A stretch of DNA of 64,000 nucleotides from assembly GCA_937942435.1 (NCBI GenBank), contig CALDEM010000016.1, forward strand, positions 62,001 to 126,000. The letters run 5' to 3'. The stretch is from an uncultured Saprospiraceae bacterium (GTDB lineage Bacteria; Bacteroidota; Bacteroidia; Chitinophagales; Saprospiraceae). Under the pieces are notes generated by a model that made no database searches, was not told the DNA's origin, and worked only from the letters and a program-made list of their open reading frames with translations. Of the stretch, positions 1 through 64,000 are shown in pieces (positions within the stretch are counted from its first letter, which is position 1; every line of letters begins with the position of its first letter). Both the position numbers and the translations under genes were made by a program.

Positions 1-29
1 TAATCTATATCTTATAGATCGTTTGACGT

Positions 30-410
30 TTAGTAGCGATTGCCACGGCCGCCTCCGCCGCCGTAACCTCCACCGCCGCCGTAGCCTCCGCCACCGCCGC
101 GACCACCACGTCCGCCGCCGCCGCCGTAGCCACCGCCACGACCACCACGTCCGCCGCCACCTCCACCACCTGGTGGATTAGCTTTCTTCACTACTATCTC
201 ACGACCGTCTAACTCTGTCTCATTTAGTGATGCAATAGCTTTTTCAGCTTCTTCGTCATTGGGCATTTCAACAAAACCAAATCCCTTAGATCTGCCAGTC
301 TCCCTGTCCATAATAATTTTAACTGAGTCAAGATCTCCAAAAGGCTCAAATAAGCTTCTTAACTCGTCCTCGGCTGTGTCGTATGACAACCTAGCAACAA
401 AAATATTCAT
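30..410 (-). CDS. RRM RNA-binding protein with glycine/RGG-rich tail
   Basis: A 126-residue single-RRM protein. RNP2 is IFVARL near residues 3-8 and RNP1 is KGFGFVEM at 42-49, both with the aromatic residues that stack on RNA bases. From about residue 80 to the end the chain is almost only Gly with Arg and Tyr (RGG and GGGYGG units), a disordered RNA-binding tail. The family (cyanobacterial Rbp-like and Bacteroidota RRM proteins) acts in the cytoplasm as RNA chaperones, often cold-induced; cold induction is inferred here. The gene stands alone and diverges from the dynamin-like gene. The GC-rich tail contrasts with the AT-rich surroundings because Gly codons are repeated, so it need not mean transfer. 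Confidence 0.93.
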   Translation of the reverse strand: MNIFVARLSYDTAEDELRSLFEPFGDLDSVKIIMDRETGRSKGFGFVEMPNDEEAEKAIASLNETELDGREIVVKKANPPGGGGGGGRGGRGGGYGGGGGRGGRGGGGGYGGGGGYGGGGGRGNRY

Positions 411-716
411 ATTGATAATTAAAAAATAAAAAAAATAGTCCTAGTGCACTATGTAATGACTCGTGAGATAAAAAAATCTATGATAATAATACACTCGTGC
501 ACTACGAACTTACGACTAATAAATGACCCTGAGCGGTAGAATGTTCCCAGTTCTCCATTTTTTTTTCATAATCGTATGACATTTTATCATAATGTGTTAA
601 AAAGATGATACAAGTAGGCTCTACATATATATAAATGACTTAGTACATTCTTCAACGTCATATGTTGGTAAGTAGAAGATATATTACCTTCGGTCCACTT
701 GCTCAAAGCAAAAATA
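411..716. other. Divergent intergenic region with repeated GTGCACTA
   Basis: This 306-base spacer lies between two divergent genes and must hold both promoters. It is very AT-rich with A/T homopolymer runs. The octamer GTGCACTA occurs at 444-451, where it forms the perfect palindrome TAGTGCACTA (442-451), and again at 497-504, 53 bases away. The copies could be a regulator site for the RNA-binding protein gene; that is inference. I see no open frame here that resembles a protein. Confidence 0.4.
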
Positions 717-2450
717 ATGGGAACCATATCACAACATACTATAGGTGAGATCAAGGAGTCTGTAGCTCTATTAACTAATGATTTCATTCGCCTGACCAAC
801 GAGATCGGTCATGAAGAGTTACATCAGACAGCCAATGATCTGATGCAGCATGTAAATGATCCCTTTTTGTTTGTGATTGTAGGCGAGGTCAAAGCTGGAA
901 AAAGCAGTTTTATCAATGCTTTACTCGAAACAAAAAAGGATATCTGTAAGGTAGCTCCCTCACCCATGACTGATACCATCCAACAGATACTATATGGTGC
1001 TAATGAGAGTGAGACAATCGTCAATAGCTATCTTAAGAAGATATATCAACCAGTTGAGATTCTAAAACAGATATGTATCGTCGACACGCCAGGTACTAAT
1101 ACGATCATAGATCACCATCAAGAGATAACAGAGCGGTTTGTACCTGCAGCAGATCTTATCGTCTTCGTATTTGAAGCAAAGAACCCATATCGAGAATCAT
1201 CATGGAAGTTCTTCGATTATATCAATGCCGAGTGGTGGAAGAAGGTCATATTCGTTCTTCAGCAGAAAGACTTGATAGATGACGGCGATTTAGAGATAAA
1301 CAAAAAAGGAGTTGAAGATCAAGCAAGAAGAAAAGGTATCCGTGAGCCTAAAGTATTTTGCGTAAGCGCTAAGATCGAACAGAGTGAACAAAAAGAACAT
1401 AGTGGATATCAAGCACTCCGCTCATATATCGATGATAATATCTTAGAAGGTAAAGCACCTATACTCAAGCAGCAAAACAATCTAAATACGCTACTCAACA
1501 TTAAATCGAAGATCCAAAACGGACTTGAGCTAAGGAAAGAACAATATGATGCAGATGTCAACTTCCGTGATGACATCAAAGAAACACTTACAACTCAAGA
1601 ATCCAAATCTGCCAAACAGGTTGATATACTGGTTGAAAATCTGGTAGCTGAGTATGACAATGTAACGAGACCAAAGCTTGATGATATCAAAGATGGCCTA
1701 GGCTTTGTGAAGATGGTCGGACGGTCGTTTGGTTCGACCTTTGGGATGAAAGAAAGCCCAAAGACTTGGCTTAATCAGATCTTGGATGACATGGAGAAGG
1801 ATCTTAATACTCGACTCAAGAACAAACTTGATGACGGCGTTATAGATATAGCCGATAGTATCCAACAGATGGGTAAGATCGTTGACCTCAAGCTAAGAAA
1901 CAGTAAAACAATACTAAAGGACGATCATGAGATCTTTAGCAATATAGCAGAACGAAGAGCCAATGTGCTTAAAGAGCTTCAGCAGTCTTTCTCCAGCTTC
2001 CTTAATGACAGCAAGAACTTCTATGACAAAGAGCTCGCTAAGTCATCCGAGTCGATATCGCCTAATCTTGCAGCAGCCGGTGGTATAGCAGCTGTAGGTG
2101 TCATTATAGCAACAATTACTAACGGGATGGTCTTTGATATAACAGGAGGTGTCTTAACAACTGCAGGGTTAATATTTGCTGGGGTTTCGATTGGCTTTAA
2201 GCGTAGAAAGATCATCCGTGAGTTTACAGAAGAGATTAATCGAGGACGTGACAAGTTTAATACTCAAGTAAATGAAAGCTTGAAGTCGTACATAGCGAAG
2301 ATCAAGGATCGTATCAACGATAACTTTGTAAAGTTTGATAAGCACCTCGAAAAAGAGGGTGAAGATATCTCCAGGTTCTCTTCAGAACTCGATACAATAG
2401 AAGGCAAAATAAAATCCATAGATGAAGACATATCTGGGCTTATAGCTTAG
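717..2450 (+). CDS. Dynamin-like GTPase (bacterial DLP family)
   Basis: A 577-residue protein with an N-terminal dynamin-type GTPase domain. G1 is GEVKAGKS at about 56-63, G3 is DTPG at about 123-126 and the G4-like motif is QQKD at about 182-185. A long helical middle region follows. A hydrophobic double segment rich in Gly and Ala lies near residues 451-495, then a charged coiled-coil tail. Bacterial dynamin-like proteins use such a hydrophobic paddle to bind or remodel membrane. I chose the ATG at 717; a TTG six codons upstream is in frame but less likely. It is unusual in standing alone, since many bacterial dynamins come as adjacent pairs. The substrate membrane and role (membrane repair, vesiculation or phage resistance) cannot be told from sequence. 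Confidence 0.88.
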   Translation: MGTISQHTIGEIKESVALLTNDFIRLTNEIGHEELHQTANDLMQHVNDPFLFVIVGEVKAGKSSFINALLETKKDICKVAPSPMTDTIQQILYGANESETIVNSYLKKIYQPVEILKQICIVDTPGTNTIIDHHQEITERFVPAADLIVFVFEAKNPYRESSWKFFDYINAEWWKKVIFVLQQKDLIDDGDLEINKKGVEDQARRKGIREPKVFCVSAKIEQSEQKEHSGYQALRSYIDDNILEGKAPILKQQNNLNTLLNIKSKIQNGLELRKEQYDADVNFRDDIKETLTTQESKSAKQVDILVENLVAEYDNVTRPKLDDIKDGLGFVKMVGRSFGSTFGMKESPKTWLNQILDDMEKDLNTRLKNKLDDGVIDIADSIQQMGKIVDLKLRNSKTILKDDHEIFSNIAERRANVLKELQQSFSSFLNDSKNFYDKELAKSSESISPNLAAAGGIAAVGVIIATITNGMVFDITGGVLTTAGLIFAGVSIGFKRRKIIREFTEEINRGRDKFNTQVNESLKSYIAKIKDRINDNFVKFDKHLEKEGEDISRFSSELDTIEGKIKSIDEDISGLIA

Positions 2451-2580
2451 TAAAATCTTTTCGACAGATTTAGGAGATTTTTTGATCCTTACAGGGTGAC
2501 TTGAGAATGAAGAATACGTCTCAATATTACAAGCGCTTCGGATGGAGCCTTAAAGATTTTTTTTGGTTGATGCAGTGATT

Positions 2581-2616
2581 GGAGGCCTACTCTTTCAGAG
2601 TGGGTCTCCTTATTTT
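2581..2616 (+). terminator. Strong hairpin terminator after dynamin-like gene
   Basis: GGAGGCCTACTCT (2581-2593), loop TTC, then AGAGTGGGTCTCC (2597-2609) form a 13-pair stem with two G-U wobbles, followed by TTATTTT. It lies 131 bases past the GTPase stop and 57 bases before the next ATG, so it should separate the two transcripts. A weaker candidate, AAATCT/AGATTT with a later T-run, sits at about 2454-2485. Confidence 0.75.
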
Positions 2617-2665
2617 GTGGACTCAATGTTATTCATAGGTATTTATGAATTTGTTTATTTGCCTT

Positions 2666-3394
2666 ATGGATTTAAAATCATCAAGTTATCTTCTTCGCTA
2701 CGTACTCTTTTGTTTATTGTTCTTATTGCTTGCATGTACAGATGATGAAGAGCAAGAAAATAATACTAATGGTCTTACTGAGTTTCAACAAGAGACCATC
2801 GACTACTTCGCAGATGTTGCTTTAGGATTTGAGTTTGGTGGCGCTTCGTTGATCACTCGCAAATGGAATGAAGACATATTGATAAGTGTGTCAGGTGAAA
2901 TGCCAGATTATTTAATAGATGAACTAAATGATGTGATAAGTGACCTGAATGAACTTATTACTGATGGCGTTACTATCTCCATCGCAGAAGGATCTCAGAC
3001 TCCCAACTTTTCAGTCTTCTTTGGATCTGGTGGTGCTTATGCAAATCTAAATCCGAATGCAGCAGCTTTTGTAGCTGATAACAGAGGCCTGTTTTTTGTT
3101 GATTGGGATGCACGTCAAAATATCAATTATGCGAACATGTACGTTGATACTGAACTCATAGAAGAGGTATTTCAATTGCACTTGCTCAGAGAAGAGTTAA
3201 CTCAATCATTAGGATTGGCTATGGATAGGATAGAGTTTCCGGAAAGCATATTTCAAACCACATGGACTTCTACAACAGAGTATGCTGAGATCGATAAAGA
3301 GTTGATCCGACTTCTCTACCATCCAGATGTAACTTCTGGTCTCAATGAAGAACAACTGAGAAAAGTGCTAACAGAGATACTGTCCAACGAATAA
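2666..3394 (+). CDS. Putative lipoprotein of unknown function
   Basis: A protein of about 242 residues with a classical lipoprotein signal: a short charged n-region, a Leu-rich core and a lipobox LLLAC, followed by an acidic, Asn-rich linker (TDDEEQEN) typical of Bacteroidota lipoproteins. I prefer the ATG at 2666; an upstream in-frame ATG at 2645 would lengthen the n-region. The mature part is acidic with alternating predicted helices and a Gly/Ser/Ala stretch near the middle. It has no motif I recognise; a DUF4843- or DUF2927-like lipoprotein is possible but unproved. It converges with the transporter gene that follows, with only 6 bases between the two stops. Confidence 0.75.
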   Translation: MDLKSSSYLLRYVLFCLLFLLLACTDDEEQENNTNGLTEFQQETIDYFADVALGFEFGGASLITRKWNEDILISVSGEMPDYLIDELNDVISDLNELITDGVTISIAEGSQTPNFSVFFGSGGAYANLNPNAAAFVADNRGLFFVDWDARQNINYANMYVDTELIEEVFQLHLLREELTQSLGLAMDRIEFPESIFQTTWTSTTEYAEIDKELIRLLYHPDVTSGLNEEQLRKVLTEILSNE

Positions 3395-3400
3395 GCAATC

Positions 3401-4249
3401 CTACTTTCCTTTTACGGCTTTTACAATTACAATTAGAATGATAATGGCTCCTCCTATCATGGTACGAGTAGTCGGTACTTCATTCAAAAAGAGATAACCT
3501 AATGTGATGCCAAATACTGGCACTATACACGCTAAGATACTTGCAGTTGTTGCATTGTAATAAGATACACCTCTTAAAAATAGCGTGTGACCGATCGCCG
3601 TTGTGATCAATCCTAACATGATGAGTCCCGCCCATTGGGAGTTATCTATCTCAACAGGGAAGAAGTATAAGGCAGGAGAAAGAAGAATCGTAACAATTAC
3701 TAATTGATACATCATGACTGTAGTCCCATTGTACTCCTTACTAATGTCAACCAACCATATATTTCTAATACTATAAGCGAATGCTGAGAGCAATCCAAGA
3801 GCTACTGCTAGCTTCATCTGATCAGTAATCTCAAATGGTGGTGCTATTATGTAGACGGCAAACAAAGCAGCCATCGCTAATGAGATATCAAATAGAGGAA
3901 TCCGTTCTCTCTTCCAGATCGGTTCTATAATCGCTGTCATAGCTGGAAATGTATATAGTGTCATCAAGCCAATCGAGACATTAGAATAGTCCAATGCATA
4001 AAAGTATGTCAACCAATGAATCGCCAACAATACAGACGACCCGATCATGGTTATACGATGCTTACTCCAATCTATAACCGCCTCAATCTTAAGTAGTCTC
4101 ACAATTAGAAAAAGACAGATCACTGCGATGATACATCGCCACAGAGTTGCAACTGTAGAGTTAATAGTAAGGTATCTACCTAATACTCCTGATGAGCTAA
4201 TTGCGAGAATTCCTAAATTGAATTCTAAAAATCGAAACTTACTATTCAT
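3401..4249 (-). CDS. EamA/DMT-family inner-membrane transporter
   Basis: A 282-residue protein with about ten hydrophobic segments arranged as two repeated five-helix halves, the EamA (drug/metabolite transporter) architecture. Signature positions include SSSGVLGRY in helix 1, the Trp-Arg pair in helix 2 and GxxIGHTLFLRG-like and ASIxACIVPV-like stretches in the second half. These proteins export or import small metabolites such as amino acids; the substrate is unknown. Its ATG overlaps the stop of the upstream symporter gene (TAATG at 4247-4251), so translation is probably coupled and the gene is the last of a three-gene minus operon. Confidence 0.88.
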   Translation of the reverse strand: MNSKFRFLEFNLGILAISSSGVLGRYLTINSTVATLWRCIIAVICLFLIVRLLKIEAVIDWSKHRITMIGSSVLLAIHWLTYFYALDYSNVSIGLMTLYTFPAMTAIIEPIWKRERIPLFDISLAMAALFAVYIIAPPFEITDQMKLAVALGLLSAFAYSIRNIWLVDISKEYNGTTVMMYQLVIVTILLSPALYFFPVEIDNSQWAGLIMLGLITTAIGHTLFLRGVSYYNATTASILACIVPVFGITLGYLFLNEVPTTRTMIGGAIIILIVIVKAVKGK

Positions 4250-5979
4250 TAATGTGCACTAGCCGCTCCTGAGCCTTTAGGTATGCGTATATTCTCTACT
4301 AAAGCTTGTACCGACGCCGGCGGCGGTGGCGTAAGTCTACTTACTACAAGTGATACGACCAGATTGAGTAGCATACCAATTGTACCTATACCTTCTGGGC
4401 TTATATCCCACAAGTACTTTTCTGGATGACCTACTCCCCCACCAAACTTAAAATAGATGATATAAGAGGCAGTCGATACAAGGCCAATGATCATACCGGT
4501 TACTGCTCCTTGCATATTCATTCGTTTATCAAATATGCCTAAGATGATAGCTGGAAAAAAAGATGACGCCGCGAGTCCAAATGCAAAAGCGACTATTGCT
4601 GCTACATAATCGGGAGGGTTGTAGCCTGCATATCCCGCTACTATTACGGCTGCTGCAATAGCGATTCTTGCAGATCTAAGTTCACTCTTTTCAGAGATAT
4701 TGGGTCTCAACCACTTCTTTAGCAAGTCATGAGAGATAGAAGTAGAGATTACAAGAAGTAATCCCGCTGCAGTTGATAGCGCAGCAGCAAGACCACCAGC
4801 TACCACCAAGGCAATTACCCAATCTGGAAGATTCGCAATTTCAGGATTGGCCATCACAATGATATCTCTATCTATGCTTAGCTCATTACCTTTCCAACCT
4901 TTAGGATTAGCAACTTCATTTACGTAAGTGGTGTTCTGATCATTATAGTACTGTATCAGACCATCACCATTTTTATCTTCAAAACCTAAAAGCCCCGTCG
5001 TCTCCCAACTCTTAAACCAAGCTGGGACTTGATCGTAAGGTTGGTTATCAACAGTCTCAATTAGATTGGTTCTTGCAAATACTGCAACAGCGGGAGCAGT
5101 CGTATATAGAATGGCTATGAAGAGCAATGCCCATCCAGCTGATATCCGAGCGTCTTTTACCTTAGGTACCGTAAAGAATCTTACAATCACATGAGGCAGA
5201 CCTGCAGTCCCGAGCATCAAGGCAGCAGTGACACAAAAGAGATCTATCCTAGGTTTGTTTCCAGAGGTATATTCATGAAAGCCCAAGTCGATAGAGACTT
5301 GGTTAATCTTATCGAGCAATGAGGTCCCATCTGCAAGCTCCCCTCCCATGCCTATCTGAGGGATCGGGTGATTAACCATCTGTAGAGATATAAAGATAGC
5401 TGGAACTGTAAATGCAAATATCAAAACACAAAACTGAACAACTTGTGTATATGTTATCCCTTTCATCCCGCCAAGCACAGCATAGAAAAAGACAATGCAA
5501 ACACCAATGATCACACCAGTGCCAAAATCGACATTAAGAAATCTAGAAAAGGCCACTCCTACCCCTTTCATCTGCCCCACAACATAAGTGAACGAGACAA
5601 AAAGAGCACATATGACTGCTACGACCCTTGCCGTCTGACTATAATATCTATCACCGATAAAATCTGGCACTGTGAACTTGCCAAACTTTCTCAGGTAAGG
5701 TGCCAAGAGTAAGGCCAGTAAAACATATCCACCTGTCCACCCCAATAGATACTGAGATCCATCAAATCCAAGAAAGGATATTAATCCAGCCATAGATAAA
5801 AAAGAAGCTGCTGACATCCAGTCTGCAGCAGTCGCCATACCATTGAGAACAGGATGGACACCTCCACCTGCCACATAAAACTCCTTGGTAGAACCAGCTC
5901 GCGACCATATCGCAACGCCGATGTATATCATAAATGTAAGACCAACAATAACGTAAGTCCAGATCTGTAGTGATGTCAT
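4249..5979 (-). CDS. Sodium:solute symporter, large subunit (SSSF/ActP-like)
   Basis: A 576-residue integral membrane protein of the SSS family with about 13 helices. The region FYVAGGGVHPVLNGMATAAD and the following AASFLSMAG match the Na+-site start of acetate/monocarboxylate-type symporters. A long periplasmic insert with an acidic DKNGDG-type turn lies near residues 325-375. It belongs with the subgroup that needs a separate small subunit, encoded directly upstream, like the VC_2705 family. Likely substrates are acetate, propionate or another short carboxylate (family knowledge; not decidable here). Sodium coupling is inferred from the family. The stop overlaps the next gene start by one base. 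Confidence 0.9.
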   Translation of the reverse strand: MTSLQIWTYVIVGLTFMIYIGVAIWSRAGSTKEFYVAGGGVHPVLNGMATAADWMSAASFLSMAGLISFLGFDGSQYLLGWTGGYVLLALLLAPYLRKFGKFTVPDFIGDRYYSQTARVVAVICALFVSFTYVVGQMKGVGVAFSRFLNVDFGTGVIIGVCIVFFYAVLGGMKGITYTQVVQFCVLIFAFTVPAIFISLQMVNHPIPQIGMGGELADGTSLLDKINQVSIDLGFHEYTSGNKPRIDLFCVTAALMLGTAGLPHVIVRFFTVPKVKDARISAGWALLFIAILYTTAPAVAVFARTNLIETVDNQPYDQVPAWFKSWETTGLLGFEDKNGDGLIQYYNDQNTTYVNEVANPKGWKGNELSIDRDIIVMANPEIANLPDWVIALVVAGGLAAALSTAAGLLLVISTSISHDLLKKWLRPNISEKSELRSARIAIAAAVIVAGYAGYNPPDYVAAIVAFAFGLAASSFFPAIILGIFDKRMNMQGAVTGMIIGLVSTASYIIYFKFGGGVGHPEKYLWDISPEGIGTIGMLLNLVVSLVVSRLTPPPPASVQALVENIRIPKGSGAASAH

Positions 5980-6002
5980 CTCAGCAATCCATGTTTTGTT
6001 TG

Positions 6003-6254
6003 TTAATCTTCTTCAACTCCAAATCTCTTGTCCAATCGATTCATGAGATAGACATATACAAAAATCAGAACGACAAAGACATAAATCGCACCTTGTTGCG
6101 CAAACCAAAATCCCAGTGGAAAACCTCCTATCTCAACCTCATTGAGTTGATCAGCAAAGATGATCCCAAACCCATAAGAGACGATAAACCAGATTGTAAG
6201 TAAGATGGCGAGATATCTGAGGTTGATCTGCCAGTAGCGCTTGTTAGAATCCAC
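6003..6254 (-). CDS. DUF4212 small subunit of sodium:solute symporter
   Basis: An 83-residue protein with two transmembrane helices. The N-terminal RYWQINLRYLAILL pattern, the short loop with GGFPLGFWFAQQGA and the charged C-terminus (NRLDKRFGVEED) are hallmarks of DUF4212, the small partner of SSS symporters. It lies 23 bases upstream of the large subunit, which fixes the functional assignment. It is the first gene of the operon with the symporter and the EamA transporter. Confidence 0.92.
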   Translation of the reverse strand: MDSNKRYWQINLRYLAILLTIWFIVSYGFGIIFADQLNEVEIGGFPLGFWFAQQGAIYVFVVLIFVYVYLMNRLDKRFGVEED

Positions 6255-6387
6255 GTAGTTGGTTTTGAACCTTTAATGTAAGCATAGTCTTTTTGCCTAA
6301 GGACTATTGGGGCAGCTTATTAGCTAAGCTAAAGAGATTATTACGTTTATTCGCACGAGAAAAGCATCACTAAAAGGAAGGGGATGA

Positions 6388-7011
6388 CTATTTGTAGTCT
6401 GCTATGGATATGGTCTGGGTGCATTGTTGCAGATCGCGAGCTTCATTAGAGGATATGATTACAGTTCTTTCTGCTTTGTGGTTGTCGATCAGAGCGTATA
6501 ACCATTCTAATGAAGACTCATCCAGATAAGAGCCAGGTTCATCTAACAGTAAAATATCAGTATCAGATAAAATAGAAAGTGCCAAACCAATCCTTTGCAC
6601 TTGACCACTACTCAATGAATCTATCCTTCTTGTGTGGGGTAAAGAAAGACTTAGCATGTCAAAGAACTCATCCCTGGACAAACCCGCTCTGAGTTTTTTA
6701 AACTTGAGATAGTAATTAACCATCTCTTTGATGGTCAGCTCACTGACAAGGCTTACATGTGGCCCCCACAGGCTTACACTTTTATAAATGTCATCTTTAG
6801 AAACATTTGTGTCTTTGTTATATTTGTAAGTAACAGTACCTACTGTTGGCGAGAGATATCCGGCTATCATTTTTACAAGTGTAGACTTGCCTGAGCCATT
6901 AGAACCTTTGAGGCCGTATATATTGTTATTGACAAATTGGTAAGTTACGTTGCGTAAGATCCATTCGTTAGTGTATCTCTTGCTCACCTTGTGTAGATCA
7001 ATAATCATCAC
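6388..7011 (-). CDS. ABC transporter ATP-binding protein (CcmA-like size)
   Basis: A 207-residue stand-alone ABC ATPase. Walker A is GSNGSGKST at 36-44, the signature is LSSGQ at 133-137, Walker B is ILLLDEP at 153-159 and an H-loop-like Ser-Ser-Asn follows (IISSNEA). The switch His is thus replaced by Asn or Ser, as in some CcmA-like ATPases. It overlaps the end of lpxA by 14 bases and is the last gene of the lipid A operon. No permease is encoded beside it; Bacteroidota commonly carry such an ATPase after lpxA. A role in envelope biogenesis is inferred from position only. Confidence 0.88.
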   Translation of the reverse strand: MMIIDLHKVSKRYTNEWILRNVTYQFVNNNIYGLKGSNGSGKSTLVKMIAGYLSPTVGTVTYKYNKDTNVSKDDIYKSVSLWGPHVSLVSELTIKEMVNYYLKFKKLRAGLSRDEFFDMLSLSLPHTRRIDSLSSGQVQRIGLALSILSDTDILLLDEPGSYLDESSLEWLYALIDNHKAERTVIISSNEARDLQQCTQTISIADYK

Positions 7012-7798
7012 TACTCATTTGTCTAAATCCGCGGATGATTCCTTTCTCGCTTTTGGCAATAAATTCTAATATCTCATCTTTGATTAAGCTATCGTCTATC
7101 TCATTATTAACTCTTCTGAGTCCGATAGACAAGTTGTTGTGCTTTACAAAAAGGATGCGATAGATATCGTTAATCTTTCTAATTGTATCATTGGCAAAAT
7201 CTCTTCTTTTCAGCCCTATCTTATTAACGCCTATATAGGAAAGCGGTTCTCTTGCCACTCTGATGTAAGGAGGCACATCTTTTCTTACGAGTGTACCACC
7301 ACCTATGAAAGAGTGATCACCAATCTTTACAAATTGTTGTACGGCCGTCATACCACCCACTATAGCATAAGCACCTATATATACATGTCCTGCTAATTGA
7401 ACATTGTTGGCAAGGACGGCATACTCGTCAACTAAACAATCATGGGCTACGTGCGCATACGCCATGATTAGGGCTCCTCTTTTTATCTGCGTGACACCTG
7501 TAGCACGTGTCCCTCTGTTGATGGTACAGTATTCGCGAATGGTTACGTCATCGGATATTTCTAAATACGTTTTCTCATCTTTAAACTTCAAATCTTGAGA
7601 ATCACCTCCGACGATAGCACCTTGAAAAATCTTACAATTAGCACCAATCTTAGTACCACTCTTGATACATGCCTGTGAGCCTATCCAAGTACCATCTCCG
7701 ATTATAACATCGGATTCTATAGTCACAAAAGGATCAATGACTACACCTTCTCCTATCTGAGCATCTGGATGTATGATGGCGTGCGCTCGCGCTGACAT
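6998..7798 (-). CDS. lpxA: UDP-N-acetylglucosamine O-acyltransferase LpxA
   Basis: A 266-residue left-handed parallel beta-helix acyltransferase that transfers an R-3-hydroxyacyl group from ACP to UDP-GlcNAc, the first step of lipid A synthesis in the cytoplasm. Hexapeptide repeats run through the first 190 residues (IHPDAQIGEGVVIDPFV onward). The catalytic-His region AHVAHDC and the GGMTAVQQFVKIG segment match LpxA, and the C-terminal helical bundle RDFANDTIRKI is present. The length equals the family norm (about 262). The ATG overlaps the lpxC-fabZ stop as TAATG (7796-7800), implying translational coupling. Confidence 0.97.
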   Translation of the reverse strand: MSARAHAIIHPDAQIGEGVVIDPFVTIESDVIIGDGTWIGSQACIKSGTKIGANCKIFQGAIVGGDSQDLKFKDEKTYLEISDDVTIREYCTINRGTRATGVTQIKRGALIMAYAHVAHDCLVDEYAVLANNVQLAGHVYIGAYAIVGGMTAVQQFVKIGDHSFIGGGTLVRKDVPPYIRVAREPLSYIGVNKIGLKRRDFANDTIRKINDIYRILFVKHNNLSIGLRRVNNEIDDSLIKDEILEFIAKSEKGIIRGFRQMSSDDY

Positions 7799-9207
7799 TA
7801 GAGTGTGTTGCGATTGACAATCTGTGCTGTTAGCTCACCCTCAGATACAATCTTATCGCCTACATAAGCGGTACCTTGCATCTGAACTATCCCTCTTCTA
7901 ATAGGCGCTAATAATTCTAATTTCAAAATCAATGTATCACCAGGCAGTACTTTGTTTTTGAACTTTACATTGTCCATCTTCAAAAAGTAGGTATCCCATT
8001 CTGAAGGGTTCTCAACATTGTGTAAAGCGAGGATGCCACCTGTCTGCGCCAGTGCTTCCATCTGCAGGACACCAGGAAAAACAGGATTGCCTGGGAAGTG
8101 TCCTTGGAACAAACCTTCATTAAATGTTACATTCTTTATACCAACGACCTTATTGTCAGTAAGCTCTATTATTTTATCTACAAGCAAGAAGGGATATCTA
8201 TGTGGTAGAAATCCTTGTATATCCAAGACATCATGAAGGGGCGCCACTGCTGGGTCATACTTAGGTTTACCTTTTAATTTTACACTCTTTTGAAACAGCG
8301 GTTTCAAATGCTTAACCAAAGCGGCATTGCCAGTATGACCAGGTTTTTTAGCAATTACTTTTGCCTTGAGTCTACACCCAAGTAAAGATAGATCACCGAT
8401 CAGATCAAGCGCTTTGTGCCTGGCTAGCTCATTACTATATTGTAATTGATGCCCTCTTTTAAACTGGGCAAGAATCTCATCTTTGTCGGGTCTGTCCAAC
8501 AAAGTTAAAGCGTGCTCTAACTCTTGCTGTGCACCATCACCTGATGAGATCAATACAGCATTGTCTAAACTGCCACCCTTGATTAAGTCTCGCTTACATA
8601 ACTCCTCGAGCTCAGAAGTAAGCACAAAGGTTCTGGCATCTGCTATATCTCCAAACTCATCAGACTCAGCATATGATGCATGCTGACCTCCTATATCATA
8701 TTTGTCGTATGATAGGATCACATCGACGACTAACTCATCATGTGGCATAACTATGTACGATGCTCCAGACTCAGGATCATCAAAAGTGACAATCTCTTCT
8801 ACAGACCAATCTTTAAGATACTTTGCATCTTGGTTGACGACATGTTTTTTAAGCTCCTTATAAAATGGGCCTGCACTACCATCAAGTATTGGAAGTTCAT
8901 CTCCAGATAATTGTATCTCAGCATTGGTTATACCAGCTCCCCAGATAGCGGCAAGAAGGTGCTCTACGGTACCCATACTGTCCTCTCCTCTTGAAAGGTC
9001 AGTACTGCGATCTGTTGAAGTGACGTACTTGATATCTGCGATGAGTAGCTTTTCTGCGTCTCTATCTACTCTTTTGAACTTGATACCAAAATCCACCGCT
9101 GCAGGCGCAACAGTAACTGTAGTTTCTTGTCCGCTATGCAAACCAACTCCTTTCCATGTAATAGACTGATCTACAGTTGATTGCATCTTAGTATTGGGTT
9201 CTGACAT
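7798..9207 (-). CDS. lpxC-fabZ: Bifunctional LpxC deacetylase / FabZ dehydratase
   Basis: A 469-residue fusion. Residues 1 to about 305 are LpxC, the zinc UDP-3-O-acyl-GlcNAc deacetylase: E82-H83 (VEHLLAA), H264 and D268 (HKALD) bind the metal and H291 (KPGHTGN) is the acid/base His. Residues about 330-469 are FabZ, the 3-hydroxyacyl-ACP dehydratase, with HRYPFLLVD, H370 (GHFPGNPVFPG) and E384 (MEALAQ). The linker is a short Lys-rich stretch. This fusion is a marker of Bacteroidota and joins lipid A commitment to the fatty-acid branch point in one chain. It sits between lpxD and lpxA. Confidence 0.98.
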   Translation of the reverse strand: MSEPNTKMQSTVDQSITWKGVGLHSGQETTVTVAPAAVDFGIKFKRVDRDAEKLLIADIKYVTSTDRSTDLSRGEDSMGTVEHLLAAIWGAGITNAEIQLSGDELPILDGSAGPFYKELKKHVVNQDAKYLKDWSVEEIVTFDDPESGASYIVMPHDELVVDVILSYDKYDIGGQHASYAESDEFGDIADARTFVLTSELEELCKRDLIKGGSLDNAVLISSGDGAQQELEHALTLLDRPDKDEILAQFKRGHQLQYSNELARHKALDLIGDLSLLGCRLKAKVIAKKPGHTGNAALVKHLKPLFQKSVKLKGKPKYDPAVAPLHDVLDIQGFLPHRYPFLLVDKIIELTDNKVVGIKNVTFNEGLFQGHFPGNPVFPGVLQMEALAQTGGILALHNVENPSEWDTYFLKMDNVKFKNKVLPGDTLILKLELLAPIRRGIVQMQGTAYVGDKIVSEGELTAQIVNRNTL

Positions 9208-9293
9208 ATAGGAATAGGAGTTTTATAGCTGCGCAAATATATAAGAACTTAAGCTATAGCTAAGCTTCTTGTAGACCTAGTTCCGATAGGGGA

Positions 9294-10328
9294 TTATTTT
9301 TCTTCGAGTTGCCTGATTCTCTCTAATAGTTCTGGTAGTCTCTTGAATATGGCGAAAGATCTTAAGTAGTTAAAATACTTAATCCCTGGATATCCATACC
9401 ACTTCTGGTTTTCCTCTTTGATGTCACCTGCTATGCCCGATTGCGCCTGAATCTTACTATGAGGAGCTATCGTTATGTGACCGATGACGCCGACTTGACC
9501 GCCTAACTGGCTACCTGCACCGACCTTAGATGAACCAGATATACCACTTTGCGCAGCTATGGCAACATGCTCACCAATCTCTGCTCCATGCGCTATGTGT
9601 ACGAGATTATCGAGTTTGACACCTTTTCTTATGATGGTATCTCCTAGTGTTCCGCGGTCTATACAAGCATTACTGCCTATCTCAACGTCATCTTCGATGA
9701 TAACAGATCCATGGTGATGTAGCTTCGTATAACTACCATCTTCTAAGGGTATGTGCCCAAACCCATCTGCTCCTATGACTGTGTTAGGGTATATGATGCA
9801 ACGTGCACCTATCGTTACTCCTTTGAGCAGTTTTACGCCGGTGTGGATGATGGTATCTCGGCCTATTGAGACATTGGGTCCTATCTTGACCTGCTCCATG
9901 ATCTTTACTCCATCTGAGATCAAGACGTGATCTTCCACTGTCGTAAAATGGCTTATACTCACCTTCTTACCGATTGTCGCCTTGTCAGATATCACAGCGT
10001 GATCACTGATATATGGGGCCTTTTCTGATTGCACATCAAAGAACTCAGAAAGATGACTGAGTGCCTGATAAACATTATTGACTTTTATAAAAGTGATATG
10101 CTTTACATCCAATGGGATGTAAGTCCGTGGTATCAAGACGACTCGTTCTTGCTTGCCATAGATATGCTTCTCATATCGAGGATTACCAAAGAATGTCAGC
10201 GTATTAGCTTGGTCAGACTCAATGGACGATAGCCCGAGGATCTCAAGAGCAGGGTTACCTATAAGCGTTCCTTTTACCTTGTCAGAAATATCAGCAGCAG
10301 TCTGCGTACTCAGTTCTACCATACTCAT
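9294..10328 (-). CDS. lpxD: UDP-3-O-acylglucosamine N-acyltransferase LpxD
   Basis: A 344-residue protein with an N-terminal uridine-binding domain (residues 1-100) and a beta-helix of hexapeptide repeats (about 105-310). It adds the second hydroxyacyl chain from acyl-ACP in lipid A synthesis. HIAHGAEIGEH carries the catalytic His, ADGFGHIP is the LpxD-specific loop and the C-terminal helix RLPELLERIRQLEEK is normal for the trimer. It is the promoter-proximal gene of lpxD, lpxC-fabZ, lpxA, ABC ATPase, with 86 bases before lpxC that include the palindrome AGCTATAGCT (9252-9261). A second in-frame ATG lies two codons downstream of the first. Confidence 0.97.
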   Translation of the reverse strand: MSMVELSTQTAADISDKVKGTLIGNPALEILGLSSIESDQANTLTFFGNPRYEKHIYGKQERVVLIPRTYIPLDVKHITFIKVNNVYQALSHLSEFFDVQSEKAPYISDHAVISDKATIGKKVSISHFTTVEDHVLISDGVKIMEQVKIGPNVSIGRDTIIHTGVKLLKGVTIGARCIIYPNTVIGADGFGHIPLEDGSYTKLHHHGSVIIEDDVEIGSNACIDRGTLGDTIIRKGVKLDNLVHIAHGAEIGEHVAIAAQSGISGSSKVGAGSQLGGQVGVIGHITIAPHSKIQAQSGIAGDIKEENQKWYGYPGIKYFNYLRSFAIFKRLPELLERIRQLEEK

Positions 10329-10434
10329 ACAAATCTAACGTATCCAAAAGACTACTTCATATGAGATCAATAAATCTTCTGATTATCCGACATTCTTCGT
10401 CAGAATGCCCCACTTTTGTAACTCGATAGTTATT

Positions 10435-11334
10435 ATGATTAGAATCGGTACAAGAGGAAGTAAGTTAGCACTATGGCAAGCTAACGATCTGAAGGATAAA
10501 CTTCAGTCCGTTGGTGTGCAAAGTGAGCTGATCATCATAAAAACAAAGGGAGATAATGTCCAACATCTTGGCTTCGATAAAATGGAAGGCAAGGGCTTCT
10601 TTACCAAAGAGATCGAGGATGCTTTAATCGACGAAAAGATAGATGTGGCTGTACATTCTCTTAAGGATCTCCCAACAAGTGGTCATCCAGCATTAGCTGT
10701 TTCCGGAGTCTCTACAAGGGCTAACCCCAGAGATCTTTTGATTATACATCCAGATCAAGTCGATGCATCCAGAACCATAAAAGTAAAGTCTGGGGCTACT
10801 ATCGGGACCTCTTCGATAAGGAGGAAGGTACAGATTCACTCATTTGACGAAAGTATCAACCTCGTCGATATAAGGGGTAATGTCCCTACTCGGATTAATA
10901 AGGTAAGAAATGGTGAAGTGAATGGGATTGTTTTGGCAGCCGCAGGAGTAGAACGACTACAACTCGATTTATCAGATCTCGAAGTGATACGATTTAATCC
11001 GTTAGAGTTTATACCAGCTCCTGCACAAGGTGTTATAGGATACCAATGCAGAAAAGATGATAAAGTGAGCAGAACGATCATTAAGGGTGTCCATCATGCC
11101 GATGTATCGGCTTGCACCAATATAGAAAGAAAGATCCTGAACCTCTTAGACGGTGGATGTCAGTTACCTCTTGGTGCATACTGTACCAGAGATGCCAATG
11201 GTCATTACCACTGCACTGCGATACTGGGATCAGAACCCGGAAAACGTGTCGCTAAAACAAGCGCATCAAGGAGCACCTCAGCTGGTCTGGCAGAACATAT
11301 TGTATCAGAATTAAAAAACCAACATCAACTCTAA
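10435..11334 (+). CDS. hemC: Hydroxymethylbilane synthase HemC
   Basis: A 299-residue porphobilinogen deaminase that polymerises four porphobilinogens to hydroxymethylbilane. The N-terminus IRIGTRGSKLALWQ is the family signature, VHSLKDLPT carries substrate-binding residues, and Cys242 in GGCQLPLG attaches the dipyrromethane cofactor. I start at the ATG at 10435; an ATG ten codons upstream gives residues without family similarity. It heads the plus operon hemC, DnaQ-fold protein, hemD. A small hairpin CATTCT-tcgtc-AGAATG (10391-10407) lies just upstream in the divergent spacer with lpxD. Confidence 0.97.
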   Translation: MIRIGTRGSKLALWQANDLKDKLQSVGVQSELIIIKTKGDNVQHLGFDKMEGKGFFTKEIEDALIDEKIDVAVHSLKDLPTSGHPALAVSGVSTRANPRDLLIIHPDQVDASRTIKVKSGATIGTSSIRRKVQIHSFDESINLVDIRGNVPTRINKVRNGEVNGIVLAAAGVERLQLDLSDLEVIRFNPLEFIPAPAQGVIGYQCRKDDKVSRTIIKGVHHADVSACTNIERKILNLLDGGCQLPLGAYCTRDANGHYHCTAILGSEPGKRVAKTSASRSTSAGLAEHIVSELKNQHQL

Positions 11335-11340
11335 TATATC

Positions 11341-11937
11341 ATGTCTATGTACTTAGTATTTGATTCATCTGCTAATGGGCGTCCGAGAAGTTATAAAGCT
11401 CCTCACGATGACACTTTTAATTGGCCTCGCCTCATCCACCTAAGTTGGATCATACTTGATAAGGACTTAAAACCAGTCGAAGATTACGATTGTGTGATCA
11501 AGCCTGAAGGGTTTAAGATAACCGAAAAGGCGCTGAAGTCACACCATATAGATCAGGAGAAAGTGGATGCATCAGAAAATCTTTTGATGGATGTCCTGAA
11601 GCGGTTTAAAGAATCTATCGACAAATGCGAATATGTGTTTGCCCATAACTTAGCTTATAACGAGGGCATCATAGGAGCAGAATATTATAGAAATAAGATG
11701 TCTAGTCCTTTGATAGGCGCAGACAGTTACTGCTTGATGCATGAAGCTACATACTACTGTAAGCTCAAAGGAAAGCGTGGATACAAGTGGCCAACCCTGC
11801 AGGAGATGCACGGCAGAATCTTTGAGCAGGGATATACACCATCTAACCATGCGAGAGCAGATGTGATAGCTGCTTCTAGATGCTTCATATTCTTAAAGAA
11901 GGCAGGAGAGTTAGAAGATATATTTGTTGAAGATTAG
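11341..11937 (+). CDS. DnaQ-fold exonuclease-like protein with degenerate active site
   Basis: A 198-residue protein that follows the RNase T/DnaQ (DEDD) 3'-5' exonuclease pattern along its length: an N-terminal YLVFD strand, a middle VFAHNLAYNE and a C-terminal NHARADVIAASRCF. The catalytic positions have changed. The usual DxE is D8-S-S10, the HNxxFD Asp is Asn107, and the last motif has the His displaced (N169-H170-A-R-A-D174). I therefore infer a non-catalytic or reprogrammed nuclease fold. It lies 6 bases after hemC and 12 bases before hemD, so it is cotranscribed with haem genes, for which no function of this type is known. Alternatively it is an active enzyme with unusual ligands. Confidence 0.8.
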   Translation: MSMYLVFDSSANGRPRSYKAPHDDTFNWPRLIHLSWIILDKDLKPVEDYDCVIKPEGFKITEKALKSHHIDQEKVDASENLLMDVLKRFKESIDKCEYVFAHNLAYNEGIIGAEYYRNKMSSPLIGADSYCLMHEATYYCKLKGKRGYKWPTLQEMHGRIFEQGYTPSNHARADVIAASRCFIFLKKAGELEDIFVED

Positions 11938-11949
11938 AATATTATTCAT

Positions 11950-12606
11950 TTGTCAGCTTCCATATTCGTATCAAGACAATTAGAGGCTACATCTCCTATC
12001 CAAGACATTGCGATAAGACATAATCTTGATATAACGCATCAATCTTTACTCGCCTTCGATGCGGTAGATTTTGAAGTACCAGATAGCAAGTGGCTCTTTT
12101 TCTACAGCAAGACTGGCGTCAAATATTTTTCTAATTACTGCTCGTTATCTCATTACAAAGTAGGTTGTTTTGGACCTGCGACGGCTACATACTGTATGAA
12201 GTATGGTCATGTGACTTTTGAGTGTGACGCGGATACGAAACAAGCTGTTTTAAAAGTCATTGAGCATATTGGTGATGAACTCATCACTTTTGTAGTGGGG
12301 AGCCGTTCTCTTCGATCTGTACAAAAAGCACTGCCATCTAAAGCTCATCACAAAGAGACCATCGTCTATAATCAAAGGAAAATTAAAAAGGATGATTTAG
12401 GCTCATATGACATAGCAATCCTTACAAGCCCCATGAATGTAGAGAGCTTTATGGAGAGCAATGGCAATGCAAAAAAGTATATCGCCATAGGAGAAACGAC
12501 GGCTACAGCCTTGAGAAAACGGTCTTTTACTCCGATGGTATCTGTGACACCTTCTGAAGATGGGATAGCTCATACATTGGATTCTATCTTAAAGACTTAC
12601 TTTTGA
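11950..12606 (+). CDS. hemD: Uroporphyrinogen-III synthase HemD
   Basis: A 218-residue protein with the loose two-domain pattern of HemD. Recognisable parts are FFYSKTGVKYF, the interdomain VGCFGPATATYCMKYG, VVGSRSLRS, DIAILTSPMNVESF and the C-terminal YIAIGETTATALRKR. It closes hydroxymethylbilane to uroporphyrinogen III. HemD is poorly conserved, but position after hemC makes the call firm. The only plausible start is TTG at 11950; no in-frame ATG lies between it and the upstream stop at 11935-11937. Low initiation from TTG may balance it against hemC. Confidence 0.88.
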   Translation: MSASIFVSRQLEATSPIQDIAIRHNLDITHQSLLAFDAVDFEVPDSKWLFFYSKTGVKYFSNYCSLSHYKVGCFGPATATYCMKYGHVTFECDADTKQAVLKVIEHIGDELITFVVGSRSLRSVQKALPSKAHHKETIVYNQRKIKKDDLGSYDIAILTSPMNVESFMESNGNAKKYIAIGETTATALRKRSFTPMVSVTPSEDGIAHTLDSILKTYF

Positions 12607-12636
12607 TCTATAATCGGATATAGCGAATCATAATCT

Positions 12637-14298
12637 ATGTTACAATCCCTTCACATTAAGAACTACGCCATCATTGACGAAGTCGTACTTGACTTTGAAG
12701 GAGGTTTTAATGTGATCACTGGCGAGACTGGTGCTGGTAAGAGCATACTGCTTGGGGCCCTGAAACTCATCAATGGCAATCGAGCTGATACAAAAGTCCT
12801 TTATGATCAAAATGCTAAATGCATAGTGGAGGCTAACTTTATAGTCGATAGCAACATCACCAAGGAACTCGAAGAAAAGGTAGATGCAGACTTCGATAGT
12901 AAAGAAGTAATCATCAGAAGAGAGATCAGTAGCACAGGTAAGTCAAGAGCTTTTATCAATGATACACCTGTAAAACTGAGTGATATAAAAGTGGCGTCTC
13001 AGTTGATATTAGATATCCACAATCAGTTTGACACATTGACGATCACTCAACCTGATTATCAATTGCAAGTTGTTGATACCTTAGCAGACAATAGAAAGGT
13101 CCATGCTACTTATCTCGCGACCTACAGATCCTTCTCTGCACTGAAAGCAGAGATCAAAAAACTTGAATCAGCTAAGAAACAGAATACGCAAGATCTTGAT
13201 TTTATTAAGTTTCAATTAGAAGAATTGGATCGCATCCCACTTGATGGAATTATAAAACAAGAACTTGTTGCAGAGCATGGGACACTTAGCAATAGCGAAA
13301 GCATCATATCTCTGATCAATCAGATGAATCAAGAGTTACAAGAATCTGATCATGCCCTATCTGATCGATTGACTCATTATCTAAAACAGATCACAGACCT
13401 ATCAGATGTCAATCCGCAGCTTGCGGAGATTAGAGATCTTCTTGACAATGCTGTAGAGTCACTTCGAGAAGCAGATATGATCGCCAATAGACTGGTGGAC
13501 AATATCGATGTGAGTGAAGAACGACTGATAGAGTTAACAGAGACCTTAGATCACATCAATAAATTAGAAAAAAAACATAACGCATCCGGTATCGCTCAAC
13601 TTATTACGCTTCGCGATAATTACAAATTAAAAACAGAGGGTGTCATAGATGTGGATGCAACACTCATAAAAAAGAACAAAGAGTTAGATCAAATGAGGAT
13701 GGCCATCCAAAAAGATGCTGACCGTCTCACCAAGAGCCGCTCTGCTATCTTTGGCAGAATCACAAGTATATTAGAAAAGTCACTTTCTAATCTTGCCATA
13801 CCGAATGCCAAGTTTCGATTAGACTTAAAGGAGCTACCAGATTACGATGAAACAGGGCTGGATCAGGTTGTCTTTTCTTTTAGCGCTAATAAGGGTGTAG
13901 CGCCTCAGCCGATAAGCGATGTTGCCTCAGGTGGAGAGTTATCAAGAGTAGCACTGAGTGTTAAATCCATGATCGCAGATCAGTATGGCGTCCCTACATT
14001 GATATTTGATGAGATAGACACTGGCATATCTGGAGCTGTAGCAAAGCGAGTTGGTGAGATATTATATCATATAGCTGACTCTCGTCAAGTGATCTGCATC
14101 ACTCACTCTCCACAAGTAGCTTCTATCGCAAGCAGACACTTTCAAGTCGAAAAAAGAGATACCGAAACCAGAACCATCACCCATGTTAAGGTTTTAGATA
14201 TCGAAGAGAGAATAGACGAAATTGCAAAAATGCTCAGTGAAGATCCACCAACAGGATCAGCACGCGAAAATGCAAGAGAACTACTTGGTACGCTCTAA
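12637..14298 (+). CDS. recN: DNA repair protein RecN
   Basis: A 553-residue SMC-like ATPase for double-strand break repair. Walker A is GETGAGKS at 29-36, the coiled-coil arms span roughly 150-370, the ABC signature is ASGGELSR and Walker B is LIFDEIDTG, followed by the D-loop GAVAKRVG and the H-loop ITHSPQVAS. Length equals the family norm. It begins 30 bases after hemD on the same strand and may be read through from the haem operon. Confidence 0.97.
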   Translation: MLQSLHIKNYAIIDEVVLDFEGGFNVITGETGAGKSILLGALKLINGNRADTKVLYDQNAKCIVEANFIVDSNITKELEEKVDADFDSKEVIIRREISSTGKSRAFINDTPVKLSDIKVASQLILDIHNQFDTLTITQPDYQLQVVDTLADNRKVHATYLATYRSFSALKAEIKKLESAKKQNTQDLDFIKFQLEELDRIPLDGIIKQELVAEHGTLSNSESIISLINQMNQELQESDHALSDRLTHYLKQITDLSDVNPQLAEIRDLLDNAVESLREADMIANRLVDNIDVSEERLIELTETLDHINKLEKKHNASGIAQLITLRDNYKLKTEGVIDVDATLIKKNKELDQMRMAIQKDADRLTKSRSAIFGRITSILEKSLSNLAIPNAKFRLDLKELPDYDETGLDQVVFSFSANKGVAPQPISDVASGGELSRVALSVKSMIADQYGVPTLIFDEIDTGISGAVAKRVGEILYHIADSRQVICITHSPQVASIASRHFQVEKRDTETRTITHVKVLDIEERIDEIAKMLSEDPPTGSARENARELLGTL

Positions 14299-14735
14299 GA
14301 TTAGGTCTAAAAAGTCAATAGATCAGGCTCTATATACTCATGTTTTGCTTTGTCAAAGTCTAAAATATCAGAACTATAATGTTGATGAAGCAGCCCTTTG
14401 AAGTCTTCTTTTTGTCCATAATACTCTTCTATGTAATTTTCGAAATTGTCTGACGAAGATTTCGACATAAATTGATCAACTATTTTTACGGCGGCAACTG
14501 TCACAGTAGTGTGATACTTGTTAAGGACCCAGCAGCTAAACAAACCTTTTTATCGGGCCTTGAACATCCTGGATGGCTTTTTTATACCCGAACTTTAATA
14601 TTAATACATACAAGACTTAAATGTCCAGTATGCGTAGAGTCTTCAGAACTTAAGCTGCACTTAACGAACTGTTCTAGAGATTCTTTATCAGACAAATTAA
14701 GGTGTATTCCATATTAAAACAAGATATAGTCAATA
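14299..14735. other. Convergent gap after recN
   Basis: This 437-base stretch between the ends of recN and the DUF1611 gene holds only the possible 53-codon frame above. No strong terminator hairpin is visible. An opposite-strand frame at 14472-14717 has a CxxC but no family resemblance and I did not accept it. The stretch may be a decayed gene. Confidence 0.4.
14307..14468 (-). CDS. Possible small acidic protein (53 aa)
   Basis: An open frame from ATG 14468 to the stop at 14307 gives MSKSSSDNFENYIEEYYGQK... then HQHYSSDILDFDKAK, a Tyr/Asp/Glu-rich sequence that looks more like protein than like random translation. The frame can be extended upstream to 14543 with a hydrophobic stretch. No family is recognised. 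It could be a real small protein, the 3' remnant of a larger gene, or chance. It sits in the convergent gap after recN. Confidence 0.3.
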   Translation of the reverse strand: MSKSSSDNFENYIEEYYGQKEDFKGLLHQHYSSDILDFDKAKHEYIEPDLLTF

Positions 14736-15803
14736 TTACTCACCGCCATCAGCATATCCCTTGAGTACATCATACAACTGATCCACTCCATCAGATAATG
14801 GGATGATCACTGGCACTTGTAAGTCATCTTCCATTCTCCTTGCATGGTCTCTGATAGAATCAAGTGATAAGGATTGGTTATAAAGTGTGACTGCCAAAAC
14901 CTCACTGCCATAATTCTTTATTAATTCAATCTCTTCTTTTGCAGAAGGTAGATATGCCTTTAGGTCTTCATACCCTTCAAAGAATTCTCTTTCTGGGGCT
15001 ACTTGCAGTATGACACCTTTAGCATTGCCAGATAGGAGAAACTCGCTACCTCCTGGTCCAGAGGGATTTCTGAGAGATGATTGTCCCTCTAACAGTATGA
15101 GATCTGGTTTTTCTTCTTTATCACAACTTACAACTGCATGTTCGATCTCACCTGATATAAAATCATTAAGGGTTGAATCAAATATAAAACCATGTTTATA
15201 TCCTTGCATCCATCCTGTCTGACCTGTGTAGATCATTTCAGTTTTAAGCCCTTTGCGGTTGCACATCTCATAGATCATACCACACGTCGTTCGCTTACCT
15301 AAGGCGCAGTCAACGCCCAGTACTGCAAGTACACTTGCTTCTACTTGGTTGATTGATCCATGCCAGAAGTGTAAGTCTCTTATGGATTTTGGCTTTCTAA
15401 TATCCGTAAGTGTCACCTTGTTAGACTCAGCTAATGATCTAATATCTTTCCTATCTATGAGATAATCATGCAAGCCATTGACAACATCACATTTGTAATT
15501 GATAGCGGCGGTGATATCTGGAATAAAGTCGTCAGGCAAAACACCACCATGAGTAGCTACACCGATAACCAAAGAGTCAACAGGGGCACCTCCGTTTTTA
15601 TAATAATCGTCAACAGAACCTACGATCGGAATGTTGAGCTTCTTACCATCCATCACCTCTCCTGCATCTTGACCGACAAACTTCCTGTCGATGACAGCTA
15701 CTACATTATATCTTCCAGTATATCTCAGCAATCCATGACATGTCTTCGCATGGATGTTGTCTAAGTTGTCATGTGTTAGTACGAGTGCGTTTTGTTTTGA
15801 CAT
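14736..15803 (-). CDS. DUF1611 protein, DgcN-like (D-glutamate N-acetyltransferase family)
   Basis: A 355-residue member of DUF1611: an N-terminal Rossmann-like domain (residues 1-150; LVIGVATHGG near 78-87), then a P-loop-like domain with VLGVDCALGKRTT at about 161-173, TEMIYTGQTGWMQGY and LLEGQSSLRNPSGPGGSEFLL. In marine bacteria and haloarchaea the DUF1611 protein DgcN acetylates D-glutamate and works with the enolase-superfamily racemase DgcA. Here the next gene upstream (33 bases away, same strand) is exactly such an enolase-family epimerase. The D-glutamate assignment is inference from the pair. The acyl donor and amino acid could differ, for instance D-Glu-containing muropeptides. Confidence 0.82.
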   Translation of the reverse strand: MSKQNALVLTHDNLDNIHAKTCHGLLRYTGRYNVVAVIDRKFVGQDAGEVMDGKKLNIPIVGSVDDYYKNGGAPVDSLVIGVATHGGVLPDDFIPDITAAINYKCDVVNGLHDYLIDRKDIRSLAESNKVTLTDIRKPKSIRDLHFWHGSINQVEASVLAVLGVDCALGKRTTCGMIYEMCNRKGLKTEMIYTGQTGWMQGYKHGFIFDSTLNDFISGEIEHAVVSCDKEEKPDLILLEGQSSLRNPSGPGGSEFLLSGNAKGVILQVAPEREFFEGYEDLKAYLPSAKEEIELIKNYGSEVLAVTLYNQSLSLDSIRDHARRMEDDLQVPVIIPLSDGVDQLYDVLKGYADGGE

Positions 15804-15836
15804 CGCAATCTATTTGTCTTTTGTTAATGAGTTATA

Positions 15837-16907
15837 TTATAAGAGCTCTACACCAAGTCCAGCTTTATCAAGCAATGGATATAAGATTCCATTTTCTAAT
15901 TTAAATCCTCCAGATGCAACATCACTGGCTAAGTCTAAACTGCCATCTAAATCAAGATATCTTGTAGCATCACAGGCTAGTGCGATATTGAGTGAAGCAC
16001 TGATACTGATAACGCTTTCATCCATACAGCCCCACATCAATTCTATATTTTCAGTGTGTGCTACATCAGCTATTCTACCAGCTTCAGTTAGGCCGCCACA
16101 CTTCATCAGTTTTATATTGAATATACCAAATGGTCTACCCATCTTCACAAGTCTTAGTGCATCTTTATGTTTGTGCAGATCTTCATCTGCAGCACATATC
16201 TCTCTCACTTCTGATGAAAGTTGTAGCATATCATGAACCACTGCGGGTTTCATCGGCTGCTCAAAAAATTCGATATTTGCCACATTGGTTTCTTTTAGAT
16301 ATTGTTCAAACTTGTCGACATTATAACCTTGGTTAGCATCGACCCTAATGATCATATCTTTACCTACAGCTTCTCGAAGCTTGATACTTCTTTCTATGTC
16401 TTCCTCTATCGACTGACCTATCTTCAGTTTTATAATTTTAAAGTTGCGGTCTTTGTACTCTATCCCTTCTTCTACTGTCTCTTCCACATTCTTTATACCT
16501 ATTGTAATAGATGTGGGTATCGGAGCTAATCTCACTCCAAAATAAGAACCGATAGAGATGTCGATGTGCTTGCAGAATAGATCGTGAAGAGCCATATCCA
16601 AAGCCGCTAACAAAGCTGGTTTGTCGTGGTATATTAGCGCTAATTGAACAATTATATTTTTAAAAGACCGGATGTCTTTACCGATCAAAAGCTCTTCTAT
16701 CTCTGGGATACGATTTTCGCAATTATCGTCCATCCTTTCACCAGCAACATGCTCAGAAGGACTCCCGGCTCCTAATCCATATGAACCATCACTACCATCT
16801 AATCTTACAAATATATTTTGAACAGAATCATGCATCACATAGGTGACTGCATATGGACGTGTCAGTTTCATGTCCTCTTTCCAATAGGAGACTTTCGATA
16901 TCTTCAT
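15837..16907 (-). CDS. Enolase-superfamily dipeptide epimerase / DgcA-like racemase
   Basis: A 356-residue muconate-lactonizing-type enzyme with a capping domain (1-125) and a TIM barrel. Catalytic Lys160-x-Lys162 (KLK), metal ligands Asp190 (VDANQ), Glu216 (FFEQP) and Asp241 (ADED), and Lys266 (NIKLMKCGG) are all present. DLD at 319-321 is the DxD that binds the substrate amino group in L-Ala-D/L-Glu epimerases. Such enzymes epimerise Ala-Glu dipeptides from peptidoglycan; DgcA instead racemises N-acetyl-Glu. The DxD favours a dipeptide, while the DUF1611 neighbour favours the acetyl-Glu route. The two readings cannot be separated by sequence alone. Confidence 0.9.
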   Translation of the reverse strand: MKISKVSYWKEDMKLTRPYAVTYVMHDSVQNIFVRLDGSDGSYGLGAGSPSEHVAGERMDDNCENRIPEIEELLIGKDIRSFKNIIVQLALIYHDKPALLAALDMALHDLFCKHIDISIGSYFGVRLAPIPTSITIGIKNVEETVEEGIEYKDRNFKIIKLKIGQSIEEDIERSIKLREAVGKDMIIRVDANQGYNVDKFEQYLKETNVANIEFFEQPMKPAVVHDMLQLSSEVREICAADEDLHKHKDALRLVKMGRPFGIFNIKLMKCGGLTEAGRIADVAHTENIELMWGCMDESVISISASLNIALACDATRYLDLDGSLDLASDVASGGFKLENGILYPLLDKAGLGVELL

Positions 16908-16990
16908 TAAGTAGTGTCTTTCTACACTAATATGAGATATTTATGGAAATATCAAAGTCTTAATTGCATCACGTTTGTACGATAATAAAG

Positions 16991-18013
16991 TTAACCTTGC
17001 AAGAAGGTTGATGCCACGGCGTTTTGTCGATCTATAGCTTCGTTAAATTCTCGGTGCATACGATTGATCAATATCTCAACAGGAATATTATCGTCTATAG
17101 TGGCAACTCCTTGTCCAGCAGACCATATGGTTTTCCAAGCTTTGGCTTCTGCTTGAGCAGCATCAAGTTCTTTTCCAAAATCAATCTTCCCTTTCAAGGA
17201 CCACATCTCTTTGGTTATGCCCATAGATTCTAAGCTCTTCCTTAAGAAGTTAGCATTGACTCCTGACACTGCCGCTGTATATACTATATCCGCAGTTCCA
17301 GAGTCCATGATCATTTGGCGATAGCCCTCATCTGCTCTACTTTCAGTAACATTGATAAATCTGGTTCCGAGGTAGGCAAAATCAGCACCGATCTGAAGCG
17401 CTGAGGCCACATCTCCTCCATCACTCATACATCCACTAAGCAATATGATGCCATCAAAAAATGATCTTATCTCTTTGACAAAAGGCATAGGATTAAGTAG
17501 TCCAGCGTGCCCACCAGCTCCTGCACAAACACAGATCAATCCATCTACTCCAGCTTCAACAGCCTTTTCTGCATGGCGTTTGTTGATTACATCATGAAAA
17601 ACCAGCCCTCCATAGGCATGGACCGTATCAACAAGGCCCGCTACAGCGCCTAAGGAAGTTATGATAATGGGGACCTTGTGCTTAACGCATATTTCTAAAT
17701 CAGCTTCAAGCCTTGGATTGGTATGATGCACGATGAGATTGACACCATATGGCGCTGCCTTTTTACCCGTCTTTTGCTCATATGCATCGAGGTCTTCTTC
17801 GATCTCGGTAAGCCATTGATCAAAGCCTTCACTTGATCTTTGATTAAGAGCAGGAAAGGTGCCGACAACCCCGTTACGACAACAAGATGTCACGAGTTTT
17901 GGACCTGATATTAAGAACATGGGTGCTGCTACGACAGGCAACTTTAGCCTGTTTTCAAATATGCTCATCGATTTCATTTTACTTTCCATTATGTTGATGT
18001 CATAGGTACGCAT
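16991..18013 (-). CDS. Nitronate monooxygenase / 2-nitropropane dioxygenase family
   Basis: A 340-residue FMN TIM-barrel protein. VVAAPMFLISGPKLV (N-terminal strand), HDVINKRHAEKAVEAGVDGL, the glycine-rich CVCAGAGGHAG and the phosphate-binding LLSGCMSDGGDVASALQIGADFAYLGTRF match the family. It oxidises nitronates or acts as an NADH:quinone-type reductase; the substrate is unknown. Several in-frame Met codons occur; the one at 17968 gives the typical short N-terminus. It is adjacent to the DUF1611/epimerase pair but separated by 84 bases, and may be a third member of that minus unit. Confidence 0.9.
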   Translation of the reverse strand: MRTYDINIMESKMKSMSIFENRLKLPVVAAPMFLISGPKLVTSCCRNGVVGTFPALNQRSSEGFDQWLTEIEEDLDAYEQKTGKKAAPYGVNLIVHHTNPRLEADLEICVKHKVPIIITSLGAVAGLVDTVHAYGGLVFHDVINKRHAEKAVEAGVDGLICVCAGAGGHAGLLNPMPFVKEIRSFFDGIILLSGCMSDGGDVASALQIGADFAYLGTRFINVTESRADEGYRQMIMDSGTADIVYTAAVSGVNANFLRKSLESMGITKEMWSLKGKIDFGKELDAAQAEAKAWKTIWSAGQGVATIDDNIPVEILINRMHREFNEAIDRQNAVASTFLQG

Positions 18014-18107
18014 ATCTAACTATGTAACCTTGAAATGGCTTACGATAATTTGGCACTTTAGGTTTTTCTAGATTATTAAAAAGCATACCACTGTCTAATG
18101 GTTTGTA

Positions 18108-19835
18108 ATGAGTAAATTAAAGGATCAAACAACCGCTATGATTAACTTACGATCCACTATTCAATTTCCCTTTTCTTTCATCTTTTTATTACTAATCTCT
18201 TGTTCATCCGCACCTCAACATGATCTTGTCATCAGAAATGCGACTATCATCGATGGATCAGGGTCAGAGCGATATGAAGGCGACGTCGCAATCATAGGTG
18301 ATAAAATATCCAAGGTTGGTACCATCACTGATAAGGGTGAAAAAGAAGTGGATGCTCAAGGCAAAATACTTAGTCCAGGATTTGTCAACATGCTGAGCTG
18401 GGCAACCGAAAGCCTACTTGTGGATGGACGCGGCATGAGTGATATCATGCAAGGAGTAACCTTAGAAGTCATGGGTGAAGGTTGGTCCATGGGTCCTCTA
18501 ACTGGGAAGATGAAAGAAGAGGCCCTATCATCACAAGGTGATCTGAAGTTTGATATACCATGGACTTCTTTAGGTGATTATCTACAACATCTTGAGGAGA
18601 AAGGTGTAAGCCCTAACGTTGCTTCTTATGTAGGTGCTACGACTCTACGCATCCATGAGATCGGATATGACGATAGACCACCAACAGAAGATGAGCTAGA
18701 AAACATGAAAGCCTTGTCACGACAAGCCATGGAGGAAGGTGCCATAGGGCTTGGCTCGTCACTCATCTATGCGCCTGCTTTTTATGCTGAAACTGAAGAG
18801 TTAATAGAACTATGTAAAGCCATCAGTCCTTATGGAGGCTCTTACATCACACACATGCGCAGTGAAGGCAATAGATTATTAGAAGGTGTAGATGAAGTCC
18901 TTAGGATAGCAAGCGAAGGAGGTGTTCAAGCAGAGATATATCATCTAAAGGCAGGTGGAGCCTCTAATTGGTATAAAATAGATCTAGTCATCAGCAAAAT
19001 TGATAGTGCTCGAAAAGCGGGTATCGACATCGCAACTAACATGTACAATTATATAGCAGGAGCAACAGGGCTTGATGCATCTATGCCTCCTTGGGTACAG
19101 GAAGGCGGATATGACAAGTGGGCAGAAAGATTGCAGGATCCCAAAATTAGAAAACAGGTCATAGCCGAAATGAAAGAAGATGCAACAGACTGGGAAAATC
19201 TTTACTACGGCGCAGGCACCGCAGACAAGTTAATCTTAGTAGGGTTTAAAAATGAAGACTTGAAAAAGTATACTGGCAAGACGTTAGCAGAGGTTGCAGC
19301 TATCAGAGGGACATCACCTGAAGATACAGCAATGGACTTAGTCATAGAAGATGGCAGTCGAGTGGGTACAGTCTACTTCTTGATGTCAGAAGAGAATGTA
19401 ACAAAGCAGATTAAACTGCCCTATATGTCTTTTGGATCTGACGCCGGTGCTCCGTCATCTGAAGGAGTTTTTCTAAAATCCAATCCACATCCGCGAGCTT
19501 ATGGCAACTTCTCACGATTGCTGGGCAAATATGTTCGGGACGAAGAAGTTATATCGCTTGAAGAAGCTATATACAAGCTCACTTCTCTATCCACCAGCAA
19601 GCTAAAGATTAAGGAACGAGGCTTAATAAAAGAGGGATACTTCGCAGATATAGTTGTTTTTGATCCTGATGAGATAAAAGACAATGCAACATTTGAGCAT
19701 CCTCACGCTTATGCAAGCGGTATGCTGCATGTCTGGGTTAATGGGATTCAGATGTTAAGGGATGGAAAGCACACAGGCAGTACAGGTGGTCGGTTTGTAA
19801 AAGGTCCTGGATATAAAGAGAAAGCAAAACTTTAG
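18108..19835 (+). CDS. Lipoprotein amidohydrolase, N-acyl-D-amino-acid deacylase family
   Basis: A 575-residue amidohydrolase with a lipoprotein signal (lipobox LISC, Cys32 from the first ATG; an ATG at 18138 is an alternative start). Its domain order follows D-aminoacylases: an N-terminal beta-sandwich (LVIRNATIIDGSG), the barrel with H249 (THMRSEG), H279 (YHLKAGG) and D445 (FGSDAGAPSSEG), and a C-terminal KIKERGLIKEGYFADIVVFD. The expected HxH after strand 1 is missing: PGFVNMLSWAT stands where PGFIDxHTH is usual, and EVMGEG replaces the Cys-containing GNC turn. Activity, if any, probably uses one metal. Its location is the periplasm or outer-membrane face. It lies opposite the D-Glu-type genes and may act on N-acyl amino acids or peptides. 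Confidence 0.85.
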   Translation: MSKLKDQTTAMINLRSTIQFPFSFIFLLLISCSSAPQHDLVIRNATIIDGSGSERYEGDVAIIGDKISKVGTITDKGEKEVDAQGKILSPGFVNMLSWATESLLVDGRGMSDIMQGVTLEVMGEGWSMGPLTGKMKEEALSSQGDLKFDIPWTSLGDYLQHLEEKGVSPNVASYVGATTLRIHEIGYDDRPPTEDELENMKALSRQAMEEGAIGLGSSLIYAPAFYAETEELIELCKAISPYGGSYITHMRSEGNRLLEGVDEVLRIASEGGVQAEIYHLKAGGASNWYKIDLVISKIDSARKAGIDIATNMYNYIAGATGLDASMPPWVQEGGYDKWAERLQDPKIRKQVIAEMKEDATDWENLYYGAGTADKLILVGFKNEDLKKYTGKTLAEVAAIRGTSPEDTAMDLVIEDGSRVGTVYFLMSEENVTKQIKLPYMSFGSDAGAPSSEGVFLKSNPHPRAYGNFSRLLGKYVRDEEVISLEEAIYKLTSLSTSKLKIKERGLIKEGYFADIVVFDPDEIKDNATFEHPHAYASGMLHVWVNGIQMLRDGKHTGSTGGRFVKGPGYKEKAKL

Positions 19836-19892
19836 CTGATTAGCACCTTGGTCTTTGTATAGTTATTTTTGATTTTACTATACTTGTCCGCG

Positions 19893-20375
19893 ATGAGTTT
19901 TAAATCAGATTATAGAAAGGTGTTAGGCGCCTTTACAACAGGTGTCACGATAATTACGACACAATTGGATGGAGCATATTATGGCTTTACTGCTAACTCT
20001 TTTACCTCTGTTTCACTCGATCCTCCTATGGTTCTTTTTTGTGTAAAGAACGATGCTACCTTCATCGATGCATTGGCAGACTCCAAGGTATTTGGCATCA
20101 ACATCCTATCCAGTAGACAAGAGCCATTATCTAACAAGTTTGCCAACCCTGCTCTACTTAATGAACAGCGCTTTGAAGGATTGAAAATGTCACAAAGTGA
20201 ACTCAAATGTCCGATCATATCAGGCTGTCTTGCTTATCTTGACTGCGAGCACTTCAAAATCTCCAAAGCAGGTGATCATTTGATCGTTCTTGGCAAGGTA
20301 AAAAGCTTTGATAAGTATGAGGGAGATGACCCTTTATTGTATTACGCTGGCGGTTATCGAGGATTGCAGCAATAA
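19893..20375 (+). CDS. Flavin reductase domain protein
   Basis: A 160-residue flavin-reductase-like (FMN-binding split barrel) protein. VLGAFTTGVTIITT at the N-terminus, GFTANSFTSVSLDPPMVLFCV and FGINILSSRQEPLSNKFA are signature segments. Such proteins supply reduced FMN/FAD to a monooxygenase or bind flavin directly. I start at ATG 19893; an upstream in-frame TTG is not needed. No oxygenase partner is next to it, although the nitronate monooxygenase-like gene is 2 kb away. Confidence 0.93.
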   Translation: MSFKSDYRKVLGAFTTGVTIITTQLDGAYYGFTANSFTSVSLDPPMVLFCVKNDATFIDALADSKVFGINILSSRQEPLSNKFANPALLNEQRFEGLKMSQSELKCPIISGCLAYLDCEHFKISKAGDHLIVLGKVKSFDKYEGDDPLLYYAGGYRGLQQ

Positions 20376-20391
20376 GAGATCATTCTTCTGA

Positions 20392-20841
20392 TCAAAACAT
20401 CTTTCTGACAAAGATGATAATAGGAGCAACTTGTATGGTTATCACACAGGTTAGTACCACAACTATAATAGCGACACTTTCCCTCACGTCTTTATCAAAT
20501 GATATGTAATCTGCTTGCTTATCGAACGAGCCATAAAGCTTTGAAAAGATAAGAATCAATAGACCAAGTATTGTTGTCCAATAATGAATCATGACTATTG
20601 CTATATCGATATTGTCATAGCGATGGCGCAAGGCAATTAGATAGAGAGCCGAACTAAATAAAAAAAGTAATGATATCAGTAAAAAAACATGACCGTAACT
20701 AATTATGACATATGTGTCATGCATCTGTATGTCAATTGCATACGATGAAAAAGTAAGGCTTATTACGATGCCTATGATGATTAATATCAATGCTGTCTTC
20801 CAAAATAATGAAAGTATAATGGGCTTCTTTGGAGATGGCAT
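20392..20841 (-). CDS. Small four-helix membrane protein with haem-copper-oxidase-like motif
   Basis: A 149-residue protein with four predicted helices (about 12-35, 48-70, 79-102 and 120-147). Before helix 2 it reads MHDTYVIISYGHVFLL (40-55), which resembles the HDTYFVVAHFHYVL segment of cytochrome oxidase subunit I, keeping His41 and His51. The protein is far too short to be an oxidase subunit. It may be a relic of that fold or a small haem or quinone membrane protein; neither is shown. It converges on the flavin reductase and diverges from the TPR gene. Confidence 0.7.
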   Translation of the reverse strand: MPSPKKPIILSLFWKTALILIIIGIVISLTFSSYAIDIQMHDTYVIISYGHVFLLISLLFLFSSALYLIALRHRYDNIDIAIVMIHYWTTILGLLILIFSKLYGSFDKQADYISFDKDVRESVAIIVVVLTCVITIQVAPIIIFVRKMF

Positions 20842-20918
20842 AAGTATGTCTTCGTCACTTGAAGATATTAATCTTAGTTGATATATGTACTTTCCTTACA
20901 CAGGTCCGAAGAAATAAC

Positions 20919-20926
20919 TACTTTTG
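20919..20926 (+). promoter_or_regulatory. Candidate Bacteroidota -7 element for the TPR gene
   Basis: TACTTTTG fits the Bacteroidota -7 consensus TAnnTTTG and lies 15 bases before the ATG at 20942. The -33 element is weak. Position upstream of a solitary start in a divergent spacer supports it. Confidence 0.4.
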
Positions 20927-20941
20927 CGCAAATTTTTAGCA

Positions 20942-21628
20942 ATGGCAAAGAGAAGGCGCTCTCCTAAAAACCAAGAAGATATATTAGTCGACATCGCAGA
21001 TGTTAGAGAAAATGCTCAAAGTTTTTTCGAGAAGAATCAAATGAAAGTTATTGGTTTAGCTGGCATATTACTCCTTGTAGTAGGAGGATATCTTGCATAT
21101 AAGATGTTATACCAGCAGCCACGTGAGAAGACAGCGATGTCTCAGATGTTTAAAGCGGAGTACCAGTTTCAGCAGGATTCATTTGCATTGGCGTTAGAAA
21201 GCCCAGGTGCAGAATATCCAGGTCTTCTTGATATTATAGATGACTATAGTGGGACCAAGGCTGCCAATCTTGCAAAGTATTATGCTGGAGTCAGTTACTT
21301 GAACTTAAATAGGTTTGAAGATGCACTGACTTTTCTACAAGGATATAAGGCTGCCGGCAACGTGACTACGATCACAAAGTTTGGAGCCATCGGAGATGCT
21401 CAATCGGAGTTAGAAAACTTTGACTCAGCGCTCTCGAGTTATCAAAAAGCAGCTTCTGGCCCGGTTAATGACATGCTCACGCCGTATTATCTCCAGAAAG
21501 TTGGTCTACTGGCTAACAAACTGGGAAATAAGTCAGCAGCAGAAGCAGCGTTTAATCGAATCACTGAGGACTTTCCTAAGTCTGAAGAAGCGATGGACGC
21601 TAGCAAATACTTATCTCTACTTAAGTAA
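20942..21628 (+). CDS. Membrane-anchored TPR protein (YfgM-like)
   Basis: A protein of about 228 residues: a Lys/Arg-rich cytoplasmic N-terminus (AKRRRSPKNQED), one transmembrane helix (VIGLAGILLLVVGGYLAY, about 35-52), then tetratricopeptide-type helices with AKYYAGVSYLNLNRFEDAL and GDAQSELENFDSALSSYQKA. This is the layout of YfgM, a periplasmic ancillary protein of the Sec translocon. ATG 20942 is preferred to the upstream in-frame start. ribH begins 3 bases after the stop, so the two are co-translated; Bacteroidota often show this pair. Confidence 0.85.
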   Translation: MAKRRRSPKNQEDILVDIADVRENAQSFFEKNQMKVIGLAGILLLVVGGYLAYKMLYQQPREKTAMSQMFKAEYQFQQDSFALALESPGAEYPGLLDIIDDYSGTKAANLAKYYAGVSYLNLNRFEDALTFLQGYKAAGNVTTITKFGAIGDAQSELENFDSALSSYQKAASGPVNDMLTPYYLQKVGLLANKLGNKSAAEAAFNRITEDFPKSEEAMDASKYLSLLK

Positions 21629-21631
21629 CTC

Positions 21632-22150
21632 ATGGGCAAGCCGGATTATAAAGCTTATAGTCCCGAGTCATATCCGTTAAAAGGTATGGACGAGCTCAAC
21701 ATTGTTATCCTTCGTACAGAGTGGAATGACGATGTTGTTGGCAAGATTAATAAGTCTTGTGTAAAAGCGCTAAAAGAGGCTGGAATAAAGAAAGATCAGA
21801 TACATCTGCATACGGTACCGGGGTCATTTGAGCTTCCTATGGGCGTCAAGATGATTCTTACCAGTACAATCAAAGCGGATGCTATAATCTGCCTAGGTTG
21901 TGTAATACAGGGAGAGACAAAACACGACGATTATATCAATCATACTGTCGCTCGTTCTATCAACAATCTCAACTTGGCCAGTGGCACACCAGTCATCTTT
22001 GGCGTCTTAACTACCAATACGAAAGAACAAGCCTTAGCACGGGCTGGTGGTGAGCGTGGGGACAAAGGACACGAGTCAGCTATGGCAGCACTAAAAATGA
22101 TCAGCCTCAAGGAGCAGTTGTCAACTAAGAGTAAGAAGATTAGTTTTTAA
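21632..22150 (+). CDS. ribH: 6,7-dimethyl-8-ribityllumazine synthase RibH
   Basis: A 172-residue lumazine synthase that condenses the ribityl-uracil with dihydroxybutanone phosphate, the penultimate riboflavin step. TEWND near residue 30 stacks the substrate, VPGSFELP is the signature loop, GCVIQGETKHDDY carries the phosphate-binding and catalytic-region residues, and FGVLTTNTKEQALARAGG closes the site. The N-terminus is about 15 residues longer than in short forms. It follows the TPR gene by 3 bases. Confidence 0.97.
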   Translation: MGKPDYKAYSPESYPLKGMDELNIVILRTEWNDDVVGKINKSCVKALKEAGIKKDQIHLHTVPGSFELPMGVKMILTSTIKADAIICLGCVIQGETKHDDYINHTVARSINNLNLASGTPVIFGVLTTNTKEQALARAGGERGDKGHESAMAALKMISLKEQLSTKSKKISF

Positions 22151-22167
22151 GTAGACTAAAACAACAA

Positions 22168-23151
22168 CTACCAGTTTAAAATCCTCGCAAACATAAGCGG
22201 TGCCACAATCGTGGCATCTGATTCTATGACAAATTTTGGAGTCTCTGGAAGTAATTTCCCCCATGTAATTTTTTCATTGGGTACGGCACCAGAGTATGAT
22301 CCATAACTTGTAGTAGAATCACTAATCTGGCAGAAATAAGACCAAACGGGTGAATTAGCCATCTCAAGGTCTTGTTCAATCAAGGGCACTACACAAATAG
22401 GAAAGTCACCCGCAATCCCACCTCCGATTTGGAAAAACCCAACTTGAGTATCAGCACTGGTTTTTTGATACCATTCAATTAGGTTGATCATATATTCAAT
22501 CCCATTCTTCACTATAGAAGCGTCAATCCTCTTCTTAACACAATGAGCCGCGAAGATATTCCCACATGTAGAATCTTCCCATCCAGGCACTAGTATCGGA
22601 ATGTTGTTTTCATATGCTGCCAAAACCCAACTATCCTTTGGATCTATTTGATAGTCTTTTTTCAACTCACCTTTTTCTAATATTTTGTAGATATACTCAT
22701 GGGGGAAATATCTTTTATTTGATTCACTGGCTTCATCCCAAACATCTAAAAGGTGATTTTCTAACGATCTCATTGCTTCTGACTCCGGAATGCATGTATC
22801 GGTTACTCTATTGAGATTGTTATCTAAAAGATCCTTTTCATCATCAGGACTTAAATCTCTATAGTCGGGGATCAACTTGTAGTGATTATGAGCGACGAGG
22901 TTAAATATGTCTTCTTCCAAATTAGCACCTGTGCAAGTGATGATATGAACTTTATCTTGCCTAATCATTTCTGCAAGTGACTTTCCAAGTTCAGCAGTAC
23001 TCATAGCCCCAGCTAGAGTAACCATCATTTTATGTCCGCGATCTAATTGATGTGCATATTCATCTGCAGCTCTTACTAATGTAGCAGCATTAAAATGAAG
23101 AAAGTGCTGATCTAAATATTTTGATATAGGACCTTTCATAATAACTTTCAA
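22168..23151 (-). CDS. Deoxyhypusine-synthase-like enzyme (probable homospermidine synthase)
   Basis: A 327-residue DHS-family protein. The NAD-site TCTGANLEEDIFN (about 92-104) and the active Lys299 in ITWGK, with the following ESDATIVAPLMFA, match eukaryotic deoxyhypusine synthase, whose Lys forms the aminobutyl imine. Bacteria lack eIF5A, so the acceptor must differ. Bacterial relatives make homospermidine by moving the aminobutyl group from spermidine to putrescine, and homospermidine is a known major polyamine in many Bacteroidota. It overlaps the agmatinase gene by 4 bases (ATGA), giving arginine decarboxylase, agmatinase and DHS-like in one unit. An unknown protein acceptor cannot be excluded. 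Confidence 0.9.
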   Translation of the reverse strand: MKVIMKGPISKYLDQHFLHFNAATLVRAADEYAHQLDRGHKMMVTLAGAMSTAELGKSLAEMIRQDKVHIITCTGANLEEDIFNLVAHNHYKLIPDYRDLSPDDEKDLLDNNLNRVTDTCIPESEAMRSLENHLLDVWDEASESNKRYFPHEYIYKILEKGELKKDYQIDPKDSWVLAAYENNIPILVPGWEDSTCGNIFAAHCVKKRIDASIVKNGIEYMINLIEWYQKTSADTQVGFFQIGGGIAGDFPICVVPLIEQDLEMANSPVWSYFCQISDSTTSYGSYSGAVPNEKITWGKLLPETPKFVIESDATIVAPLMFARILNW

Positions 23152-24008
23152 CTTTGCTTTTTCAAAGGCTTAAACTTATAACTTAACATTTTATAATATA
23201 GTTTAGCCGCTAAAAATTGAGGATGAGACAAACCAGAAATAGGACAAAGCTCAACAATATCGAAGCCAACAACATTTGTCTCATTGAAAACCTTTCGTAA
23301 GAACGTTAATGTTTCGTACCACTTTAAGCCACCAGGTTCTGGAGTTCCCGTAGCTGGCATAATTGATGGATCAAATGCGTCTAAATCAAAAGTGATGTAC
23401 ACATGGTCTGTTAGTTGATTGATCACATTGTTTATCCAGTTCTCGTTTTGAAGTTGATCATGGGCATAATGAACTTTTTGCAGATCCATCACCTTCTTTT
23501 CTTCAGCATCCATGCTTCTAATACCGACTTGAATCAAATTGCATGTTTGACTGGCGTTATACATGGCACAAGCATGATTAAATTTTGATCCGTTATAAGT
23601 TGACCGCAGATCAGCATGTGCATCAATATGTAAGACTGTCAACTTGCCAAAATGCTCTCGAAAAGCCTTAATGATACCTATACTAATAGAATGTTCACCT
23701 CCAAAAAATGTTAGAAACTTGTTCGTTTGTAACAACTGAGCGGTGTTATTATAAACTTGATGATACATATCTTCTGGACTTTCAAAATAGGATAGTTCAT
23801 CATCGAGATAGATTCCGTGTTTGAAGACTTCAGAATCCGTTTCAATATCATACAACTCCATATTGTTAGATGCCTCTAAGAAGGCTGGAAATGCTTTATC
23901 AGAACCTTTACCCCAAGTACTCGTACCATCATAGGCAATGGATTTTAATAAGATTTTAGCCGACTCTTTTTGGGCATAAGTTGAATCTATATTGGCAAAA
24001 GTCTTCAT
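23148..24008 (-). CDS. speB: Agmatinase (ureohydrolase family)
   Basis: A 286-residue arginase/agmatinase fold protein with all Mn ligands: GGEHS (His), DAHADLR (Asp, His, Asp) and TFDLDAFDPS (two Asp). It hydrolyses agmatine to putrescine and urea. Agmatinase is chosen over arginase because arginine decarboxylase lies 12 bases upstream in the same operon. The C-terminal ISGLSHPQFLAAKLYYKML is usual. The downstream DHS-like gene starts within its stop. Confidence 0.93.
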   Translation of the reverse strand: MKTFANIDSTYAQKESAKILLKSIAYDGTSTWGKGSDKAFPAFLEASNNMELYDIETDSEVFKHGIYLDDELSYFESPEDMYHQVYNNTAQLLQTNKFLTFFGGEHSISIGIIKAFREHFGKLTVLHIDAHADLRSTYNGSKFNHACAMYNASQTCNLIQVGIRSMDAEEKKVMDLQKVHYAHDQLQNENWINNVINQLTDHVYITFDLDAFDPSIMPATGTPEPGGLKWYETLTFLRKVFNETNVVGFDIVELCPISGLSHPQFLAAKLYYKMLSYKFKPLKKQS

Positions 24009-24020
24009 TGATTCATTTAT

Positions 24021-25442
24021 CTAAACATAACCCAATATTGCCAAAGGGTGTAATAAGTCATCGTTGAGATCTATCAATTTTTCATTCAACTCATCATTTT
24101 TAGCTCTATCTACAAACAATATTTTATGTGATGGTAACAGGCAATGGTTTACACCTCCAATCCCAGAAAGTGAATCTTGGTAAGCACCAGTATGTATAAA
24201 GGCTACATAAAGCCTGTCAATTTTATCAGACAAATATGGCATCATTAATGGTTCTCCATGCGTAGATGAATTATAAAAATCTGCCCCATCACATGTTAGA
24301 CCTCCTAAAATGACTTCTTTGTAACTACTCCCCCATAAGTTTAATGGGAGAACAATATATTGTTGCTTATTTGCCCAGACATCTGGCAATAAGTTGATTA
24401 TACTATTATCCAACATATACCAACTTTCACTATCATCTTGTGTTTTCTCTTCCAACACCGAATATATAGTGGTACATGATTCGCCAACTGTGTACTTTCC
24501 AAATTCTGAATAAAGATTGGGTAACAATACATTGTTTTTATTACAACCCAATTTAATTGTTGACAATATTTTTCTAATGAGTAGATCGTAATCATTGCTG
24601 CCTGTCAAAGATTGATTAATAGGCATCCCTCCACCAATATTCAATGAATCTAACTCTTCAAAAGAAGGCTTTAGAAAAGTATACAATTCTATAACTTTTT
24701 TTAATTGATCTATGTACACTCCTTTATCATCTATACCAGCATCCACGTAGAAGTGTACCATTTTAAGCGTTAAACAGCTCTGACTTTGGATGATTGGAAC
24801 TAACTTATTGACTACATTTTCTCTAGTCATTCCTAACCTTGAGGAATGCGGATATTTACCCTTTGGATTATAGTGAGATACTCTTATGCCAACGTCGCAA
24901 TTCATATTTCTCTTCTCCAGAAGTAGGCATATTATATTCACTTCAGATAGAGAGTCGATTACAACAATTATCTTATTATCAATTAAGCTCTTTAACTCCA
25001 GAATTTTCAACAGATACTCTTGGGTTTTATAACCGTTGTGAATGATTTGTATATCAGGGTTTAGTTCTTGTCTATTAGCTAGCTGTATTATTAACTCTAC
25101 CTCGTATGCCGATGAAGTCTCCAAGTGAGCATTTTCTTTCACGGCTTTAGAAACAACATCATATAGGTGGCAACTCTTAATGCAGTAACAGTAATTATAA
25201 TCCCGATTATAATTCAGTTTCTCCATTGCTTTTTTAAAAATAACACGAGCAGCTCTGATCTTTTGAGAGATGCTTGGCAAGTAATACATCCTTAGTGGTG
25301 TCCCATATTTTTTCACTAAAGGAATAAGTGGAACCCCATGAAAACTAAAGCAGCCCTTCTCATATTCAACATTATGAATGGGAAGTGCGGTTTTTGAAAT
25401 AAAATATTCATGAAAGGTATTCGGCATTAGTTTATAGTTCAA
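24021..25442 (-). CDS. speA: Arginine decarboxylase (fold III PLP enzyme)
   Basis: A 473-residue PLP decarboxylase, shorter than E. coli SpeA (658) and like the compact Bacteroidota form. Lys89 (YCIKSCH) is the PLP lysine, NIGGGMP is the glycine loop, SEFGKYTVGES the phosphate-side segment and GGLTCDGADFY the catalytic-Cys region. It converts arginine to agmatine. Codon use is notably AT-rich. Spacing to agmatinase is 12 bases and to the upstream spermidine synthase 60 bases. A different basic substrate (ornithine or lysine) is possible but the agmatinase next door argues for arginine. Confidence 0.92.
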   Translation of the reverse strand: MNYKLMPNTFHEYFISKTALPIHNVEYEKGCFSFHGVPLIPLVKKYGTPLRMYYLPSISQKIRAARVIFKKAMEKLNYNRDYNYCYCIKSCHLYDVVSKAVKENAHLETSSAYEVELIIQLANRQELNPDIQIIHNGYKTQEYLLKILELKSLIDNKIIVVIDSLSEVNIICLLLEKRNMNCDVGIRVSHYNPKGKYPHSSRLGMTRENVVNKLVPIIQSQSCLTLKMVHFYVDAGIDDKGVYIDQLKKVIELYTFLKPSFEELDSLNIGGGMPINQSLTGSNDYDLLIRKILSTIKLGCNKNNVLLPNLYSEFGKYTVGESCTTIYSVLEEKTQDDSESWYMLDNSIINLLPDVWANKQQYIVLPLNLWGSSYKEVILGGLTCDGADFYNSSTHGEPLMMPYLSDKIDRLYVAFIHTGAYQDSLSGIGGVNHCLLPSHKILFVDRAKNDELNEKLIDLNDDLLHPLAILGYV

Positions 25443-25502
25443 TTGTCTTATAGATAAAAGTTATGCCGATATCATGATTAAAGCTGTCTTAATTTGATTT
25501 TG

Positions 25503-27011
25503 CTAATTTAATACATGTTTGAATCTCTCATAATCCTCTAAGAAATAATTAAGGATAACAGGGTTATCCAATGTGTTAATCTTAGTATCATCAATTAGGA
25601 CATCCTTTGGCAAGCTAAAGTTGTTAATCAACGTTAAGGAATCTAAATATTTTAAGCCTTTAACCAAATTATCGGCATCAGGTGTCTTGTCTTTAGAATG
25701 GATTATAAACCCCCAATCACCAAAGGATGGTATATATACATGATAAGTCAGTAGTTCACCATCAAAAACATCATCCATCGTGTTGTAAATACAGCTGAAG
25801 ACACTGTTGCTTGTATTAATATCACCGGATTGTGTAATAAAAACCCCATCTTCAGAAAGACATCTTTTTACGTAAAAGAAGAATTGTTTACTATATAGTC
25901 TTGCTAGTGATTGGTTGTTAGGGTCAGGAAGGTCGGCTATAATAATATCATAGCGATCTGTTGTCGAATGCATATACGAGAAAGCATCTGCTGCTATCAT
26001 ATTGACTCTTGGGTCAAATGGTGCTAATTCATTGATAGCTGAGATATCAATGTGTTCCATTGCAATTTTGAAAATTGTAGAGTCTATATCAACAATATCG
26101 ATCTGCTTGACACCTGGATATTTTACAATCTCTCGAGTTGCCAAGTTTTCTCCACCCCCTAAGACTAGTACTTTTTCAATTTTATTTGTTAACGAAAACG
26201 GTACATGCACGAGGGATTCGTGGTATCTGTGTTCATCAGAAGATGCAAACTGTATAACACGATTAATAAACAATTTTACTTGCTCTCCTTTTTTGGTTAT
26301 TACAATCTTTTGATAAGGACTTTGCTCGTTAACAATAATGGGTGCTTTATATATTCGTTCTTCCCAAATGTTCAATAAATAGCCTCCCGAAAAAACAATT
26401 GTTAATGTTAAAAAAAGAGTCGTGAGTCCAAATATTATACTTCTCTTTTCATTCTTAAAAAAGACAGCATTGACTATTAGTCCTAATAAGATATTGACAA
26501 TGCCGAATGAAAGTGAGGAGTAAAATAGCCCAACAAAAGGCAGCAATATAAAAGGGAACAAAAGTGTAGCGACTAACCCGCCTACATAGTCTAATGATAA
26601 GACATTTGACAAATTATTGGCTACATCCTTATCACGAAAAGAAAAGGTCAAAAGTGGCACCTCTGTACCGGTCAAAAAACCAATGACGAATATTAAACCA
26701 ATACAAATAAGCTGGAATGAAGATATGCTCACATAAGTAAATAGAAAGTAAAGTATCGGCACCGAAAGGCCACCAATAAACCCTAAAATGTACTCAATGA
26801 AAATAAAGTTCTTAAGTGAATTTAGCGCAAGTTTCTTGGAGAAATATGCCCCTACGCCCATAGCAAATAGGTAGATTCCTATAATAATGGAGAACTGACG
26901 CACTCCATCACCCAAAAAATAAGTAGCAGTAGTACTTATGAGTAATTCATAAATAATAGAGCAAAGACCTGCTATGAATACAGCAGATGATAAAATTGCC
27001 CTGTTTTTCAT
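25503..27011 (-). CDS. speE: Membrane-fused spermidine synthase (aminopropyltransferase)
   Basis: A 502-residue fusion: seven or so transmembrane helices in residues 1-215, then a soluble aminopropyltransferase domain. In that domain, RYHESLVHVP is the substrate gate, LGGGENLATREI (about 283-294) the decarboxy-AdoMet loop, DIVDID the nucleotide-ribose acid and IIADLPDP (about 357-364) the catalytic-Asp strand. The usual GGGDG is GGGEN here, a change in the AdoMet loop. The domain transfers aminopropyl to putrescine. Embedding it in the membrane suggests delivery or sensing at the inner membrane (inference). It heads the speE, speA, speB, DHS-like minus unit and diverges by 38 bases from the lipoprotein gene. 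Confidence 0.92.
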   Translation of the reverse strand: MKNRAILSSAVFIAGLCSIIYELLISTTATYFLGDGVRQFSIIIGIYLFAMGVGAYFSKKLALNSLKNFIFIEYILGFIGGLSVPILYFLFTYVSISSFQLICIGLIFVIGFLTGTEVPLLTFSFRDKDVANNLSNVLSLDYVGGLVATLLFPFILLPFVGLFYSSLSFGIVNILLGLIVNAVFFKNEKRSIIFGLTTLFLTLTIVFSGGYLLNIWEERIYKAPIIVNEQSPYQKIVITKKGEQVKLFINRVIQFASSDEHRYHESLVHVPFSLTNKIEKVLVLGGGENLATREIVKYPGVKQIDIVDIDSTIFKIAMEHIDISAINELAPFDPRVNMIAADAFSYMHSTTDRYDIIIADLPDPNNQSLARLYSKQFFFYVKRCLSEDGVFITQSGDINTSNSVFSCIYNTMDDVFDGELLTYHVYIPSFGDWGFIIHSKDKTPDADNLVKGLKYLDSLTLINNFSLPKDVLIDDTKINTLDNPVILNYFLEDYERFKHVLN

Positions 27012-27034
27012 GTATTTTTTCTATTTTGGTGGTT

Positions 27035-27042
27035 CAAATGTA
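27035..27042 (-). promoter_or_regulatory. Candidate -7 element for the speE operon
   Basis: On the minus strand this reads TACATTTG, a full match to TAnnTTTG, 23 bases before the speE ATG. The spacer to the divergent lipoprotein gene is only 38 bases, so the two promoters must overlap and the sets of genes are probably co-regulated (inference). Confidence 0.4.
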
Positions 27043-27049
27043 AAATTTT

Positions 27050-27601
27050 ATGAAAGTATATAAGAAAAATGAAAGCTTTTATGGAAAGGGAGCATTAACA
27101 GCTGCTGTTTTCTGCACTTTTCTACTCTTCCAGGCATGTTCAAGTGATGAGCCCAGACTGAAAGATGCCAGTGAACAAACTGTGTACATAACAACCAAAG
27201 GTGTTGAAGCTTTAGTAGAGGAAGTTGAGCCAGGTGAAATATTCAAAATTAAAGATGAAAATATACTTGATAGCAAAGAGGCTTCAAGGGCAATAGTATA
27301 CAATTTAGATCAATCCATTGATACTGTGTCGATGGCGGCATTGCGTCAAGATCCTGCAGATCCTCGAAGATCAGCATTGAGATCTACTTTGATGGGAGGT
27401 CTTGCTTTTGCCTATCTAACAAATAGATCAGGAGCTTTAAGTCCCAAAAGTGGTAGCTATGTAAATAGCAAGGCTTATAACAAGTCAAACTCAATGACTT
27501 CTTCACTTAGAAGTAGTGCTACACCAAGAAAAGTAAGTATACCGGGAAAATCTTCAAGAGGTTACGGAGCAGGTAAATCTTTTAGATCATTTGGAGGATA
27601 A
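27050..27601 (+). CDS. UPF0323/YgiB-like lipoprotein
   Basis: A 183-residue lipoprotein (lipobox FQAC near residue 30). The mature part starts with a beta-rich acidic domain (TVYITTKGVEALVEEVEPGE), then a hydrophobic glycine segment (STLMGGLAFAYLTNRS) and a Ser/Lys/Gly/Arg-rich low-complexity tail ending in SRGYGAGKSFRSFGG. The plan resembles UPF0323 and DUF1190 (YgiB) proteins, which sit next to glutathionylspermidine-synthase-like genes in other bacteria (E. coli ygiB-ygiC). The same neighbour is present here, overlapping its last codons. Its role is unknown; it may present or anchor the ligase product at the envelope (inference). Confidence 0.8.
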   Translation: MKVYKKNESFYGKGALTAAVFCTFLLFQACSSDEPRLKDASEQTVYITTKGVEALVEEVEPGEIFKIKDENILDSKEASRAIVYNLDQSIDTVSMAALRQDPADPRRSALRSTLMGGLAFAYLTNRSGALSPKSGSYVNSKAYNKSNSMTSSLRSSATPRKVSIPGKSSRGYGAGKSFRSFGG

Positions 27602-28736
27602 TAGATTTTTAGAGTTAACACCGGTATTTGTTAAAAAGAACCCTGAGTTTTTAGAGTGGTTCTTAAGTCAAGAGGAATACTTAGTTGATGAAATGATTTC
27701 TTTCAAATGGGAAGAAGTTGATTTCTTATCAAATAAGGCAGTTGAGGCATTTAATATCTTTTCTGAAGCTACGGATCATATCATCAGTAAAGGCAATCTT
27801 GATTATTTAGAGATACCCAAGCCCTTTCAAAAGGTTATTGAACATGCTTGGCATCACAGAGATAGAAATCCTTTTTTTCTTGGTCGTTTTGATTTCTCAG
27901 GCAGTCTCGATACACCTCCTGTAAAAGTAATAGAGTTCAATGCTGACACATGTACTATGTTGCCCGAAACCTTGTTTTGGCAACCGCTACAGCTTAAACA
28001 TGCTGGTAAGAGAAAGTCTTTTAATACCTTAAACTGGGATATTAAAAATGCATTTGAAAGGATTTCTAATCATAAAAATGAAAAGCAGGTAGTACTTGCT
28101 TCTTCATTAGGCTTTGAAGAAGACAAATTAAACGTGCAGGCGATAGCATCAATAGTAGAAGATGATTTCTTTGTTTGTTATAGAGACCTACAAGACGTCA
28201 TCTTCTCTGAAGACGGTGTATTTATTGAAGAAGGTGATGGATATGTGCAAGTGGATGTAATGCTCAAGCTATTCCCTTGGGATTGGATCTATACTGAAGA
28301 AACCGAACTCAGTGGTCTGCTTACTAATCTTATCTTAAATGAGAAAGTTGTTGTTTTGAACCCTCCATATACCAGCATTTGGCAAAACAAAATGTTTTTG
28401 AACTACATAACAGAACATTTCCCTAACAATGTTATTGCCAAATCTTACTCAACAAAGCCCCCTCACTTAGAGAAGCATGTTGTCAAGTCATCTTTTGGAC
28501 GTCTGGGAGAAGAGGTAGAGATTGTTGAGAAAGGGGAAGAAGCAGAACTGAACTTTCAACCTAAAACATATCAAGAATATCTTCGCCTACCTCAGGATGA
28601 TGAAGGTAATTATTATCAATTGGGGATGCTCTATACACATCGGCCTTCAGCTTTAAATATCCGATGTAGTAGCGAAGCCGTTATTAACGATGACTGTGAG
28701 TTTTATTGTCACTTTATAGAGGATTCCAGATCTTGA
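27591..28736 (+). CDS. Glutathionylspermidine-synthase-like ATP-grasp ligase (YgiC type)
   Basis: A 381-residue protein matching the synthetase half of GspS without the amidase half, as in YgiC/YjfC. EFNADTCTMLPE (about 115-126), LKLFPWDW (225-232), LNPPYTSIWQNK and KSSFGRLGEEV (from about 299) align with the GspS ATP and Mg sites. GspS joins glutathione to spermidine; YgiC-type proteins have no settled substrate. It begins with TTG at 27591, inside the end of the lipoprotein gene (11-base overlap), so translation is coupled. Its 3' end overlaps the convergent speD by 28 bases. With polyamine genes on both sides, a polyamine is the likely amine substrate (inference). Confidence 0.9.
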   Translation: MEDNRFLELTPVFVKKNPEFLEWFLSQEEYLVDEMISFKWEEVDFLSNKAVEAFNIFSEATDHIISKGNLDYLEIPKPFQKVIEHAWHHRDRNPFFLGRFDFSGSLDTPPVKVIEFNADTCTMLPETLFWQPLQLKHAGKRKSFNTLNWDIKNAFERISNHKNEKQVVLASSLGFEEDKLNVQAIASIVEDDFFVCYRDLQDVIFSEDGVFIEEGDGYVQVDVMLKLFPWDWIYTEETELSGLLTNLILNEKVVVLNPPYTSIWQNKMFLNYITEHFPNNVIAKSYSTKPPHLEKHVVKSSFGRLGEEVEIVEKGEEAELNFQPKTYQEYLRLPQDDEGNYYQLGMLYTHRPSALNIRCSSEAVINDDCEFYCHFIEDSRS

Positions 28737-29107
28737 CTAATGTCTTCTCGAGCACTGTCCTGAAGTACTCCTCTTTTTATAATTCTAAGATTGACATCAT
28801 CACTTTGCCAAAGTGCCTTTATCTCTTGAGAGATCAGGTCATAGTCGACCGCCACACAAGAAAACAAGTCAAGGCCCATGTATCCGTGCTCCGGCCAAGT
28901 ATGGATACTAAAGTGAGATTCTGATAATAGATAAACACCGGTAACGCCAACTGGATCAAATTGCTTATAACTCTCTGAAACTATATCTAAGGGCGTCAAT
29001 CTCAATATACGCTCCATAATAGGGCGAATAGTATCGACCCATTCAATTCTATGGGGATCTATGTTGCGTACATCCCACACGTAGTGAACACCAATAGTGT
29101 TTTGCAT
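28709..29107 (-). CDS. speD: S-adenosylmethionine decarboxylase proenzyme SpeD
   Basis: A 132-residue class 1B AdoMet decarboxylase. Self-cleavage between Glu63 and Ser64 in LSESHFSIHTWPE would make the pyruvoyl group; His69 and Cys84 (LFSC) are the conserved acid and processing residues. It supplies decarboxylated AdoMet to the spermidine synthase. The C-terminus carries a short extension (SAREDISQDLESS) overlapping the ligase gene. It follows the membrane-anchored hypothetical gene by 3 bases. Confidence 0.95.
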   Translation of the reverse strand: MQNTIGVHYVWDVRNIDPHRIEWVDTIRPIMERILRLTPLDIVSESYKQFDPVGVTGVYLLSESHFSIHTWPEHGYMGLDLFSCVAVDYDLISQEIKALWQSDDVNLRIIKRGVLQDSAREDISQDLESSIK

Positions 29108-29110
29108 TTC

Positions 29111-29686
29111 TTATCCTGGCTCTTCGGTTCCTGCCGCTTCAGCTGCTTCTGCTTCAAGTTGTTCCATTAACATGGTCTTGAACTCATTAGGATCCATGAG
29201 CTTTTTAAGAACGACGTAATCTTCATCTTCATCAGCTTGAATTGTTTCAGGCATACCTTCCCTTGCCCCAACATCCCATGTAATAGGATTAATCAAGCCT
29301 TTAACAACTGAATAACGGCCTTCAAGTTCCATCCCAAGATACTCCACTTTTTGATCTGGGAAGGCCTGCATATATGATAATTGTGCCATCAGATCTCCAT
29401 AAACATGCTCATTGATTAGATAGGATGTTTCTGTTGGGTTTAAGAAGTAAGCTTTGTCTTGAAAATCAAATACGCGCTCTGAAGCATTCTCAAGTCTTAT
29501 TGTTCTTTCGCCTTTTCCCATTTCCACCCATACAACCTCATTTGCTGGTACTTCAACAGTCAATTCGTCAACTGAAACCGTAATTGGCTGAGAAGAGGGA
29601 TTATCAATAACCAAATCAACCATAGTTGGTTGTAACATGGTATACAATACAAATAGTCCAATTGCCCCGTATATTATGTACTTCAT
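29111..29686 (-). CDS. Unknown membrane-anchored protein cotranscribed with speD
   Basis: A 191-residue protein with one N-terminal hydrophobic helix (IIYGAIGLFVLYTML) and no lipobox. A beta-rich domain follows: VDLVIDNPSSQPITVSVD then VPANEVVWVEMGKGERTI, a pattern of an immunoglobulin-like or PEGA-like sandwich. It then has KVEYLGMELEGRYSVVKGLINP and an acidic tail of Glu/Ala repeats. I do not recognise the family. The 3-base spacing to speD, and its place between two polyamine units, tie it to polyamine metabolism. It could bind a polyamine or its conjugate with the acidic tail (inference). Confidence 0.8.
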   Translation of the reverse strand: MKYIIYGAIGLFVLYTMLQPTMVDLVIDNPSSQPITVSVDELTVEVPANEVVWVEMGKGERTIRLENASERVFDFQDKAYFLNPTETSYLINEHVYGDLMAQLSYMQAFPDQKVEYLGMELEGRYSVVKGLINPITWDVGAREGMPETIQADEDEDYVVLKKLMDPNEFKTMLMEQLEAEAAEAAGTEEPG

Positions 29687-29835
29687 AACTAAGCCAAATT
29701 ATATTTTAGGAATATGAAAATAAATTGTTAGATAAGATACTAAAGTAACAAAACGTATCAAAATATGGTCATTTCCCTAAACATTATTTTAGATAGCTCA
29801 ATATTATCTAAAGTAATTGACTTATGGAGTCTCAC

Positions 29836-31179
29836 TTAACTAACAGAGGACGATGACCTCGAGAATGTCATCCGCTCACCTGCACTTTCATCTATAATTT
29901 GTCTGTCGCGGTACTTCAAAATTCCATTTACGAAAGTGTGTGTCACCTCCCCTTTAAATGTCATGCCTTCTAAAGGTGACCACCCGCACTTAAACCTGAC
30001 ATCTTCTCTATTGATAAGTTGTTGTCGCTCAGGGTCACATATGAGTATGTCTGCTTTCATGCCTTCATCAAGATAACCACGATCTTCGATAGCAAACAAA
30101 TCTGCCACAGCATGTGACATCTTCTCAGCGATCCGCTCTTTAGTGATCATCCCTTTGTGATAGAAATCAAGCATGATGAGTAGACTATGTTGCACAAGAG
30201 GCAGTCCGCTTGGTGCATCTAGATAAGAGCGTTCTTTCTCTTCCATCGTATGTGGCGCGTGATCAGTAGCAATCACATCGATCCGGTCGTCAAGTACGGC
30301 TTGCCATATCGCCGCTCTATCCTCTTCAGATTTTATCGCTGGGTTGCACTTGATCTTGTTACCAAGCTCTTCATAATAAGTGTCGTTAAAGAAGAGGTGG
30401 TGCACACATGCCTCAGCTGTGATCAGTTTGTCTTTGACAGGTCCAGGCTCAAACAAGAAGAGCTCGTCCTTAGTACTGATATGCAAGACGTGCAGGCGAG
30501 TGCCGTGCTCCTTGGCCAACGCTACTGCTAATCCACTAGACTTTAGACATCCTTCTCGACTGCGTATGATCGGATGATACCCAGCATGTAGCTTTGGTAG
30601 GCTCCCGTACAAAGACATATTGTCTCTTATGGTCTGTTCATCTTCGCAGTGGGTAGCGATGAGCATGTCCACCTTCGAGAAGATGTTATTGAGGACTTCT
30701 TCGTTGTCTACGAGCATATTGCCCGTACTTGAGCCCATAAATACTTTGACGCCACAGACATTTTTATGATTAGTCTTTAGTACTTCTTCTATGTTTTCAT
30801 TTGATGCGCCCATAAAGAAAGAATAGTTGGTGATTGCACTACCGCTTGCAGTCACGTACTTATCTTCCAGTAGTTCTTGTGTGAGCGCAGAAGGTTTTGT
30901 GTTAGGCATCTCCATAAATGCGGTAACTCCTCCCGCGAGTGCCGCTCTTGACTCAGAAGCGATATCAGCCTTATACGTTAATCCTGGCTCTCTAAAGTGC
31001 ACTTGATCGTCGATGATACCAGGCATCACCCATCGACCAGATGCATCGATCTCTTGATCCACCTTTTGGTTGATCGATGGAGCTATTTTTTCTATTCTAT
31101 CATCTACGATTAGTACATCTTGGTGACTGGATGCACCTCGATTGATCACTAAACCATTCTTTATTAATATTTTCGCCAT
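29836..31179 (-). CDS. pyrC: Dihydroorotase (PyrC, class I-like)
   Basis: A protein of about 447 residues that cyclises carbamoyl-aspartate to dihydroorotate. MPGIIDDQVHFREPG holds the strand-1 metal motif, KVFMGSSTGNM the bridging Lys, IATHCEDE and LHVLHIST the two further His and VIATDHAPH the catalytic Asp. The first His of the usual DxHVHxR is Gln here (QVH), a variant I associate with Bacteroidota dihydroorotases. I start at the ATG at 31179; TTG at 31194 would run almost to the divergent purK start. A paralogue such as hydantoinase is less likely given the FREPG motif. Confidence 0.92.
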   Translation of the reverse strand: MAKILIKNGLVINRGASSHQDVLIVDDRIEKIAPSINQKVDQEIDASGRWVMPGIIDDQVHFREPGLTYKADIASESRAALAGGVTAFMEMPNTKPSALTQELLEDKYVTASGSAITNYSFFMGASNENIEEVLKTNHKNVCGVKVFMGSSTGNMLVDNEEVLNNIFSKVDMLIATHCEDEQTIRDNMSLYGSLPKLHAGYHPIIRSREGCLKSSGLAVALAKEHGTRLHVLHISTKDELFLFEPGPVKDKLITAEACVHHLFFNDTYYEELGNKIKCNPAIKSEEDRAAIWQAVLDDRIDVIATDHAPHTMEEKERSYLDAPSGLPLVQHSLLIMLDFYHKGMITKERIAEKMSHAVADLFAIEDRGYLDEGMKADILICDPERQQLINREDVRFKCGWSPLEGMTFKGEVTHTFVNGILKYRDRQIIDESAGERMTFSRSSSSVS

Positions 31180-31197
31180 CTCATTCTTATTCAAAAA

Positions 31198-32331
31198 ATG
31201 AAGATAGGCATTTTAGGTGGTGGACAGTTAGGAAAGATGCTTTATGCTCCTGCTAATAAGTTAGATATAGATATCCGCTTTATGGATAGTATGACAGAAG
31301 GCCCTGTATCCAAGATAGCGACTAACTATACGATAGGTGATATCACTAATTATGACGACGTCATGGCTTTTGGTGCAGACTGCGAGGTGCTCAGCATAGA
31401 GATAGAAAAGGTTAATTGTGAAGCACTGAAGGAGCTCGAGTTACAAGGGACTATAGTATATCCGCAGCCTCAGATCATCGAACTCATACAGGACAAAGGC
31501 CTACAGAAGGACTTTTATCAGCAACAAGGATTACCTACCTCAGACTTTAAGTTTTTTGATTCTCTAACTGAGTTAGAGGGATCTATAGAAAGTGGAGCGA
31601 TCCAATATCCATTCGTTCAAAAGATGAGAAAGGACGGATATGACGGCAGAGGTGTCCAGATCATACGGAGTGAATCAGATCTCGCTCAAGCATTCTCGAG
31701 TAACTTTATCACAGAAGACTTAGTTTCTATAGATAAGGAGATTGGAGTGATCACTTGTAGAGATGCTAAGGGACAAGTGGTTGTTTATGATCCAGTAGAG
31801 ATGGTCTTTCATGCTGATGCAAATATTCTTTTATATCAATTAGGCCCTGCGGATATTAATCAGGAGGTTGTGGATAGAGCTAAAGACTTAGCCATCAAAA
31901 CTGCTGAAGCTTATGGTATAGTAGGCCTCTTAGCTATCGAGATGTTCTTAACTCCTTCTGGTCAATTATTGATTAACGAAGTAGCTCCAAGACCGCATAA
32001 CAGTGGCCATCATTCTATAGAAGCAACTATGTGCTCTCAGTATGAAAACCACTTGAGGACATTGGCAAACTTACCTCTTGGAGATACAAAGACTCTTACC
32101 TCATCACTATTGATGAATGTACTGGGTGCAGAAGGATTTACTGGGCCAGTGCAATATGAAGGTATTGACAAGATATTAACCATACCTGGTGTCAATGTCC
32201 ATCTCTATGGCAAGACCACAACTAAACCATTCAGGAAGATGGGCCACATCAACATTATTGGAGAAAGTAAAGACGAGTTAATAGCTCACTATCAATATAT
32301 CACCGACAACTTTAGAGTTATCAGCAAATAA
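31198..32331 (+). CDS. purK: N5-carboxyaminoimidazole ribonucleotide synthase PurK
   Basis: A 377-residue ATP-grasp enzyme that carboxylates AIR with bicarbonate and [15 protein letters not shown] is the N-terminal signature, [16 protein letters not shown] the ATP lid, and [16 protein letters not shown] the Mg-binding end. purE follows after 5 bases, so the AIR to CAIR step is encoded as one operon. The ATG at 31198 lies 18 bases from the divergent pyrC ATG. Confidence 0.97.
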
Positions 32332-32336
32332 TAGAA

Positions 32337-32846
32337 ATGACAACACCACCACAAGTTAGCATCATCATGGGATCACAATCAGACCTCCCAGTGATGTCCA
32401 AAGCTGCAGAGTTCTTAGATAGCATCGGTGTAGATTATGAGATTACAATTGTCTCAGCACATCGTACACCAGAGAGAATGGTAACATTTGCGAAAGCAGC
32501 AAGAGGCAGAGGTGTCAAAGTCATAATCGCTGGTGCCGGTGGAGCGGCACATCTACCGGGCATGGTAGCTTCTCTTACGACACTACCTGTCATCGGTGTG
32601 CCTGTTAAGTCGTCCAACTCGATCGATGGTTGGGATAGCATACTTAGCATACTACAGATGCCCAATGGTGTTCCTGTCGCAACTGTCGCGTTAGACGGAG
32701 CTAAGAATGCTGGGATCTTAGCAGCAGAGATACTCGGTACTTCTGATGAGGCGATCGCAGATAAGCTTGCTGACTTCAAGAAGAAACAAACAGAAAAGGT
32801 GTTGGATTCTGTAGCCCAACTGGACAGACAAAAGAACGGTTCATAA
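32337..32846 (+). CDS. purE: N5-CAIR mutase PurE
   Basis: A 169-residue class I PurE that moves the carboxylate of N5-CAIR to C4. [12 protein letters not shown] is the phosphate-binding N-terminus, SAHRTPERM carries the catalytic His and [16 protein letters not shown] the second site. It is translated right after purK. A Lys/Glu-rich C-terminal helix is normal. Confidence 0.97.
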
Positions 32847-32958
32847 GAACTCACTTACTGTCTCAAAGACCTAATAATATCTTAAGAACCAATGCTTCGT
32901 ATCTGTCTATTGGCAGATATTAATTATGTTGTGCGCTTATCAACATAATTCAATCTAC

Positions 32959-35406
32959 ATGCGGGTTTTATCATTAATACTAACGTTTACATTCTTCTTA
33001 TTTTCTGTTCATACTTCTTCAGCTCAAATCTTCAAGAAGAAGAAAAAGAAGGAAGTTACCGAAGCTCCAAAGAAGCCAGAAAAGAAAAAGAAAGAGGGGA
33101 AGATCAAAGCATTCAAAGACATAATAACGGAAGAAGCAGTAAGTGATACTGGACTCTGGAACACGTATAAAGTCGATGACAAACACTTCTTCGAACTGTC
33201 AAAAGATGTGCTTGAAAAAGAAGTACTTGTAGTGAGTCGTATCTCAGGATTTGTGAAAGGATTAAACTTTGGAGGCGCTGGTACTAAGTCACGCCCACAG
33301 CAAGTCATCCGTTGGCAAAAGATGGATAATAAAATCCTCCTAAGATCAGTCAGTTATAATAGCGTCGCCAGTGAGGAGCTACCTATCTATGAGTCCGTTA
33401 GAAATAACAACTTCGAGCCAGTAATCAAGTCTTTTGATATTAAAGCGCATTCTGCAGACTCTTCAGGTTATGTTATAGAAGTAGATGCATTGTTTAACTC
33501 TGATGTCGATATGATTGGAGCGATGTATCCATTTCAAGAAAAGAGATTTGGAGTCAGGGGAGTTGACAAAACCAGAAGCTTTATATCTCATACAAAAGCA
33601 TTTCCTACTAATGTAGAGGTGAGACATGTACTAACGTATAACGGTAGCGATAAGATACCTGACAATCAAATCACATCTACCTTGTCTGTAGAGATGAATC
33701 AATCATTTATCCTTCTTCCTGAAGAACCGATGCAACCACGACATTATGATCCGAGGGTTGGTTACTTTTCGATAGGACAGACTGACTATGGAAGTGATGA
33801 GCAAAAAGCTTTTAGAAATAGATTTATAACTCGTTGGAGATTAGAGCCAACTGATCCAGCGGCTTATGCACGAGGAGAACTGGTCTTACCAAAGAAACAA
33901 ATAGAATATTATATCGATCCAGCTACACCTAAGAAGTGGGTTCCTTATATCAAGGCTGGCGTAGAAGATTGGCAAGTAGCATTTGAAAAAGCTGGTTTTA
34001 AAGAAGCCATAGTTGCTTTAGATGCACCGACTAAAGATGAAGATCCTGATTGGAGTCCTGAAGATGCAAGATATAGTGTGATTAGATACATCACTACTGA
34101 CATACAAAATGCACAAGGACCTCATGTACATGACCCACGGACAGGTGAGATATTAGAGAGTGATATTATGTGGTATCACAATATCATGAACTTGTTACGT
34201 AATTGGTACTTTATACAAACAGCAGCGATCAACGAGAAGGCAAGAGGTGTTAAAGTGACGGATGAGATCATGGGCGACCTTATTAGATTTGTCGCAGCAC
34301 ATGAGGTAGGACACACGCTTGGGTTACCACATAACATGGGGTCAAGTGTCGCATATCCAGTCGACTCGCTGAGATCTCCAAGTTTTACAAGTTCTCGTGG
34401 TACTGCACCTTCGATCATGGACTATGCTCGGTTTAACTATATAGCGCAACCAGGAGATGGTGTAACGCAACTCTATCCACAAGTTGGAGAATATGACTTC
34501 TGGTCCATCATCTATGGGTACAAGCAAGTTCCAAATGCTTCATCAGCAGATGCAGAAAAAACTACACTCAATCAATGGATAAAAGAAAGATCAGGAGATC
34601 CGGTTTATAGATATGGAAGACAAAGAGGATTACCTCTGGATCCTACAGCTCAAACAGAAGACTTAGGTGACGACAGCATGAGGGCAAGTGAATATGGCAT
34701 CGCCAATCTAAAAAGGATCGTACCTATGCTATTAGATTGGACAGCTGAAGATGGCACTCGCTTTGATGACATGAATGAACTATATCAAAATGTCTTTGGT
34801 CAATATCGTCGGTATATGGGACACGTCTCAGCAAACGTCGGTGGCGTCGTAGAAGACTTTAAAACCTACGAGCAGAATGAACCTGTATACGTACCCGTTG
34901 ATGTTGCCAAACAAAAAAGAGCTATTAGCTTCTTAGATCAACAATTATTTACAACGCCAAAGTGGTTAGTCAATCAAGATGTAATCTCTCGTATGGAGCC
35001 AGGAGGCACTTTAGAAAGAGTACAAGGTATCCAAGATAGAACACTGCACATACTATTTAATGATAGTCGATTACTTAGAATGGCAGATCACGAGATGATG
35101 AATAGTAACAGTGCATATGCGCTTAGTGATTTCTTCAATGATGTTAACAACATGATTACAAGAGATGTGACAAGTGGTCCCGATGTATATAGGCGTAATC
35201 TACATAGAACCTTGATACATATCTACGAAGGTCTCATGAACTCTTCCAATAGTGATATCCAATTGTCAGATGTTCCTTTGCTAGCAAGAGGAGGCTTACT
35301 ATCCATAAAGTCTAAGGCCCAAGGAATTGCTTCCACCAATGGAGTGAATGGTCTTCATGCTATGGATATGGTAGCGAGAATAGATGAGATATTGGATATA
35401 GATTAG
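32959..35406 (+). CDS. Secreted zinc metalloprotease (DUF5117/DUF4953 type)
   Basis: A protein of about 815 residues with a cleaved signal peptide (MRVLSLILTFTFFLF...SSAQ) and then a strikingly basic Lys-rich linker (KKKKKK, residues about 25-55). The gluzincin/metzincin-like motif HEVGHTLGLPHN is at 448-459 (H448, H452, H458, E449 base), with SIMDYARFNY as a Met-turn-like segment. Bacteroidota carry many such large DUF5117/DUF5118/DUF4953 proteins in the envelope; substrates are unknown. ATG 32959 begins the signal peptide; an upstream frame start at 32926 is not favoured. Confidence 0.9.
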   Translation: MRVLSLILTFTFFLFSVHTSSAQIFKKKKKKEVTEAPKKPEKKKKEGKIKAFKDIITEEAVSDTGLWNTYKVDDKHFFELSKDVLEKEVLVVSRISGFVKGLNFGGAGTKSRPQQVIRWQKMDNKILLRSVSYNSVASEELPIYESVRNNNFEPVIKSFDIKAHSADSSGYVIEVDALFNSDVDMIGAMYPFQEKRFGVRGVDKTRSFISHTKAFPTNVEVRHVLTYNGSDKIPDNQITSTLSVEMNQSFILLPEEPMQPRHYDPRVGYFSIGQTDYGSDEQKAFRNRFITRWRLEPTDPAAYARGELVLPKKQIEYYIDPATPKKWVPYIKAGVEDWQVAFEKAGFKEAIVALDAPTKDEDPDWSPEDARYSVIRYITTDIQNAQGPHVHDPRTGEILESDIMWYHNIMNLLRNWYFIQTAAINEKARGVKVTDEIMGDLIRFVAAHEVGHTLGLPHNMGSSVAYPVDSLRSPSFTSSRGTAPSIMDYARFNYIAQPGDGVTQLYPQVGEYDFWSIIYGYKQVPNASSADAEKTTLNQWIKERSGDPVYRYGRQRGLPLDPTAQTEDLGDDSMRASEYGIANLKRIVPMLLDWTAEDGTRFDDMNELYQNVFGQYRRYMGHVSANVGGVVEDFKTYEQNEPVYVPVDVAKQKRAISFLDQQLFTTPKWLVNQDVISRMEPGGTLERVQGIQDRTLHILFNDSRLLRMADHEMMNSNSAYALSDFFNDVNNMITRDVTSGPDVYRRNLHRTLIHIYEGLMNSSNSDIQLSDVPLLARGGLLSIKSKAQGIASTNGVNGLHAMDMVARIDEILDID

Positions 35407-35415
35407 AATATGTAA

Positions 35416-35427
35416 ATAACCGGTTAT
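35416..35427. repeat. 12-base palindrome at a start codon
   Basis: ATAACCGGTTAT is a perfect palindrome ending inside the ATG of the TIM-barrel lipoprotein gene (35426). It could be a regulator site or a small mRNA hairpin that hides the start; it may also be chance. Confidence 0.35.
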
Positions 35428-36304
35428 GAATTTTTTTAAGCTTGTCGTTATAGTCTCATTTGCTATTTGTATGTCCTGTAGTTCAACTCAAGCTCCTAAC
35501 GATATGATTGTTAAGAGTAGAATTGCTAAAAAAGGATTATTCAAAGATGACTTTGGTGTGCAAGCTTACTCTTTTAGAAATTACTTTCCAAAAGACATGA
35601 TCGGCACTTTGGATAAGATCCAAGAGATGGGCATCACTAAGATAGAAGGTGATGGCGGTAGGATCCCTCCAGAGGAATTTAGAAAACTTTGTGCGGCACG
35701 TGGCATCACTATACCTTCAACTGGAGCCAGTTTTGCAGAATTAGAAAATGACGCGATGTCTATCGTTGATAAGGCTAAAAAACTTGGTGCCGAGTTTGTT
35801 ATGTGCGCATGGGTGCCTCATAATGGTGATTTTAAAAAAGCAGATGCAGATAAAGCTATTAGCGTATTTAACAAAGCTGGAGAAGTCTTAGCCAACAATG
35901 GCATAGCCTTTACGTATCATGCACATGGCTATGAGTTTCAGCCACATAGTGACGGCACCTTGTTAGATTATATCATCGAAAATACGGATCCTAAATATGT
36001 CTCTTTTGAAATGGACATATTTTGGATTCACTTTGGAGGAGGAGACCCTGTTACACTCATGCAGAAATACGGCAGTCGCTGGAAGCTGATGCATATGAAA
36101 GACATGAAGAAAGGTACTCCTAAAAATCTATCAGGAGGCACTTCTGTAGAAAACAATGTACCACTTGGTACTGGAGAACTTGACATGCCTGCCATCATAA
36201 AAGAAGGCAACCGGATCGGGATCGCTCACTACTTTATAGAAGATGAAAGCAGCGCCGTAGTTAGTCAAGTGCCCAAGACAATTGCATATCTAAGGAGTCT
36301 GTAA
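35426..36304 (+). CDS. Sugar phosphate isomerase/epimerase-like lipoprotein (TIM barrel)
   Basis: A 292-residue protein with a lipoprotein signal (lipobox ICMSC) and an AP endonuclease 2/xylose-isomerase-like barrel: FGVQAYSFRNYFP, GITKIEGDGG, FTYHAHGYEFQP, YVSFEMDIFWIHFGG and LMHMKDMKKG with metal-ligand-type His, Glu and Asp. Bacteroidota use many such secreted barrels on sugars; the substrate is unknown. It overlaps the end of convergent lipB by 15 bases. Confidence 0.9.
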   Translation: MNFFKLVVIVSFAICMSCSSTQAPNDMIVKSRIAKKGLFKDDFGVQAYSFRNYFPKDMIGTLDKIQEMGITKIEGDGGRIPPEEFRKLCAARGITIPSTGASFAELENDAMSIVDKAKKLGAEFVMCAWVPHNGDFKKADADKAISVFNKAGEVLANNGIAFTYHAHGYEFQPHSDGTLLDYIIENTDPKYVSFEMDIFWIHFGGGDPVTLMQKYGSRWKLMHMKDMKKGTPKNLSGGTSVENNVPLGTGELDMPAIIKEGNRIGIAHYFIEDESSAVVSQVPKTIAYLRSL

Positions 36305-37018
36305 TTGATCTGTGGATTGATCAAGATAGGTGTAGCCGAACACTTCACCAAAGTTTCTTTTTAGAAGAATTTTCACCTCTTCAATGTCAATTTCTTTTGA
36401 CAATTCTTGACTCAAAGAAGTCACCGAAGTATCGTCTTCTACGATACCACATGGTATGATCTGATTGAAATAAGAAAGATCTGTCGATACGTTCAATGCA
36501 AATCCATGCAACGTTACCCATCGACTCATGTGCACGCCTATTGCGCAAATCTTTCGCCTACCCTTTTCATCACTGATCCATACTCCAGTATAGCCATCTT
36601 CTCGTCCACCTATGATATTATAATGACTTATCGTTCTAATTACGACTTCTTCTAATTCTCGTACATATCGATGCACGTCATTATAATATTGATCAAGATC
36701 TAAGATGGGATAACCAGTTATCTGTCCTGGTCCATGAAATGTGATATCCCCTCCTCTATTGATCTTGAAGAACTCAGTCTCATCTTTTTCTAATGTTTGT
36801 TTGTCGACTTTCAAATTATCAATCGATCCACTTTTCCCTAATGTAAATACAGGGTTATGCTGACAAAGCAGAAGATACCCAGGAGCATCACTTACACCAC
36901 TTCTTTTGGTCTTAATTAGTTTTTGTTGCAAGTGTTTTTGCAAATCCCAAACTTCAGCATACGTATGATGCCGAGGCACTTCTGCATAGATGACTTTTCT
37001 TGATGATTGATCTATCAT
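36290..37018 (-). CDS. lipB: Octanoyltransferase LipB
   Basis: A 242-residue lipoyl(octanoyl) transferase that moves octanoyl from ACP to lipoyl domains. RGGDITFHGPGQITGYPILDL is the signature, Lys in RKICAIGVHMSRW and Cys in IIPCGI form the catalytic pair. It overlaps the upstream binding-protein gene by 4 bases (ATGA type), an odd pairing functionally. No lipA is present in the window. Confidence 0.96.
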   Translation of the reverse strand: MIDQSSRKVIYAEVPRHHTYAEVWDLQKHLQQKLIKTKRSGVSDAPGYLLLCQHNPVFTLGKSGSIDNLKVDKQTLEKDETEFFKINRGGDITFHGPGQITGYPILDLDQYYNDVHRYVRELEEVVIRTISHYNIIGGREDGYTGVWISDEKGRRKICAIGVHMSRWVTLHGFALNVSTDLSYFNQIIPCGIVEDDTSVTSLSQELSKEIDIEEVKILLKRNFGEVFGYTYLDQSTDQLQTP

Positions 37019-38622
37019 TGTCTTTTGATAATGCCATCAACATGGAGAAGGTTCAACGCGTTACGACTTAATCCAGTGACGTCTTTATTCACAAATAGTG
37101 AAACCTCATCATAAAACAAGAAAATAACTGGAGCATCATCAACAAGTAGCCGATCCATCTCTTGATATTTTAAGATCTTATCTTTTTCTATTCTTTCTTG
37201 CATCGCATCTTGATATAGTCTATCAAAAGTGTCATTCTGATATCGTGTATAATTAGGTGGTGCAGGATTCTCGCTATAAAACATCGATAGGAAGCTTTCA
37301 CCATCCGGATAGTCAGCTATCCATGAAGCTCTAAAAGTCCCCACATCTCCATTGCGCATCGCGTTACGAAGCACTGCTGACTCCATGACATCTATCTTGA
37401 CTGCCAAACCAAGATCTTCCCATTGTTTAGCGATATAAGTGGTCAGATCTAAATAATCTTTACTGGTATGAATCACCAATGGCGTATCTAATAATGACTG
37501 ATCAAATGAAGAGAGCATATCTCTTGCTCTGGCCTTATCGTAGTTATAGCCCTTTACAACTGTTGGGTCATAAGAAGGTAATCCACGAGTCACAACACCA
37601 GCATCAGCAGGCACCCCGATATTATTGCGTAGACTTGAGAGCATAAGACGTCTATCCACACCATAATTAAGGGCTTGACGAAACATCTTATCCGACAAGA
37701 GAGGGTGAGCATCAGGAGCATTTGGGTTGAGACCCAAATATTCAAAATTTAAATATGGCGCCTTAATAAACTTGAGCTGATCACTATACTGATCACGCAA
37801 GGTGCCATCAGGGTTCAGCGCTGTATTGATGTAAGATGATTCTAAACCAGTGAAGAAGTCTATCCGATTATTGACTAACTCCAAAAATGCAATACTTCTC
37901 TCTCCAATAAAACTAGTTCTAACACCTTCTATATTGTTGTCAGTAAAGCTGACCTTGTCGTAATAGTCTTCATTCTTTAAGAGAAATAATCCTTGATTAC
38001 TCAACCACCTTTTAAACTTAAAAGGACCTGAACCCACAGGATGCGTATAAAAGTCTGCGCCATAATAATCGACAGCTTCTTGAGGCACAATTGAACAATA
38101 CTGCATGGTCAATAAACTCAATAATGGAGCAAATGAAGTCTTAAGTCGGAGCACGAAGGTTGTATCATCCACCGCTTCAAATGGATGGTCATCTGCTATC
38201 TTACCTGCAAAGATCCATGAGCCGGGAGCGTTCAGCACAGTATCAATCAGACGATCATAGCTATAGACTACATCATGTGCAGTTACGACTTGCTCTTTGG
38301 CCGTCGTAAAACATTCATTATCATGAAATACTACATCGTCTCTTAAAGTAAAAGTATAGGTTCGAGCATCGTCAGAGACTTGCCATGACTTAGCGATGCC
38401 AGGTTGTATATTGAGGGTGTCATCGAGTCTCAAGAGTGTTGAGAAGATGTGATTGACAGCCCAGATATTGTTTTGGCTTTTAGCATATGCTGGATCTAGA
38501 GAAGTGATATTGTTGTGTTGGTTATAGTGAAAGACGTTGGGCTGTCTATCAGTTCTCTTATCATTAATACATGAGGTCAGCGAAACAAAACAACATAACG
38601 ATACTACAAATACAATCCTCAT
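37015..38622 (-). CDS. Family-5 extracellular solute-binding lipoprotein (peptide/nickel type)
   Basis: A 535-residue DppA/OppA-like binding protein with lipoprotein signal (lipobox LTSC). SLDPAYAKSQNNIWAVNHIFSTLL, GIAKSWQVSDDARTYTFTLRDDVVFHDNE and GSGPFKFKRW follow the SBP_bac_5 pattern. It would deliver oligopeptides to an ABC permease, but none is encoded nearby, so it either works with a distant permease or has another role. It is the first gene of a two-gene unit with lipB. Confidence 0.92.
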   Translation of the reverse strand: MRIVFVVSLCCFVSLTSCINDKRTDRQPNVFHYNQHNNITSLDPAYAKSQNNIWAVNHIFSTLLRLDDTLNIQPGIAKSWQVSDDARTYTFTLRDDVVFHDNECFTTAKEQVVTAHDVVYSYDRLIDTVLNAPGSWIFAGKIADDHPFEAVDDTTFVLRLKTSFAPLLSLLTMQYCSIVPQEAVDYYGADFYTHPVGSGPFKFKRWLSNQGLFLLKNEDYYDKVSFTDNNIEGVRTSFIGERSIAFLELVNNRIDFFTGLESSYINTALNPDGTLRDQYSDQLKFIKAPYLNFEYLGLNPNAPDAHPLLSDKMFRQALNYGVDRRLMLSSLRNNIGVPADAGVVTRGLPSYDPTVVKGYNYDKARARDMLSSFDQSLLDTPLVIHTSKDYLDLTTYIAKQWEDLGLAVKIDVMESAVLRNAMRNGDVGTFRASWIADYPDGESFLSMFYSENPAPPNYTRYQNDTFDRLYQDAMQERIEKDKILKYQEMDRLLVDDAPVIFLFYDEVSLFVNKDVTGLSRNALNLLHVDGIIKRQ

Positions 38623-38676
38623 ACGTTAGACAAATATAACTTTTCAACTATACATTAATTTTCACTGTAGCTTAAT

Positions 38677-39360
38677 ATGTCAGATCAAGACAAATACAAA
38701 CCCATCAACTGTGATTACTATGATCACTTTGAGATCCATGCAATGAGAAAGACTTGGCTCAAGATTGAAGTCAAAGAAGAATCAACACAGACGTACTACA
38801 CCAAAATAAAGACACTTAAAACCCAAAGTAAAAGTGAATATGCTACTCTACTTAATGAGCATGTGATAAGACTTGATCAAGTACTTGAGATGGTACCTGT
38901 TGATATGGATGGTTCCGTTATTGGACAATTACTCGACAAGATAGATTATAACCACTGGGCCAATGAGCTCATCATTAAAGTCCTTGCCGATCAGGAGATA
39001 ACGGAAGATATGAGCAAAACCTGCTCACATATCTTCAATGCCATGGACATATGGAATACAAGAATGAGAAGTAAAGGTTATAACTACAACATCTGGCAAG
39101 TCCATAGTAAAGATAACTGGACAGAGATCGCACAGGCGACATACCTCTCCACTGTTGCAGTATTAAGTCAACATGACACGGACACGTTGATCCATTACAC
39201 CAACTTAGCAGGAGAAAATCATCAATCAAGTATCAAGGACATCATACTTCATGTAGTTAATCATGGGACTTATCATCGTGGACAAGTTATTCAATTATTG
39301 CAGCAGCAAGGGCTGAAGACTGTTTCTACCGATTTTATAAACTATTCAAGATTGAGATAG
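38677..39360 (+). CDS. DinB-family protein, damage-inducible type
   Basis: A 227-residue four-helix DinB/YfiT-like protein, with metal-ligand His in YNHWANELI, CSHIFNAMDIW and HVVNHGTYHRGQVIQLLQQQG (the last is the typical HxxxHRGQ). The first 65 residues form an extra N-terminal segment, which is unusual for a DinB protein. DinB enzymes are thiol- or metal-dependent transferases; no activity can be assigned. The next gene starts 1 base later. Confidence 0.85.
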   Translation: MSDQDKYKPINCDYYDHFEIHAMRKTWLKIEVKEESTQTYYTKIKTLKTQSKSEYATLLNEHVIRLDQVLEMVPVDMDGSVIGQLLDKIDYNHWANELIIKVLADQEITEDMSKTCSHIFNAMDIWNTRMRSKGYNYNIWQVHSKDNWTEIAQATYLSTVAVLSQHDTDTLIHYTNLAGENHQSSIKDIILHVVNHGTYHRGQVIQLLQQQGLKTVSTDFINYSRLR

Positions 39361-39361
39361 C

Positions 39362-40465
39362 ATGATTCTCAGGATATTTAGTGTCATGTTTTTCATTCTG
39401 TGCGTTATCTCATCTAACTTGGCTCAGGAGTCAGCACCAGATACTACATACTCGTTTTTTACAAAATCAATTTTCCCTGTTATTTTCTATTTGCCCGAGA
39501 CTCAACTAGGCTTTGGTGTTACAGGTATATTAGCATTTGACAACTATGATGACCCTTCATCAAAACTAAAGCGTGTATCTCAAGTACAACCCAGCATAGC
39601 CTATACCCTCAAGAATCAAGTCTTACTTTTTCTTCCATATGAACTATACTTCGATAGAGACAGATGGAAGATCAATGGAGAATTAGGCTATTTCAAATAC
39701 TTCTATGATTTCTATGGCGTAGGAACTAATTCATCATTTTCCGATCGAGAAAATTATGACGTGGATTATCCTCGTCTGATCACTAATGTATTGAGAAGAC
39801 TAACACCTAATATCTCAGCCGGCCTATTCTATCGATTTGACGATTATAAAATAAAGAGACTCACAGAAGAAGGCATTTTAGAAAATGGAAATATAACTGG
39901 CAGCGAGGGAGGCAAGCTTTCATTATTGGGATTAGCTGTTGAGTCGGATTTTAGAGATGATATATTCCATCCATATAACGGAAGTCTAGCGAGAGCTTCT
40001 TTTAAGGTCGCCCGTAGCGCATATGGTAGTGATTACAATTATTCAAAATTAGAACTGTCTTACAGCCAGTATGTATCTATAAAAGAAAGGCATGTTATGG
40101 CATTTGATGTACGTACTGGAGCAAGCTTTGGGGACATTCCTTTTTATGACTTGTTCTACTTTGGATCTCCTAAAGTGTCACGTGGCACATTAGATAGGAG
40201 ATATATGGATCGCAACTTTCTTTCTATACAACATGAGTATCGATTTCCTCTATGGCGTAGGCTCGCTGGTGTGGCCTTTCACTCCTTAAGCTCTGTATCG
40301 CCCGAGTGGGGTGGCCTAATTAATGGTGACGCGCGATATGTCTACGCATATGGTTTAGGCCTTAGATTTAAAATGACTAAAGAACAGAGAGTCAGATTGA
40401 GGCTTGATTTTGCTATCTCAGAGTCTACATCTAACTTCTATATAACCGTAGGCGAGGCTTTTTAA
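39362..40465 (+). CDS. Omp85/BamA-like outer-membrane beta-barrel
   Basis: A 367-residue protein with signal peptide (MILRIFSVMFFILCVISSNLA) and a 16-strand-type barrel of alternating aromatic strands. ETQLGFGVTG, DDIFHPYNGSLARASF and a C-terminal FYITVGEAF ending in Phe match the surface-antigen D15 barrel domain of BamA/TamA without POTRA domains. It may be an outer-membrane transporter or lipase-type patatin barrel part. It starts 1 base after the DinB gene. Confidence 0.85.
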   Translation: MILRIFSVMFFILCVISSNLAQESAPDTTYSFFTKSIFPVIFYLPETQLGFGVTGILAFDNYDDPSSKLKRVSQVQPSIAYTLKNQVLLFLPYELYFDRDRWKINGELGYFKYFYDFYGVGTNSSFSDRENYDVDYPRLITNVLRRLTPNISAGLFYRFDDYKIKRLTEEGILENGNITGSEGGKLSLLGLAVESDFRDDIFHPYNGSLARASFKVARSAYGSDYNYSKLELSYSQYVSIKERHVMAFDVRTGASFGDIPFYDLFYFGSPKVSRGTLDRRYMDRNFLSIQHEYRFPLWRRLAGVAFHSLSSVSPEWGGLINGDARYVYAYGLGLRFKMTKEQRVRLRLDFAISESTSNFYITVGEAF

Positions 40466-40510
40466 AATCAAGATTTTTTTTTCATATTAGAGGCGTACAA
40501 TACTAATTAC

Positions 40511-41206
40511 TTGAGAGTCAGTTTTGTTATCCCAGCACACAATGAATCTGATAATATACAGCCGTGTATAAGTGCCATCCGTCGACACAATTTAGACACT
40601 ACTGAGATCATAGTTGTCACTTCCTCAAGTACGGTAGACGATACATTGGAAAAAGCAGAAGCACTGGTTGTCCAGTGCTATAAGTCAGACCGATGCTCGC
40701 GTGCCATACAAATGAATCAAGGCGCAAATCAAACGACAGGCGATATAATATGCTTTGTTCATGCAGACGTGCGGTTACCAGATAACGCTCAATCTCTTAT
40801 TATAGAGCAAATCAATAAAGGAAACGATTGTGGATTCTTCAGCTATCAGTTTGACAAACCTAATCGATGGCTAAATATAAACGCGCGATTTACAAAGAAA
40901 GATGGCCTCTTTGCAGGAGGAGGGGATCAAAGCTTATTCATAACAAGATCAGCCTTTGATAGGCTCGGGGGCTTTGACGAAAAAATCAGTTTTATGGAAG
41001 ACTTTGAGCTATTCGAAAGAATAAAATCCAAAGGCCTAAAATATGCAATCATAACAAATGACGCCATTGTGTCAGCTCGTAAATATGAAAACAACTCGTA
41101 CCTCAGAGTCAACCTAACTAATGCTTTGGTATTTGGATTATTTAAGATGGGGGCTCATCCAGCTCGATTAAAAAGATTGTATAACAAGTTATTGACTACT
41201 TCTTAA
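40511..41206 (+). CDS. Glycosyltransferase family 2 (TIGR04283-like)
   Basis: A 231-residue GT2 protein: VSFVIPAHNESDNI, EIIVVTSSSTVDDT, RAIQMNQGANQTTGDIICFVHADVRLP (nucleotide and metal sites), GGGDQSLFITR and GGFDEKISFMEDFELFERIKSKG. The pattern matches TIGR04283, the transferase linked with arsenosugar or selenodomain clusters; such partners are not in this window. The start is TTG at 40511; no better ATG is seen. The 3' end overlaps prmA by 11 bases. Confidence 0.88.
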   Translation: MRVSFVIPAHNESDNIQPCISAIRRHNLDTTEIIVVTSSSTVDDTLEKAEALVVQCYKSDRCSRAIQMNQGANQTTGDIICFVHADVRLPDNAQSLIIEQINKGNDCGFFSYQFDKPNRWLNINARFTKKDGLFAGGGDQSLFITRSAFDRLGGFDEKISFMEDFELFERIKSKGLKYAIITNDAIVSARKYENNSYLRVNLTNALVFGLFKMGAHPARLKRLYNKLLTTS

Positions 41207-42041
41207 AATGCAGACATAACCACTCACCTCTTTGTATCGTATCTGATAGCTCATAACCAAGCGAAACATACTTCTCAACAATTAGCTCTCTATCTTGTAT
41301 GAGTATGCCCGATAGTAGTAGAGAGCCGCCTGGCATCTGTCTTTTGTAAACTTGAGTAGCCGTAGTCAGCAAAACATTGCGATTGATGTTGGCCAATATG
41401 ACTTCATACTGCATCGAAGGATCTGTATCTGACATCACTGCTGTAGCACACTTAATCTTTGTACAATTGTTCAGTCCGACACATCTAACTGCACATTCTA
41501 TAGCAACCTCATCATAATCAAAAGCAAAAATCTCTTTTGCACCTCTTTGTTCAGCAAGTATCGCTAGGATAGCTGTACCAGTCCCATAGTCCATGACACT
41601 CTTCTCTACAAGATCTACGCGTTGCATCATCTGTATCATCGCATGGGTCGTCTCATGATGTCCCGTACCAAATGCCATCTCTGGATCTATAGTTATGACA
41701 TGATCAGTGTCAATATCTATATCATGAAATGTTGCCCTAACAGTACAAAAGTCATCAATAACAATTGGAGTAAAAGATGACTCCCATGACTTGTTCCAGT
41801 TCTCATTCTGTCTTTCGCTTCTTAACAGTTGAGTAGGTTTCAGCCAAGGCGCCATCGTTGACAGTTGGATTTCTATGTGGTCGATAAAGCCCTGATCACT
41901 ATGATAGATAACTAATCCGCTATCTAATATCTCTATCGCCTCTACATCTAAGTAACCCAGTATAGCCGTTGTCAAGTCTAAGTGCTCTTCACTTAGATCA
42001 TCGATATGTAACTCATAAACAAGACCTGATTTAATGGCCAT
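41196..42041 (-). CDS. prmA: Ribosomal protein L11 methyltransferase PrmA
   Basis: A protein of about 281 residues that trimethylates L11. MAFGTGHHETTHAM, VMDYGTGTAILAILAEQRGA (AdoMet site), IFAFDYDEVAIECA and VILANINRNVL are PrmA signatures. The common GxGSG motif is here GTGTAI. ATG 42041 (MAIKSG) is preferred; an ATG 14 codons upstream would overlap the previous gene more. It overlaps the DinB-like gene by 11 bases. Confidence 0.95.
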   Translation of the reverse strand: MAIKSGLVYELHIDDLSEEHLDLTTAILGYLDVEAIEILDSGLVIYHSDQGFIDHIEIQLSTMAPWLKPTQLLRSERQNENWNKSWESSFTPIVIDDFCTVRATFHDIDIDTDHVITIDPEMAFGTGHHETTHAMIQMMQRVDLVEKSVMDYGTGTAILAILAEQRGAKEIFAFDYDEVAIECAVRCVGLNNCTKIKCATAVMSDTDPSMQYEVILANINRNVLLTTATQVYKRQMPGGSLLLSGILIQDRELIVEKYVSLGYELSDTIQRGEWLCLHFKK

Positions 42042-42546
42042 GTACAGCAGCGTAAGAGTGAGAAGTGGTGCTGGCAGCCACACCTAAGTCTTTCTTGATC
42101 GGCAGTGTGGGATCTATACTTTGCAGGCCTATTTTTACAATAGCAAGGTGATGCACAGCATGATCATAGGCGTACATGAGTTCTCTACCTATGGTAGTTT
42201 GGACCTCTGGTCTGCAACCATCGTCCAACGTAAAGTCGGCAAACACTTTCAAGACTCTTGACTCATCTAACACATGGATACTTGACTTTAGATTAGAGAA
42301 GTGTTTGATCGCAATGTCTTTTTGACTTTCTATAGTTTGATTACGTTTTCTCTTAGCGTAATCCACATGATTATGGTCACATTGAGTAACCAGACAATTA
42401 AAGAAGTCATGGATATGTCTAAAGTGCTTACCCAAAGTGCTTCCTTCAAAAACCTCTAAAGAAGAAGCATAGGCATTTGTAGGGATGATATTTAGTGTTT
42501 CGATTATCTCATCGATCAATTGTATGGCTCCTTGTTTGCACGTCAT
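42031..42546 (-). CDS. DinB-like protein
   Basis: A 171-residue helical protein with the DinB-like ligand pattern: GKHFRHIHDFFNCL and YDHAVHHLAIVKI (HxxxH-type). It belongs to a DinB-like clade found in Bacteroidota. It is the first gene of the unit with prmA, with an 11-base overlap. Function unknown. Confidence 0.8.
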   Translation of the reverse strand: MTCKQGAIQLIDEIIETLNIIPTNAYASSLEVFEGSTLGKHFRHIHDFFNCLVTQCDHNHVDYAKRKRNQTIESQKDIAIKHFSNLKSSIHVLDESRVLKVFADFTLDDGCRPEVQTTIGRELMYAYDHAVHHLAIVKIGLQSIDPTLPIKKDLGVAASTTSHSYAAVHGH

Positions 42547-42578
42547 ATCGGCTAAGTTATTAATATTTAGCGCTAAGC

Positions 42579-43460
42579 TTAGTTATATATCTGCCCCTTG
42601 GCAGCTATGATGGTGTTCATGATCAAGGAAGTTACGGTCATTGGGCCTACTCCACCTGGGACTGGGGTCATATAAGATGCTTTCTCAGATACGCCCAAGA
42701 AGTCGACATCACCTACCAATCGATAACCTCGTTTTCTAGAGTCGTCGTCTACTCGATTGATACCAACATCTATAACTACAGCTCCTTCTTTGATCATATC
42801 TGCTGTGATATAGTTTGCTCGTCCGATGGCAGCTATAACGATATCTGCAGCTCTAATCTCACTAACCGTATCTTTTGTTCTGCTGTGTACGATCGTCACT
42901 GTACAGTTACCAGTTTTTCGCTTCTGCGCCATTAATATAGACATGGGCATACCTACAATATTACTTCTTCCTACAACCACACACTTTTTACCTGAGGTCT
43001 CGATACCATACTCTTCAAGCATAACCAAAATGCCTTGCGGTGTCGCAGGTAGATAGGCTGGTAACCCAAGTGTCATACGCCCAAAGTTCATAGGATGAAA
43101 TCCATCTACATCTTTCTTTGGATCGATCGCCAGGTTTACTTTCTCGGCATCTATATGATCAGGTAGTGGCAGTTGGATGATAAAGCCATCGACAGAAGGA
43201 TCATCATTGAGATCTTGCACGATGGCTAGTAGCTCTCCCTCTGTTATAGAGTCATCCTTCTTGATCAGTGTTGACTCGAAGCCAACATCATCACAATATC
43301 TCACCTTGTTACGCACATAAGATTGGCTGCCAGGATTATCTCCAACCAATACTGCCGCAAGGTGAGGGACTTTCATTCCACTACTCTTCATAGCATCAAC
43401 CTCTTCCTTTATTTTGGTTTTCATTTTAGTTGCCAGAGCCTTACCATCTATTAATTGCAT
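42579..43460 (-). CDS. folD: Methylenetetrahydrofolate dehydrogenase/cyclohydrolase FolD
   Basis: A 293-residue bifunctional enzyme. AVLVGDNPGSQSYVRNK (Tyr-Lys dyad region), FIIQLPLPDHID, DGFHPMNFGRM, ATPQGILVMLEEY, VVGRSNIVGMPMS (NADP site) and MTPVPGGVGPMTVTSLIMNT are all present. It interconverts methylene- and formyl-tetrahydrofolate. The ATG at 43460 is preferred to the GTG two codons upstream. Confidence 0.97.
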   Translation of the reverse strand: MQLIDGKALATKMKTKIKEEVDAMKSSGMKVPHLAAVLVGDNPGSQSYVRNKVRYCDDVGFESTLIKKDDSITEGELLAIVQDLNDDPSVDGFIIQLPLPDHIDAEKVNLAIDPKKDVDGFHPMNFGRMTLGLPAYLPATPQGILVMLEEYGIETSGKKCVVVGRSNIVGMPMSILMAQKRKTGNCTVTIVHSRTKDTVSEIRAADIVIAAIGRANYITADMIKEGAVVIDVGINRVDDDSRKRGYRLVGDVDFLGVSEKASYMTPVPGGVGPMTVTSLIMNTIIAAKGQIYN

Positions 43461-43540
43461 AACCACTTATTGTATGACTACAAATATCTACTTTTACCTC
43501 TGTACAACCATTCATATTGTAATTTTTCCCAATATTATTT

Positions 43541-44554
43541 ATGCAGTTACTCAGGCGTTTAGTTTTCTTATTGCCGATAGTCCTATTCTGCTCTTGTCAC
43601 AATGGCTCTTCTCAAACAACTGAGAGTCAACTGACCATAGCTTTTGGCTCTTGTAACCAGCATTGGAATAAATCACAACCTATATGGCAAGAAGTCGTCA
43701 AAAACGATCCCGACCTATGGATATGGTTGGGCGATATCATCTATGCTGACACTGATGATATGTCTGAGATGAAAGAGGATTATGATACTCAAAAGTCTCA
43801 TTCAGATTACAATATCCTAGCTGCCGGTACAGATATAATAGGCATATGGGATGATCATGACTACGGTACTAACGACGGTGGCAAGAACTATAGTCAGAAA
43901 GATCGAAGTAGAGATTTGCTTTTTAATTTTTTAGATGTGCCACAAGAAAGTCCTGATAGAGAGCATGATGGTGCATATCAGACCTATACTTACACAAATA
44001 ATGATTTAGTCACAAAAGTGATACTGCTTGATGTAAGATACTTCAGAGATGACGTTGGCTCAGATGGTACTATACTTGGTGAAGAGCAATGGTCTTGGCT
44101 AATTTCTAATCTTGAAAATAGTCATGCAGATGTCCATATTATCGGCGGAGGCATCCAGTTTCTTCCAGAAGATCATAGATTTGAAAAGTGGGCTAACTTT
44201 CCACAGGAACGTCAACGCCTCATCGGCATCATCGATAGACTTAATGTCTCCCATCCTATATTGTTAAGTGGTGATCGTCATCTTGCCGAGATGTCTCTTA
44301 TCCATGCTGGAGACTCGGCCAAACCCATTCTCGAAATCACATCCAGTGGACTGACACATTCTTATAGAAAGTTTAAAAGTGAAGAAAACCGACATCGGAT
44401 AGGGCGAGTGATACCAACTAAGAACTTCGGTATTTTGAAAATTGAAAAGAACAACGGCCATGTCTCTTTTGAGGCCGAACTCAGAGATGATAAGAACAAC
44501 TTACAATATTCGATAAGCGGTAACGAGTTACCTTCTCTTAAAAAATCAAAATAG
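43541..44554 (+). CDS. PhoD-like alkaline phosphatase/phosphodiesterase lipoprotein
   Basis: A 337-residue lipoprotein (lipobox LFCSC) of the PhoD-like metallophosphatase family. IAFGSCNQ, WIWLGDIIYAD, GIWDDHDYGTNDGG, LLDVRYFRDD and LLSGDRHLAEMS hold the metal ligands. It would hydrolyse phosphate mono- or diesters outside the cytoplasm. The Gfo/Idh/MocA gene starts 4 bases later, so the two may be one operon. Confidence 0.92.
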   Translation: MQLLRRLVFLLPIVLFCSCHNGSSQTTESQLTIAFGSCNQHWNKSQPIWQEVVKNDPDLWIWLGDIIYADTDDMSEMKEDYDTQKSHSDYNILAAGTDIIGIWDDHDYGTNDGGKNYSQKDRSRDLLFNFLDVPQESPDREHDGAYQTYTYTNNDLVTKVILLDVRYFRDDVGSDGTILGEEQWSWLISNLENSHADVHIIGGGIQFLPEDHRFEKWANFPQERQRLIGIIDRLNVSHPILLSGDRHLAEMSLIHAGDSAKPILEITSSGLTHSYRKFKSEENRHRIGRVIPTKNFGILKIEKNNGHVSFEAELRDDKNNLQYSISGNELPSLKKSK

Positions 44555-44558
44555 ACTT

Positions 44559-45497
44559 ATGAACTGGGGATTTGCTGGTTATGGTAGAATAGCGCGAAAG
44601 TTTGAAGAAGGCCTAAATCATATAGGTCATGATATCGTCGCTATCGCATCTCGGTCAGGCGCATCAGATATCAATAACAGCATCGCATCATATGACAACT
44701 ATGAAGATCTCATGAACGATCCAAATGTTGATATCGTCTATGTGAACACTACTCATAATACGCACGCTAAGCTTACTATCGCAGCACTCAATGCAGGGAA
44801 ACATGTCCTATGTGAAAAACCATTGGCAACATCTGCTCAAGATGTAAAAGAGATGATTAGTGTAGCAAGAGCTAATGAGAGATTTCTAATGGAAGCTATA
44901 TGGTCACGATATCTACCAGGTTATCAGAAAGCCATGAAGTTGATCAAGAGCGGAGTGATCGGAGATATCCTTCATATCAATGCCAACTTTGGTTTCAGAA
45001 TGGATCCCGGTGCGCCTAAAAAAAGACTCATAGACCCAAAGTTGGCCGCAGGAGCTATCTGGGATGTCGGTATATATCCCATCAGTCTGGCACAAGATAT
45101 ATTTGTTGACGACCCAGTATCTATGCATGTGGATGCGCAGCTCTCTGAGATGAATGTTGAAGATCGATGCGCCATTCAATTATCATATGATAGTGACCGC
45201 TTTGCCCAGCTTACTTGTGCTATCAACCTAAACACAGTAAATGACGCCGTCATCACTGGGACCAAAGGACACATGATCATGAAAGACTTTTGGAAATGCG
45301 AAAGGTTTATCCTCATTGCTAGTGATGAAGAAAGTGAGCATCACTACCCGATGGAGTCCACTGGTCTTTGTCATGAAGCGATAGCATGCAAAGACTTAAT
45401 CGAGGCAGGACAAGTACAATCCCCATTAATCAGTTGGGATCACTCTACCCAACTGGCTAAGATCATGGATAAGGCTATAAATATGGCTCGAGATTAA
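44559..45497 (+). CDS. Gfo/Idh/MocA-family oxidoreductase
   Basis: A 312-residue NAD(P)-dependent oxidoreductase. GFAGYGRIARKFEEGL is the nucleotide-binding loop, HVLCEKPLATSAQDV carries the catalytic Lys, MEAIWSRYLPGYQ and WDVGIYPISLAQDI are later signatures. Substrates are usually sugars or cyclitols; not assignable here. It lies 4 bases after the PhoD-like gene. Confidence 0.93.
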   Translation: MNWGFAGYGRIARKFEEGLNHIGHDIVAIASRSGASDINNSIASYDNYEDLMNDPNVDIVYVNTTHNTHAKLTIAALNAGKHVLCEKPLATSAQDVKEMISVARANERFLMEAIWSRYLPGYQKAMKLIKSGVIGDILHINANFGFRMDPGAPKKRLIDPKLAAGAIWDVGIYPISLAQDIFVDDPVSMHVDAQLSEMNVEDRCAIQLSYDSDRFAQLTCAINLNTVNDAVITGTKGHMIMKDFWKCERFILIASDEESEHHYPMESTGLCHEAIACKDLIEAGQVQSPLISWDHSTQLAKIMDKAINMARD

Positions 45498-45531
45498 AAT
45501 AGTGTAGTATCATTGCACTCCAATTCAAGAG

Positions 45532-45693
45532 GTGAATGATACAACGGTAATCATGCTTAATAGGGAATCCGGTGAGAATCCGGAGCAGTCCCCGCTGCTG
45601 TAAGCTCCTCAAATGGACTATCTATCTACTGCCACTGTCTAAATTATAGATGGGAAGGCCAGATAGTCCGGAGTAAGCCAGAAGACCTGCCTA
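45532..45693 (+). promoter_or_regulatory. Cobalamin (AdoCbl-type) riboswitch
   Basis: The aptamer hallmarks are plain: the core GGGAATCCGGTGAGAATCCGG (45563 onward) with GCAGTCCCCGCTGCTGTAAG, a variable arm (about 45605-45670) and the B12 box AAGCCAGAAGACCTGCC (45675-45691). It precedes the BtuB-like receptor on the same strand with about 95 bases between. B12 binding should lower receptor expression. GGAGGAAGG (45732-45740) followed by the four-codon frame ATG-CTT-CTG-TAA (45742-45753) lies between riboswitch and gene. Confidence 0.95.
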
Positions 45694-45785
45694 TTGATAT
45701 TTGTCCCGTTAGGGAGATAGAATCACACTTCGGAGGAAGGTATGCTTCTGTAACCACTGTGCACTTGCACATAATCATACAATAC

Positions 45786-47663
45786 ATGTTTTCAAAACTT
45801 TGGACCATTGCTTTGGCCATGATGCCAATAGCCTTTATGAATGCCCAAGAGTCTGACACGACTGACTCTTTATCGGGCGAACTCATTATCACCCATTCTC
45901 GCATCCCTGTTTCGATTAAGTCTGGATACAAACCAGTTATTGTCATAGATCAGGAAGAGATCCGTCGAGAAGTCACGGATGACTTAAGTATACTCTTGGA
46001 TCGACAAGTTGGCCTTAACGTCGTTAGTGCCTTGAGCAATCCAGCTAAAGACAAAAGCATCTTCTTACAAGGTGCATCAGGAGAGTTCACCTTGATCTTA
46101 ATCGATGGTGTTCCACTTACTGACCCGAGTGGCATCGGTGGGACTTTTGATATCAGGAGTATCAGTCTGTCTCAGATCGACAAAATAGAGATACTAAAAG
46201 GAGGTCAGTCTACGCTTTATGGTTCAGATGCAATCGCTGGTGTCATCAACTTGATCACCAAATCCAGCTATCAAGACGAAATAAAGGGTCAAATAAATGC
46301 TTCTATAGGCTCGTATTCGACCTACAACGTAGGAGCAAACCTAAATATACCGCTCTCGTCAAGAGTTAATGTCGGTGTCGATGGGTCTTTTGCAGGCTCT
46401 GACGGTATCTCAGAAGCACTGGATGAGAACAATGATGGTTTTGACAAAGATGGTTTTAATCGCACGGCTTTCTCTGCGAATGTTGATTGGAAGCTATCCG
46501 ATCAAATTACAATCAATCCTTTTTTAAGATCGTCATCTTTTGATGGAGATTTTGACGGTGGCTCGTTCACTGATTCTGAAGATACTTATACTACAGATTG
46601 GTTGCAAACTGGGCTTTTCGCCAAATATCAATCCAATAAGACGACAATTAACGCGACTTATTCCTTCAATAAAACGGATCGAACATTTGATACTTCATTT
46701 GGCATATCTGACTTCAATGGGAGGTTTAGCAACATAGATATTTATGGTCATACGCCTCTGAGTGATCAACTTGATTTTACCTTTGGCATCAATCAGCAGA
46801 GCTTTAAAACGGTAGAAGAAGATCCTAATATAGATGATGCTGATGCCAATATCTTTAGTCCTTATGCCTCACTCGCCTTTAGACCCTCTCTAAGCACATT
46901 ATTAGAGTTAGGAGTGCGGTTTAACAACCATTCTGACTATGGAAGTAACTTCAATTACTCTCTTGGAGCAAGTAACTGGTTAAGCGAGAACGTTAAGATC
47001 TTTGCTTACTGGGCCACATCATTTAAGTCTCCCAACCTTTTTCAACTCTTTGGGCAATTTGGCGCAAATCCTGATCTTAACCCCCAAACAGGTCAAACGC
47101 TCAATGCTGGACTTTCATTCAAAGATGCTGGACCGTTTGATTTAATCGATCTCTCAGTATTTGATAGATCAGTAGACAACTTGATCATTTTTGATTTTAA
47201 TGATGGGTTTCAGAACATACCCAGTCAGCATGATCAAGGACTTGAGATTAGCCTATCATCATCTAGCAAACAAGTACAGTTCGGCTTGTCTTATGCATAT
47301 CTTTTTGGTGAGCTCGATGACCTAACTGGGAGTGATCCAGTTGAGAATTTAATCAGGAGGCCTAAGCACCGAATAAACACTTCGATAGGATACAAATATC
47401 GAAACAATAACCAGATACGCTTCTCAATGAAATACGCTGGAGAAAGAGAAGATGCCTTCTTCAATACTACAACCTTTTCTACAGATATGGTCACATTAGA
47501 GTCGTACTGGATCGGTAATTTATATGGGGATTATACATTGGAAAGCCCTAATGTCACTTTTTATGGAGAAGTTAAAAATCTCTTTGATACAGACTTTCAG
47601 GAGGTAGCTGGCTTTAGTACACTCGGTAGAAATATTAATGTAGGCCTTCGGTTGAACTTTTAG
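45786..47663 (+). CDS. TonB-dependent receptor, BtuB-like (vitamin B12)
   Basis: An outer-membrane receptor of about 625 residues with signal peptide (IALAMMPIAFMNAQ), a plug domain and a 22-strand barrel ending in NVGLRLNF. In the plug are ILLDRQVGLNVV, ILIDGVPLTDPSG, IEILKGGQSTLYGSDAIAGVINL. The short form without carboxypeptidase-like domain, plus the riboswitch directly upstream, points to cobalamin or cobinamide import across the outer membrane. The inner-membrane BtuCDF is not in this window. ATG 45786 gives the proper signal peptide; a GTG at 45759 is in frame. Confidence 0.94.
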   Translation: MFSKLWTIALAMMPIAFMNAQESDTTDSLSGELIITHSRIPVSIKSGYKPVIVIDQEEIRREVTDDLSILLDRQVGLNVVSALSNPAKDKSIFLQGASGEFTLILIDGVPLTDPSGIGGTFDIRSISLSQIDKIEILKGGQSTLYGSDAIAGVINLITKSSYQDEIKGQINASIGSYSTYNVGANLNIPLSSRVNVGVDGSFAGSDGISEALDENNDGFDKDGFNRTAFSANVDWKLSDQITINPFLRSSSFDGDFDGGSFTDSEDTYTTDWLQTGLFAKYQSNKTTINATYSFNKTDRTFDTSFGISDFNGRFSNIDIYGHTPLSDQLDFTFGINQQSFKTVEEDPNIDDADANIFSPYASLAFRPSLSTLLELGVRFNNHSDYGSNFNYSLGASNWLSENVKIFAYWATSFKSPNLFQLFGQFGANPDLNPQTGQTLNAGLSFKDAGPFDLIDLSVFDRSVDNLIIFDFNDGFQNIPSQHDQGLEISLSSSSKQVQFGLSYAYLFGELDDLTGSDPVENLIRRPKHRINTSIGYKYRNNNQIRFSMKYAGEREDAFFNTTTFSTDMVTLESYWIGNLYGDYTLESPNVTFYGEVKNLFDTDFQEVAGFSTLGRNINVGLRLNF

Positions 47664-47724
47664 ATTTCTCCAAAGTATGTGTCATATATGAGTCTTTGTC
47701 ATATATTGGATAAAAACTACGAAT

Positions 47725-49167
47725 ATGGCACGTACTTCTATTATAATGATCTTCTTCTTGTCTGGGGTCTTTTCTGGCATAGCTCAGGAGGTAGATCTAG
47801 ACAAAGAGAAAATCATAGCTTCCGTAGAAGCACATAAAGAAAGTTTAATTGACATTAGTGATGAGATATGGGCACTTGCCGAAACGGCCTTTGAAGAATC
47901 TAAAAGTTCTGAACTTTTGGCTTCTTATGCAGAGCAGCAGGGCTTTTCTGTAGAAAGAGGGGTTGGAGAGATGCCTACGGCATTCATAGCAACTTACGGA
48001 TCCGGATCACCTATTGTCGGTATCCTTGGAGAGTTTGATGCATTACCCGGTTTATCCCAGAAGGCAGAGCCTACTCGCAATCCTCTTAATGATGGTCATG
48101 CTGGTCATGGTTGTGGTCACAACTTGTTTGGCGCTGGAAGTCTTGGAGCCGCAATTGCGGTAAAGGAATTGATGGACCAAGGCAAAATAAAGGGAACGAT
48201 CAAGTTCTTTGGGACGCCAGCAGAGGAGAAGTATTTTGGTAAGTTGTACTTCGCTAGAGCAGGGCTTTTTGACGATTTGGATGTATGTCTTGATTGGCAC
48301 CCCAGTGCACAAACAAAAGCGGAAGTACAAAGCTCATTGGCACTTGTGGACTTTGTTGTTGAGTTCAAAGGGCAAGCCGCTCATGCTGCATTAGACCCAT
48401 GGAATGGAAGAAGTGCCACAGACGCAATGGAGCTCTATGCTCACGGTATCAATGCGCTGAGAGAACATGTAAAGCCCACTGTGCGCATACATTACCATAT
48501 GATGCAAGCGGGTGATGTCGTTAATGTGGTCGGAGACTACGCCAAGATATGGGTGCGCGTCAGAGACACTAAGCGCGATGGCATGCTCAAAGTATATAAT
48601 CGAATCAAAGAGATGGCAAATGGGGCTGCTATCATGGCAGATGTCGACTATGACATAAGCTTAGTGTCTGGACTTCATGAGGTACTAGTCAATCGCGCAG
48701 GGGGCAAAGCCCTACTTAAGAACCTTGAGTCACTTGGAGACATTACATACACTGAAGAAGAAACAGCATTTGCACATAAGATGCAAGAGGTTCTAAACAA
48801 ACCTCAGGTGGGTTTAGATGCAAAGATTAGGCCCCTCGAAGTAACAGTAGAACACCCCATGGGCGCATCATCAGATGTTGGAGATGTCAGTTGGGTGGTT
48901 CCTGAGATTAGACTTGGCGTAACAACGGCTCCTGTAGATACACCATGGCATTCATGGGCTGTTGTGGCTTGTGGAGGTATGTCTATAGGTCATAAAGGAC
49001 TTGTATATGCCGCCAAAGCTTTAGGCATGACTATGGTAGACCTATATAAGGATCCTGGGCTTCTGAGCGATATAAAGGCAGAGTTTAAAGAACGTAAAGG
49101 TGATAACGTTTATACGCCAATGTTGCCGGACGGACCGCCACCGATCCCAACAAGTGCTCAAGAATAA
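47725..49167 (+). CDS. M20-family amidohydrolase (AbgB-like), exported
   Basis: A 480-residue M20D peptidase with signal peptide (IIMIFFLSGVFSGIAQ). GEFDALPGLSQ, the metal site GHGCGHNLFG, GTPAEEKYFGK, the lid-domain VEFKGQAAHAA and GASSDVGDVSW fit the AbgB (p-aminobenzoyl-glutamate hydrolase) group. It cleaves an amide bond on an acidic or acyl-amino-acid substrate in the periplasm. It starts 61 bases after the receptor and may be under the same riboswitch; a shared role is only inferred. Confidence 0.92.
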   Translation: MARTSIIMIFFLSGVFSGIAQEVDLDKEKIIASVEAHKESLIDISDEIWALAETAFEESKSSELLASYAEQQGFSVERGVGEMPTAFIATYGSGSPIVGILGEFDALPGLSQKAEPTRNPLNDGHAGHGCGHNLFGAGSLGAAIAVKELMDQGKIKGTIKFFGTPAEEKYFGKLYFARAGLFDDLDVCLDWHPSAQTKAEVQSSLALVDFVVEFKGQAAHAALDPWNGRSATDAMELYAHGINALREHVKPTVRIHYHMMQAGDVVNVVGDYAKIWVRVRDTKRDGMLKVYNRIKEMANGAAIMADVDYDISLVSGLHEVLVNRAGGKALLKNLESLGDITYTEEETAFAHKMQEVLNKPQVGLDAKIRPLEVTVEHPMGASSDVGDVSWVVPEIRLGVTTAPVDTPWHSWAVVACGGMSIGHKGLVYAAKALGMTMVDLYKDPGLLSDIKAEFKERKGDNVYTPMLPDGPPPIPTSAQE

Positions 49168-49178
49168 AAGTTTTAAAT

Positions 49179-49760
49179 ATGTCTGAAAGAATAGCCAGAC
49201 CAGGCACATGCGGATGGTGCTTAAAGTACCCCGCATATATAGCCTATCACGATGATGAATGGGGCGTACCTGATTATGAAGATCAACCATTATGGGAGAA
49301 GCTTATCCTAGATGGGGCGCAAGCAGGCTTAAGTTGGTGGACTATTCTCAATAAAAGAGAGAACTATCGAAGGGCTTTTGATCGGTTTGATCCAGAGAAA
49401 GTAGCTCGCTACAATCAGAAAAAGATAGACGCATTACTTCAAGATGCAGGTATCGTACGTAATAAACTCAAAGTGAACGCGGCTGTGACCAATGCTCAGG
49501 CTTATTTGAAGATAGTTGAGGGCGGGACTACCTTCAGTGACTACCTCTGGGACTACGTCGATGGTACGCCTAAGATAAATCGCTTTAAAACACTTGCAGA
49601 TGTTCCAGTTAAAACGCACATCAGCGACGCTATGAGTAAGCAACTCAAAAAGGATGGATTTAAGTTCGTTGGCAGCACAATTGTATATGCATTTATGCAA
49701 GCTGTGGGTATGGTTAATGATCATGTAACGGCATGTCCAAGACACAAAGAATTGTCCTAA
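49179..49760 (+). CDS. tag: DNA-3-methyladenine glycosylase I (Tag)
   Basis: A 193-residue HhH-family glycosylase that removes 3-methyladenine. The zinc site CGWC...HDDEWG at the N-terminus and the C-terminal DHVTACPRH, the substrate pocket Glu in WEKLILDGAQAGLSWWTIL and GIVRNKLKVNA match Tag. It begins 11 bases after the M20 gene. Confidence 0.97.
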   Translation: MSERIARPGTCGWCLKYPAYIAYHDDEWGVPDYEDQPLWEKLILDGAQAGLSWWTILNKRENYRRAFDRFDPEKVARYNQKKIDALLQDAGIVRNKLKVNAAVTNAQAYLKIVEGGTTFSDYLWDYVDGTPKINRFKTLADVPVKTHISDAMSKQLKKDGFKFVGSTIVYAFMQAVGMVNDHVTACPRHKELS

Positions 49761-49791
49761 GACGTATTAGACATTGTCGATATTTAAAACA

Positions 49792-49810
49792 TATTGATTT
49801 TTAATCAATA
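49792..49810 (+). terminator. AT-only hairpin after tag
   Basis: TATTGATT (49792-49799), loop TTT, AATCAATA (49803-49810) make a perfect 8-pair stem 32 bases after the tag stop. It has no GC content in the stem apart from one G and one C, and no T-run after it, so terminator function is tentative. Confidence 0.35.
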
Positions 49811-49845
49811 ATTGCTTTTCATAATTGATTGTGCAATCATAAAGA

Positions 49846-49870
49846 CCGTTAGCACCTTTGTTGCTAACGG
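49846..49870. repeat. Perfect 9-pair hairpin
   Basis: CCGTTAGCA, loop CCTTTGT, TGCTAACGG. GC-rich for its surroundings, without a following T-run. It could be a bidirectional terminator or a protein site. I tested it against integron attC features and did not accept that. Confidence 0.5.
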
Positions 49871-50219
49871 GAGGATTTTGTCAGATACTTTACATTCAAG
49901 AGGTTACATAGGTAGTTGTTTCATCATTGATAGATCAACAAAATTTTGACTATTTGTCTAAAATTAGAGCCTTGAAATATGTCACTGAATATTCTTTATC
50001 AGTAAAGTTCGATTTTAAATGCCTCTGATATTCTTAGTACCTCATTTGTCCATTGATACTATTATTCACGTGCGTACATCCGGAAATACTTACGCAACAG
50101 AATATTTATGTATGATGGTTCAATTATATTACCTCCAGCGTCTATCAACACTTTATCACAATAAGGCGGAGCTTTATACCCTATCTAACTATATCTTGAA
50201 AGCAGGCCATTCTTTTTGA

Positions 50220-50375
50220 TTCTCAAGTCCATGCTTATCCAATATCAGAGATATTCCATCACTTACTATTTATGGTTTGGGCGCAGGTATGGCAGATCCT
50301 GCTGCTAATGAAATGGCAGCAGAAGCAATGGCTAATCCAGAGATAAAATCTAAAGGCATATCATTCTACGGATAG
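50220..50375 (+). pseudogene. Short protein-like remnant or tiny ORF
   Basis: The frame open from 50220 to the stop at 50373-50375 reads IYGLGAGMADPAANEMAAEA then MANPEIKSKGISFYG. An ATG at 50289 gives 28 codons. The Ala/Glu/Met pattern and the clean stop look like a real C-terminus rather than chance, but nothing recognisable precedes it. It is probably the end of a lost gene, or a microprotein. Confidence 0.3.
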
Positions 50376-51325
50376 AATATTATCCCTTTCGATAGTAAAA
50401 CCTAATACATGTAACTCAACTAGCAAGGAGACTTTAACATCTATAAGACTTCTGAACTCATGAAGGTCACACCGAATACAAGTACATGAGAATATCTCGG
50501 ACTTAAAATCAATGCATTATTTATTAGCTAAATCTAATGCCGGATTTAGAGAAATTCGAGTTTAATGGTTTTGTGAGCAAGTCATCCTCAAAATCGACTT
50601 TAATTGACATACTGATAGATTGGCACGAGTAGTGACACAAGCATCTATATCATCCACCTCGATCGCTCCCATAACTATCAAATATATATCCCGTAATACA
50701 TGTTTTGAAATCTGCATTTAGCTGTCGATCACTTCAGTTAGCTGCATAAGCAAACCTTGTTTTTGGACATTATAGTTGCAGAGTGTAGGAACGATATGTT
50801 GACGCTGTTACGCATAACTTGACGGCGTAAGTATGAACAGAATAAGGATCAGAAAAACAAGGTTAAAATCACTTCTTTCTTCAGCCTTCATGATTCAGTT
50901 ATTTCGGTATAAGGATTTCGCATTAAAGTAGAAAGGATGCATGTGCTAAAAGAACATTTTTTAAAGTCGCGAGACACACATAAAAAGACTCTTTTAGTCT
51001 CAAAGAGATCTTTAATATGAGATCCAAGAATAGTGGTTATTAGCAGATGTTATATATCAAAATAGTGGGTAGTAACATTAGGAATGCAAGAATTACTTTG
51101 AGGAAGCGTACATACAATTAGAAGTCTAAGGATATATTTCTGATGTCTTGTTTTGCTGTTCATTGCACATCGAAAGCGGTTTATCTTATTACTGTAATTA
51201 ATAATTGATTGTACAATTGTCATTTAAATGACCTAAAAAGCGTCTAACCGAGCAAAGTTGACATCTACCTTACAACTAACTGATTATATAATTCACAATA
51301 TATAATTGATATGTCAACGATTTTT

Positions 51326-52465
51326 TTACATCAGTTTTGACAAAACATTTGTGAGCAATTCTATATCTGCTTCAGTATTGTAGACATTTGGCGAGACTCT
51401 GATAGACTCTCCCCTATACGAGATGGATATTTTAGCAGCAGCAACCTTTCTCTTTATAGTATCCATATCAACTCCTACAGGAAGACCTATACCGAACAAA
51501 TGAGCCGCCATATGATTAGTTGGAGGCACCTTATAACCCCGACCTTCCAACCTAGTTAGCATAGGGTCAATAAGAGTTCTGCAATACTCTTGTGTCGCTG
51601 CTGGCGTCCACTCTATTAATTGAGATATAGCATCTTGTAACATGGGTATCTTGATGAAGTCTGGAGCCTCTCCCATCTCATATCTTCGTGCTCCTGAGCG
51701 ATACTCATCTTGATAGTCAGTGAGGTACTGAAAATCATCACTTCTGATCTTGTTCAACCAAGTTTCTTCAAACGGTTTTCCTTGATCAAACGCTTCTCCG
51801 ATATGAGCCATACCTATACCATATGGACCAAGCATCCATTTGTAAGAGGCAGTGATCAAAGCATCTGGTTTGACCCTGTCATGATCATATGGATATGCAC
51901 CTATAAACTGAGTGCCATCTAAGACAAACAAGCTACCCTTATCTTTACATCTATCACCTATGGCTTGAATATCAAACAAAGATCCATCACCCCATTGTAT
52001 AGGTGCCATAGCAACTACTAGAGTCTCTGAGTCAATGTTATCTATGACGCGCTCGGACCAATCAGAGCTGTCTTTTGGTTTGTCTACAATCACTACATCT
52101 AAACCTCTCTCTTTTGCTAGCCTTGACCAGATATAATAGTTACTCGGAAATTGCTCAGCGAGTAGCACTATTTTCTTTCTGCTGTTATTAGGAAGATTGT
52201 TTGCAACATTGGCTATCCCATAAGAAGCAGATGGGATAACAACAGATCTTGTCATATCAGTAGTACCGATCAGCTCTGCATGCAGTACTCTAAGTTTATC
52301 CACCTCATCGAAAAAATCATTTGTCGTAAGATCAGAAGGCATCCTCTTCTTTCTTAATCCTTGTATACCCGCTTCTTCAGATGATCTAAGCAGTGGAGAC
52401 ATATATGCTCCATTGATAAAGGTGACGTCATCTGATAAATTGAACTTGTCTTTCTGGCAAATCAT
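51326..52465 (-). CDS. Class V aminotransferase (Csd/kynureninase-like)
   Basis: A 379-residue PLP enzyme. INGAYMSPLL, SASYGIANVANNLP, AMAPIQWGDGSLFDIQAIG, VLDGTQFIGAYPYD and the PLP-lysine segment ALITASYKWMLGPYGIG mark the class V fold. A single-Cys desulfurase loop is not evident, so cysteine desulfurase activity is uncertain; related proteins include kynureninase-like and isopenicillin-N epimerase-like enzymes. It is monocistronic. Confidence 0.88.
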   Translation of the reverse strand: MICQKDKFNLSDDVTFINGAYMSPLLRSSEEAGIQGLRKKRMPSDLTTNDFFDEVDKLRVLHAELIGTTDMTRSVVIPSASYGIANVANNLPNNSRKKIVLLAEQFPSNYYIWSRLAKERGLDVVIVDKPKDSSDWSERVIDNIDSETLVVAMAPIQWGDGSLFDIQAIGDRCKDKGSLFVLDGTQFIGAYPYDHDRVKPDALITASYKWMLGPYGIGMAHIGEAFDQGKPFEETWLNKIRSDDFQYLTDYQDEYRSGARRYEMGEAPDFIKIPMLQDAISQLIEWTPAATQEYCRTLIDPMLTRLEGRGYKVPPTNHMAAHLFGIGLPVGVDMDTIKRKVAAAKISISYRGESIRVSPNVYNTEADIELLTNVLSKLM

Positions 52466-52662
52466 ATTAAAATAATTGATAATAAATGTAACAATAGCGG
52501 ATGAAAAGCATACCTAAATCATGGAGTCTCCTCAAATACCATGTTAATGCAACCTATCTTACTCATTCCTTAGGGTATACTCTCGGGGTTATGTACTAAA
52601 AATGGGTTTCTTTTGTTCTATCACAAGAAGTAAAGGGACTTCTTGGGTGAACTTAATCCTGT

Positions 52663-53010
52663 ATGAACAAAACATTGCTATTAGCTACATGCTTCTTAGT
52701 TATGCTTTTCACAAGTTGTGAAGAGTATGGTGTCCAACTTAGGATCCAAAATAACAGCCAATTTGACTTTAAAGAGGTTTCAGTGAATAATGTAACTTTT
52801 GGGGCATTAAGTCAAAATAAGCAATCACACTATATTCCATTTGAAAACATCTATGCAAAGGAGTTCGTCCAAGTCGTAATCAATGACAAAGTCATAAAAT
52901 TGGTCCCAGAAACATATCATCAAGATCACTTTCGCACCACTGGAAATTATACTTATGTCATTGATATAGTCAACGAGAAGTACATCTCTATAAACTTCAA
53001 GACTGATTAA
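52663..53010 (+). CDS. Small lipoprotein of unknown function
   Basis: A 115-residue lipoprotein: MNKTLLLATCFLVMLF then lipobox FTSC at residue 19. The mature part is a beta-sandwich-like sequence (VQLRIQNNSQFDFKEVSVNNVTFG ends with a tyrosine-rich YTYVIDIVNEKYISINF). The opening resembles small Bacteroidota lipoproteins with an immunoglobulin-like fold. No partner is evident; the nitrilase gene follows after 105 bases. Confidence 0.75.
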   Translation: MNKTLLLATCFLVMLFTSCEEYGVQLRIQNNSQFDFKEVSVNNVTFGALSQNKQSHYIPFENIYAKEFVQVVINDKVIKLVPETYHQDHFRTTGNYTYVIDIVNEKYISINFKTD

Positions 53011-53115
53011 TCTAAGATCCTGTCTCTACTTAAAACACTTACACTCCACCTGTCTTAAAGCCCACGATAACAAAGTCTAATCTACTTATTTCACTAAATC
53101 TCAATACCTTTCAGT

Positions 53116-54042
53116 ATGAGAGTAGCTATAATCCAAGATGGGCCGGTATATCTTGATGCCCAAGCAACATTAGAGAAAACCATCTCTTTCATAAAAGATG
53201 CTTCAAGTGAAAAAGCGGACCTTATTGTTTTTGGTGAAAACTGGTTCTCAGGTTATCCGGTCTGGTTAGATGTCTGTTCTGATGTCAATTTATGGGATCA
53301 TGAACCTGTTAAGCAGGTCTGGCAAAAGACCTTTGAACAGGGCTTGAGTACTGAGTCTAAGATAATGACCCAGTTGCAAGAAGCTATAAAAGATGCTGGT
53401 ATATATGTCATCATGGGAGCTAATGAGCCCATCACAAGTGGCAAAGGCAATGGAACTATATACAATACTATATATACCTTTGATCCAGAGGGTAAGCTGA
53501 TCAATCATCATCGAAAGCTCATGCCAACCTACACTGAAAAGCTCGTGCATGGCTTAGGCGACGGAGCTGGGCTCAATGTCCTAGATACTCCACACGGAAG
53601 GGTTGGCTCTTTAATCTGTTGGGAACACTGGATGCCACTTACGAGACAAGCCATGCATGATGAAGGAGAAGATCTTCACATAGCTCTATGGCCGTTTGCA
53701 AAAGAGTTACACCAGCTAGCCAGCAGGCATTATGCCCATGAAGGTAGATGTCATGTTATTGCTGTAGGACAAGTTATGAATCAGAGTGAATTACCTGAAC
53801 AACTAAGACTAAGCAATCAGATCAACGTACCGGATTCTGGATTGATACTGCGAGGTGGATGTGCGGTTTATGGGCCTGATGGAAGTGTCATTCAGGCTCC
53901 TGTTTACGACACTAGAGAAGTTATATATGTCAATCTCGATCTTAAAAAAGGATTATCTGAGCGTATGAACCTCTCTGTATCTGGTCATTACCAACGAGAT
54001 GATGTGTTTGATCTTACCGTAAATAGGAGAAGAAAAGCTTAG
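53116..54042 (+). CDS. Nitrilase-family carbon-nitrogen hydrolase
   Basis: A 308-residue nitrilase-superfamily protein with the full catalytic set: Glu41 (FGENWFSGYP), Lys134 (HHRKLMPTYTEK) and Cys168 (SLICWEHWMPL). CWEH and the FSGYP turn match branch 1, true aliphatic or aryl nitrilases, rather than amidases. It would convert a nitrile to an acid and ammonia. The ammonium transporter and PII genes lie 470 bases downstream, which fits nitrogen use but is only positional evidence. Confidence 0.92.
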   Translation: MRVAIIQDGPVYLDAQATLEKTISFIKDASSEKADLIVFGENWFSGYPVWLDVCSDVNLWDHEPVKQVWQKTFEQGLSTESKIMTQLQEAIKDAGIYVIMGANEPITSGKGNGTIYNTIYTFDPEGKLINHHRKLMPTYTEKLVHGLGDGAGLNVLDTPHGRVGSLICWEHWMPLTRQAMHDEGEDLHIALWPFAKELHQLASRHYAHEGRCHVIAVGQVMNQSELPEQLRLSNQINVPDSGLILRGGCAVYGPDGSVIQAPVYDTREVIYVNLDLKKGLSERMNLSVSGHYQRDDVFDLTVNRRRKA

Positions 54043-54512
54043 CCGTACGATTTTGGGACAATTGGGCTTTTCATCCATATCTGAATTATTTCCTGTTTAA
54101 AAGCCAATAAGATGAATTCTGATCTAAGAATACTTAACAAATGGGCTAATACAAGGATGTCTGTAATGAGCCGATCTAAACCTGCACTCTTAATATACTA
54201 GGCTATAATCGCCAGTTATTGAATATTGGCAAACTATAGCACACTGTTATCCCTTTGCTATTAGAAGACGCACGTCGGTTGAAAGCTCAGCATTTACTCA
54301 ATATGTTGTTCGGGCTTTATCACAACATTTATACTTTCTGTTTGATCAAAGTCCATGATGTAGTAAGCTATCTTATGAAAAGAGGTGTTATTAAGATATG
54401 TAGACCTATCCACATAGTTACTCACGAGCTGTTAAAAACTTCAATGAGCCATATTGTCTAAAACGTATCCTGTTTCTTAATTTACCTTCTTTAAGTCATT
54501 AGGAAAAAGATC
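54043..54512. other. Gap upstream of amt with a two-stem inverted repeat
   Basis: 470 bases without a credible gene. At 54202-54240 GCTATA and TATAGC enclose GCCAGT and ATTGGC, so an imperfect 39-base hairpin of two stems can form. A bulged pair TTGGGCTTTT / AAAAGCCAA lies at about 54063-54106. I see no convincing sigma-54 site. The spacer must carry the amt promoter and may hold a nitrogen-responsive leader (inference). Confidence 0.4.
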
Positions 54513-55766
54513 ATGGAAGAATTATCTCAAATTGTCGTCCAACAGGGCGAGAACATCAAAGCTATTGATACCGTCTGGGTCGCACTTTGTGCCGCACTTA
54601 TATTCCAGATGGAAGGCGGCTTTGCTTTATTAGAAGCCGGATTCATCAGGGGCAAAAATGCCATGAGCATCATTGCTAAAGTTCTCATAGATATCATGTT
54701 TGGCGGATTAGCATTTTACATTATCGGTTTTGGCATGGCATACGGTGTATCCAATGGATACTTTGCTACTGGCTTTGGCATCATGGACGGAGATTTAGGC
54801 CTAGGCCTTACAGTAAGCAATAAGCTTTTCTGGTTCATACAGTTGGGATTTGCAATAGCGGCTATCTCAATCGTTTCAGGAGCTGTTGCGGAGCGTATGC
54901 GAGTGATCGCTTACATCTTCTATGTCCTCGTATTCTGTGCTGTACTCTACCCTCTAGCAGCTAACTGGGTTTGGAATCCAAATGGCTGGCTCGCTAATAT
55001 GGGTTTTAACGATTTTGCTGGGTCGGCCGCAGTACATGCTATGGGTGGATTTGGTGCTTTGGCTGCTGCAATCGTCCTTGGACCTCGATTGGGCAAATAC
55101 AATAAGGATGGATCTATCACTCCAATACCTGGACATAACTTACCATTAGCCGCGGTCGGTGCATTTATCCTATGGTTTGGTTGGTTTGGGTTTAATCCGG
55201 GATCAACTCTTGGAGCTGTAGGCAACTGGGAGCTCATCGGCACGGTAGCTGTCAATACTTTTCTTGCATCCGCAGCCGGAGGTGTCGCTACTATGGCTTA
55301 TACCAAGTTAGTCTATGGATTAGTAGATATCACGATGGTGATCAACGGTGTCTTGGCAGGACTAGTAGCTATAACAGCTGGATGTAATGTTGTAGGTCCT
55401 AATAGTGCTATTATGATCGGACTGATAGCAGGCGTACTAGTAGATGTCGCAGTTGTCTTTTTTGATAAGATCAAAATAGATGATCCTGTTGGAGCGATAG
55501 CAGTTCACGGGATTAATGGATTATGGGGGACAATCGCAGTTGGACTATTTGCTACAGAAACGGGATTGTTTACAACAGGTAGCGCTGGTCAGTTAGGCGT
55601 TCAGACTATTGGTGTTGTAGCCATCGCGGCATTTTCATTTATAACGACATACTTAGTTTTTACAATCATAAAAATGACCATTGGTGTAAGGGTCTCTCGC
55701 GAAGAAGAGCTTGCTGGCCAAGATGCGGTTGCTTATGGAGTCGAAGCATATTCTACATTTGAATAA
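54513..55766 (+). CDS. amt: Ammonium transporter Amt
   Basis: A 417-residue Amt/MEP channel with eleven helices. VALCAALIFQMEGGFALLEAGF, AVHAMGGFGALAAAIVLG (first pore His region), WFGWFGFNPGST and IAVHGINGLWGTIAVGLF (second pore His) match the family. It carries ammonium through the inner membrane. The PII gene follows after 18 bases, the classical amt-glnK pair, where PII plugs the channel. AGGAAAAAG before the ATG is a weak ribosome site. Confidence 0.97.
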   Translation: MEELSQIVVQQGENIKAIDTVWVALCAALIFQMEGGFALLEAGFIRGKNAMSIIAKVLIDIMFGGLAFYIIGFGMAYGVSNGYFATGFGIMDGDLGLGLTVSNKLFWFIQLGFAIAAISIVSGAVAERMRVIAYIFYVLVFCAVLYPLAANWVWNPNGWLANMGFNDFAGSAAVHAMGGFGALAAAIVLGPRLGKYNKDGSITPIPGHNLPLAAVGAFILWFGWFGFNPGSTLGAVGNWELIGTVAVNTFLASAAGGVATMAYTKLVYGLVDITMVINGVLAGLVAITAGCNVVGPNSAIMIGLIAGVLVDVAVVFFDKIKIDDPVGAIAVHGINGLWGTIAVGLFATETGLFTTGSAGQLGVQTIGVVAIAAFSFITTYLVFTIIKMTIGVRVSREEELAGQDAVAYGVEAYSTFE

Positions 55767-55784
55767 ACCTTACAATTAAAAGAA

Positions 55785-56126
55785 ATGAAAAAAGTAGAAG
55801 CAATTATAAAGCCATCAAAAGTCAGTGCGATTCAAGCGGGACTTAAAGAGGCAGACATACCATGTTTTACGGTTATTCCTGTCAAAGGATCAGGTCTTCA
55901 GAAGAGCTATTCTGAGAAATACAGAGGAACTGAAAGAACAATGGTCCTGCAGACAAGAGTCATGATCATGTGTATCATCAGCGATGAGAACCTTGATAAG
56001 TGCGTAGATGTCATACTAGAGCATGCATCTGACGGTGTGGTAGGTGATGGAAAGATATTTATCTATGATGTACAAGATGCTATAAGGATAAGCACCAAGG
56101 TTAGAGGGAATGAGGCGATAAGATAG
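55785..56126 (+). CDS. glnB: PII nitrogen regulator with atypical T-loop
   Basis: A 113-residue GlnB/GlnK fold protein. KKVEAIIKPSKVSAIQ, Gln39, VGDGKIFIYD with Lys90, and Arg101 keep the nucleotide site. Aligned without gaps to E. coli GlnB, Tyr51 (the uridylylation site) is Arg, Lys58 is Arg, Lys85 is Val and Arg103 is Ser. It cannot be uridylylated at position 51 as the E. coli protein is, and 2-oxoglutarate/ATP control may differ. It is cotranscribed with amt and probably gates it. Confidence 0.93.
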   Translation: MKKVEAIIKPSKVSAIQAGLKEADIPCFTVIPVKGSGLQKSYSEKYRGTERTMVLQTRVMIMCIISDENLDKCVDVILEHASDGVVGDGKIFIYDVQDAIRISTKVRGNEAIR

Positions 56127-56155
56127 TATATTGTCTAAAGTCTAAACCCAATCAA

Positions 56156-57472
56156 ATGTCAAAACAAAGGTACTGGTCAATTACTGTTGCAATAGCAGGA
56201 TTCTTATTTGGTTTTGATACTGTTGTTATATCAGGAGCTAATCTTCCTATTAAAGAACTTTGGAATACTTCTCCATGGTTTCATGGCACCTTTATCATGT
56301 CTATGGCATTATGGGGTACAGTGGTTGGAGCATTGTTGGGTGGTATACCAAGTCAACGTTTGGGTAGAAAAAACACGCTGATCTGGATTGGTGTTCTTTT
56401 CTCATTGTCAGCTATCGGTTCTGCCATTGCTTGGGATCCATATAGTTTTTCATTTTTTAGATTTATAGGTGGTTTGGGTGTAGGCGCATCTTCGGTTGCA
56501 GCTCCAACCTACATCTCTGAGATCTCAAATAAGAATAATCGCGGGCGACTGGTTATCCTTTATCAGTTCATGATTGTATTTGGGATCTTTATCGCCTTCT
56601 TTTCTAATTATCTTTTACAAGGTGTAGGTGGCGCAAATGACTGGAGATGGATGATGGGTATCGAAGCCCTACCGGCTATCATCTATACACTAATGATAAT
56701 GGGTGTTCCTAAGAGTCCGAGATGGCTCATTACCAAAAAGAATGATATCGAAGAAGCACGTCATGTATTAAGCGTGATGGAAGTAGATGATATCGACCTT
56801 GAGGTTAAGAACATACAAGAAGCGGCTACTCATACAACCGAAAAAATTGATTTCAACAAATATTCTAAGCCATTGGCATTGGCATTTATGTTGGCTTTTT
56901 TCAATCAGTTATCTGGGATCAACTTTGTGCTATACTACGCGGCCGAGATACTAGGCAATGCTGGAATGACATCAGAAGAATCACTTTTCAATTCTATTTT
57001 GATAGGTGGCATCAATCTCGTTTTTACATTTGTCGGGATGTATCTGATAGATCGGGCAGGTCGTAAGAGATTGATGATTATAGGATCTTTGGGCTACATC
57101 CTTGGATTGGGTATGGTGGCTTTTGCATTTTATACAGGAGCAAGTTCTTCTTTTTTGATGGTGTTCTTATTGTTGTTTATTGCAGCACATGCCATAGGGC
57201 AAGGTGCAGTTATATGGGTCTTTATATCCGAGATATTTCCTACGAGTGTTAGAGCCTATGGACAAGCTTGGGGATCAGGCACACACTGGGTCTTTGCAGC
57301 AATTATAACTTTAGTCGCGGCACCTGTGCAAGCTTGGGTAGGTGCCAACCCTTGGCCCATATTCGCTTTTTTAGCGGGGATGATGATATTACAATTAATC
57401 TGGGTTTTGGTATGGATGCCCGAGACCAAAGGAGTTAGTCTGGAGGAGCTGAGCAAACGACTTATAAAATAA
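56156..57472 (+). CDS. MFS sugar transporter (sugar porter family)
   Basis: A 438-residue 12-helix protein. GFLFGFDTVVISGA, GGIPSQRLGRKNTL, RFIGGLGVGASSVAAPTYISEI, VPKSPRWLI, QLSGINFVLYYA and PETKGVSLEEL are the standard sugar-porter motifs, including the conserved Arg and Glu on the loops. It takes up a sugar with protons or sodium; the substrate is not resolved. It follows glnB by 29 bases and might be read through. Confidence 0.95.
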   Translation: MSKQRYWSITVAIAGFLFGFDTVVISGANLPIKELWNTSPWFHGTFIMSMALWGTVVGALLGGIPSQRLGRKNTLIWIGVLFSLSAIGSAIAWDPYSFSFFRFIGGLGVGASSVAAPTYISEISNKNNRGRLVILYQFMIVFGIFIAFFSNYLLQGVGGANDWRWMMGIEALPAIIYTLMIMGVPKSPRWLITKKNDIEEARHVLSVMEVDDIDLEVKNIQEAATHTTEKIDFNKYSKPLALAFMLAFFNQLSGINFVLYYAAEILGNAGMTSEESLFNSILIGGINLVFTFVGMYLIDRAGRKRLMIIGSLGYILGLGMVAFAFYTGASSSFLMVFLLLFIAAHAIGQGAVIWVFISEIFPTSVRAYGQAWGSGTHWVFAAIITLVAAPVQAWVGANPWPIFAFLAGMMILQLIWVLVWMPETKGVSLEELSKRLIK

Positions 57473-57499
57473 GGCACCTTTAAGAGGATTACCCGCTCA

Positions 57500-58468
57500 T
57501 TAACTATTAGCAAAGATCTGCTGATAGCCGTCTCGTATTTCGTATTTGATCACGCCAGCATTTTCTAATCGATCAAGATAACCGATCAACATGATCATGG
57601 CGGGCATATGAAAGCGCCCTTCGTACAAAGCGTTAAATATATCTATAAAGCTTGATTGGCCTGACTTTATAAGCTCATAACAATGCTTAGTTCTTTCATC
57701 TATACGTGTCACTTGACGATTGATAACGTCATGGGCGTTTTCAAATATCTCGTAGTGACCTGGATACACCTTTTTGATATCAAAGCGAAGCAAGCGTTCA
57801 TAGGAGTCCATCATCTCAAGTATACCCTTGTTTCTCTTTGTCATATCCTCTCGTGATGGCTCAATCACTGGTGTTGGTGTTATCCTAAGCAACATATCAG
57901 CTGAGATATAATCGCCATTGAGAGGGTTAAAGAAAGTACTTTGAGAACTACTATGTCCTGGCATATAGACGCATTGCCATCGCGTATCATTGATGTCAAG
58001 TTGGCCATCGCTTTCATATATATCTAATAGATCTTCACTGATTGGTTCCCATACCTTTTTGACATCCCCCATCATCTCCTCATAGCCTTGCTTGATCAAG
58101 TCACTTAAGTTTGGATCAAAAAAAGACAAGAGAGTCGGTAACATCAGCTTTTCTCTGATAGACCACATCTCATCTGGATTGATAGCCCAATCTTTAACTA
58201 GTTCTGAGACCCATACACGAGCATTAGCTTCTGACCCTATGCGTTGTGCCATACCCATATGGTCTACGTGAGCATGAGTGATGATGATCCTATCGACATC
58301 GTTTATGACTAAGCCCTGTTCTTTAAGACCTGACTTAAGTGCGGCATAAGAGGCATCTGTATTCTCTCCACTATCTATCAGTACAACTTCATCTCCTTTC
58401 AGAAGATATGCATTGACAGTTTTCATCCCAAACAAAGTGGGTAACTCTATCCTATGTATCTCACTCAC
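57500..58468 (-). CDS. MBL-fold metallo-hydrolase
   Basis: A 322-residue metallo-beta-lactamase-fold protein. IITHAHVDHMGMAQ is the HxHxDH site, VYMPGHSSSQST the third His, ISADMLL the bridging Asp and VYPGHYEIFENA the last His. A C-terminal winged-helix-like extension (about 250-322) resembles the LACTB2 type. Candidate activities are thioester hydrolysis or RNA cleavage, unresolved. It is 74 bases from the tryptophanase gene on the same strand. Confidence 0.92.
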   Translation of the reverse strand: MSEIHRIELPTLFGMKTVNAYLLKGDEVVLIDSGENTDASYAALKSGLKEQGLVINDVDRIIITHAHVDHMGMAQRIGSEANARVWVSELVKDWAINPDEMWSIREKLMLPTLLSFFDPNLSDLIKQGYEEMMGDVKKVWEPISEDLLDIYESDGQLDINDTRWQCVYMPGHSSSQSTFFNPLNGDYISADMLLRITPTPVIEPSREDMTKRNKGILEMMDSYERLLRFDIKKVYPGHYEIFENAHDVINRQVTRIDERTKHCYELIKSGQSSFIDIFNALYEGRFHMPAMIMLIGYLDRLENAGVIKYEIRDGYQQIFANS

Positions 58469-58542
58469 GATCTTATATGCTCTATTGTGAGTGCGAGTTT
58501 ACTGATAGTTCTTGAAGAAAGTGATCGAGAGATAGAGATTAA

Positions 58543-59928
58543 TTAGCCCTTTTCTATCCGAGCTAACTCTACTGTAAAATGACGCAGTATATCAGCTTGC
58601 TTTACGATGCTCAATCCTGACTTAAGCGTTGCACACTTCTCTTTGATATTGGCCATGGTTGCTGCCACATAGTCCATATGCGATCTGCTATAGACTCTTC
58701 TAGGTATGGCTAACCGCAGCAGTTCCATCTCTGGGAATCGCTCTTCTCCAGTTACTGGGTCTTTGTCTGCGAGCAAAGTGCCTATCTCAACACCTCTGAC
58801 ACCTCCTTCTACATAAGCTTCTACTCCAAGTAACTGAGCTGGAAACTCGCTCTGCGGCACTCGCGGCAGCATCCTTTTTGCATCTATATATAGTGCATGA
58901 CCACCTACAGGATCTTGTATCGGGATATCGTACTCTTTGAGTTTTTGACCCAAGTAAGCCACCTGCTTGATTCTATCGTTCAGATAATCATATTCTATTC
59001 CTTCTTTTAACCCTTCAGCAAGAGCGCCCATAGCTCTCCCACTCATACCACCATAAGTGATAAAACCCTCATAGATAATTGTAAATTGCCCTAAGCGTTC
59101 ATACAGTTTTTCATCATTGAGTGCTATAAAACCACCGATGTTTACTAAGCCATCTTTCTTCGCACTCATCCAAACTACAGATACGTTATCAAACATATCA
59201 GTGACGATCTCTCTGATTGATTTATCTACATATTCTGCCTCTCTGGTTTTTATAAAGTATGCATTCTCCGCATAACGAGCGATATCCATATAAACAGGGA
59301 TATCATGCTTCTGTGATACTGACATGACTTCTTTTATATTCTTCATGGAGACAGGTTGTCCTCCAACGGTATTACAAGTCACTGTTATATTTATAAAAGG
59401 GATACGATCACGCCCATAATTTTTGATTACTGATTCTAACTTTTCGATATCGATATTTCCTTTAAAGGGATGATCGAGACTTGTGTCAAATGCTTCTTTT
59501 ATAGTACAATCAACTGCTGTAGCTTTTCTAAATTCTATATGCCCTTTGGTTGTATCAAAGTGAGCATTGCCAGGCACAACATCTCCTTCTTTGACAACAG
59601 CAGAGAAGAGAATATTCTCTGCTGCTCTCCCTTGGTGCGTAGGCGCTACATAATCAAAGCCCATGATATCCTTTACAGATCTGATCAACTTAAAGTATGA
59701 TTCTGATCCTGCATAACTCTCATCACCCAGCATGATCTCAGACCACTGCTGCTCACTCATGGCTCCTGTGCCAGAGTCAGTCATCAAATCAACAACTACC
59801 CAGTCACTGTGTAGATTAAAGAGATTATAACTTACTTCTGCGATCTTCTTTGATCGCTCTTCCTTTGTCTTAAAGTATACTGGTTCTACAACTTTAGTTT
59901 TATATGGAGGTATATGAGGCAATCTCAT
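58543..59928 (-). CDS. tnaA: Tryptophanase TnaA
   Basis: A 461-residue PLP beta-eliminating lyase. The PLP lysine is Lys258 (MSAKKDGLVNIGG). The enzyme is told from tyrosine phenol-lyase by Asp125 in FDTTKGH, the Ile in GVRGVEIGTLL where phenol-lyase has Arg, and His450 in LRHFT where phenol-lyase has Phe. It splits tryptophan to indole, pyruvate and ammonia. ATG 59928 starts the family-like MRLPHIPPYK; an upstream frame start at 60012 is not supported. No tnaC-like leader is evident. Confidence 0.94.
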   Translation of the reverse strand: MRLPHIPPYKTKVVEPVYFKTKEERSKKIAEVSYNLFNLHSDWVVVDLMTDSGTGAMSEQQWSEIMLGDESYAGSESYFKLIRSVKDIMGFDYVAPTHQGRAAENILFSAVVKEGDVVPGNAHFDTTKGHIEFRKATAVDCTIKEAFDTSLDHPFKGNIDIEKLESVIKNYGRDRIPFINITVTCNTVGGQPVSMKNIKEVMSVSQKHDIPVYMDIARYAENAYFIKTREAEYVDKSIREIVTDMFDNVSVVWMSAKKDGLVNIGGFIALNDEKLYERLGQFTIIYEGFITYGGMSGRAMGALAEGLKEGIEYDYLNDRIKQVAYLGQKLKEYDIPIQDPVGGHALYIDAKRMLPRVPQSEFPAQLLGVEAYVEGGVRGVEIGTLLADKDPVTGEERFPEMELLRLAIPRRVYSRSHMDYVAATMANIKEKCATLKSGLSIVKQADILRHFTVELARIEKG

Positions 59929-60086
59929 AAGACTAATATTTATTATAATTGAGTAATAATGGAAAACTGCCCTATAGGCATAATTATGCTGATGGCTCAG
60001 CTCAGAGAGCAAAATAGAATGGGTCTCTTCTTTTGATATGTCGATATGTAGACTCGTACATGCTGAGCTAAGGTAGCACTATATTA

Positions 60087-60917
60087 TTACAATCGATCTT
60101 TAAGGTATGCATAGGTACTCACACGCAAACCAATCTTAATCCATACGATCAGTTGCTGGATAACAAACAGTAGAAAAACGCCAATCGTCGTAGATAAAAA
60201 AGTCCAATCATCGACGAAGCTGTGCATGAGATAGAGAAACGCTAACAACACAAAAAATAAAAAAAGTACTGGTAGACACTTCCACGTTTTTGTTATGCTC
60301 TTTTTTATCCCTTTCCACAAAGCAGAACCTACTTTCTCTTGATCACGTATAACAAGTACTTTGCAAAAGCTAGAAGCCACAAATATAAATATAGATCCAA
60401 ATGACCAAAGCACCACCATAGCAATACCTCCCCATAATATAGGCTCTTCAGATGGCAAATGCTCCATCCAATATCTAATCTTACTTAAGTAAGGTCCCCA
60501 GACAAGAGTGCTCCAGATTATAAAAATAAAGGACATGATGAAACCTATCATCAGCATCCTAAAAAAGTAAGTCGACCCTCCTATCCATATACTTACTTTG
60601 TCATATCCATTGATCAGCGAATGCCAAATACCCCCGTGCACAAAGGCGGCTACGATGAGATAAACAATAACCATCCATCTGACTTGACCAAGCAAGGGAG
60701 AGAGCGATGCGCCATGGGTGTTTAGCAGGTCGTTGATAACCATATGTGCATCGCCTACTTTCAGTCCTTCTAAAGAAAGTGAGTTGCCTATCGAAGCGCC
60801 AAATACTTGATATACTTGCAACCCAATAGTCATAGCCAGAATAAGTTGTATCGCATAAACGATAGACACCAAACGAGGATTTTCAAATCCTCTCTTTATA
60901 ATCTGCATCAAGCCCAT
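60087..60917 (-). CDS. Six-helix membrane protein coupled to M1 peptidase
   Basis: A 276-residue protein from the ATG at 60917 (which overlaps the stop of the peptidase gene as ATGA). About six helices, with IVYAIQLILAMTIGLQVYQVF at the start and a two-residue-charged cytoplasmic turn. No family recognised; a four-helix DUF4013-like membrane protein is a possibility. The tight coupling suggests that it works with, or helps insert, the peptidase. Confidence 0.75.
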   Translation of the reverse strand: MGLMQIIKRGFENPRLVSIVYAIQLILAMTIGLQVYQVFGASIGNSLSLEGLKVGDAHMVINDLLNTHGASLSPLLGQVRWMVIVYLIVAAFVHGGIWHSLINGYDKVSIWIGGSTYFFRMLMIGFIMSFIFIIWSTLVWGPYLSKIRYWMEHLPSEEPILWGGIAMVVLWSFGSIFIFVASSFCKVLVIRDQEKVGSALWKGIKKSITKTWKCLPVLFLFFVLLAFLYLMHSFVDDWTFLSTTIGVFLLFVIQQLIVWIKIGLRVSTYAYLKDRL

Positions 60918-62878
60918 CACATCAAGAAGCTTGCGGATTGAACAATGTTCTGAACCCAATAAATCGATCGAGTAGCATACTTCCATATGCCGCCATTATC
61001 AGGGGCGAGCGTATAACTATTGTTATTAAAATCTATATCTAAAAAAAGCTTTCTTTCAGGATCTATCTCCAATGCTCTTAGCTGTCTGGCACTTAACTCA
61101 TATACACCATAGATAGGATCTTTGCCATCCCATACTTGGTCAGATGTGGTACCGTCAGTCCAATACAATCTTAACTCTACTGGCACAATGAAATCTCCTT
61201 TTCTTTCTAAGTTTGACCAATTGTGATACAAAGTATTTCCACTATCATCTGTCTCATCTGATGGAGCACTTCCGACATTGATCACAGAGTAATCTACAAT
61301 CTTACTCTCATCCAGTGCGTCTATTAAAAACTGATCGATACTGCTTGATAAAGTGTTTGGATATTGAGCGAAAGCTTCCTTGACTACTTTTATAAAATCA
61401 TCCTTTCGTGGGTGGGTAAACATATTGGCCTCAAAGTATCCTTTGATCATCTCGTCAAACTGAACCGCACCAAGGTATCTCTTTAAGGTCTGAAGTACTG
61501 TAGCCGTCTTTGAGTAGATCGTCGCTTTATAATCTCCTATAAACTTATACCCTACTGTTGTGATTGGGCTTGTCCTTTTATTGGACATGCTGGCATATTC
61601 ATTTCTTGTAAAAGTACTGTTACCGACTTTATAACCGAAGAGATCTATAAGTGAAGAAGAACCATGCATATCTTCCATGACACAATCTTCATAAAATGTT
61701 ACAAAACCCTCATCAAGCCATGGATCTTCTTTTTCATTATTCGCTAGGATCTGCATGAAGTATTGGTGAGCGAACTCATGTACGATCAGCGACTCCATGG
61801 ATCGGACGCCTTTTGGAAAAGAATAAAATGCTCCACCTGTTATGTAAGTTGGGTATTCCATAAATCCAGATCTCAATCCATGAAGAGGCGGATCCAATAT
61901 CGTTAAGGTATTGTATGGATATGTACCGACGTGATCTTCAAAATATTGCAAAGAATGCTTAGCAGCACCAATGAGTCTATCTCGTAAGGATGCATGCGAC
62001 TTAGGTGATAGCAATCTGATCTCGACATGATGCCACTCGTCATCATACTCAACTAAATTAGGCGATGCTACCCAACCAAAATCAATAACATCATGTGCGA
62101 TAAATCGAGTCTCCACCCTTCCCGGTTTATCGGTGACAGGTTCTTTATACATTTGGCGACAGCCGCTTCCTCCTATCACAAACTTATCATCCAACTCGAT
62201 GGTAACATCATAATTGCCATGATCACCATAAAACTCCATCTGCCGCAAAAACTGATGACAGTTCCAGCCCCAGTCCCCTTCTTTGTCTTCTTCATAAACG
62301 CCCATCTTAGGATACCAATGAACGAAGTGATTAAAGTCATGGTCAGCATAACCTGATCGAGCGATGGTCCTTGGTAATTTAGATACGAACTCAAGATCCA
62401 ATATCAACGTTTCACCAGGTAAGATGTCACTTACCAAGTTGATGTGTAAGACTGACTCGTCTTGATCGTTATCATCATCTGGTTGGACATAAGAGATATC
62501 CGTGATGGTTTGATCATCTTGTATAACTTTATCAACTTGGATATACCCCCAATCCTCAGGCGCTCTACCCCTAAGGTCTTGACCCATGACATTCATATTA
62601 GCACCGCTCAAGTAACTACTCTCTGGACCTTTAAATGCGTTGAGGTACATATACAGTCTAACAAAGGATATCGTATCTGGGCTATTGTTCTTCCAGAAGA
62701 TCTTCTCGTTACCTGACACAGCGTGAAGCTCGTGGTCAAAGTCGATATCAAAGATATAATTAGCCAATCGCTCACTCAATGGTTCCTCTGATATCGTAGG
62801 TGCGCAGTGCTCTTTACTTTGTGCACAAAGCCCAATAATCATGTGTAGAAACAGTAAGAATATGCAGATCCATCGCAT
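60917..62878 (-). CDS. M1-family metallopeptidase, exported
   Basis: A 653-residue aminopeptidase-N-like gluzincin with signal peptide (WICIFLLFLHMIIGLCAQ). Zinc ligands are H367 and H371 (HEFAHQ) and Glu390 (DEGF), with the general base Glu368; the GxMEN recognition loop is GFMEYPTY here (Glu kept, Asn to Tyr). The following TM protein is translated from an ATGA overlap. It trims peptides outside the cytoplasm, possibly on the outer surface. Confidence 0.93.
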   Translation of the reverse strand: MRWICIFLLFLHMIIGLCAQSKEHCAPTISEEPLSERLANYIFDIDFDHELHAVSGNEKIFWKNNSPDTISFVRLYMYLNAFKGPESSYLSGANMNVMGQDLRGRAPEDWGYIQVDKVIQDDQTITDISYVQPDDDNDQDESVLHINLVSDILPGETLILDLEFVSKLPRTIARSGYADHDFNHFVHWYPKMGVYEEDKEGDWGWNCHQFLRQMEFYGDHGNYDVTIELDDKFVIGGSGCRQMYKEPVTDKPGRVETRFIAHDVIDFGWVASPNLVEYDDEWHHVEIRLLSPKSHASLRDRLIGAAKHSLQYFEDHVGTYPYNTLTILDPPLHGLRSGFMEYPTYITGGAFYSFPKGVRSMESLIVHEFAHQYFMQILANNEKEDPWLDEGFVTFYEDCVMEDMHGSSSLIDLFGYKVGNSTFTRNEYASMSNKRTSPITTVGYKFIGDYKATIYSKTATVLQTLKRYLGAVQFDEMIKGYFEANMFTHPRKDDFIKVVKEAFAQYPNTLSSSIDQFLIDALDESKIVDYSVINVGSAPSDETDDSGNTLYHNWSNLERKGDFIVPVELRLYWTDGTTSDQVWDGKDPIYGVYELSARQLRALEIDPERKLFLDIDFNNNSYTLAPDNGGIWKYATRSIYWVQNIVQSASFLM

Positions 62879-62973
62879 AAGGCGAAAATAGGAAACGGAT
62901 TGATATCGACGTATTAATCAATCCTTTATCCATGATGAAATCATAAAGAATATCGATATACTTTAGTCTACTG

Positions 62974-64000
62974 CTACAGATCTAGTATACGACCTCTATT
63001 AAGTATGTTATGAGGATCTAATGCCTTCTTAATAGTTTTCATCATATTGATCTCTGCTGAAGATCTCGACACCTGGAGGTAAGGCTTCTTATGGATACCA
63101 ATGCCATGCTCTGCAGAGACAGAACCACCTATCTCTTTAAGCGGTCCGTAGACTATATCATTGATGGCGCTGGTTAGATCTGCGTCCATGTTTTCTTTAC
63201 CGACGATGATATGGATGTTGCCATCTGCAACATGTCCAAATGCGAATGCTCGGATAACACCAGATAGCTGCTCTAACTGATGTATAGTCTCCTGTATGGT
63301 CTCACCTATAAGAGGTATCGGCAAGCTGATATCAAAGTGTTGCTGATGTTCATATAGCGAGATGAAGGCGTGTACATCTTCTCTTATCGTCCAGAACCAC
63401 GACAAGTCAGCCTGAGTATATGCTATAGCGGCATCAGCTATCATTCCTTCTTCTAACGCTTGTTCTAATAACGTCTCCAGCACACTGCGGTCATTCTCCT
63501 GGTCGCTACCCAATGACTCCACCAGTACGTAGTACTCATAATCATAGGGCAACGGAGGTTTCATCAAAGCTGGCGGTGACGTCATCGCCTTATAACAACT
63601 TGACCAGATGAGCTCAAAACCACTCAACATACCTGCCAATCCTCCGTCCAGGTGCTTCAATAGTCTAATGACTTGCTCATAACCATCTATACCTACAAAG
63701 GCCGAAGATCTACTTTTTGGTGATTCAGTCAATCTCAGCACAGCCTTAGTCACGATGCCCAGAGTTCCTTCTGAACCTATGAATAATTGCTTCAAGTCAT
63801 AACCGGTATTGTCCTTAATGATCTTCTTTAGACCACTGACGATGGTACCATCTGCCATGACTGCTTCTATACCCAGGACAAGGTTACGTGTCATCCCGTA
63901 TCGCAGGACCCTAAGTCCACCAGCATTAGTTGAGATGATACCGCCTATCTGAGCGGATCCTTTAGCTCCAAAGTTTAATGGAAATAACAGATCTTTCTCT
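62974..64000 (-). CDS. FAD-linked oxidase, GlcD/D-2-hydroxyglutarate dehydrogenase type (partial)
   Basis: The C-terminal about 340 residues of a gene that runs off the right edge. Reading back from the edge gives FGAKGSAQIGGIISTNAGG, the classical FAD-loop, then RNLVLGIEAVMADG, GYDLKQLFIGSEGTLGIVTK, AFGHVADGNIHI and a C-terminal AEHGIGIHKKPYLQVSRSSAEI with DPHNILNRGRIL. It oxidises a D-2-hydroxy acid with FAD. The true start is beyond position 64000. Confidence 0.93.
   Translation of the reverse strand, partial: EKDLLFPLNFGAKGSAQIGGIISTNAGGLRVLRYGMTRNLVLGIEAVMADGTIVSGLKKIIKDNTGYDLKQLFIGSEGTLGIVTKAVLRLTESPKSRSSAFVGIDGYEQVIRLLKHLDGGLAGMLSGFELIWSSCYKAMTSPPALMKPPLPYDYEYYVLVESLGSDQENDRSVLETLLEQALEEGMIADAAIAYTQADLSWFWTIREDVHAFISLYEHQQHFDISLPIPLIGETIQETIHQLEQLSGVIRAFAFGHVADGNIHIIVGKENMDADLTSAINDIVYGPLKEIGGSVSAEHGIGIHKKPYLQVSRSSAEINMMKTIKKALDPHNILNRGRILDL

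Follow-up and report, generated by a model that had tools for sequence, protein, structure and literature searches.

A question raised by this locus is whether eight adjacent genes, in which polyamine synthesis meets an ATP-grasp ligase, serve one pathway, and on what substrate the ligase acts. The window is a 64,000-nucleotide stretch of DNA from an uncultured Saprospiraceae bacterium (contig CALDEM010000016.1). All eight open reading frames (ORFs) of the first-pass annotation were found in its ORF list, at 22168-29686, and the enzyme families named there (arginine decarboxylase, agmatinase, membrane-fused spermidine synthase, AdoMet decarboxylase, DHS-like enzyme and GspS-like ligase) were matched in Pfam (Table 1). 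The stretch is composed of two separable parts: a conserved module and a speA-speB-DHS trio. The module comprises a YgiC/YjfC-type ligase with the GspS fold, its membrane-anchored partner, whose gene lies just 5′ of the ligase gene, a membrane-fused aminopropyltransferase (SpeE_TM) and SpeD. The SpeE_TM gene is divergent from the partner gene, with 38 bases in between, while speD is convergent with the ligase gene and overlaps its end. To judge from the sequence, the short overlap of the partner and ligase genes perhaps couples their translation. Three features of the DNA had been missed earlier: the ligase start within the end of the partner gene, the -SFGG end of the partner, and a second speA-speB-DHS trio in the same genome.

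Table 1 Features of the ligase module and the adjoining trio (positions of the window; scores in bits for Pfam)
Feature	Position	Strand	Basis
DHS-family protein (homospermidine-synthase-like), second copy	22168..23151	-	PF01916 (DS) 155 bits; below the cut-off of its NCBIfam model; 71% to the genome's other copy
Agmatinase SpeB, second copy	23148..24008	-	Pfam Arginase 202; TIGR01230 over cut-off (228.8 vs 174.3); 63% to the other copy
SpeA-like decarboxylase, divergent second copy	24021..25442	-	Orn/Arg decarboxylase N and C domains; below the cut-off of its NCBIfam model; 40% to the genome's other copy
SpeE_TM, aminopropyltransferase with a fused membrane domain at its N-terminus	25503..27011	-	Pfam Spermine_synth 138.7; PRK03612 over cut-off (499.1 vs 472); NCBIfam 'fused MFS/spermidine synthase' barely over (40.3 vs 40); ligase-associated clade
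Membrane-anchored partner, proposed acceptor	27050..27601	+	Lipobox-like ...LLFQACSS; basic S/K/R-rich tail ending in -KSFRSFGG
Codons for C-terminal SFRSFGG	27578..27598	+	Sequence; Gly-Gly at 27593-27598
Partner end/ligase start overlap, 11 bases	27591..27601	+	Sequence; partner stop 27599-27601, ligase TTG at 27591
GspS-fold (YgiC/YjfC-type) ligase	27591..28736	+	PF03738 GSP_synth, 200.9 vs cut-off 29.3; TTG start within the partner gene's end; stand-alone, 381 aa, amidase half absent
SpeD, AdoMet decarboxylase of B. subtilis type	28709..29107	-	PF02675 (AdoMet_dc, 85) and TIGR03330 (89.6 vs 75.65), both over cut-off
Anchored beta-rich envelope protein, accessory	29111..29686	-	AF2 model; ligase nearby in 1 of 24 relatives; present in 6 of 100 genomes

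The first-pass annotation had treated the eight genes as one system that makes homospermidine or spermidine and then ligates it. In the window, the DHS-family protein, the arginine decarboxylase and the agmatinase are encoded consecutively, which is the arrangement of a homospermidine trio. Among 100 genomes of the family, DHS was found in 9 of the 25 with a strong ligase match and in 20 of the 75 others (p=0.45), and in none of 24 relatives was the trio found adjoining the ligase. Because the trio neither co-occurs with the ligase nor is linked to it, and because a second trio exists in the genome, the single eight-gene pathway was rejected. The protein at 29111-29686 also falls outside such a system, given its rarity beside the ligase. 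Its description as an unknown membrane-anchored protein stands: the AF2 model (pLDDT 86.8) combines an N-terminal helix with a beta-rich body, a Pfam scan of this protein and of the partner gave no match up to E 1, and a fold search found no PDB match at E≤0.001, the best being the AlgF N-terminal domain at E 3.8e-3.

The core module, by comparison with chance, is strongly conserved in the family. SpeE_TM was present in 22 of the 25 strong-ligase genomes and 10 of the 75 others (p=1.4e-11), and SpeD in 23 and 10, respectively (p=8.5e-13), both p values ignoring shared ancestry; three ligase genomes have no SpeE_TM. Here, the ligase set was defined by E<1e-40, so that the weaker matches in G067 and G046 were scored as ligase-lacking, and 32 of the 35 SpeE_TM matches were counted, the weaker ones in G003, G036 and G021 being omitted. 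In a tree of SpeE_TM, calculated without the ligase-negative genomes G045, G059, G076 and G077, one clade (support 100/99) has 23 rows, 21 of them from genomes with the ligase; the remaining two are truncated at a contig end, and one of these breaks off after a start that by eye resembles a helix-anchored partner. The sequence from G057 stands alone on a long branch. These results bear out the earlier association of a polyamine-to-peptide type of ligase with the lipoprotein and, within the family, with speD and membrane-fused speE.

In named genomes, most ligase loci showed no speE_TM or speD close by: a relative of the window SpeE_TM was found in 5 and one of SpeD in 4 of 80 loci, although many of these loci are cut by contig ends and more remote relatives may have escaped the search. 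The refutation named in the first-pass annotation, that the ligase and lipoprotein would mostly occur without polyamine genes, thus applies in part. SpeE_TM and SpeD might accordingly be read as a separate membrane aminopropylation system that merely shares the neighbourhood of the ligase. Besides these counts, two loci from ligase-negative genomes (L148 and L150) fit that reading, their SpeE_TM adjoining DUF4178 and zinc-ribbon proteins and falling in another clade; however, SpeE_TM and SpeD track the ligase closely in the family, including five ligase genomes in which SpeE_TM lies on another contig or more distant, and we regard the separation as doubtful.

By fold, the ligase itself is nearest to YgiC and YjfC: a search with its AF2 model placed 7uk6 (YjfC) and 7uk8 (YgiC) at ranks 1 and 2. 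An alignment showed that it retains R316, D318, E330, N332, K498, K533, R538, Q568 and R598 of GspS, which we take to be the ATP/Mg site, while S335, S337, C338, H339, T441 and T446, presumably residues of the glutathione site, are replaced in it (including S335T, S337T, C338M and T441L), as is also the case in YgiC and YjfC. Remodelling of the glutathione site is incomplete, since E391 is retained in 24 of 24 family ligases and 8 of the 24 still carry Ser at the position of S337. GspS couples spermidine to the glycine carboxylate of glutathione. For YgiC and YjfC, we know of no established natural peptide, and no stated acceptor was found among the matches listed in open-licence PMC papers. 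Their RefSeq product name is peptide--spermidine ligase, an activity also reported for them in the literature, and YgiC is reported to yield no glutathionylspermidine (PMC12506659).

The partner protein offers a candidate for this acceptor. Partners were counted from 106 loci (L029-L134), of which four lack an upstream ORF of 100 aa or more (L035, L036, L087 and L125), two were removed as copies (L110 and L117), and 13 have an upstream ORF judged by reading as non-partner (L034, L039, L040, L054, L060, L061, L068, L091, L097, L101, L104, L114 and L124). At four of these 13, an uncounted partner lies farther upstream, ending in Gly-Gly at L097 and L114 and in Ser-Ser at L040 and L061. The resulting 87 partners, 66 from named loci and 21 from family relatives, exclude the window and E. 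coli. Exactly Gly-Gly ends 71 of them, Gly-Ser 9, and other Ser-ending pairs 7 (SS three times, HS, RS, IS and VS); most of these last seven and the displaced partners of L040 and L061, taken together, are from Cytophagales, where the motif is therefore weaker. Residue -3 is Phe or Tyr in 69 of the 87. Shuffled tails ended in Gly-Gly 1.9 times on average and 8 times at most in 2000 rounds, and at any other position of the last 40 residues Gly-Gly occurred in at most 10 of the 87 partners; mere low complexity was rejected on these grounds. Among the other mechanical ORFs with 150 aa or more in the named loci, 6 of 1005 had this end, one of the six being the missed partner of L097. Another candidate, that Gly-Gly is a by-product of the overlapping ligase start, was also rejected: by the start-codon rule the genes overlap in 32 of the 87 pairs, and Gly-Gly persists in 41 of the 55 partners without overlap and in 3 of 3 with the partner 3′ of the ligase.

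The Gly-Gly end is likewise found in partners anchored by a hydrophobic helix and lacking a cysteine (L029, L118, L126, L129 and L130); the row of L126 in alignment A3, whose members, like those of A4, were hand-picked, lacks the C-terminus, which is truly -KSYGG. The partner of L122 has no cysteine near its start either, that start probably being lost at the contig end. In E. coli, YgiB ends in RSMGG and YjfM in GHWGG, and each gene lies directly 5′ of its ligase gene. The C-terminal Gly-Gly of the partner is the new observation here, of which an earlier printed statement may exist. In place of a partner gene, a gene of the arginase or deacetylase family precedes three Sulfurimonas ligases, and no ligase was found near a Photobacterium DUF1190 gene. 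The earlier description of the lipoprotein as YgiB/UPF0323-like holds only in part: the alignment of Bacteroidota partners matched an alignment of 28 partners from Campylobacterota and Thiotrichales-type loci (hhalign 98.8%, E 1e-16), but the link to DUF1190 (YgiB) is weak. Of 25 Bacteroidota partners, 11 matched DUF1190, at E 2.6e-4 at best and with the window partner not among the 11, as did 3 of the 28 others, no more than the 4 of 28 that matched the unrelated family SARAF.

With moderate confidence, we propose that the core is a protein-modifying system, in which the C-terminal Gly-Gly carboxylate of the partner is the natural acceptor of the ligase, giving a polyamine-tailed envelope protein; the lipoprotein as substrate is a better reading than the "display by the lipoprotein" suggested earlier. 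The ligase could instead attach the polyamine to a small peptide or amino acid, giving a soluble conjugate, comparable to glutathionylspermidine, that the lipoprotein carries or displays. The GspS fold, the reported peptide-spermidine ligase activity of YgiC and YjfC and the polyamine genes close by would all suit a soluble product, yet it leaves unexplained both the constraint on the last two residues of the partner and the recurrence of the partner-ligase pair in different phyla, and several glutathione-site residues are altered; we consider it unlikely. Less likely still is that the Gly-Gly tail is a signal for recognition or folding (ligase docking, export or membrane insertion) and that the ligase acts on another carboxylate, such as that of a peptidoglycan stem peptide. 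The tails are strongly basic (882 K+R vs 71 D+E in 90 proteins) and could by this alone bind envelope polymers, and 16 of the 87 end in Ser, but conservation is highest at the final two residues, and a free glycine carboxylate is the very group that this fold uses in GspS. An ordinary spermidine/homospermidine supply cluster with chance neighbours is very improbable: a housekeeping relative exists for each enzyme, but the genome has its second trio, and the four components of the module remain associated throughout the family.

In the proposed modification of the partner, the ATP-grasp ligase, taken as cytoplasmic, would use ATP to activate the C-terminal Gly-Gly carboxylate and couple it to a polyamine through a primary amine of the latter, in the way that GspS treats the glycine of glutathione, so that an envelope protein bearing a polyamine tail would result. 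SpeD would provide decarboxylated AdoMet to the membrane-fused SpeE, which might make the polyamine or add aminopropyl groups, perhaps on a membrane-attached polyamine, and the neighbouring second speA-speB-DHS trio may in this genome provide putrescine or homospermidine. The tail could give the envelope a positive charge, which perhaps matters under membrane stress. Four elements of this scheme are what we infer: the acceptor carboxylate, the amine used, what SpeE_TM does and what purpose the tail serves. Against this mechanism, the C-terminus of a Bacteroidota partner should, from its lipobox, lie in the periplasm, away from ATP, unless the protein is modified before export. From the hydropathy, a second membrane helix that would bring the tail into the cytoplasm is plausible for partners outside the Bacteroidota but not for those within: the median hydropathy of the second segment is 1.52 in the former (at least 1.6 in 16 of 49) and 0.59 in the latter (at least 1.6 in 0 of 38).

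As a tentative extension, bacteria of several phyla may polyaminate the C-terminal diglycine of a dedicated anchored protein by means of an ATP-grasp ligase, with SpeD and SpeE_TM in this family lengthening the tail with aminopropyl groups in situ at the membrane. If true, membrane-fused SpeE would gain a substrate besides putrescine, YgiC and YjfC would gain a natural acceptor, and ubiquitin-like diglycine conjugation would have a bacterial counterpart with a polyamine as the partner. The proposal assigns a possible function to membrane-fused spermidine synthases and to the AdoMet decarboxylases that go with them, and for YgiC/YjfC it names a concrete acceptor candidate in the Gly-Gly end of the neighbouring gene's product.

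Among known systems, ygiB-ygiC and yjfM-yjfC of E. coli resemble the window in their gene pair, their amidase-less GspS-fold ligase with S335T and S337T, and their Gly-Gly-ending partner. Unlike the window, they show neither speD nor speE in the adjoining DNA (9 kb and 6.5 kb viewed), and their partners are DUF1190 proteins, whereas the window partner has no Pfam family and its relatives match DUF1190 weakly; yjfM-yjfC sits with PspA-family, DUF350, DUF2170 and DUF2491 genes. E. coli GspSA shares the synthetase fold and the ATP/Mg residues with the window ligase but differs in its fused amidase half and at several glutathione-site residues. In eukaryotes, the ATP-dependent conjugation of SUMO (-LGG) and ubiquitin to spermidine through the C-terminal Gly-Gly carboxylate by E1/E2 enzymes has been described (PMC12270671), whereas in the window the proposed enzyme is an ATP-grasp ligase of bacterial type and the proposed acceptor a basic, anchored protein. 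With ubiquitin-like modifiers, the window partner (-SFGG) has the C-terminal Gly-Gly in common, and we do not claim membership for it. SpeD/membrane-SpeE clusters, as a membrane aminopropylation system, form the second group of Ravi (2024) and were reportedly described by Li (2019). The first-pass statement that no described system has exactly this set was too strong, because systems with most of it have reportedly been described (Ravi 2024, Pederick 2023, Li 2019), even though the exact set is absent from the passages available of Ravi 2024 (PMC11237479). Those passages describe PspA-linked clusters with membrane-fused SpeE, DUF350, lipoprotein and DUF4178, as well as clusters of a GspS-like protein with DUF1190. 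The window has in common with these contexts the membrane-fused SpeE, AdoMet decarboxylase, GspS-like ligase and lipoprotein; unlike the clusters in those passages, it shows no match to PspA, CesT/Tir, DUF350 or DUF4178 among the ten proteins scanned, and it holds both enzyme sets in one cluster.

All eight open reading frames (ORFs) that the first-pass annotation had assigned to a candidate modified-polyamine cluster were present in the window, as judged by reading of the ORFs and by profile matches. The cluster is flanked by genes resembling housekeeping genes, a ribH-like gene upstream (assigned by reading) and an amidohydrolase gene (PF01979) downstream. Cytochrome oxidase subunit I is matched in part by a 149-aa ORF on the minus strand at 20392-20841, at a level (E 3.6e-7) that falls under the Pfam cut-off. 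The host belongs to the order Saprospirales (Bacteroidota).

Genes of the polyamine-related cluster in the window
Feature	Coordinates	Strand	Remarks
DHS-like, SpeB, SpeA	22168-25442	minus	in that order
SpeE_TM (aminopropyltransferase fused to an N-terminal membrane domain)	25503-27011	minus	
Anchored partner	27050-27601	plus	divergent from SpeE_TM, 38 bases between
Ligase	27591-28736	plus	11-base overlap with partner gene
SpeD (AdoMet decarboxylase)	28709-29107	minus	
Anchored beta-rich protein	29111-29686	minus	

Co-occurrence was scored in 100 genomes of the host's family, and the ligase was found in 25 of these at E<1e-40 (27 at E<1e-10). With shared ancestry ignored in all p-values, SpeE_TM (E<1e-70) occurred in 22 of the 25 ligase genomes versus 10 of the 75 others (p=1.4e-11), and SpeD in 23 versus 10 (p=8.5e-13). 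The corresponding counts were 9 versus 20 for the DHS-like gene (p=0.45) and 3 versus 3 for the beta-rich protein (p=0.16). Around 24 strong ligase relatives, in stretches reaching 0.9 to 9.5 kb from the ligase, a partner resembling that of the window was nearby in 20 (by BLAST), SpeE_TM in 16, SpeD in 17, and the beta-rich protein in one, and speA, speB or DHS in none; two of these loci (L109 and L122) contain a partner ending in Gly-Gly (GG) that BLAST had missed. Near two weak ligase relatives, no partner, SpeE_TM, SpeD, beta-rich protein, speA, speB or DHS was found. From these co-occurrence and linkage counts, the system comprises the partner, the ligase, SpeE_TM, and SpeD. The only other genome of the host's genus searched (G083) gave no match to the ligase, SpeE_TM, SpeD or DHS, and the module therefore differs inside this genus.

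Among 80 ligase loci from named genome records, relatives of the window's SpeE_TM and SpeD were found in five and four, respectively. Because four of those five are Saprospirales records and the fifth (L059) is titled Chitinophagales, the pairing of the ligase with SpeD/SpeE_TM looks like a feature of Saprospirales and near kin. The loci of two genomes of the host's family recur in named records, L110 being identical to L029 (Portibacter marinus) and L117 to L031 ('Saprospiraceae bacterium'); NCBI taxonomy places Portibacter in Haliscomenobacteraceae, Saprospirales, and the host's order was assigned on this basis. Directly 3' of the ligase at locus L112 (G049:C320:10510-11697), one 466-aa open frame contains a second SpeE-like domain together with SpeD and is likely a SpeD-SpeE fusion inside the module.

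A tree was built from 27 SpeE_TM proteins, each from a different stretch (midpoint-rooted for drawing only, four more ligase-negative genomes being left out). Of these proteins, 23 formed one branch (100/99), of which 21 came from ligase genomes and 16 of those were linked to the ligase. The contigs of the other two (G015 and G095) end 174 and 492 bases past the SpeE_TM start, and an ORF that begins in the cut stretch of G095 looks, by eye, like a helix-anchored partner. SpeE_TM proteins from three ligase-negative genomes formed a separate group (98/96). In two of these three genomes (L148:4044-6028 and L150:5148-7051), SpeE_TM adjoins a DUF4178-like protein and a zinc-ribbon-like membrane protein, the DUF4178 match lying above the Pfam cut-off in the former and just below it in the latter. 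Such membrane-fused SpeE reportedly showed no spermidine synthase activity in the hands of Li et al. 2019. The DUF4178/zinc-ribbon context is similar to one described by Ravi et al. 2024 (PMC11237479), which also raises aminopropylation of other substrates, with Li et al. 2019 as the source.

A second speA-speB-DHS row was found in the same genome beyond the window (L145, G000:C16:8690-11963). This row matches that of the family genome G070 at 74% (SpeA), 65% (SpeB), and 82% (DHS), while the window's trio matches the G070 row at 40%, 64%, and 73% and the genome's second row at 40%, 63%, and 71%. The second row's greater closeness to G070 is large in SpeA, clear in DHS, and negligible in SpeB; given the SpeA and DHS values, the window's trio reads as a divergent second copy. 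Possibly, it is a dedicated supplier to the adjoining ligase. From family knowledge, its products are presumably putrescine and homospermidine. We take the agmatine-homocoupling enzyme of Thermus thermophilus to be DHS-like. Since this enzyme acts en route to homospermidine (PMC10981699), the steps in the window's trio may follow a different order.

The window's ligase is a stand-alone GspS-fold enzyme, whose AF2 model (pLDDT 88) is nearest to E. coli YjfC (7uk6) and YgiC (7uk8), with GspSA next. The alignment showed that the nine residues that we take to be the ATP/Mg residues of GspS (R316, D318, E330, N332, K498, K533, R538, Q568, and R598) are all kept in this ligase; among 24 aligned family ligases, R538 is substituted in one and the remaining eight are invariant. 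S335, S337, C338, H339, T441, and T446 of GspS are substituted in the window's ligase and also in YgiC and YjfC, although not always by the identical residue. E391 is retained in all 24 family ligases, and eight have Ser at S337. RefSeq names YgiC and YjfC peptide--spermidine ligases, a name that reportedly originated, as it appears, with Pederick et al. 2023. YgiC is without glutathionylspermidine synthase activity, according to PMC12506659. Three Sulfurimonas ligases (L060:9005-9922, L068:9024-9914, and L101:5532-6530) have no anchored partner before them; the gene in that place belongs to the arginase family in two cases and to the deacetylase family in one.

Partners were picked blind to sequence, the choice being the longest ORF on the ligase strand that stops close to where the ligase begins, and 106 loci yielded 87 distinct ones with an anchored partner, a status judged by reading. 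The results showed that 71 of the 87 partners end in GG, nine in Gly-Ser (GS), and seven in other Ser-ending pairs; the final residue is Gly or Ser in all 87, and Phe or Tyr occupies position -3 in 69. Elsewhere within the last 40 residues, GG occurs in at most 10 of the 87 at any one position; shuffled tails ended in GG in 1.9 of 87 on average (maximum 8), as did six of 1005 control ORFs from the named loci (minimum length 150 aa), one of the six being a missed partner. When grouped by record titles, 31 of 38 Bacteroidota partners end in GG, as do 40 of 49 non-Bacteroidota partners (mostly Campylobacterota, some Thiotrichales-type), with eight more of the latter ending in GS. The deviating Bacteroidota tails are mostly from Cytophagales (L032, L037, L038, L044, and L080, plus the uncounted L040 and L061). 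By our start-codon rule, GG ends 30 of 32 partners whose genes overlap that of the ligase and 41 of 55 without overlap; this persistence excludes the overlap as the origin of the motif. A lipobox-like cysteine was detected in 79 of the 87 partners with a loose pattern, while those of L029, L118, L126, L129, and L130 have a hydrophobic helix instead, with cysteine absent from their first 65 residues. Over 90 proteins, the tail is basic (K+R 882 versus D+E 71) and the region preceding it is acidic (603 versus 943).

GspS couples spermidine to glutathione through the glycine carboxylate of the latter, which it activates first. Because the window's ligase is a GspS relative with a partly altered glutathione site and is co-encoded with a GG-ended protein, the acceptor is most simply the partner's C-terminal Gly-Gly, the free end of which the ligase would take. 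SpeD and SpeE_TM may extend the protein-bound polyamine, as we infer. Spermidine is joined to the -LGG end of SUMO in fission yeast, mice, and humans (PMC12270671), which gives a precedent for chemistry between Gly-Gly and a polyamine. The C-terminus of a lipoprotein should lie outside, in conflict with the proposed modification of the Gly-Gly. Either the ligase would modify the partner before export, which would fit the overlap of the two genes, or the glycine-rich hydrophobic segment ahead of the tail would span the membrane; judging from the sequences, such a crossing seems plausible in non-Bacteroidota partners and not in Bacteroidota.

No earlier statement of the Gly-Gly acceptor idea was found in the open-licence papers searched. 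In E. coli K-12, YgiB ends in ...SSRSMGG and YjfM in ...SARGHWGG. Eight YgiB relatives (seven alphaproteobacterial, one from Photobacterium) were chosen from 30 listed of 95 plasmid-collection records, and six of them end in GG, one in GS, and one in CG. A YgiC/YjfC-like ligase lies in the same stretch for seven of the eight, and none was found in the Photobacterium stretch examined. In Falsirhodobacter, Sulfitobacter, and Paracoccus, the partner gene is downstream of the ligase and all three partners end in GG. Overall, the partner-ligase pair would work like YgiB-YgiC, and its merger with SpeD and SpeE_TM into one cluster makes it a variant of this type of pair.
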